Source: Bolinopsis microptera (lineage: Eukaryota; Ctenophora; Tentaculata; Lobata; Bolinopsidae). From it: a stretch of 36,809 bases of DNA. Positions 1 through 36,809 of the stretch are shown here, in pieces. The position numbers were made by a program, and so were the translations under genes. Every line of letters begins with the position of its first letter. Position 1 is the stretch's first letter. The DNA is taken from positions 1-36,809 of the forward strand of contig NW_026971824.1 in assembly GCF_026151205.1 (NCBI RefSeq). The letters are read 5' to 3'. Below the pieces are notes generated by a model, which did no database searches, was not told where the DNA came from, and was given only the letters and a program-made list of their open reading frames with translations.

Positions 1-1
1 T

Positions 2-1040
2 TCACACTTAACCACCTGTATTGAAAAATATGTAAAAGTCCAACGGAAAAGAATCTACAGCTGTTTTGTAATTGTAGACTTTCAGAAAGCGTTCGACACG
101 GTTTCAAGAGAAGCCCTACTGTACAAATTAAATAAGCTTGGTATGCAGGGGCGGTTTTTTATTGTCTCCAATACATGTACAGAAACTCAAAAGCAAGACT
201 AAAAATGATTAAAAAGCTCTCAGCTTGTTTTGACGTTAATGCTGAACGGAACAGGGCCACCCCTTTAGCCCAGAACTCTTCAAATGATATATCTACGAAC
301 TCTCCCTTGAGATCAACGCCCTACCCGGAGTGGAAAGTCCCCAACTCAACAACCAACGGATTACTCACCTGCTTTGGGCGGACGATCTGGTCCTGCTAGC
401 CCTTAATAAGGACAGTCTTCAGCTAATGATTGACCAACTCCACTCATTTTGCACTAACTGGGGATTGATTGTTAACATTAAGAAAACTGCGGTCATCATC
501 TTCAATCCCTCAGGAAGGCAGTTACTCGAGAGTAAAACATTTACTTACGGCAGAAGTATTGTAATCGCCTCGGTCAAAAGTTACTGCTACCTAGGTACTC
601 ATTTCACAATATGTGGCAGTATGAAGCTTAACCAAGAGCAGCTCAGGATCAAAGGACTTCGAGCATACTTCTCCCTGAAAAAGACGGTTGATCTCTCCTA
701 AATTTCTAAAGAGGCTGTGTTTAAACTCTTCGATGCCCTTATACTTCCTGTCGTCTCATACGGTAGTCAGGTGTGGCTCCCCTATACCAACATTCTCAGC
801 AACATCTGTCAGAAGAAAACACAGTCCGACAAAGACACACTCAGTCAATTAGCGAATGACAGCATCGAGCGCATGCATCTCTCGCTGCTAAAATGGACGA
901 CTGGGGTCAACAAGAGAACTTCAAATATCCCGATATGGGGAGACACAGGAAGATATTATCCCCTTGCAATACAACTGAATAAGCTCTTTCTTGACTTCAA
1001 ATGGAACTATCATCTTACTATAAGTATATGTAAAGCGAGA
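2..1040 (+). pseudogene. LINE (non-LTR retrotransposon) reverse transcriptase, decayed, 5' end outside window
   Basis: Remnant of a LINE ORF2 reverse transcriptase, which copies element RNA into DNA at the target site. Read from base 2, the peptide has RT motif A DFQKAFD (77-97) and then hits a stop near 200. The reading then shifts frame. From about 246 it gives motif B (QGHPFSPELF), then the catalytic box WADD (375-386; the family usually has YADD or FADD), then the thumb and C-terminal region with KTAVIIFN, YLGTHF and WGDTGRYYP near 930-965. In-frame stops at 285-287 (TGA) and 699-701 (TAA), plus at least one frameshift, make it non-functional as read. No endonuclease is visible because the window starts inside the RT. 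The family call rests on motifs read by eye; the clade is undetermined. Confidence 0.85.
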
Positions 1041-1042
1041 CG

Positions 1043-1062
1043 ATATATATATATATATATAT
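1043..1062. repeat. (AT)10 microsatellite
   Basis: Uninterrupted AT dinucleotide run just beyond the end of the LINE coding remnant. LINE 3' ends often finish in short simple repeats, so this could mark the end of that insertion (inference). Confidence 0.85.
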
Positions 1063-1254
1063 GGATCCGTGCCATTTTACTGACACCATGGCATCAACTT
1101 TAACGCGACTTTCCGCAAAAACTGTACAGGATATACAACTTAAACTTTTTTGACTGGTTCAAACTTCAAATGCTTTTATGCTTTTCAAATCAGCATGAAA
1201 AAATAAAAAATTGGCCATGAAGTAAGTATTTTAGTGCCCAAAATTTGGATCGCC

Positions 1255-1322
1255 AAGTGGTGTCAAAAACGCGATTTAAATAGATAATAATTATTTTAGT
1301 CTCTTGAGTCTTGACACCACTT
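1255..1322. repeat. 68-bp element with 12-bp terminal inverted repeats
   Basis: Starts with AAGTGGTGTCAA and ends with its exact reverse complement TTGACACCACTT. A diverged copy in the opposite orientation lies at about 16738-16787; between the repeats both share the GCGA and AGTCTCTTGA blocks. It is too small to code. It could be a MITE-like element or the end of a larger one. The bases between 1063 and 1254 show nothing recognisable. Confidence 0.6.
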
Positions 1323-1479
1323 TAGGGTTATACTTATACGGGTTCCTGCTAGTGTATCTAACGTTGACGTGGGCAAATATCCTCCTGTTGATATTTTGTG
1401 TCTGTTTATACCTGTACTGTGAACTCCGAACAATCCTTGCTATTACAATCTCCACATCATTTGTCAAACAACTACCAGT

Positions 1480-1975
1480 GCTAGCTCCGTCGATGGACAG
1501 TATAAAGCTAAAGACAGCTGTGAAAACCGTAGTTGAAGATGACGTCCGCAATAAGAATTTCATTGTCTACGGTGTACCCGAGAATTACGGCAGTGATCCA
1601 CATAATACTATAATATAGTGGCATAAGAAGTGATCACCGAGATTTGGGAATCATCGGGGTGTGATCCTAAAGTAGTGGCAGCAAGTTTGATAGGGATTAA
1701 AAACTTAGTGATAGTGGAAAATCGAGACCGATAAAAGTGACATTGGCTTGCACAGAATCAGTCAAAATCTTGCTCGAGCAAGAAACCTAAAAGTAAATAT
1801 GCAGCGTACCATACGTGGTTCATCACAACTGACAGAAATAGAGAGGAGAAAGCTGCTTACCAGAAAGTCAGAAACTTGTTGTAAAAATGAAAGAAATGAT
1901 TACTGCTCAGTGCTCAGCCAATAAAGTATCATTATATTAGAGACGGCAAGATTTTCAGTGTACTTGTAGATAAGG
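1480..1975 (+). pseudogene. LINE ORF1-type RNA-binding protein remnant
   Basis: Decayed relative of the ORF1-type protein encoded at 14885-15661 on the other strand. An open stretch ending at 1618 contains VVEDDVRNKNFIVYGVPE, matching VAAEEDRTKNLIVFGL of the intact copy. Beyond the stop the same protein can be followed in shifted frames: SVKILLEQARNLK (about 1765-1790), TEIER (about 1835) and finally YIRDGKIFSV (about 1935-1965), matching HYIRYGKVCS. The usual role is nucleic-acid chaperone binding in the LINE ribonucleoprotein. Several frameshifts and stops make it dead. It lies downstream of the RT remnant on the same strand, although ORF1 normally precedes ORF2 in an intact element, so the two are probably separate or rearranged insertions. 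Confidence 0.7.
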
Positions 1976-2490
1976 TCAAGAAGTAACATACAATGTTTTT
2001 GATATCCAATATCCATATTACTTAGATTTAAGTGTACTATAAGGTTCTTATTTATGGCTGTTGCCTGTATTCGTTGATTTCGGCCGATAACGAGGAACTT
2101 TTAATTGTGAGTTATAACAGTAACACACATAATATAACCCCGGCATGCGTAGGGATTATATTTCAATTTTTCCCGCGACGCGTGGGAACAATTTATAATG
2201 ATTTCAATGTGCATTTGTTTAAAGAAATTTGTGCTGGCCAAAATTAGCGCTAAAAAACCATCCTACAGTTTATAAATTAATATAGTGCGCTGCACTGTAA
2301 AAAAGAGGTACGTACTTTACTATGAGCGTGACAAAGTTATCCAAATATTGCAGTATAACCATTGGATCCGTGCTCTTTTGCTAATGGTGTATTATAATTG
2401 TTAGATTGACCCAATCTACTATATTTCAGACCAAGGAATGTTAATTGGGCAGCTACAGACACAGTTAACTAAGTCACACAAAATGTGACA
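1976..2490. other. Non-coding spacer before the tandem duplication
   Basis: AT-rich and single copy within the window. The only open frame (about 2032-2247) has no recognisable domain and is probably chance. TGGATCCGTGC near 2364 also occurs near 1062, suggesting a short shared repeat. No gene is supported. Confidence 0.5.
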
Positions 2491-2882
2491 TTTGAACCAT
2501 TATAGTGCCTGACAACAATAATTTTTATTTCTGAGCAGTGCATATATGTGAGTATGGGTTACGTGGCTAATGTTCAGAACTTCTGAACATGTTAGGTCAA
2601 TAGATAGGTACCAAAATTAAGCCACTATTGTCGAAAACACTATTATTTTTGTTTACCAATATCCTCAAACTCAAATGAACGTGTCCATATAATTTGTCTA
2701 TACCAATTAGATACCAAGTCTACTTTTCGAATTTGAAAGTCGGTTAGCTCTTCCTTATAAAATCTTTCGTGATTCATAATCTTTCGTGATTAATAACGTA
2801 CGTCTTCATCAAGCGTTGAGGACTGATTTCGCTCATTCCGTAAAAACACAATCATTTAGGTACGTTTAATTATCCCTATTTT

Positions 2883-3262
2883 CACAATGCTGGCAAGCAT
2901 ATACCGTTGCCGTTATATTCACAATACTATTTACCCCCTATACTATTATATCCCCTTTATTGTTTTCCAGGCATTAAGACTCATCGGAAATAGTTATGTG
3001 GAGGTTTTTAAGAAATTTACGCAAAATACGCGCCAGCATGTTATACGAAATTAGGTAAAAAACCCAAAATCGCCATATTCAGGTGCCTTAAAAACCATGT
3101 TAAAATTGAGTTAGAGATCTGAAACTTTGCAGGGCGTCTAAACCTTGTCCAAATCGACTGTACAAAAATTTTCATTTTTCAGGAGTATCGGGGAGTGGGT
3201 TTTCTGGAACCCCTTTTTTACAACAGATTGTCTTGAAGTATATAGATGTATATATAATATAT
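2883..3262 (+). repeat. Block A, left copy (inverted partner at 5348-5798)
   Basis: Its reverse complement is found at 5348-5798 with scattered substitutions and indels. Examples are CACAATGCTGGCAAGCAT at 2883-2900 against its exact complement at 5781-5798, and the shared TTCAGGAGTATCGGGGAG / CTCCTGA region. The right copy is longer because it holds a 16-bp minisatellite. No coding capacity was recognised. The same block lies at 8113-8492 in copy 2. Confidence 0.85.
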
Positions 3263-3323
3263 ATGATGTTTCTTTTGGAGAAATCCAGTTTCAAGAGTGC
3301 TCTACCCGGGAGGGGAGCATTGT

Positions 3324-3405
3324 ACAATGAAAACAACGATTCTACAAACTCAAAGTTTCATGCAAATGCAATCATCAGTGTCAAAATAACTTACTAAATT
3401 ACTAC
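3324..3405 (-). repeat. 82-bp inverted repeat, left arm (PLE terminal repeat-like)
   Basis: Reverse complement of 3768-3849 with one mismatch (81/82). Penelope-like elements are often flanked by terminal-repeat-like sequences that can be direct or inverted and that carry hammerhead ribozymes. This arm contains a hammerhead motif on the minus strand. The second tandem copy is at 8554-8635. Confidence 0.85.
3340..3388 (-). ncRNA. Hammerhead ribozyme motif, type I, minus strand (copy 1)
   Basis: Read on the minus strand: stem I 5' strand ATTTTGACA (3388-3380), core CTGATGA (3379-3373), stem-loop II TTGCATTTGCAT (3372-3361), core GAA (3360-3358), a 3-bp stem III ACT/AGT closed by a TTG loop (3357-3349), cleavage-site nucleotide U (3348), then stem I 3' strand TGTAGAAT (3347-3340). 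Stem I forms 8 pairs including one G-U, with one bulged G. All invariant core bases are present, with a GUU cleavage triplet. Known family: minimal hammerheads of about 50 nt with very short stem III occur in PLEs and act well as dimers. Caveat: the first pair of stem II is a U-U mismatch, so activity may be low. The predicted cut lies between 3348 and 3347. Confidence 0.75.
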
Positions 3406-3419
3406 TCTTTCAACTTTAT

Positions 3420-3638
3420 ATGGTGTTGAAAGATAAACAAACACCATATAAAATATCTTGGAAAATAATCAAACATGCTCATCCGTACAAGGGGGGTACG
3501 AAAGATTGTCATCTCTGCCTTACTGAAAAACTTTATATTATTTTAAATAAAGATGGCAATCTATTAAATAGGAGGAGGGAACTCATAAGCAAATGTAGGC
3601 ACACCAACAAGTTTATGCTGAAGAAATGCTTCTAGGAA
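3420..3638 (+). pseudogene. Penelope-like element, C-terminal endonuclease fragment
   Basis: Open frame of 71 codons ending at the TAG at 3633-3635. The peptide has SWKIIKHAHPYKGG, then CHLCLTEKL, then RRRELISKCRHTNKF. I recognise this as the C-terminal end of the GIY-YIG endonuclease module carried by Penelope-like retroelements of aquatic invertebrates, where a Cys-x-x-Cys, a glutamate and the final RNE(L/I)...CRH...NK block are conserved. The GIY-YIG core and the whole reverse transcriptase are missing, so it is heavily 5'-truncated; the apparent ATG is internal to the family sequence and not a real start. It lies between two 82-bp inverted arms, and the + strand hammerhead follows the stop by about 150 bases, as expected for a PLE 3' end. 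No activity is expected from this fragment. Confidence 0.75.
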
Positions 3639-3767
3639 TGATTTATTTTTTATTTTAGTTAGTTTTTGTTTTTGTATTTCATTTTCGTTTCGTTTCGTTT
3701 GATTTTGTTTTTGATTTAGTTTAGTTAAGTTAATTTTATGAAGGAGCTTGTAAGGAAAATATGGATT

Positions 3768-3849
3768 TAGTAATTTAGTAAGTTATTCTGACACTGATGA
3801 TTGCATTTGCATGAAACTTTGAGTTTGTAGAATCGTTGTTTTCATTGTA
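3768..3849 (+). repeat. 82-bp inverted repeat, right arm (PLE terminal repeat-like)
   Basis: Partner of 3324-3405. The only mismatch falls in hammerhead stem I, where it changes a G-U pair to a G-C pair and so keeps the helix. The second tandem copy is at 8998-9079. Confidence 0.85.
3785..3833 (+). ncRNA. Hammerhead ribozyme motif, type I, plus strand (copy 1)
   Basis: Stem I 5' strand ATTCTGACA (3785-3793), core CTGATGA (3794-3800), stem-loop II TTGCATTTGCAT (3801-3812), core GAA (3813-3815), stem III ACT/AGT with TTG loop (3816-3824), cleavage nucleotide U3825, stem I 3' strand TGTAGAAT (3826-3833). Stem I has 8 Watson-Crick pairs with G3790 bulged; the A-U pair next to the cleavage site is present. 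The size (49 nt) and 3-bp stem III fit PLE hammerheads. Weak points are the U-U at the base of stem II and a GUU rather than GUC triplet. The predicted cut is between 3825 and 3826, downstream of the PLE stop codon. Confidence 0.8.
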
Positions 3850-3866
3850 TATAATATATATATATA

Positions 3867-3898
3867 TTTGACCAAAACCCATAATCATGGGTAGAGTG
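3867..3898 (+). repeat. 32-bp element end, copy 1
   Basis: Begins TTTGACCAAAACCCATAATC and continues to GGGTAGAGTG; it contains a CCCAT/ATGGG hairpin. The same 32 bp occur in direct orientation at 6636-6667, 9097-9128 and 11866-11897, and inverted at 14189-14220. Recurrence next to different sequence suggests the terminus of a non-autonomous transposable element. Confidence 0.7.
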
Positions 3899-4015
3899 GA
3901 CCGCTGCCAGTGTCTCTCTTTCCCAAACAAAAGGAAATGATATTAATTTGCCTGACCGTTCTCAAATGCAAATTGATACCGAGAATGAAAATGAAATTAC
4001 AATTCGTAAGCCGTG
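3899..4015 (+). repeat. Block C, left copy
   Basis: Inverted partner of about 6672-6822. Shared words include CAAACAAAAGGAAATGATAT, GATACCGAGAATGAAA and ACAATTCGTAAGCCGTGA. Non-coding. Confidence 0.75.
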
Positions 4016-4096
4016 AGTGATAGGAAAAGCAAGCAACCGATTTCATTCTCGGTATCAATTTGCATTTGAGAACAGTCAGTCAAATTAATATCATTT
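3935..4096. repeat. Hairpin: two 56-bp inverted arms around a 50-bp loop
   Basis: Arms 3935-3990 and 4041-4096 are reverse complements with two mismatches (54/56). The transcript would fold into a long near-perfect hairpin, a possible small-RNA precursor or a foldback element. The second copy is at 9165-9326. Confidence 0.8.
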
Positions 4097-4107
4097 CAGT
4101 CAAAGAA

Positions 4108-5046
4108 GTTTCAACGATTTCGAAATTTTTCCTTTAAACAAATTTCCTTGTGTTTAGGTAAGCATATCTGTCGATCACTGATTGAATATGCAACTATATA
4201 ATCATTCAAGTTGGCATTAAACTTAAATATAATGTCATTTAACTGTCATGTTACTGTTAAAGCAGGAACTAAATCTAATCGAAATAAAGAGAGTGAAGTT
4301 CTCACTTTTTGCAAACTTTGAGCAGACGTTGCGTGCCCATCCAATATCAAATCACCGTGAAATTTTGAATTTTTGTATTTTCTATGTAGTTTAATAAGTG
4401 TGCAAAGTTTCAGAATATTTCAGGAAGAACTCGCATCACAACGGGAATCCAAAGCTGATAAAAATCGTGAAAATAACAATTTTCAGTGATTTTAGCAATT
4501 TTCTATCAATTTGGGCGTGTCCCCACGTGTGCAACTTTTCGATTTTCAACTTTAAAACTAGCCTATAACACAATTTAGACCTTAAGGAAGCAAAATTGAG
4601 CTCCAACACCCAAGAGATGGTCCAACACCAGAGAATACTAATTCACAACTTTTGTGTTTTTATAAAATTATTCTTCAAAAAAGCACTAATTTCAATAGTA
4701 AATATCTTTATGAAGGAGCAAGGTAGGATAATTTTCCAGTAGATTTTTAGAATGCTTGAACAATTATCTGAGGTAAAAATGTCCTCAGATTATGAATAAA
4801 ATTACTTCTTAATGGTGTTAAATTGATTTGAAAAGTTGTTATTTTGTCAAAAATCAAGATTTAAAAACGCTTAATTTGATGACGTCATCAAGTGGTGATG
4901 ATGACGTTAAATTATTTTTTGATATAATGTAAACTAAAGTGTAAACAATTATCTTCAAGACCTTTGGTTCGAGATGACTGTATAATTTATACTTTTGAAT
5001 CTACAGATACTTGAATGTAGGCTCCAATTGACTGCCAAAGCGTCTA
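4108..5046 (+). repeat. Block B, left copy
   Basis: About 940 bp whose reverse complement lies at 5811-6560. The match is diverged, and an insertion of about 150 bp is present on this side near 4540-4670. Well-preserved parts include the region around GGGCGTGTCCCCACGTGTGC (4513-4532) and the palindrome TGATGACGTCATCA. ORFs at 4995-5186 and 5277-5471 overlap the blocks without a recognisable domain. Confidence 0.8.
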
Positions 5047-5347
5047 TCTCTACTATAATTCAGAGAATTCTTTTTGTAGAATGTATGTACGACCGCCCAC
5101 GTGCAAATTCGGCAAAAAGCAAAAGGTTGCGAAGTAACCATGGTAACGGTTTCGTTACACGCACGTGCACGTGCAAAGATTGTTAAAACGGCATTTTTAT
5201 CGGTTTTTTTGATATTACGCTGTGTTTAGTACGAGCAACATTTTAATCGGCTGTATCTTCGGTTGTGTAGGATATTTTGACGCGATTTAAACTCACTAAC
5301 AAAAAATACAATTATTTTCCTCCCTGTGACCACGGGTTTTCTAGTAT
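5047..5347. other. Non-repeated spacer between blocks B and inverted A
   Basis: Unpaired within the unit. It carries an E-box-rich word, CACGTGCACGTGC, near 5163-5176. No gene seen. Confidence 0.4.
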
Positions 5348-5798
5348 TATATATAATATACATCTATATACTTCACGACAATCTGTTGTAAAACAGGGGT
5401 TCCAGAAAACCCACTTCCCGATACTCCTGAAACTTACAACTTTTTTAACAGTCGATTTGGTCAACATATAGACGTCCTGCAAAGTTTCAAATCTCTAACT
5501 CAATTTTAACACTGTTTTTAAGGCACCTGAATATGGCGATTTTGGGTTTTTATTTTTTAACCTAATTTCGTATAACATGCTGGCGCGTATTTTGCGCAAA
5601 TTTCTTAAAAACCTCCAAATAACTATTTCTTATTCCTGTCATCTTTAACATTGAATTAGAATGGGGGTAAGCAGTAAGGGGGGTAAATAGTAAAGGGGGT
5701 ATATAGTAAAGGTGGGTAAATAGTAAAGGGGGTAAATAGTAAAGGGGGTAAATAGTATTGTGAATATAAGGGCGACGGTCATGCTTGCCAGCATTGTG
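5348..5798 (-). repeat. Block A, right (inverted) copy
   Basis: Reverse complement of 2883-3262, enlarged by the G-rich minisatellite at 5663-5756. It is followed almost directly by inverted B, so on the minus strand the order is C-B-A. The second tandem copy is at 10578-11028. Confidence 0.85.
5663..5756 (+). repeat. 16-bp minisatellite (GGGGGTAAATAGTAAA), about 6 units
   Basis: Six imperfect units of GGGGGTAAATAGTAAA. The inverted partner block at 2925-2980 has about half this length, so the array expanded on one side after the inverted copies separated. The second tandem copy is at 10893-10986. Both copies have the same unit number, so the 5.2-kb duplication is younger than the expansion. 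Confidence 0.85.
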
Positions 5799-5810
5799 AT
5801 ATAGATGTAT

Positions 5811-6560
5811 AGACGCTTTGGCAGTCAATTTTGTAGCCTACATTTAAGTGTCCGTAGATTCAAAAGTATAAAAGATACAGTCATTTCGAACCACAGGTTT
5901 TAAAGATGATTGTTTATACTTTAGTTTATATTATATCGAAAAATAATTTATCCTCATCATCATCACTTGATGACGTCATCAAATTAAGTGTTTTTAAAAC
6001 TTGATTTTTGACAAAATAATAACTTTTCAAATCGATTTTACACCATTAAGGAGTAATTTTATTCAAAATCTGAGGGCATTTTTGTCTTAGATAATTGTTC
6101 AATCATTCTGAAAATCTACCGGAAAAGTTTCCTACTTTGCTCCTTCATAAAGATATTCGCTATTGAAGTTAGTGCTTTTTTGAAGAATAATTGCACACGT
6201 GGGGACACGCCCAAATTGATATAAAATTGCTAAAATTACTGAAAATTGCTGTTTTCACCATTTTTATCAACTTTGGAGTCCCGCGTTGTGATCCAAGTTC
6301 TTTTTGAAATCTTCTGAAACTTTGCATGCTATGCAAAAATTTAGGGTGATTCAATATTGTATGCACACGCAACGTCCGCTCAAAGTTTGCACGTGCGAAA
6401 GGTGAGAATTTTGCTCATTCGTGATTTCGAATAAATTCTGCTTTCCCACGATATTTAAATGGCATTATATATGAATTTAATGCCAACTTGAAAGTTGAAT
6501 GAGTAAAAAGTGCCATATGCAGTCAGGTAAAATTTCGAAATCGATGAAATTACCTCTTTA
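5811..6560 (-). repeat. Block B, right (inverted) copy
   Basis: Reverse complement of 4108-5046, for example AGACGCTTTGGCAGT at 5811-5825 against its complement at 5032-5046, and TTGATGACGTCATCAA in both. The open frame at 6169-6372 on the minus strand has no recognisable domain. The second tandem copy is at 11041-11790. Confidence 0.8.
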
Positions 6561-6635
6561 TTAAATTAATGAAGTTATGAGTTTACATTTCGGCTTTGTA
6601 AATTATCCTGACATTATAATCAAAAAGAGATGATA

Positions 6636-6822
6636 TTTGACCAAAACCTATAATCATGGGTAGAGTGTACCGATCACGGCTTACGAATTGTAATAAAGCT
6701 TATTGATTGGAAAAAGCGAGCGACCGATTTCATTCTCGGTATCAATTTGCATTTGCGGACGGTTATTCAAATTAATATCATTTCCTTTTGTTTGGAAAAG
6801 AGAAACACTGTCAGCGGCTGCA
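6636..6822. repeat. 32-bp element end plus inverted block C, right copy
   Basis: 6636-6667 repeats the 32-bp end seen at 3867-3898 in the same orientation, while 6672-6822 is block C inverted. This mix of direct and inverted relationships places the same end sequence on the same side of oppositely oriented blocks. The second tandem copy is at 11866-12052. Confidence 0.7.
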
Positions 6823-7714
6823 CGACTTCCAGGCCCCCCTATTATTAGGGGTCAGATCATATGACGTATAATTAGTGATGTGACGTATAATTAGTGATGT
6901 GATCCACCGGCTATGATTTACAGAACATGTGAACTCTACCCTATATCTAGCACAGTTTTACTCCCTACTTTTGATTTAAAGGCAGTATCTAGATAGCCCG
7001 ACCCCTGTCCGCGGACAACTGTCCACGAAAACCTGTCAACCAGATCATATTACTGCATAATATAAGTATCAAGCAACAGCTGTTTGTGAATAGTTGATCA
7101 GCCTGAGGGCAACGTATACCATCTATTTGTCCAGAAACACTACCATATGGACAGATGATTGGGAGTTAGTCAAGAGACCAGTAATAGCATAGTAGGAGCG
7201 TAGAATGTTTGGGCCCAGAAAAACATGTCTAATACCGCTATGAACCCGTCATAAGCCGGGGACTACTATGAAAGTGATGATGCTGTGTTGTTGAAAGACC
7301 TTCGACCAATCAAAGATGTACCTCATCACGCCAAGCAGTTATGCTTGTAGGTGAATATACACTTATAGAGTACAACAACTTTATAACACTCCTCATATGA
7401 CCGCAAATGTTATGTAATTGAATGGTATGTATGGTATCTTGGAGTTGGATGCAATTAGTTACGACTAGCATAATTAATTGTAGCGTAGTAAATTACTGGA
7501 TCAAACTATTGATTACGATTCAAATGTGGACTCTCGGATATAATTAGTTACGAATAATATTGATTGTAGCGTAATATATTGCTCAATGCAGTCTAATAAT
7601 AGTTATTAATTATATATATAAGGTTGCTTAATCGTTTAATAAGCCTTGACACCACCGCTGATTGAAATTCGCGTGCGATGATTGTGAACCCTGCTTGATT
7701 CAGGGGGAAATGTT
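6823..7714. other. Composite transposon-derived tail of the unit, non-coding
   Basis: Contains a 19-bp exact tandem pair, TGACGTATAATTAGTGATG (6862-6880 and 6881-6899), a 70-bp inverted-repeat arm (6993-7062), and an AT-rich segment rich in TAATTAGTTACGA-type words (7455-7600). It ends in CAGGGGGAAATGTT (7701-7714), which resembles a polypurine tract followed by an LTR-style TG. No coding frame was recognised. Confidence 0.5.
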
Positions 7715-7720
7715 GAAATG
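7715..7720. other. 6-bp junction between tandem copies
   Basis: GAAATG lies between the end of copy 1 (ending AAATGTT) and the start of copy 2 (TTTGAACC). It repeats the adjacent GAAATG word, so it may be filler DNA or microhomology from the joining event. It is absent after copy 2, where the flank reads ATTATGCAG. Confidence 0.7.
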
Positions 7721-8569
7721 TTTGAACCATTATAGTGCCTGACAACAATAATTTTTATTTCTGAGCAGTGCATATATGTGAGTATGGGTTACGTGGCTAA
7801 TGTTCAGAACTTCTGAACATGTTAGGTCAATAGATAGGTACCAAAATTAAGCCACTATTGTCGAAAACACTATTATTTTTGTTTACCAATATCCTCAAAC
7901 TCAAATGAACGTGTCCATATAATTTGTCTATACCAATTAGATACCAAGTCTACTTTTCGAATTTGAAAGTCGGTTAGCTCTTCCTTATAAAATCTTTCGT
8001 GATTCATAATCTTTCGTGATTAATAACGTACGTCTTCATCAAGCGTTGAGGACTGATTTCGCTCATTCCGTAAAAACACAATCATTTAGGTACGTTTAAT
8101 TATCCCTATTTTCACAATGCTGGCAAGCATATACCGTTGCCGTTATATTCACAATACTATTTACCCCCTATACTATTATATCCCCTTTATTGTTTTCCAG
8201 GCATTAAGACTCATCGGAAATAGTTATGTGGAGGTTTTTAAGAAATTTACGCAAAATACGCGCCAGCATGTTATACGAAATTAGGTAAAAAACCCAAAAT
8301 CGCCATATTCAGGTGCCTTAAAAACCATGTTAAAATTGAGTTAGAGATCTGAAACTTTGCAGGGCGTCTAAACCTTGTCCAAATCGACTGTACAAAAATT
8401 TTCATTTTTCAGGAGTATCGGGGAGTGGGTTTTCTGGAACCCCTTTTTTACAACAGATTGTCTTGAAGTATATAGATGTATATATAATATATATGATGTT
8501 TCTTTTGGAGAAATCCAGTTTCAAGAGTGCTCTACCCGGGAGGGGAGCATTGTACAATGAAAACAACGA

Positions 8570-8618
8570 TTCTACAAACTCAAAGTTTCATGCAAATGCA
8601 ATCATCAGTGTCAAAATA
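8570..8618 (-). ncRNA. Hammerhead ribozyme motif, type I, minus strand (copy 2)
   Basis: Identical to the motif at 3340-3388, with the same core, wobble pair and U-U mismatch. The predicted cut is between 8578 and 8577 on the minus strand. Confidence 0.75.
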
Positions 8619-8649
8619 ACTTACTAAATTACTACTCTTTCAACTTTAT

Positions 8650-8868
8650 ATGGTGTTGAAAGATAAACAAACACCATATAAAATATCTTGGAAAATAATC
8701 AAACATGCTCATCCGTACAAGGGGGGTACGAAAGATTGTCATCTCTGCCTTACTGAAAAACTTTATATTATTTTAAATAAAGATGGCAATCTATTAAATA
8801 GGAGGAGGGAACTCATAAGCAAATGTAGGCACACCAACAAGTTTATGCTGAAGAAATGCTTCTAGGAA
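8650..8868 (+). pseudogene. Penelope-like element endonuclease fragment (copy 2)
   Basis: Same 71-codon fragment as at 3420-3638, with the stop at 8863-8865. It shows the CHLCLTEKL and RRRELISKCRH blocks and lacks the GIY-YIG core and RT. Confidence 0.75.
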
Positions 8869-9014
8869 TGATTTATTTTTTATTTTAGTTAGTTTTTGTT
8901 TTTGTATTTCATTTTCGTTTCGTTTCGTTTGATTTTGTTTTTGATTTAGTTTAGTTAAGTTAATTTTATGAAGGAGCTTGTAAGGAAAATATGGATTTAG
9001 TAATTTAGTAAGTT

Positions 9015-9063
9015 ATTCTGACACTGATGATTGCATTTGCATGAAACTTTGAGTTTGTAGAAT
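9015..9063 (+). ncRNA. Hammerhead ribozyme motif, type I, plus strand (copy 2)
   Basis: Identical to 3785-3833. The predicted cut is between 9055 and 9056. If transcription runs through both tandem units, the two + strand motifs would release an RNA of exactly 5230 nt. Confidence 0.8.
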
Positions 9064-12000
9064 CGTTGTTTTCATTGTATATAATATATATATATATTTG
9101 ACCAAAACCCATAATCATGGGTAGAGTGGACCGCTGCCAGTGTCTCTCTTTCCCAAACAAAAGGAAATGATATTAATTTGCCTGACCGTTCTCAAATGCA
9201 AATTGATACCGAGAATGAAAATGAAATTACAATTCGTAAGCCGTGAGTGATAGGAAAAGCAAGCAACCGATTTCATTCTCGGTATCAATTTGCATTTGAG
9301 AACAGTCAGTCAAATTAATATCATTTCAGTCAAAGAAGTTTCAACGATTTCGAAATTTTTCCTTTAAACAAATTTCCTTGTGTTTAGGTAAGCATATCTG
9401 TCGATCACTGATTGAATATGCAACTATATAATCATTCAAGTTGGCATTAAACTTAAATATAATGTCATTTAACTGTCATGTTACTGTTAAAGCAGGAACT
9501 AAATCTAATCGAAATAAAGAGAGTGAAGTTCTCACTTTTTGCAAACTTTGAGCAGACGTTGCGTGCCCATCCAATATCAAATCACCGTGAAATTTTGAAT
9601 TTTTGTATTTTCTATGTAGTTTAATAAGTGTGCAAAGTTTCAGAATATTTCAGGAAGAACTCGCATCACAACGGGAATCCAAAGCTGATAAAAATCGTGA
9701 AAATAACAATTTTCAGTGATTTTAGCAATTTTCTATCAATTTGGGCGTGTCCCCACGTGTGCAACTTTTCGATTTTCAACTTTAAAACTAGCCTATAACA
9801 CAATTTAGACCTTAAGGAAGCAAAATTGAGCTCCAACACCCAAGAGATGGTCCAACACCAGAGAATACTAATTCACAACTTTTGTGTTTTTATAAAATTA
9901 TTCTTCAAAAAAGCACTAATTTCAATAGTAAATATCTTTATGAAGGAGCAAGGTAGGATAATTTTCCAGTAGATTTTTAGAATGCTTGAACAATTATCTG
10001 AGGTAAAAATGTCCTCAGATTATGAATAAAATTACTTCTTAATGGTGTTAAATTGATTTGAAAAGTTGTTATTTTGTCAAAAATCAAGATTTAAAAACGC
10101 TTAATTTGATGACGTCATCAAGTGGTGATGATGACGTTAAATTATTTTTTGATATAATGTAAACTAAAGTGTAAACAATTATCTTCAAGACCTTTGGTTC
10201 GAGATGACTGTATAATTTATACTTTTGAATCTACAGATACTTGAATGTAGGCTCCAATTGACTGCCAAAGCGTCTATCTCTACTATAATTCAGAGAATTC
10301 TTTTTGTAGAATGTATGTACGACCGCCCACGTGCAAATTCGGCAAAAAGCAAAAGGTTGCGAAGTAACCATGGTAACGGTTTCGTTACACGCACGTGCAC
10401 GTGCAAAGATTGTTAAAACGGCATTTTTATCGGTTTTTTTGATATTACGCTGTGTTTAGTACGAGCAACATTTTAATCGGCTGTATCTTCGGTTGTGTAG
10501 GATATTTTGACGCGATTTAAACTCACTAACAAAAAATACAATTATTTTCCTCCCTGTGACCACGGGTTTTCTAGTATTATATATAATATACATCTATATA
10601 CTTCACGACAATCTGTTGTAAAACAGGGGTTCCAGAAAACCCACTTCCCGATACTCCTGAAACTTACAACTTTTTTAACAGTCGATTTGGTCAACATATA
10701 GACGTCCTGCAAAGTTTCAAATCTCTAACTCAATTTTAACACTGTTTTTAAGGCACCTGAATATGGCGATTTTGGGTTTTTATTTTTTAACCTAATTTCG
10801 TATAACATGCTGGCGCGTATTTTGCGCAAATTTCTTAAAAACCTCCAAATAACTATTTCTTATTCCTGTCATCTTTAACATTGAATTAGAATGGGGGTAA
10901 GCAGTAAGGGGGGTAAATAGTAAAGGGGGTATATAGTAAAGGTGGGTAAATAGTAAAGGGGGTAAATAGTAAAGGGGGTAAATAGTATTGTGAATATAAG
11001 GGCGACGGTCATGCTTGCCAGCATTGTGATATAGATGTATAGACGCTTTGGCAGTCAATTTTGTAGCCTACATTTAAGTGTCCGTAGATTCAAAAGTATA
11101 AAAGATACAGTCATTTCGAACCACAGGTTTTAAAGATGATTGTTTATACTTTAGTTTATATTATATCGAAAAATAATTTATCCTCATCATCATCACTTGA
11201 TGACGTCATCAAATTAAGTGTTTTTAAAACTTGATTTTTGACAAAATAATAACTTTTCAAATCGATTTTACACCATTAAGGAGTAATTTTATTCAAAATC
11301 TGAGGGCATTTTTGTCTTAGATAATTGTTCAATCATTCTGAAAATCTACCGGAAAAGTTTCCTACTTTGCTCCTTCATAAAGATATTCGCTATTGAAGTT
11401 AGTGCTTTTTTGAAGAATAATTGCACACGTGGGGACACGCCCAAATTGATATAAAATTGCTAAAATTACTGAAAATTGCTGTTTTCACCATTTTTATCAA
11501 CTTTGGAGTCCCGCGTTGTGATCCAAGTTCTTTTTGAAATCTTCTGAAACTTTGCATGCTATGCAAAAATTTAGGGTGATTCAATATTGTATGCACACGC
11601 AACGTCCGCTCAAAGTTTGCACGTGCGAAAGGTGAGAATTTTGCTCATTCGTGATTTCGAACAAATTCTGCTTTCCCACGATATTTAAATGGCATTATAT
11701 ATGAATTTAATGCCAACTTGAAAGTTGAATGAGTAAAAAGTGCCATATGCAGTCAGGTAAAATTTCGAAATCGATGAAATTACCTCTTTATTAAATTAAT
11801 GAAGTTATGAGTTTACATTTCGGCTTTGTAAATTATCCTGACATTATAATCAAAAAGAGATGATATTTGACCAAAACCCATAATCATGGGTAGAGTGTAC
11901 CGATCACGGCTTACGAATTGTAATAAAGCTTATTGATTGGAAAAAGCGAGCGACCGATTTCATTCTCGGTATCAATTTGCATTTGCGGACGGTTATTCAA

Positions 12001-12222
12001 ATTAATATCATTTCCTTTTGTTTGGAAAAGAGAAACACTGTCAGCGGCTGCACGACTTCCAGGCCCCCCTATTATTAGGGGTCAGATCATATGACGTATA
12101 ATTAGTGATGTGACGTATAATTAGTGATGTGATCCACCGGCTATGATTTACAGAACATGTGAACTCTACCCTATATCTAGCACAGTTTTACTCCCTACTT
12201 TTGATTTAAAGGCAGTATCTAG

Positions 12223-12292
12223 ATAGCCCGACCCCTGTCCGCGGACAACTGTCCACGAAAACCTGTCAACCAGATCATATTACTGCATAATA
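12223..12292 (+). repeat. 70-bp inverted repeat, left arm
   Basis: Begins ATAGCCCGACCCCTGTCC and ends CTGCATAATA. It is the reverse complement of 12944-13013 with three mismatches (67/70). Inside is the palindrome GTCCGCGGAC followed by a GGAC-AACT-GTCC hairpin. Together the arms bound a 791-bp segment (12223-13013) that resembles a non-autonomous TIR element. The left arm alone also occurs at 6993-7062 in tandem copy 1. Confidence 0.8.
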
Positions 12293-12943
12293 TAAGTATC
12301 AAGCAACAGCTGTTTGTGAATAGTTGATCAGCCTGAGGGCAACGTATACCATCTATTTGTCCAGAAACACTACCATATGGACAGATGATTGGGAGTTAGT
12401 CAAGAGACCAGTAATAGCATAGTAGGAGCGTAGAATGTTTGGGCCCAGAAAAACATGTCTAATACCGCTATGAACCCGTCATAAGCCGGGGACTACTATG
12501 AAAGTGATGATGCTGTGTTGTTGAAAGACCTTCGACCAATCAAAGATGTACCTCATCACGCCAAGCAGTTATGCTTGTAGGTGAATATACACTTATAGAG
12601 TACAACAACTTTATAACACTCCTCATATGACCGCGAATGTTATGTAATTGAATGGTATGTATGGTATCTTGGAGTTGGATGCAATTAGTTACGACTAGCA
12701 TAATTAATTGTAGCGTAGTAAATTACTGGATCAAACTATTGATTACGATTCAAATGTGGACTCTCGGATATAATTAGTTACGAATAATATTGATTGTAGC
12801 GTAATATATTGCTCAATGCAGTCTAATAATAGTTATTAATTATATATATAAGGTTGCTTAATCGTTTAATAAGCCTTGACACCACCGCTGATTGAAATTC
12901 GCGTGCGATGATTGTGAACCCTGCTTGATTCAGGGGGAAATGT

Positions 12944-13013
12944 TATTATGCAGTAATATGATCTGGTAGACAGGTGTTCGTGGACAGTTGTCCGTGGACA
13001 GGGGTCGGGCTAT
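12944..13013 (-). repeat. 70-bp inverted repeat, right arm
   Basis: Partner of 12223-12292. Its inner edge coincides with the last base shared by the two tandem 5.2-kb copies, so the duplication breakpoint lies at the arm boundary. Confidence 0.8.
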
Positions 13014-13600
13014 TTTTTGTTGCAGTGATAATGAATGAATCTAAACTAATATATTTAGTAATGTAATAATTGGTAATCTTGTCGGTAACAAAAAACCAAC
13101 AAAAAACTTGTTATGGACGGTTAAAATCAGGTTTTTGAATTGAAAGCACTCCCACGGCTTACTTGTTAATTTTAACCTTCATGGTTTATTTAGGAAACTT
13201 CAATCCTCTGTTTCAACTTAACTGCCTAGAGAGGACGGAGTTAAAAGCACTGCCCGACGTCCTGACGATACAGGGGGAGCCGCGCACTTCGTGCGCGGCG
13301 CAGCGGGTCATACAACGTATGACAACTAAAAATGCCATTATTTAGGAAACTTCAATCCTCCGTCTCTCTGATATATCCATTATGAACACTGCCTGATATA
13401 TATATTTCTTAACGGGTGATACTCGTTAAATATTTGTTCCATATATTCCAGGACCGTCGCGACGAGTCCAGCTCGGCGCGCGTCCTGTTAGGTTGTAAAC
13501 CTACAAAATATTTCTAAGACTAAACTGATACATGATAATTGTAATTTCTCGGGTAATTTTTTCACTTACCTTATCGGACCTTATTTGAACGTACATTAAT
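13014..13600. other. Non-coding spacer with short direct repeats
   Basis: The 23-bp word at 13186-13208 (containing TTTAGGAAACTTCAATCC) recurs exactly at 13338-13360. The frame open at 13163-13345 has no domain and crosses a GC-rich hairpin, so it is not called a gene. Confidence 0.5.
13279..13299. repeat. Perfect GC-rich hairpin, 9-bp stem, 3-nt loop
   Basis: GCCGCGCAC, loop TTC, GTGCGCGGC. It is conspicuous in an AT-rich setting and lies between the two 23-bp direct repeats. Function unknown. Confidence 0.7.
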
Positions 13601-13860
13601 TGAACGCTGGCTAAGTGGCTTATAGTTGGTTAATCTGCTTGTCTACTGGCCCTGACGTTGCGAGTTTGAATCCCAGTTGGGCCAAGATTTCAAAATTGAT
13701 GGGCAGCCCGCGTTACTTGAGGGCTGAATCCTTGTCCTTCCTCCGGGAGTAAATGTATCCATCAGAGTCGAGTAGCTGTTGACATCCTGTCCGACCAGAG
13801 ATAAATTTGGAGAAGGTAGGCACGTTGATAGAATGCGATACTATTGTCTATCATCTTCCC
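13601..13860 (+). mobile_element. tRNA-derived SINE-like element
   Basis: An A-box match TGGCTAAGTGG (13608-13618) and a B-box match GTTTGAATCCC (13664-13674) are spaced as in a tRNA with a long variable arm, which is the internal RNA polymerase III promoter of tRNA-derived SINEs. The would-be acceptor strands do not pair, so this is not a functional tRNA gene. About 170 bp of unrelated body follow, ending near a TA-rich run at 13862-13874. The 3' limit is uncertain. Confidence 0.5.
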
Positions 13861-14029
13861 GTATATATATATATCTAAGAACACTTGCATGCCTTTGGCA
13901 CGTACGTCTCACATCCCTAGATACGAGAACCCCTCTTTAGCAAGAGCTCCCGTCCCTTATGTGATATACGAGTCGAGCAGTCAAATCTTAAAGATCATGT
14001 TTACTTCTTAATGAACCACTATGATGTAC

Positions 14030-14220
14030 ATGTGAACTGTACCCTGTATCTAGCCCATTTCTAGGTCAGTTAAATCCTACTGATGGATCACATCACTAAT
14101 TATACGTCACTAATTAGTGACATGATCTGATCTCCCTGGCCCCCTAGTAATGAGGGGGCCTGGTAGTCGGCCTCCTTTGGCAGCGGTACACTCTACCCAT
14201 GATTATGGGTTTTGGTCAAA
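14030..14220 (-). mobile_element. Inverted fragment of the 32-bp-end element
   Basis: 14189-14220 is the reverse complement of the 32-bp end. Just before it are a CCCCCTAGTAATGAGGGGGC hairpin and ATCACATCACTAATTATACG, the complement of the 19-bp tandem words at 6862-6899. The stretch near 14030-14065 resembles 6925-6965 in direct orientation. This is a diverged single copy of the family seen in the tandem units. Confidence 0.6.
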
Positions 14221-14269
14221 TATACTTATACTTTTTATGTCATACAATTACAATCGCCTTATACCTTTT

Positions 14270-14290
14270 GATTGATTGATTGATTGATTG
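14270..14290. repeat. (GATT)n microsatellite
   Basis: Five uninterrupted GATT units. Confidence 0.9.
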
Positions 14291-14884
14291 GGGGACTGGT
14301 CCGTAGTACCAGCCAATGTTTACTCAAAAGTAATATATAATTGAAATAAGTTAAATATTCATCCCCGAAGGGCACGCGGATTATATTTGTGATGTTATTT
14401 ATTAAAACTATTCAATTAAAATTGTATTGGTCGAGTCGACTGGCCCTGATCTGCAAACATATTTGATATTAGTAACTTTATGATGCTGCCCAACCGCAAT
14501 TAGGTGTGTTATCAGTGTAGATATGCGCTTCAGTTTTACGTTGATTTGATTTGAAACTTTTACAAAATAGCAAATATACAAATGTACAGCAAGTCGAACA
14601 AACATAAAATGGGCCGAAATGTATAAATGCTATAAAGCGTGGGTCAGTGAAACAAGTACAGCATACAGAGGACAACTTTCAAAACAGAAGTTTTGTGGCC
14701 GCCCAAAGTCTCAATAACATCACCTCCACCTAGTAATAAAATTATGAAATATGAAAAGTGTGAAACAATCAAATAATAAAATATTCAAATTATATAGTTG
14801 TCTCTTAAATACAGATAACGTCTGAAAATTCTTAAAATACTCACTCCTTCATATACTGATCAGTGTCCAAGAGACATGAATAAC
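14291..14884. other. Non-coding stretch downstream of the LINE ORF1
   Basis: AT-rich. Minus-strand open frames at 14408-14675 overlap each other and show no domain. This is where LINE ORF2 would be expected if the ORF1 upstream were followed by its normal partner, but no endonuclease or RT sequence was seen. Confidence 0.4.
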
Positions 14885-15661
14885 TCATGATGACTTCTTA
14901 TCACGGCTACATACCTTCCCGTACCGGATGTAGTGGTCGAGATGAGTCTGTTCAGCCCTCTTCTTCTTCAGGTCAGTGACCAGATGCTTCCTTGTTGCTC
15001 GTTCTTCGCTGGATCTGTCTGGACATATCCATACATCTTTGTGCGTCTCCCTCAGTCTCCCTGTTTTCATCAGAATCTGATGAACCGCTGTTGAGCTTGG
15101 GACGGTGATCTTGACTGGTCGGATAGCCGTACTACCTGGCCTCTTCCAACCGACTCTAGTCGCTTCGAAGTGAGGTTTCTCCCCGATCTCCTCCAAAACT
15201 GCGGTAACTAGCGCTGGAAGCTGTTGTTCCCCCTCTTCTTTCAGCCCAAACACGATCAGGTTCTTGGTCCTGTCCTCCTCTGCAGCCACACTCTTCATCA
15301 CCTTCTTCAGGATTTTACTGTTGCAGACCGTACCACTTGCACTGTTCTGTTGAACAGCTGCACTATAGTTCTGAATCCCTGACTCCACCGTTGTTTGCAC
15401 TGTCTCCTCAACAGATGTCTCTAGCAACTGTAGTTGTTCGTCCTTCTGCACAAGCAGCTGGCCCTGCAGTCTGATCACCTTTTCTTTGTCTGCTAGTGCT
15501 TCCGTCTTGAAGCACTCGATGATCTCCTTCAAGAGATACATCTGACTATTCTGCCGACGAACAAGGTCTACTGCATCCACAATCCAGCAAGACAGCTGAG
15601 TCTGTTTATCCTTAGTCTTGATCTTTTCACGACTTTCGAAATCAATTTCACTGTAGTCCAT
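14885..15661 (-). CDS. LINE ORF1-type protein, 258 codons, open
   Basis: The first ATG is at 15661-15659; the frame is open further upstream but without ATG. Residues about 50-95 are rich in Leu, Gln and Glu with heptad-like spacing (a probable coiled coil for multimerisation), followed by VEETVQTTVESGIQNYSAAV. The C-terminal half has VAAEEDRTKNLIVFGLKEE, VGWKRPG, RPVKITV, then CPDRSSEERATRKHL and HYIRYGKVCS. This is the nucleic-acid-binding ORF1 type common with invertebrate LINEs. It binds element RNA and acts as a chaperone. It has no stops or frameshifts, unlike the relative at 1480-1975, so it is the younger copy. Its ATG overlaps the stop of the truncated ORF2 upstream by 14 bases. Confidence 0.75.
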   Translation of the reverse strand: MDYSEIDFESREKIKTKDKQTQLSCWIVDAVDLVRRQNSQMYLLKEIIECFKTEALADKEKVIRLQGQLLVQKDEQLQLLETSVEETVQTTVESGIQNYSAAVQQNSASGTVCNSKILKKVMKSVAAEEDRTKNLIVFGLKEEGEQQLPALVTAVLEEIGEKPHFEATRVGWKRPGSTAIRPVKITVPSSTAVHQILMKTGRLRETHKDVWICPDRSSEERATRKHLVTDLKKKRAEQTHLDHYIRYGKVCSRDKKSS

Positions 15662-16600
15662 AAGAGATGGGTCTATAATTTTCAACGTCAAGTTTAGAGT
15701 CTCCTTTATGGATGGGAGTTACTTTGGCAATTTTAAGGGCCTGTGGAAATATGCCTGTACTTAAGGATTCGTTGATAACTTTTGCTAATATAGCTAGGAA
15801 ACTATCGCTGGAACTGGCTACTTTTAGTGGTTCAATTTTTGTGTCAAGGGTCGCTTTGTTCTTCAAATTAATAATAATTCTTTGGATTTCGATCGTTTCG
15901 GCAGGCTGGAGATAGATTGATTGAGAACAGGATGTGGGCAGATATTCCTGGAACCCCCCATGGTCAAAGGTCTGACGGGCACTTATCTGAGTTTTGATGT
16001 TCGTAGCAATGTTCGAGAAATAGTCATTAAACCTTTCAGCCACGGTATCTTCAGAACTCAAAATCGACCCGTCCGAACCTTTAAGTCTTAACTGCTCAGT
16101 TTTCCTGCTTCTACCAAGTAAACTGTTGATTTTTGCCATTGTTTTTTTGAGCAGTCCTGGTATTTTTCGAATTGTTTTTTATAGTATCGTTGTTTGGCAA
16201 TGTTGACATGTTTTTTACAAAAAAGTTTTAGCTTTTTATAGGCCTCTATATTATTCATTGTAGGTTCAAGTACTTTACTATGATAACTTTTTTGTTTCCG
16301 CGCACATGCTTCTTCAAGCCATGGTAATATCCAGGGTTTAGTATTAGAACGCTCATGCTCACGGCGAATATGATTGATTTTTAGTGGATAGGCAGTGTTA
16401 TATTGCTTGGTGTATATATCTGCAAGTTTTCCGTATTGCAGACTAGCGTCGTCTGTACTTAATATCTCGTCCCACGTTTCCCCATCAGCATTGTTGGCCT
16501 CATTTATGACACGTGTTTTATAACTAAGTTTAGGTTGTGTGTTAGTGGGTAGCCTGAGATGTTGTTGCGAAGAGTTACTTAGTTTAAAAGTGGTAATATT
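15648..16600 (-). pseudogene. LINE ORF2 fragment: endonuclease-RT linker and first RT motifs
   Basis: Open from 16600 (stop codon just upstream at 16603-16601) to about 16133 in one frame, with ETWDEILS, KPWILPWLEEAC and KKQFEKYQ, the basic linker before LINE RTs. At a run of five A's near 16130 the frame slips by one base and continues at 16139-15648 with NSLLGRSRK, VAERFNDYFSNIA, IFPQALKIAKVTPIHKG and NYRPIS. The protein then breaks off directly after NYRPIS, a point that in intact LINEs leads into the RT palm. The catalytic motifs are absent. The frameshift may be a homopolymer sequencing error; the truncation is real rearrangement or insertion of the ORF1 sequence that follows. Confidence 0.8.
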
Positions 16601-16603
16601 TTA

Positions 16604-17023
16604 TCGGGATAACGCCAATTATTTCAACAGCTTTGTAGTTCAAGCTGTAATTAAAGGATATCGTTATATCCCAATCACCGGAGCTTAATTTATATATTTT
16701 AATTTTTTACATTTAGACTTGTCTAATAATATAAATTGGTGTCAAGAGACTACAATGATTATTTGTTTCGCGATTTTGACACCACTTGGGGGTCAAAATT
16801 TCTAAACATAAAGTTGCTATTCCTTGGCCAAAAGTTCACGAAAATAACATCACAATTAAAATTAATTGGTCCAATAGACGCTTAAATGCACAAAATTAAG
16901 TTTTCTAAGTCGGACCAGTCGGATTGCCCAAAACCTTTAAAAAGCTATCAATTCCCCTTAAATCATAATTTCCATATTCTTATCAATCCTGATTCATTTC
17001 GATCATATCAAATCATCCCAGTC
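16604..17023. other. Intergenic region upstream of the transporter gene
   Basis: Holds the inverted copy of the 68-bp element (about 16738-16787, with TTGACACCACTT at 16776-16787). The open frame feeding into the transporter extends upstream to an ATG at 16886, but residues before 17024 have no transporter character. No TATA box or other promoter element could be assigned. Confidence 0.5.
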
Positions 17024-18669
17024 ATGGAAGACATGATCATAGAAGAATCCGAAAAACCGACGGTTTCAATGAGTCACTCGCAGGGATTTAAAAAACAGGC
17101 AATATTTGGAGTACTTTCCTTACTTATTCTTACGATGAACCCTTTACTACAGTCTCACCTTTACATTTCTAACCGAAGAGATAATGAAAAATCGCAAACA
17201 AAGAGCTATTATTGGTGGGGTCTTGGCAGGGACGTTGCCTTTCGTAGGCGCAGTAACCTCTCTAATAGCAGGATCTGTAGCATCAACAACCACTGTTAAG
17301 AAGAGGGTTGGGTGGAGTGGGGTAGCCCTTTTTCTTTCCTCTATCGTGTTTGTCATTCCTATGTCTAATAACATTTTGTTTGATGTATCGGTCGTCATAT
17401 CCAGGTAATTCATTAAACAAAAATATTAATTTAATGTAAGGCTATTTATCTATTTCTGTCTTCAAAATGTGTTTTGGTATACAAAGTTTAGGTTTAATTA
17501 TAATAGGAAGTGTCTGATCACCAAGTATGGTTTTTATACTCTAGAGTAATCCAAGGAGCAGCATTAGGACTCGCTGAACCGATGGTGGTAGCAGTCATGG
17601 GTTCACTTTACAAAGATTCCCTCGGGATGGTAACGGCAATATATGAACTTGCTTTTAGTGCTTCCCTGGCACTTGGACCCTGATGGGTGGTTTCCTTTAC
17701 AAAGCAGGAGGATTCTACCTTCTTTTTGTAGTGACGGGTAAGAATATTTGTATTACCTTTGATAAGGTGAGTTTTAACTTCGGATTTAATTTCTCTTACT
17801 TCAGAGATTCGATTTGGGAACCCAATGTAGGCTAAAGGAAGAGACGGGGTATCAAATGAGAAACGTTGACGTATTTTTTACTGATGAAAAATTTGAATAA
17901 CAACATTTTCAATGTTCAGGGTCGCTTCATCTAATTATGAGCATAATAGCAATCCTTGCAATACCAAAAAGTGCAAGTGCTAAAGAAGAAGGACCCGAGG
18001 AAGATACCGAAGACACCACTTTGAATAAAGAGACCCCCAGCATGATGAAATCTCTGCTCAGACCGCAAATACTTCTTCTTGGAATAGTTGTAAATTGTAA
18101 TGTCTTCTGTTGCCGCGGACGAGGCGTTCATTGCCGACTTCCTGGCCGTTTATATGAACGAAAGTTATCAGAAAACTGCCGAAGTTACAGGGACGATTTT
18201 AATGGTTTGCGGGGTGTTCGACTCAATTGCTACCATACTATTTGGCTACTTGACAGATAGGGGACTGTCTCGAGCGTTAACTCTAGTTTTAGGATTCATT
18301 TTCCTTATCATTGGAACACTTCTGATAGACATCTCATTATTTGGAGCAGTATGGCCCGAGTTATGTGTACCAGGGATTATGTTTGGATTTGCTGAGGTAG
18401 GGAGTTCTATGATTCACATTTGTATCTTGCCCCTTTTGGTATTTCACGATAGTCAGCCTGATCAGGAACGCTCAACTGAAGCAATGACTGGGATTTACAA
18501 TGGGGGGTTCTTTATCGGAGCTTTTATTGGGCCTCTGGTGGGATCTGCAATTGTGGACTTACTTTCTTTTCCAAAAGCTTTCATTATCTTTGCATTTATA
18601 ATGTTTGTTGTATTTGCTATCATCGGAGTTGCTCATCTGAAAATGAAAACATTTATTGAACATAAATGA
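17024..18669 (+). CDS. SLC18-like major facilitator transporter, three exons, frame broken
   Basis: Exons 17024-17404, 17545-17737 and 17920-18669 give about 440 residues with many hydrophobic helices, the usual length for this family. Start chosen at the ATG that begins MEDMIIEESEK, a short acidic cytosolic tail before helix 1. Marks of the major facilitator fold: GGFLYKAGGF after a GP in helix 5 (antiporter-type motif), a long acidic central loop (KEEGPEEDTEDT), the loop motif GYLTDRGLSRA, and GPLVGSAIVD near helix 11. Acidic residues in helices (LAEP, GFAEVGSS) resemble those of SLC18 vesicular amine/polyamine carriers, proton antiporters of internal membranes. The frame breaks three times: near 17140-17155 (+1), at 17678-17681 (one C missing) and near 18090-18100 (+1). 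Either these are sequencing errors or it is a recent pseudogene; substrate unknown. Confidence 0.75.
17405..17544 (+). other. Intron 1 of the transporter gene (140 bp, phase 2)
   Basis: Donor CCAG/GTAATT and acceptor ACTCTAG/A. Joining restores an Arg codon and runs from VVIS into VIQGAALGLAEP. Confidence 0.85.
17738..17919 (+). other. Intron 2 of the transporter gene (182 bp, phase 1)
   Basis: Donor ACGG/GTAAGA and acceptor TGTTCAG/GG. Joining gives a Gly codon and continues VVTG into SLHLIMSIIAIL, a hydrophobic helix. Confidence 0.85.
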
Positions 18670-19500
18670 AAAGTTTATCGAACGCACTTTGATTAGAGAT
18701 CGTCTTAAGGGCTATTTTTTGATGGACATATTGCTTCATTGGTTCCGTCCAAAAAGTCAAATCGAGAAATAATGCCAATAAGGTTTAAAATTCAACACAC
18801 ATAATGCAGTCAACATTCAGTGATGCTCAGCAAGTTCTCCGGTTGGGTATTTTCAACCTTGTGACAATGGAGATACGTGGAGTAGAGAAGGACCGATGAC
18901 GATGACGAAGAGATAAGAAGAGACAACGAGATAAGAAGAGATAAGGAGAAATAGACGTAGCTGAGGGATGCACGATAGGAAGGGAGATCTGAGATTATCT
19001 ATATGTGGAAATTGATCGAAGTGTTTACTCTTTTTTTAACCTTTTTAACCTTTTTATCCTTTTCACTATTGTGCATTTATATTTATATTTACAATTTTAT
19101 TACGCATCCAACATATTGCGTTTTAAGTCTTTCTAAAAGCGAATCATTTCCTCAAAGTGAATTATTATTTCAATCAATAGAGCTGGTTTATACCCTTGAG
19201 TTGATTAAGCAGAGATGACTATTAGTAGTAGTACTATTGATGCTGAGAAGAACGAGCAAGTGTGCCTGTAGCAATCGCTGGAGCTGGTGAGGAGTCGGAA
19301 AAAATAAAAGCAGAACGCAGGTTCATTGATGTAAAATGTTAATAACTGCCATCCCATATATAATAGTATAATATTCAGAACTCAGAATGTAATGATTTTC
19401 AAAGTCGACTATTGTGCACTCTTTCTTTATCTTAGTTAGTTAGTTGCAAGATAATAGTAATTAGGTAAGTACGAGAGGTGTCAAACGCCAAATTATTTAC
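18670..19500. other. Downstream region of the transporter, no gene
   Basis: 3' flank with a purine-rich repeat of GAGATAAGAAGA type at 18909-18948. An AATAAA lies near 19304, rather far for a polyadenylation signal. The open frame at 19003-19218 has a hydrophobic start but no family resemblance, and it is AT-driven. Sequence quality still looks normal here. Confidence 0.5.
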
Positions 19501-22135
19501 TGAAACCATACCAAATTAAGGGTGGTGGTAAAACATTTTTGAAATATTGGTCTTTTACCTACTCGGGGGGGGACTCCTGCCGGTTTTAGGGGAAACATAT
19601 TTTCGAAATTTTCATTTTTTCAGCTCCCGCGGACCAAATTTCCCCCAACTGTTTTTTACTGGAATTTTTCCTTGAAGACCATCTTTACTTTAGGTTTATA
19701 ATAGGGGGGTGATTGTGGGGCCCACGATTGGGGAGGTAATCAAAAAAGGTGTTATTCCCAAAGGAAAGCTTTTCAAGATCATAAAAAAATTAGGTAACTT
19801 TTTTCAGTTTTACGTTTTACCCCTATTTCACAATCCGCTATAAAAGTTCTTTGGGGGGATGTTGGTGATGGGAACATTGTTCTCCCATCCTTTCCCTCCA
19901 ATTTTCCGATGACTATTCCTTTCGGGCATTGGTCTCCAATTCCGCATTAATAAAGCTAAAAAGTAAATAAGAAGGCAAAATTCAAGAATACCGTATTGGG
20001 GATTTATAGTAACCCCAACGAAGCAGCAACTTTGGGGCCCCGGGAGGCTTCCCAGTTTTTCCGCGGGGGATAACCGAGTTTTTTTTTGCAAGAGGGGTTT
20101 CTGCCTTTTTTTCATTAAACACACAACCATTGGCAGGGGGCTTATAAAAATGGTATTTAAAACCCGGGCGGACGCGAAGGGGCAAGAAATTATAACGCGC
20201 CTTTCCGCCTCAGGTTAGGGGAATGTTAAATAAACATGTTAATAAACCCCGCCCCCCACGCAAAGGGTTATTATAAACAGATCATCCCCGGGCGCTAAAG
20301 CGGGATGGATTCTGGTTAAATACAACAAACGGAAGTGCGGCACAAAGAGACGCACGTGTGTTTGTTGTTTAAATTATGTATTCCCGGGGAAAATTTAGCT
20401 TCCAGCTGGTGGGGAATTACATTTTTTACATTTTAAGCCCCTGAGGCGTGAAAACGTTTGTTTTTATTGGGATTTATTTTTTTAAAATTTATTCTCCGGC
20501 GATTTCGACCAAGGGGGATTTTTTACTTTAGAAGGGTAGAGTGGATTAAAAATAGTTTTTACTTTCGGTTATTTAAAAAAAAGCGGTTAAGGACAGGAAT
20601 TATCTATAGTCTTCCATTCTTAAAGGTTTCAAAATTCCCAAAACAGGAAAACAGGGAAAAAGGCCAACTCTAAAAATGTCTAGGTTGGTGTCGGTTGAAA
20701 CCAGGGGATTTGATGGTCAAAAAAGTCATTGAGGTTTTCACGAGGCAAAATTCTGGGATGGGGACTGAAGGCCAAGGTAAAATTTTAATATTTTTGTTTA
20801 GTGCCCAGTTGTTGACTCTAACTGGTACTTGGTGTCCGGGAAACACGATTGGAACATGGGGCCAGGTTCATCAATTGAATTGGTTCAAAACCGATCCTTG
20901 TATCGGAAACAATATTTAATTTTTTAGGGGGCCCAACGGTGGAACAATGGGTTAAGGCTGGGCTAGGTCGCCAAACTTTCTTCCCACGCCCACGCGTTGG
21001 GGAGGAAATTTCCAAGAATTAGCTGCTGTTGGGCACAACGTTCCCAGGAATTTTTGCGTGTTTAAAAAGGAAAAGTGGGGACGGGGGTTTAACGATGTTT
21101 TCATATATCACGTGGTGCGCTTTTCGTTGTTTCACGTGGTTTTAGGGGGGACTCGGGGGGCGTATTTGGCCTATTGGGTGGGCAACGTGGTTACCCGGCA
21201 TGTTGGGGGGGGGGGGGGGGGGACGCGCCCACCGTGGATCGGGCCGCGTCTAATAAACTGTTTTCTACTATTATCGAGTTTTCTAAACTCTGGGCAGTAT
21301 TTTTTTTCATTTGGGTTTATTGTTAAGGTTCGGGAGGATTTGAAGGTTTGAAATTGTATTGAAAAAATAACATCCAGTTTCGACTAAATAAAGGGCGGGG
21401 GGGTGGGGCCGGGTTTTATACATATTTTCCGGGGACGGGATTTAGATTTTAATTTTCACCCTTGAAGATGTTTTTTTATCTAAAAACAGGGGCGGGGCCC
21501 CGGGGCTGAGTTGAATAAAATTATGATGCCCCCCGCGTCGTAAAATCCCGGGGATGGATAATTTTATATTTAGTAATAACTTATTAAGGGGTTTAATTGT
21601 GTTTATTCTGGCCGTAAAAAAACGCTAACCTTGGCTAATGTTGGTCCACAAGTGATGTTAACGTTTTAGTTTTTAAACTTTGTAGAAGGCAATTTGTGGG
21701 GGCTGATTTAACTCTATATCAGCTACAGAGGCATTTCAAATCTTGGTTTTGCCTTTCGGTTTGGGGACCCGACCGCCGATATTTATTTTCCATCTTATGT
21801 CCATCATTTTTTTTATACTGCAGGTTTTAAATTATGGGTCATTCCCTTGGGAGCGATAAAATTTTTTTCTCGATCTTGGAAAATTTTGTTTTTTTCATTT
21901 ATTTAGTGATCTTATCCTACGTTTCTTTGTAAACGGAAAATTTCGTGGTTTGTTTTGGATTCAAATATGAAAATTTCACATCGTGTGGAAAAAAAAACTA
22001 TTTTTATAATATTGTTAATAAAAACTAAAAAAAATATTTCATTTTTTTCTATTTTTTCCGCATAGGATTTTTTCCATGATGGGGGCAATTTCGCATTTAC
22101 CATTCCATTTTCCTTCCATTGTGGCCTTTGTTTAC
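19501..22135. other. Low-quality sequence, no supportable gene
   Basis: From about 19.5 kb homopolymers lengthen abruptly, including an 18-base G run at 21205-21222, and no frame stays open with protein-like composition. The listed open frames are short, overlap on both strands and are rich in Gly, Phe and Lys from G, T and A runs. Confidence 0.7.
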
Positions 22136-22160
22136 GTTTTTTTTTTTTTTTTTTTTTTTT
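22136..22160. repeat. Poly(T) tract, about 25 bases
   Basis: Longest T run in the window; its length is unreliable given the homopolymer errors around it. It could be the tail of a minus-strand retroposon, but no element body was recognised. Confidence 0.6.
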
Positions 22161-25100
22161 AAAATTTTTTTATTTTTTATTTTTATTAAATGAGGGGAAA
22201 CCTGCCATAACCCCCAGGGGCACCAGGGGGAAGGAATACCCCCCACGGCAAGCGGGGGCTAATAGTGTTACCCTCCGGTCTGTGTTGTACCGGGAAGGAA
22301 GCTGAAGTTAAAATACGATTCATGACTTCGGGCTTTCCAGGCCAAAGAAGGGGGGAAATCTGAGCGGAACCAAAAGGGATCAGGAGGGAGGTGTCCCATT
22401 TTCAGCTTTTCTTTCCGGTGGCTGGATGGCCACTTTTGGGGGGTTTCAAACCATGGGCGCCCGTAAGCAAAAATAAAATATAACAAAAATAAAATACACC
22501 CCTACGCAACCACAAATATTTTTTATTTCTTATAGGATTAAAAACGTTCGATATAAAGGTCGGTGGATTATCTAGATGTAAACCTAATTAAATTGCCCAC
22601 ATTAAGGGGGGTGGAGAGAAAAAAAGGGGAGAGATACTTACTGTGTTTTAACAATTGTGGGGTACTCTATATTCAATACTTTAGTAGTGGAGGGGGATAA
22701 AAAAACTCCCACTGGCTAACAACTTGTGAAAATAAAAGGGTAAAAAGGTAACGGCACGGGCTGTAAATTTGTTCGGGGAGGGGAAAAATAATTAGGGACA
22801 AGGGGGGGTGGTGGTATTAGTGTAATCCCAGAATTTGGGATAAATTGGGTCATCCCAAGGGTATAACGTCTTTAGGACCACCGTATAAATATTTTTCCGG
22901 TTTTTTCACCTAATAAAGTACAAGCTTAATGATGTTTAAAAGTGGATTATCTTCCGCTTTTCCAGAATAGGGGGTTCCCTTGTTCTGGAAACTCCTTTTC
23001 CCAATTAAACCCAATAAATCGCAAAATTCCCGATTTTATTGAAGTTACAAAACCCACTTTTTATCTTTCGTTGATTATTTAACAGGGCAAATCCAAAATA
23101 GTGGGGCGGGTTATGGGTCGTACATTTTTATTTGCGTTCTATAATTTTTCGATTATAAAATTAAAACAGGATTTTTTACTCCCCCTGTTAGGGAAAAAGG
23201 AGGGGCTTGTGGGCTGGACAGTTGCAAAATTAAAATATGTAGAGGGGAGCTAGGTTTCGAGGAGTTTGTTGATTACCCATTATAAACGGGGGAGCAAAGT
23301 TTGGGGAGGGGGGGACCTTTCTTTTTTCCCATTCTCATTATTTATTACTCTTTTTCATGTTACCCCGGAACAAGTTTTACTAAAATCCGGTTGAAGGGGA
23401 GCTTTATAAAATTGGTTTACTGATAAGTTTGGAAGTTATTTGAGGAAAGGAAGTTTAAAAAAATATCGTAAAAAATAACTAAATCCAATTCAATTATCCG
23501 TTAAGGGAGGAGGTTAGGCACTCCTGTTTTTTCTCATTGGGAGGGAAAGGGGTGATTTAGGGCTGGGGGATTCCTAGACGGCTTTTAGGACACATGGTAT
23601 CTCTATTGGTTTTTTCTTTACCTTTTTTGATAGTTGAGAGGGGGGAGTTTGATGTTACTCTGAGTTGGGGGGGGGGGTAAATTCCCTACCCTCCCCAAAA
23701 GGCGAATTGGAAAGTTGGGGTTTATCGGATTTAAAATGTTTTAAAATGTTACTTGTATTAAACGTATTCAGGTTATTTTATTAAAATTTCGAACGGTATT
23801 TCCAATTTTTATAACTCGCATATTTGAGGTCGAAGGAGGATTATTATACTTGGTTTGGCCCCCAAAACTTTCTCAGAAAGATTTGGCTTGAAAAAAAAAA
23901 CTTAAAGAGGTTACTTCCTCTATGAAACTCGAAAAATTTCAGAAAGATAAAAGATAGGATATATTGCTAAAATCAAATGAAGAAAATTTATCGGGTTTTC
24001 CCAGAGCTTGGAGCCAAAAATGTGTTAACCGTTATTACGGGTTCGCTTCCCAAACACAGTGGTTTGACTGTACTCTTTTACTTGGGGACTTGTTGAAGAT
24101 AATAATTAGGGACTTCCAATAACAGGCCCTTTTAATGGCGAAGGTTTGGTAAAGGTTAAAGCCAGTATTATTTAATGTTGAGGACCAGTTTTTCTCTATT
24201 AACCACCCCAGTTGGTATTATTAGGGGTGTTACAAAAATAGTGTGATTGTATGATAATATTTTTTCCAGGGCATGGTTGGACATTAGGGGATCGGATTAA
24301 ACTTTTTTCCTTATAAAAAGTTGGGGGAACTTTTTAAAAAAAAAACCTATAAATAAAAAAATCGTTAGTTTTATAGAATAAGGGGGGTGGAGAAACCTAG
24401 GAACCCCCCACATTACACGGAGGGGGGAGTTGGGGAAAGTAAAACATTATCACGTTTCTAATCTTATTCCCCTTTTACAAAAAACCCCAACAATGAAGTG
24501 AAAAATTTCATAGGGTGTATATTTTTAACTGATTTTGGTGTTGTTCAGGGGAGTTTCTAGTTGGTATTTTTGATAAAAGGTAAGTGGAACCTGGGAAAAG
24601 AATTTAAAAGAGATTTTAATAAATTGTACAACTTTTCCTATTCAGGGAGTTAAGTCTCATCTTACCTCCAGGGTGTTGATAAGCGGACTGGCGGTTTACT
24701 AAAGTTTTTTACTTGGGGTTGGTAGTTTTTTCCATCTTTTGCAGAGGATTTCAAGCCTCCCACTAAGACCATTGTTGTTCGTGCTTGACTTCCTAATGCT
24801 GTAAAACCTCGTTTTAGCTAACCATGGGTTCTTTCCCGTTTTATTGTTACTGGTTAAGGGTATTTCGAAGGACTTAGTTTTGTTTGTGGTCTCTTGCTCC
24901 TAAAGGTAAGCACTTAGTTTACTGGTGTTGGGGGCTTTACAGCTGAGTTGCTTGGGGACCCGGGAACCAGGTTTGAGCTCTAGGTTAAAAACTGCATCTA
25001 CCGCCAAGGCCGGGGGGGGGATTCCAGGTTACAGGCATTTCACATCCGTGGTTCTTTGCAGAAACAAGGGGGGGCGGACTTTGCAATGGGTAGGTTTTAT

Positions 25101-26199
25101 GGGTTCGATTTACCATTATGCTGAGGCCTTTAATTTATTAAGGGGTTTTTATTTACTGGTACGATTTATTACTAAGGTTTTTTTTTTAACCCTGGGGACC
25201 CCCACTAGGGAGGGAAATAGAATTGGGGGAAAAAGGGGGGGCTCCCTGATGGGGGAACGCCACGGGAAAAAAGTAATGGTTTGAAACTGGGGGCTGGCAT
25301 AAGGTTTTTGCTCCGTTTAATACGTTAGCGTTACATCTTTGTACCAAGGTGAAAAATGGCCCAACTCTCCACCCAATTTGATTTAAAATACATTTTTCCA
25401 AAACCCCCCCCAATCATGGTTCGGGATTTTGAAATTTGGATTCAAAAAGTTACAAGGTATTTTTTAATTTTTCGTGTTTTGTTTACCACAAAAAAATTTT
25501 ACGCTTGAATTGGGCAGTTAACTGGCTGCCCACTGGGCCCAAATTTTTTTTGCCACCAAATTTCCTAATTTCCCCGCACTTTTCTACGGGACTAAAATAT
25601 GTTTTTGTACGGCAATTTTTAACTAAAAATGGTTTATATTTACTTTTTGCGAGAAATAAATTCAAAAAAAATTATGTAATTGCGCGTAGTTTAGTTTTAA
25701 AAAATGTTTTATTATGAAACGGAAGAAGGAGGATGTTTAATTGTAAAACCATGAAAAAAAAGGTAGGGGGGAACGTAGTTTTCTTTTTTATCTTGAGGAG
25801 GGAAGGACTGACCGTTGGTCCATCTAAGACACACCTCTCATTGGGCCCCCGGGAAAGGCGTGAGGAAGGTGTGTAGCAATATTTTTTAATTTCTTAAATT
25901 TCTTAACCCTTTTTTTTTTTTGTTCCTTTAAAGGCTTGGAAGGAATTTAGGATTGGTTATTTTTAATGTAAGATGCTAATATTAAAAAGCCTTTAAGGGG
26001 ACGAGAGTGTTTTGGATTTTTTTTCCTTTTCCCAATACCCTTAAAGGTTCCCATGTCCCACTTGTTGAAGGGGGGAATAAACATTTTGTTTACCAAAAAA
26101 ATTCGTTGAGAAGGGAGTCTTTCGGAGAATTTTTGGTCATTTTGTTGGGAAAAAGACGTAGAACTGGGGTCTTCAATTGCTTATTTAAATTAATTTAAA
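22161..26199. other. Low-quality sequence, no supportable gene
   Basis: Same character as 19501-22135. No domain, tRNA or transposon end could be recognised. Confidence 0.6.
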
Positions 26200-26600
26200 A
26201 ATAATTCCCCGGGCAAGGGCTCCAGGCGGGGGGGGGAAAACCCTTTCTCCCGCAGCCGCCCCAGCAAAAACCCCTATACCGGCAAGCTCAGGCAAACCCC
26301 TTCTTCCGCATCTTTCCAGCAAATAAATACCCTTTCCTCCCCGCAGGCTCCAGCTAAACCCTTTCCCCTCACCGCAGCTCCAGGGGGGGCATAAAACCCC
26401 TTTCTTCCGCTGGCCTCCAGCAAATAACCCCCTTTCCTCCCGCAAGCCTCCCAAAAAAAGGAAAAAAATCCCTTCCTCCCGGGGCAGCTCCAGGGCAAAA
26501 CCCTCCTCCCGGCTGGGGCTTCCAAAGGGGCGGAACCCTCCTCCAGCCAATGCTCCAGTGGGCGGGGGGGACCCCTTCTCCCGGCCATAGCACCAAAATT
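26200..26600 (-). repeat. Degenerate minisatellite, about 30-37 bp per unit
   Basis: Roughly a dozen imperfect repeats of a unit resembling CTCCAGCAAA followed by ACCCTTTCCTCCCGCAG. All minus-strand frames stay open because the repeat lacks stop codons, giving Gly-rich spurious proteins. Unit spacing varies, mostly through homopolymer indels, so the true array is probably more regular. Confidence 0.65.
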
Positions 26601-27469
26601 TTACACCCCACCTCCTCCAGCAGGCTCGTCGGGTGGGGGGGACACGAGTGAGGGGAAACTTAATTCAAGCATTGGACGGGGAAGGGCTTTTGGTTGAATA
26701 ACAGGACAGTACTCCAAAAACTTTGACCATTCCAACGGGGAAATCTTCTTTTTTTCAACAGTTCCCTGGAGAAGAAAAAGCGTGGGCATCGTCGATCGCA
26801 ACTTTCTACAGGGAAAAAAGGTGCAGTGCAGAGGGCCGCACTCGTGGGGGGGAACCAGGTGGGGACAATTCCCTTGAGGAGCTCGTTTTCCTGGGCCAGC
26901 TAAGTAAAAGGTAACGCTCAAAATTCCGTATACCCAGCGGCAAAATAGGATTATCTGCAAAAACAGCAAAAAACATAGACGGGACCTGGGACAAACGCCT
27001 TTATTTTTGGGCTCAAGGGGAAACGCCCCTGGAAAGCCTTAAAACCTTCGATATTAAGGAGTATTTTGTTTTTTAATTCTATATTTGGTAACCCAGTTTA
27101 ATTTCCAGGTATTTTCAACTTTTTTTTATCATCGTTATTTTATTGTTACAAACCCAAAGTTATTTTTTTTCATTATTTCAATTTAAACATTTCAAATTTA
27201 CTAATTTTTCCGAAACTTTTAAATATAACCCTGGGGCAGGTCCAAAGTATTCCCAAAATGGGTATTTCAAAAATTCTTGTGTTGGGTGTAATTGGGATCC
27301 TTTACCCCCTTTTTAATGCGCAATTGGAAATCCCGGGCCCGTATATTTACATATTCTTTAAACATTTGGTTGCAATTAAATTGTAGTTCCTTAAAGGAGA
27401 TTTGGTTGTCTTAAATGTTTTGTTTTAAAAAATGAAATTTGTTTGTTTTTTTTATTTTGTTGCCTTTAA
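26601..27469. other. Low-quality sequence, no supportable gene
   Basis: Nothing recognisable. Open frames on both strands at 26601-26994 overlap each other and continue the stop-poor, C-rich composition of the adjacent array. Confidence 0.5.
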
Positions 27470-27890
27470 ACTTTTGAGGGTTTTTGTTGTCTTAATGGGT
27501 TGTCATAATGTTGGTCTTATTTGTTGTTCTTAATGTTGGTTCTTTAATGGTTGTCTTAATTATTTTTATTTCATATTTTTGTTGGTTTCTTATCCGGGTT
27601 TGTTTCGTTGTTTCTTTATTGTTGTCTTATTGTTGTTCTTTTGGTTTTGGCATTAACATTGTTTAGTTTCTTAATGTTTGATCTTAAATTGTTTGCTTTA
27701 ATTGGTTTTGTCCTCAAAAAATGTTGCCTTAATGTTGTCTTATCGGGTTTTTGTTGTCTTTTATTGGGTCGGGTTTTGTTGCGTTAAAAACGTTGTCTTA
27801 TTTGTTGTCTTAAAGTTGTTCCTTAATTGTTGAGTCGTATTTTGTTTGGTTCTTATTGTTTGGTCTTTAATGTTGTTTCTTAATGTCCCA
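27470..27890 (+). repeat. Degenerate TTGTTGTCTTAA-type tandem repeat
   Basis: About 30 imperfect repeats of a unit near 12 bp, TTGTTGTCTTAA with variants such as TTGTTCTTAATG. Many deviations are added or lost T or G bases, consistent with base-calling error over a real simple repeat. Confidence 0.75.
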
Positions 27891-27984
27891 TCGGTGGTTC
27901 TTCAAAGGCTTTTGCCCGGATTTTCCTTATTTTATTTAATTTTATAAAAGTTAAGGTGTTATTTGGTATTTTAATTTATTGTGG

Positions 27985-28920
27985 GACTAGGGGGGGGAGG
28001 GAGGGGCGCGGTATTTCATTAAATTTAAAAAGGGAAGGGTTTCGTGATCTAAAAGATTCTGCAAATAAGCAAGGACATGGAAAACCACATTAAGGAGGGG
28101 AGGGAAATAGGGGAAGAAGTAAGGTAAAGGTTAAAATTGAGAAAATAGGACAGGGGGGAAATCGCGGAGGGGAACTAAAAGGGGGGGGGACAGAAAAATT
28201 TGGTGGCGTGGAAGGAACTTTGGGAAAAAGCTTGCAAACGGACGGAGTTTTTACGTGGTGGGGGGGGGGGTAACACGTGGGCAATATTGGAGGGGGGCGT
28301 GGGAGGGGGGACAGGCACGGGGGGGGGCCCCCCCACAGGCTAAGGAGAGGATGGATTTACAGGGAAGGTAAATAGAAGGCCCTGGAGAAGAAATGAGGAG
28401 AAAGATGGGGAGTAAGAGGGAAGGAGAATAGAAGGCAGCGGGCGGGTTAAGGGGAATTTACCCCCTTGAATGAAAAACCACGAATGTTTTGGAACGCTTG
28501 GGGGGAGGGAGGGAGGGGGAACTGTTTTTTAGAAACCTTTCCCTGAGGGCGGGGGTTTAGGGAATATTTTGGCTCATGCTGGCCCAAATTAAGGGGGAGG
28601 GTGGGGGACCTTGGTAGATATGATTTTCATTGACTTTTAACTTGGGGGATCCAAAAGGGCCCAAAGGAGACGTTGGGGGTGGGAACTCTAAGGTTGTTCC
28701 CAAGGAAGAAAAGAGGGGATTTGAAAGCGGTTTTGATGAGGGGATAGACACCGGAGGTTTGCTTGGTGCGGGAGGGTTCATCCGAAGGGTGGGCGGAGTT
28801 GCCAGGAGGGAAAGGGGGGGAACTGTATGGAGATGAAGGCAAAAGGTTGGGGAGGGGAAAAAAACCCTTTCTTTCGGGGGGGACTTTGGCAGTGGTGGGG
28901 GTCCCCAACTTTGAGATGGT
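27985..28920 (+). repeat. Purine (G)-rich low-complexity tract
   Basis: Dominated by G and A with runs of 6-11 G. Open frames on both strands arise from lack of stop codons in this composition. Real G-richness is likely, but the run lengths are not reliable. Confidence 0.6.
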
Positions 28921-31900
28921 AGAGGGCTGGCCTATGTGTAGAAACCTCGGGCCCCCCTATTCTTTTTGTCGCCTTTCCAGGTTAATTTAAAAAACTGATG
29001 GCATGGGAGTTTGGGGACACTTACCAACTTTCAATACCCTGAGTTTTTTCCTTAAAACCGTTGGAGGGGGACCGGAGTGGGACGGGACTCTTCCTAGGAG
29101 CGAATGAAGGGGGCTTTCAGTAAAAGGAAGTTGCAGTGATTAAAGGGCTCCCATCAAATAACCTGTGGAAAAAGGGCGCCGGCCCCATAATTCCTCCGGG
29201 GTGGCAAACCGTACGAATAAGGGGCAAAAATAAACCCAATCACGGGAGGGGCCCCCCGAACCGGGTGGTTTTCCCCTGGATGGCGAAAATTTCTTCATAT
29301 TTTTTCAGTTGGGCCAACGGGGGATCAGGTACGGACGATAAAAACCGAAGGCTGATTACGTCCAATTAAATTAATCGGACCCTCTTGAGTTTAAAAAACG
29401 GTAAAAATAACAGAACCTGGGGGAAGACTTATTCCGAGATTGACGGGGGGGGACCTGAGGGGGGGGACTTTGTTCTTTCCCCCACTTTTTAACTTCCAGT
29501 TCCATTAATTTGCCAACCTTCGAAGGTTGGTCCACTCGGCCTTTCCGATCGTTCCTAACCCACTTTTGAACCTCTGGGAATCTCTTCAACTTTCTATACT
29601 CTGTTCCAGCCCTTATCCCTAAAGATGATCGCCTGATTCTGCCTCGTTTGCGGACTGAAGATGATCCAGGGGAACTTTCATCCCTCGGGGCCCAGGCGAT
29701 TCAGGACCTTTTCATTCTCCGGGACTTGTTTGAGGAAAAGTCGGACATCTTTTTAAGCTGCGGTTGGCCGATATTGGCAGGATTAGAGAAACCAAACTGC
29801 TTCTTACTGTGTACCCCCACCCTTCCCTACTCCATTTCTAAGGGTCGGGTTAGGCTTCGGTCGGTTTACTTATATTTTATTTTTTTTTTTTACGTTTCTA
29901 TGATTTTAACCTTGATTAAACTGACTTCCTGGGGATGGACCAGGATGGGTCTTTTCTGCTGGGGTTTCTTTTCATATACTTGTCCCATTAAATGCGGCTT
30001 TACATTACAAAAAAAACTGCTAAAAACTGCTATATTTGCAAAGGTTCTCTGGGTGGGGGGGGGGGGGGACTATGATTTGAAAAGTTGGGAGTCGTTTACA
30101 ATTTACTAAAAAGTGTGCAGTGCCACCAAGGTAAAATTTTGACAGTTTTCTTGGGGGACCACATGAAACTTTACTTACTTGTTACTTGTACGGATTAGGG
30201 TTCTCCTCAAATCTTCGAGTGGCCTGCACCATTGTGGGGATAAATACTCCGGTTTGTGGGGGTGGACGTTCATTTTCTCCCTCCCAAAGTTGTTTTTGCG
30301 GTCCCCACTTAAAAAAGGGGGGTCCATCCTCGGCCTTCGCGCTTTCTAGGTCTATGGTTCAGTGTTTTCCCTGTAAAATCGATGCAGCAATCTTTCCAGC
30401 AAATCAACAATTTCCTCCAGTTTTCCCTTTCTTGGGGGGGACGGGGCACCCCAGGAATCTTTCTTTTTTCCCATGGGCAGGGGGGGTTCCGGTTTAAGCA
30501 GGTTTACTTAGGAAGGGCTAGTGGTCTGGCATTTTATGGTGACATGGCCAAAAAAAAACCAACGCAGGGGGCGGGTTTTTGCTTCCCTTTGTAAGGGTCT
30601 CTTACTGGTATGTAATCTTTAGCAACTCTCCAGCAAACTTTTTCAGGTTGTTTTTTCTTTAAAAAAACCCCGATCGAGGGCCCATTCTTAATCCTAAAGT
30701 TTTTCTTCCTTCAAGCAACGCTGATGGGAAAAAAACAACCTCAAAGCGATGTAGCTGGGGGCTTTTTTTTTTGGGTGTGTTTCCAAAAAACCTTCCTCTT
30801 TACCCATATAACAATATTGTCAAAATACCGCTGCCTTATAAAATCCTGATTTTGTATAAAGACTGAGGATGGTTTGCGGTTTTTTCCATTACATTAATTT
30901 ACTCAGGGTTGATTGAAGGCTCCGGAAGCCTTTCTTGATATCTAAAGCTGGGGGTGCAGCTTCACCGGTTTCGATTAGTAAACCGTTTTCGGCTGGGGGA
31001 AAAAATAGTTGTTTACCTAAAGTTTTACGTAAAGTCTTTTCACTAACTTTGGCTTTGCACTGGCCGGATGGTCTTCAACCCCAGTGGTGGATGTTCACTT
31101 GTGGGCCTTTTTCCGGTTTGTATTGGCCGTTTGAGAGGTTTAGGCTTTACCAAATGACCCATAGCCTTCAGTCTTTTTTACCATTGATTCCCTAAGTAAT
31201 CCTCCCTGGGGGCACATACAAACAACAACAAGGGTCCGTTTGTTTCTTGAAAGGACCTTTTTCCTCGCTGTTATCAGTTTACAGGCCCATGTCTTGCTGC
31301 ATATATCTGTATTCTTAAAAAAAACCCAACCAGTTTTGTTATCTTTCAAAACAGAAGCGGGGGGACTGTATAGAACTTTCTTTGGAAAGAAAAACCCCGG
31401 CTCCAGTTGGGGCACAACCACTTGGTGGCTTTTCTGTTCTCTTCAGCAAGCCCACATGGAGTCAGGTGGACATTTAAAAAAAGGTGGGGGGGGGGACCCC
31501 CTGCAATGTCTCCTTGGCCCCCCAACTTGCCTGACACCTTACTTCCCAAAGCCATTCTGGTTAGTTCACCCATTGTTGTCTAACTGCACTAACAAGTTCC
31601 ATTAAAGATTGCCTGTATTATTTCGTAAATGTATTTACATGGTGGGCCAGGGCCATAAGGGACTGATAAATAAAAGCTTTCAAAATTATAATTCCTTTGG
31701 TCGATGGGAAAAATCAAAACGGCTTGCCTTGAAGGTCCAACAAAAATTTAAATTACCAGGGGGGATTATATTTTTTTTCAATGGCAGTGAGTATATGATA
31801 GTGGCGGGGAGTTTTTGTGGAATAAATTCTTTGATCAATTGCATTTGGGGGGAAATCTGTTTCTTTTCATAAACCCACCACTTGATTGTCTCGTTAGCAG

Positions 31901-34900
31901 ACTTTCTAAAAAAAAACCGGGTCCACTCCAGCGCGTTGTAATATTGATGATATTGGAATACAGTTTAGATACTGTGTAGATCTTAGGAGTGGATTTCCCC
32001 CCTATTAATTTGGGAGGGCTCATGAGGAGGGGTATTCACCCCTTTCTTTTGGGTACCAATTATCCACGGAGGGCCTTTCCAACCACAGGGTCGGTTCAGG
32101 GCACTGCTTCTGAATTTCCAAAACTTTAAGGAGGGAACAAATTTTCTCCATTTCCTATCCCACCCTAGGGGGGGGACCCCCAACTTGCCCCATTACTTTA
32201 AAAAACTTTGCTTCCATTAGGAGAATTTTCGTTCCAATCCCCACAATGCACTTTTGTGATTCTTTTGCAAATTTTTTTGGAGGGGCGGACCAGGGGTTGT
32301 TTAAAAAATCTCCTCGAAAGTTTCTTGGTGGGGGGGGGATAACCATCCCCACCCATCAACCAAGATACAGGGGACAATGCCATGGGAACCACTTCAAGTT
32401 GGTTCCCGGGTTTCCAGGGGGGGGACCTTATTCCGCAATTCGTGGGGAGGGGAGGGTGGGGTTTAAATAGGCTCCGAAAAAAATAATTAGGTTCTCCCAC
32501 CCCCCCATCCTATCTCTCTGAGGCAGGAGGGGGAATTTCAGCAATCAAAACAATCTTTCCGGTATTTTTGGTTATCCTTTACAGCCAAGGTTTGATTTTT
32601 CGGATTCTTCTTACCCGGGGGGGGGGACTGTGGGTTTTTTATCCGTTTGCACCAGGACTTTCCCTCTTTTTGGACGGTTCCATGGGGGGGGTGACAGCAA
32701 AATAGCTTTGTTTTTCCATGATCTGCTGGCAACTCTATGGGGAAGCCCCTAATTTCTCCGTTTTTTTCGTCCTTTCCTGCAAGCTCCCTTTTTGACAAAG
32801 GTTTGTTGGGGTGGCACCGTGGAAATACTCGCTCCTTAATTGTTTGGTTGTCATTTTAGGGGGGGCCCCATTTGGTTTAATCTTTTACTAGGCGTTCTAG
32901 CATAAGGGGGTTTTTTGGTAACTCCCTGAGGGACCAAAAATTGGCTGGGCTTGCCTTTTCTGCGCCGGGGGGGGCGCTTCCACCCCAGTTCCCCTCCTTA
33001 GACCAACTTCTTTAAATAGTATTTTCCTTTAAAACTACTTGTCCCATTTTCTTCCATTCAAGGGGGAATTTTTCTTCCCCTCCATTTGGGTAGGGCAAAG
33101 CCCTAAAAACGATTTTTGAACGGAGCAAAATGCAGATAGTTACTCTTCAAAACCCTTGGGAACTGAAATCTCTAAGAATTTCTGCCAATTTGATGGGGAG
33201 AATATTTCCTTTCGAGGGATGCGTCGTTCATTTTTTTGAAACTGCCCATAAGTGGGGGGTTTTGGGGGGGACTCTTTAAAATTGGGGAACCCCGAAAAAC
33301 CAAATTTTAATGGGGGGGATCGGGAGGCCAATGTCTGCCCAACCCCTGCCCATGATCTTACGTCAAGTAGGAAGTGACTCCAAACTTGGTAGAAAATAAA
33401 AGGGGGTGACCTTGGTCAATCTGAATTTTAACTGTTGGCGGGGCCATCTGGGAGGGGGACTTTTCCACTTTCCTTTTAATGTATAGCCACGGGATTTTGG
33501 CTGGAAAAAAGGCGTTTTCCCCCAACCGATAGGTTTTCCACACTTTGATGTAAATATTGCCACAGGGGGGAAATCTTCTTAATAGGGTCGAAAGGGCCCG
33601 TTTGGTCATATTGGATGAAAAACGTGAAAGGGAAAAAATAGCTTTTACAAATTCATCCCCACCGGAACCAAGCTGGGAGTTTATTCTTGGCCAATGTCGA
33701 GGCATTTTAGATCTCCTAAGTTAAAAAAAAAATACTTGTCACGTTCATGGGAGCTCCCGCCGGTTTAGGGTTTTCATCAAATTTGGCCCCCAGATATAGG
33801 CTTGCGTAAATTTTTGATATAAAAAGTCCAAAATCTTTTACCCGGACTGCTTGCTTCCACTCCCAGTTGGGGAAGATTAAAGCCTATCCACAATGCGGAA
33901 AAATTGTTGATATGTCGGTGGGGGTGGACTGGTGGGCTAGCCTCGTCTTTGGCAAAGGAATTTTATTACGTTCTGATAAAAATCGGGACTGTTATATGGA
34001 AAAAACTCAAATGGGATTTTTTTAGTCTTTCTTTCGAGGAGGGACCCTAAAATACCTTTACCCCTTTGTCGTTCTGTTTTTACCCAATTCCCACTTCTTC
34101 CTGGAGTTTAATAAATAAGAGGGTGGGGGGGGGACCCATACATCAAGGTTAAAAAAATCGCCCAGATTGCCGGGTTCTGTGGCGCCGGGTTCTCTGTTCA
34201 GCCCCAAAGGAATCCATTGTGTATATGCTGGGGGGGGGACATTTTTATTCTGTGGGAAACCCAAATTCCATAACCCGCTTGGAGGGAAACTGCTCCTCCT
34301 CTCCATAATTGGATTAAAAAATAAACAACATTTTCCTACGTTCCAACATTTTATTGCTTGGGTTTGGATTAAAGTTTTTTTTTTGCCCGGGGGGGGGGAG
34401 GTTTTGCTCTCTTCCCCCTTTTCCCCGGTGGGCGGTCCACATGAGGTCTGAATATTGGCTGTGTGAAACTATAAAAATAAAAAAAAACTAAACACTGTTG
34501 AAATAATGCGCTTTTTCTGTTTCTCATCTGCCACCCAACTGGGGGTCCCTTTGGCGGGGCCTTTGGCCCAGAGCCAACTAATTCCTGGGGCTACCCCCCC
34601 CCCTTGTAACTCGAGAAGGGTCCACTTCCCCAACTTTTGGGGTTATTCATTGATGTTTCAGTTAAAGCTATATTTAATGGTTGGGAAAGGTTAGCTTGCC
34701 CCCCTCCGAAACACCTGGTAGGTTTTTTTTTGTCGACCTTTTTTTACTTGGTCTAGATTTCCCATAGTTTTTTTTTTTTGTTTGTTTGCACCTCCACTCT
34801 GTTTAAAAACTTGGGAAAATTCCACCCCAGAACACCAGATTTTTTACCTTGACCTTATAATTAGTGGCCCAAAACCCTCGTTTAAAAAAGGGTTTTGTAC

Positions 34901-35800
34901 TATGGGTTGGTCATTGGAAAATTTAGGAGAAAGGGTTATTTATTTAAGTTACAACGGTCTCTAATTTTCCTGAGATTTATTTAAATAAAAAAAAATTTCT
35001 TGACACAGAAAAAAGCCGGTATTAATCACAAAAGGGCTTAAAAAAACGCGTTCAGTTTTTTTCAGGGGGGGGTGGATTTCACCAAGGTCTTGGGGGCGAG
35101 AATTAGGAGTAAACCCCACACAATTACTGGTGGAGGGGGGTACTAAATTCGATCCCGGGGAGTGGGATGAGGGGAACCCCTCAAGCTCTAAGTAATCCAT
35201 TTAGAGCAGCTCTTAGCTACTAGTAGTTAGACCGCAAAGGTTATTAAAGTGGGGACTTGTTTAAGTCAAGTTTGTTTTTTTACTATATTTTTAACCCAGG
35301 GGGACGCGTGTTAGTTAAAGGATTTTCCGATTTTTTTTTTTACTGGGTTTTCTTATAGGGGAATGGAGCCCTATATAATTTGCGTAGGAACCTAGTTAGT
35401 GGAAATAGTTAGTAGTTACTCCCACGGGAGGTTCCTTTTACCAAATTGGAGTCCTGATACGGGACTCTGGATTTCTAAAAGGGGAACCTTTTTTCCCCCA
35501 CACAGGTAAACGAGGTTTGGGAAGGGACCCATCAAGGAACGGGACGAATCCTACAGACGGGCTTATCTTTTCCTTTACGAACTCCGAGAAGGACAGAGAG
35601 ATACCCAGAAGCAAAAACAAGGGGGCAAACTCAAAAGAAACTTTACTCCAACATTACGGCCCACCAAAAGGGGGGATAAGAAAGAGGAACAAACCAATCC
35701 AAGAAAGAGGCATTGCAAGGGGGCCAAAACCAAGGTTAAGAAATTTTTTCGTTTTCCATAAAAGCGCTCAGTTTGCCCCCTAGTTTAAAGAAATTGGGAA
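28921..35800. other. Low-quality sequence, no supportable gene
   Basis: Long homopolymers throughout. Frames at 29648-30109 (+), 31240-31605 (+) and 33358-33705 (-) have somewhat protein-like stretches, but none could be matched to a family and each is flanked by frame-breaking homopolymers. They may hide eroded exons or transposon code; this cannot be settled from this read quality. Confidence 0.5.
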
Positions 35801-36040
35801 GCTAAATGTGCTTACTTTTGGCGGAAAAATTTTTTGGCGGAAATGTGAATTAAGAAAAATAATGAAAATATAACGGGCCCATACATGGCGTTACTAAATT
35901 AGTAACTTAAAGTAACCGAATTGTAAGCTAAATGTGCTAAATTTCTGGCGGAAAAATTTTTTGGCGAAATGTGATAGAAACATAATGAAATAAAAACGGG
36001 CCATACATGGCGTTAAATAAATTCAGTAAACTAAGAAATA
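35801..36040 (+). repeat. 126-bp tandem duplication (two copies)
   Basis: GCTAAATGTGCT starts at 35801 and again at 35927. Both copies then read TGGCGGAAAAATTTTTTGGC and later CATACATGGCGTTA. Differences are largely single-base homopolymer indels such as GGAAATGTG versus GAAATGTG and GGGCCC versus GGGCC, plus a few substitutions. Confidence 0.75.
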
Positions 36041-36809
36041 GAGCCCTGAGGGGGAGTTTAAACTGTACGATAAGTTGTTTTGTGGTTTACCGTGGCTGGG
36101 TCAGTTTAAAAAATTGGGTTTCCCCAATATATTTATCCACATCACAAAATCCTTTCGTTACAAGTTTTGTTTAATTTAATTTTTTTTTAAGTTATTTTTA
36201 AGCAGTAAGGCTCGAGGCTAATTTTATAAGTTTTTAAAAAAAATGTTCCACGCCCCATATATGGGGGGAATCGAACTTTTTTAGAAAGAAAGCAAAACAT
36301 TTTAATACAGGGCGAAAGGCCCAATGTGATTGAATTTTTTCAAAAATTTTTCAGTTTTTTTTTTTGGGCGACCAATTAATTTCCTGATAATTAAATTGTA
36401 TTTTTTAAATGAAAGCGAGGGGTTGATACACTTATGGTAAAAACCCAAAGGCCAGGCTACGTTGGGGTTTTCTGCTGGAAAGGCAACATTTTGTCGTATG
36501 TTGCCAAAAGAAGGCCATAGGCAAAACCTTTTTGTAACGCCCCCCGAAAAGCCCAGGCATTTTAAAGTAACACAACAAAAAAAATTTCTGAGGATCGAAT
36601 ATGGGCTTCATAATTCAAATTAAAAAGGCACCCAATACAAACCACGGTTTAAACCGAGTGGGGGGACCCAGCTTTAAGGCCAAATTATTAATTTTACTAC
36701 GCCAGTTCCACCCACTATTTTTTTTTTTTTCCCCATAAATCAATTATTTCATCAAAGGCCCCCCCAAAAAAACCCCCTCAAATCAAAGGGGACAAAGGCA
36801 AAATGGTCC
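36041..36809. other. Low-quality sequence, no supportable gene
   Basis: Contains the palindrome CCCCATATATGGGG at about 36254-36267 and nothing else recognisable. Confidence 0.5.

Follow-up and report, generated by a model that had tools for sequence, protein, structure and literature searches.

Minimal type I hammerheads of Penelope-like elements (PLEs) were reportedly treated by Cervera and de la Pena in 2014 and by Lunse et al. in 2017, the title of the latter being said to state that related PLE hammerheads cleave. In the sections of later papers on which we draw, these motifs follow the type I order with a very short stem III and lie in the pLTRs of elements found as tandem or inverted copies (PMC7761336, PMC6155905, PMC7229834), and one such section calls their in vivo role still a mystery (PMC7761336). 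The Poseidon element PAc of Anolis carolinensis has its hammerhead at the junction of pLTR and ORF, the ORF beginning at stem II, and uses an AT-rich target; its protein cleaves and extends both target strands in vitro, and the hammerhead works only with the protein (PMC11167929). RT starts 111-118 nt into the PAc ORF and the ribozyme cut is at 26, so that the two are 85-92 nt apart, this being the main one of two RT start sites past the cut (PMC11167929). The consulted part of the paper on the Penelope of Adineta vaga already describes inverted pLTRs with an optional tail on one of them, target-site duplications (TSDs) of 8-10 bp and head-to-head palindromes, the palindromes being explained by self-priming (PMC3846280). 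The word ribozyme does not occur in its main text. Type I hammerheads are also spread by retrotransposition in the metazoan non-LTR retrozymes, which, in the portion of their description used here, are non-coding direct tandem repeats (PMC7229834).

The window analysed here is an entire 36.8-kb contig (36,809 nucleotides) of the 264.65-Mb genome of the ctenophore Bolinopsis microptera. Among sequences of solved structures, a glutamate receptor of this genome has its best match in ML032222a, a Mnemiopsis leidyi protein, which scores well above the second match although it is far from identical. A minimal type I hammerhead motif is located at 3785-3833 of the forward strand, with a predicted cut at 3825/3826. 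Direct reading gives the core C3-A9 (CTGATGA, 3794-3800), a stem II of TGCA with TGCA (4 bp and a 2-nt loop, 3802-3811), G12A13A14 (GAA, 3813-3815), a stem III ACT-TTG-AGT of 3 bp with a 3-nt loop (3816-3824, closed by A15.1-U16.1 = 3816/3824), H17 as T (U) at 3825 and a stem I of eight pairs between 3826-3833 and 3785-3793, in which G3790 is bulged. Every invariant core base (C3 U4 G5 A6 G8 A9/G12 A13 A14 A15.1-U16.1) is present, H17 is not G, and the three stems are arranged in type I order with stem I open. The base of stem II (10.1-11.1) has no G-C or other pair and carries a U-U mismatch instead (U3801/U3812). The letters agree exactly with the anatomy given in the initial annotation (CTGATGA, GAA, A-U pair, bulged 8-bp stem I, 3-bp stem III), which had also placed the tail of a PLE endonuclease 150 bases upstream; indeed, its stop codon ends at 3635 and the motif starts at 3785. 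The motif thus resembles the PLE hammerheads mentioned above in stem order, stem III, pLTR location and copy arrangement. As far as can be judged from the consulted sections of citing papers, it differs from them in its stem sequences, in a U-U shared by all four families described below and in its ctenophore host.

The chance rate of such motifs was estimated with a type I descriptor (CUGANGA, stem II of at least 3 bp in which 10.1/11.1 may be mismatched, GAA, an A-U-closed stem III, H17, and a stem I of at least 4 bp or of 3 bp, a bulge and at least 3 bp). Single-strand sequence simulated with the dinucleotide composition of window positions 1-14000 (383.6 Mb) yielded 39 matches when stem III had to be 2 bp or longer and 11 when it had to be 3 bp or longer, i.e., 0.10/Mb or 0.029/Mb, rates that are somewhat flattering since the descriptor was composed after the motif had been seen. 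The expectation for both window strands is 0.007 or 0.002 respectively, against four matches observed, which have one independent origin. The four consist of the motif and a second, opposite one, both of which occur twice because the segment 2491-7714 recurs as a tandem at 7721-12944 (99.94% identity). This 5.2-kb tandem either arose very recently by duplication or is artefactual, stemming from the assembly of a small contig.

With the endonuclease tail as query, at least 150 matches were found in the genome. Three families with long open frames were examined, family 1 being that of the window; a fourth was seen at locus L103 and, decayed, at L160, and is a hammerhead family older than the other three. 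The ORFs of families 2 and 3 are 46% and 48-51% identical to that of family 1, and C3 of the hammerhead is situated 154-159 nt (family 1), 106 nt (family 2) or 141 nt (family 3) past the endonuclease stop. Stem II and the triplet vary: 12 nt and GUU in family 1, 23 nt and GUC or GUU in family 2, 15 nt and GUU in family 3, which has CUGAAGA in the core. All four PLE-type families have a common hammerhead core and the U-U at 10.1/11.1, and among them both sides have changed with pairing preserved at pairs 3 and 4 of stem I (counted past the bulge in family 1), pairs 2 and 3 of stem II and pair 3 of stem III. Position 7 is U, C or A across the four families (among 49 family-1 arms, 36 have T and 13 have C), and H17 is only C, U or A. 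All 11 core bases are intact in 47/49 distinct arms of family 1, 46/54 of family 2 and 31/31 of family 3. Polymorphisms shared by several insertions of family 1 fall in 4/10 unconstrained and 1/39 constrained columns (p=0.004). The same contrast in family 2 (4/11 vs 8/45, p=0.17) is not significant, the paired-column polymorphisms being inflated there by junction bases of truncated arms in columns -48 to -43; the pooled value is p=0.011. The 31 arms of family 3 have no shared polymorphism within the motif. Singleton polymorphisms, mostly post-insertion in origin, are scattered across all column classes.

The mismatch at the base of stem II, like the GUU triplet, had been called unusual in the initial annotation, with the suggestion that the motif might work poorly or as a dimer. 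Natural hammerheads with U-U at 10.1/11.1 exist, and U-U allows more cleavage than other mispairs, according to the part of the study used (PMC3088659); HHR_Amex2, in the consulted portion of the retrozyme description, carries U-U at its helix II base and shows better cleavage when dimeric (PMC7229834). Given these precedents and its presence in four families, the U-U is a tolerated natural variant and therefore not a sign of decay.

An Rfam hammerhead match, proposed along with the initial annotation as a check, was not obtained. Rfam 15 gave no match in the whole window at the gathering score and no hammerhead match at E<=10, either in window 3300-4000 or at six loci of families 1-3. Sister families are missed as well, i.e., the Rfam models miss hammerheads of this class here. 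A hold-out covariance model made from ten rows, nine of family 2 and one of family 3, with no family-1 sequence, ranked 3785-3833 first in the window (21.8 bits, E=0.0011), followed by the opposite-strand motif at 3339-3387 (E=0.0036) and by the best unrelated match (E=0.2). A model from family 2 alone was rejected as too narrow; it recovered the window motif at E 1.0-2.2 only and family 3 at 0.12-0.45. All three covariance models have stem II set one column off, so they rest on sequence and on stems I and III. In alignment A6, stem I is paired in 88.9% of cells and stem III in 100%, with about 35% for stem II, whose register is shifted by one column; its covariation score exceeds 500/500 shuffles, the rows being few and related. 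Single-strand folding energy was also considered as support and discarded as uninformative (z-score +0.87 for 3785-3833). These observations taken together, namely the negligible chance expectation, the hold-out match, the motifs of the sister families and stems that changed yet stayed paired, bear out the proposal of a PLE-type hammerhead. On these sequence comparisons, the hammerhead motif at 3785-3833, minimal and of type I, is genuine, with catalysis predicted.

The long ORFs of families 1-3 contain the motifs LYRDDG and YIGLTE...FK.R...H..SF, which we take to be those of a reverse transcriptase and a GIY-YIG-like endonuclease. No reverse transcriptase or endonuclease match was found for these ORFs in Pfam and nothing credible among sequences of solved structures (PDB), and the reverse transcriptase matches in NCBIfam were weak (E 0.009 and 0.002 for families 2 and 3, far below cut-off). 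Another ORF was matched by the Pfam GIY-YIG model at E 2.6e-4, just under cut-off, and a profile comparison with this ORF gave a probability of 96.5 (E 8.5e-10) and extended into the region of the GIY-YIG motif. The elements have pLTRs in direct and/or inverted orientation, an optional tail, TSDs and 5' truncation. Motifs, architecture and profile similarity indicate that families 1-3 are probably canonical Penelope-like retrotransposons with a single ORF for reverse transcriptase and GIY-YIG-like endonuclease. The long frame has its first ATG about 140-170 nt past the predicted cleavage site, whereas the PAc ORF begins at stem II (PMC11167929). A search of viral contigs for relatives of the PLE ORF confirmed none. 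Three more distant RT/GIY-YIG-like ORFs (25% identical over the reverse transcriptase) were found in the genome at L161-L163, in copies near-identical to each other (99% protein identity), and no hammerhead was found in the 4.7 kb examined per copy. As a separate observation, decayed inverted PLE relic pairs occur every ~11-12 kb at 15.25-15.36 Mb of C5 in G000, perhaps an expanded segmental array.

Copies of families 1-3 end in two forms, short (S) and long (L), and the window contains a whole 5'-truncated insertion of family 1 with both, facing outward. It spans about 587 bp (3263-3849, left edge ambiguous by 1-2 bases), is bordered by (TA)n tracts, and its left (L) and right (S) edges match the ends of further genomic copies. 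Judged by such copies, the stretch from the predicted cleavage site to the S end is 3826-3849 (forward strand, +1 to +24); that to the L end, for which the flank was also read, is 3263-3346 (reverse strand, left arm). The arms 3323-3404 and 3768-3849 are 99% complementary across 82 bases, and the left one contains the second hammerhead motif (3339-3387, reverse strand, predicted cut 3347/3346), with one C-to-T change. Only the last codons of the PLE endonuclease remain, as a C-terminal tail (...CHLCLTEKLYIILNKDGNLLNRRRELISKCRHTNKFMLKKCF stop) at 3396-3635 of the forward strand, which shares 89% identity with the same region in a longer copy. A second copy of the whole insertion, in the 5.2-kb repeat, is found at 8493-9079, with hammerheads at 9015-9063 (forward) and 8569-8617 (reverse). 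A transcript across the insertion is predicted to fold into a long hairpin of both ends (-213.9 kcal/mol, z=-15.6). Since the two opposite motifs can pair with each other, the window copy is unlikely to cleave by this folding model, even if the motif itself can, and the insertion is probably inactive.

Other features of the contig are worth recording. Beside the PLE there are (TA)n tracts and MITE-like inverted repeats (2987-3263/5348-5629, 89%; 4666-5047/5809-6192, 90%), and similar sequence was noted by eye flanking several other PLE copies (L011, L016, L024 and L025). A reverse transcriptase relic at 288-701 (RVT_1, E 1.3e-7) is probably from a non-LTR retrotransposon, and an open frame at 18094-18669 matches a major-facilitator transporter (MFS_1, E 2e-16). 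The segment 20000-36809 is homopolymer-rich, its open frames are all short and its strands are asymmetric in places; it might be uncorrected long-read sequence.

A way to approach the role of the motif is to place the ends of genomic copies relative to the predicted cut. They lie at +24/+86 in family 1, +28/+83 in family 2 and +28/+92 in family 3 (S/L). No match of families 1-3 ended at the predicted cleavage site among the 40 candidates scored per search, the pattern searches, which need bases +1 to about +24/+28, being blind to copies that end there. All outward-facing pairs with both ends classified (39/39) join one S and one L end, 16/16 in family 1 and 23/28 in family 2, where the remaining five have one arm each unclassed; no short-short and no long-long pair was seen in either family. 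Arms without a partner among those listed number 18/50 and 56/112. The 50 family-1 arms derive from 45 listed rows, of which five, namely four fragments of ORFs and a 46-nt piece of a short end at C5:3058212, were dropped and to which 10 arms of five loci were added. For family 2, 100 of 109 S-blocks in the genome were listed, 97 of these 100 were covered, and 7 of 119 pieces were internal fragments that were not counted, leaving 112 arms. The arms of seven chosen long pairs are 98-100% complementary, with complete complementarity over as much as 1670 and 1789 nt. Short insertions measure 154-360 bp in 15 loci (L103 was scored at 124 bp), and 14/16 hand-picked ones have TSDs of at least 6 bp, some of low complexity. 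Those that were read are inverted pairs or single arms and none is a direct tandem, unlike the non-coding direct tandems that characterize retrozymes in the consulted part of their description (PMC7229834), with repeats of 150-450 bp that each contain a hammerhead, an identity that we therefore rejected. One direct tandem does exist (L009), its hammerheads 2469 nt apart with an ORF between them. In several short insertions (L043, L045, L061, L063, L065, L038 and L091) the long arm begins at +20 to +36, where the short one ends (+28), as if the second RT had stopped at the start of the first one on the same RNA. The bases past the cut could not come from a template cut at its 3' hammerhead, which argues that the templates were apparently uncleaved there when new copies were made.

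The 5' ends, counted in families 1 and 2, behave differently from what cleavage would leave. Among 112 family-2 arms reaching beyond +20, 81 have their start in the interval -196 to 0. Of these, 40 cluster in a stretch of 22 nt (-51 to -30; binomial p ~2e-17 under a uniform null, the interval having been picked after the data were seen) that takes in the 5' side of stem I and, with C3 at -41, the beginning of the core. Starts at -2 to +3 number two, or four under another scoring that puts L111 and the long arm of L048 at +1 and +3, whereas the rate elsewhere than in the cluster predicts ~1.4; a few starts are alignment breaks rather than true ends. Family 1 shows the same pattern more weakly, with 12 of 28 internal starts in -40 to -26 (p ~7e-5, again an interval chosen afterwards and a uniform null), the 28 being what remains of 37 uncut starts without the nine at -148, where the alignment probably has its edge. 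Two short arms starting at -1 and +1 had suggested that in vivo cleavage might leave its footprint in 5' ends at the cut, an idea that was abandoned once an examination of nearly all listed family-2 copies showed no pile-up there. It is thus the border of the ribozyme, and not its cleavage site, that is marked by the 5' ends, although a minor fraction of templates may, by the few starts near the cut, have been cleaved. The 5' border of the motif would then be the transcript start, and the TCAGTT found there in family 2 is presumably an initiator-like sequence. A rival account of the pile-up is the preferred joining of two cDNAs at the stem-I repeats.

In isolated RNA the hammerhead fold is not the energy minimum in any of the three families (family 1, -1.7 vs -4.1 kcal/mol; family 2, -6.3 vs -11.3; family 3, +2.5 vs -6.3). 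Together with the tiny stem III and the U-U this makes a hammerhead that is poor alone, and uncut templates fit such a hammerhead. A near-palindromic stem III is needed by dimeric hammerheads (PMC6466107), and a stem III variant of family 1 is of this kind (ACUCUGAGU, self-duplex -7.9 kcal/mol). The explanation that we favour, and consider very probable as a whole, is a genuine hammerhead in the pLTR of a PLE, a weak predicted ribozyme left uncut on the template, together with priming on two strands. In a living element the hammerhead, lying in the pLTR, would probably act as a weak ribozyme that becomes active with a tandem partner (a dimer with a longer stem III) or with the protein of the element, and it would stay uncleaved on the RNA serving as template. 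The protein would nick both strands of an AT-rich target, RT would start 24-28 nt past the cleavage site at one nick (S) and 83-92 nt past it at the other (L), and the resulting pair of cDNAs would be joined head-to-head. PAc, with two RT start sites past the cut, the main one at a distance very similar to that of the L end here, offers a parallel (PMC11167929), and the strict S+L pairing fits two separate initiations better than the self-priming proposed, in the part of the paper used, for A. vaga (PMC3846280).

A more tentative variant, which we regard as possible but rather unlikely, puts the hammerhead at the 5' end of the transcript, with the transcription start at the pile-up and the S and L starts within the 5' UTR, where they would make the many short palindromic insertions. 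Each insertion would take two initiations, S and L, on the two cut strands, cleavage would be delayed until RT has passed, and the weak, palindrome-rich hammerhead would serve chiefly through its folding, by which the template RNAs are positioned or dimerised. L103 (165-274) is an apparent chimera of a family-1 arm and a fourth-family arm, both truncated at the 5' border of the motif, an arrangement that fits two template RNAs per insertion; no TSD was found at this locus.

How far the motif is a working ribozyme has to be weighed against several other readings. Chance resemblance in AT-rich DNA, to which the silence of Rfam and the weak folding energy might point, is vanishingly improbable and was rejected, given 0.002-0.007 matches expected per window, the hold-out E=0.0011 and above all the family comparison, with the motif at the same location in independent families. 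More weight is due to the possibility that the motif is a catalytically dead relic, kept as a landmark for a protein or for RT initiation and never cleaving in vivo. The weak fold of the monomer, the failure of any of the 40 candidates per search to end at the cleavage site and the 5' ends of family 2, without a clear excess there, would all suit such a relic, as would two results from Anolis, where inactivating the PLE hammerhead did not affect in vitro insertion and no RNA-seq reads with either terminus at its cleavage site were found (PMC11167929). However, related PLE hammerheads cleave (PMC11167929), and a pure landmark would need neither the 11 core bases nor a free N7, an H17 restricted to C, U and A or stems changed on both sides, and we consider a dead relic rather unlikely.

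The classical processing role, in which the ribozyme would cut tandem or read-through transcripts into unit-length template RNAs, has in its favour the direct tandem of L009, the stem III palindromes that would favour tandem dimers (PMC6466107) and a few arms starting at or beside +1. These starts do not amount to a pile-up (2-4 arms near +1 vs ~1.4 expected), and that of L077 at +1 is a junction on stem-I complementarity. Furthermore, a template cut at its 3' end could not supply the bases +1 to +28 or +1 to +92 found at copy ends, so that for the 3' hammerhead this role is already partly refuted and appears quite unlikely overall.

Our literature search found no paper combining ctenophore and hammerhead, and, judging by titles and the beginnings of abstracts, none of those on ctenophores and Penelope looks like a report of these hammerheads. 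The finding extends PLE hammerheads to the Ctenophora, the phylum of the host. The 162 placed arms of families 1 and 2 (50 and 112) record where RT started and stopped relative to the ribozyme, and the question of the in vivo role of PLE hammerheads can thus be asked of genomic copies.
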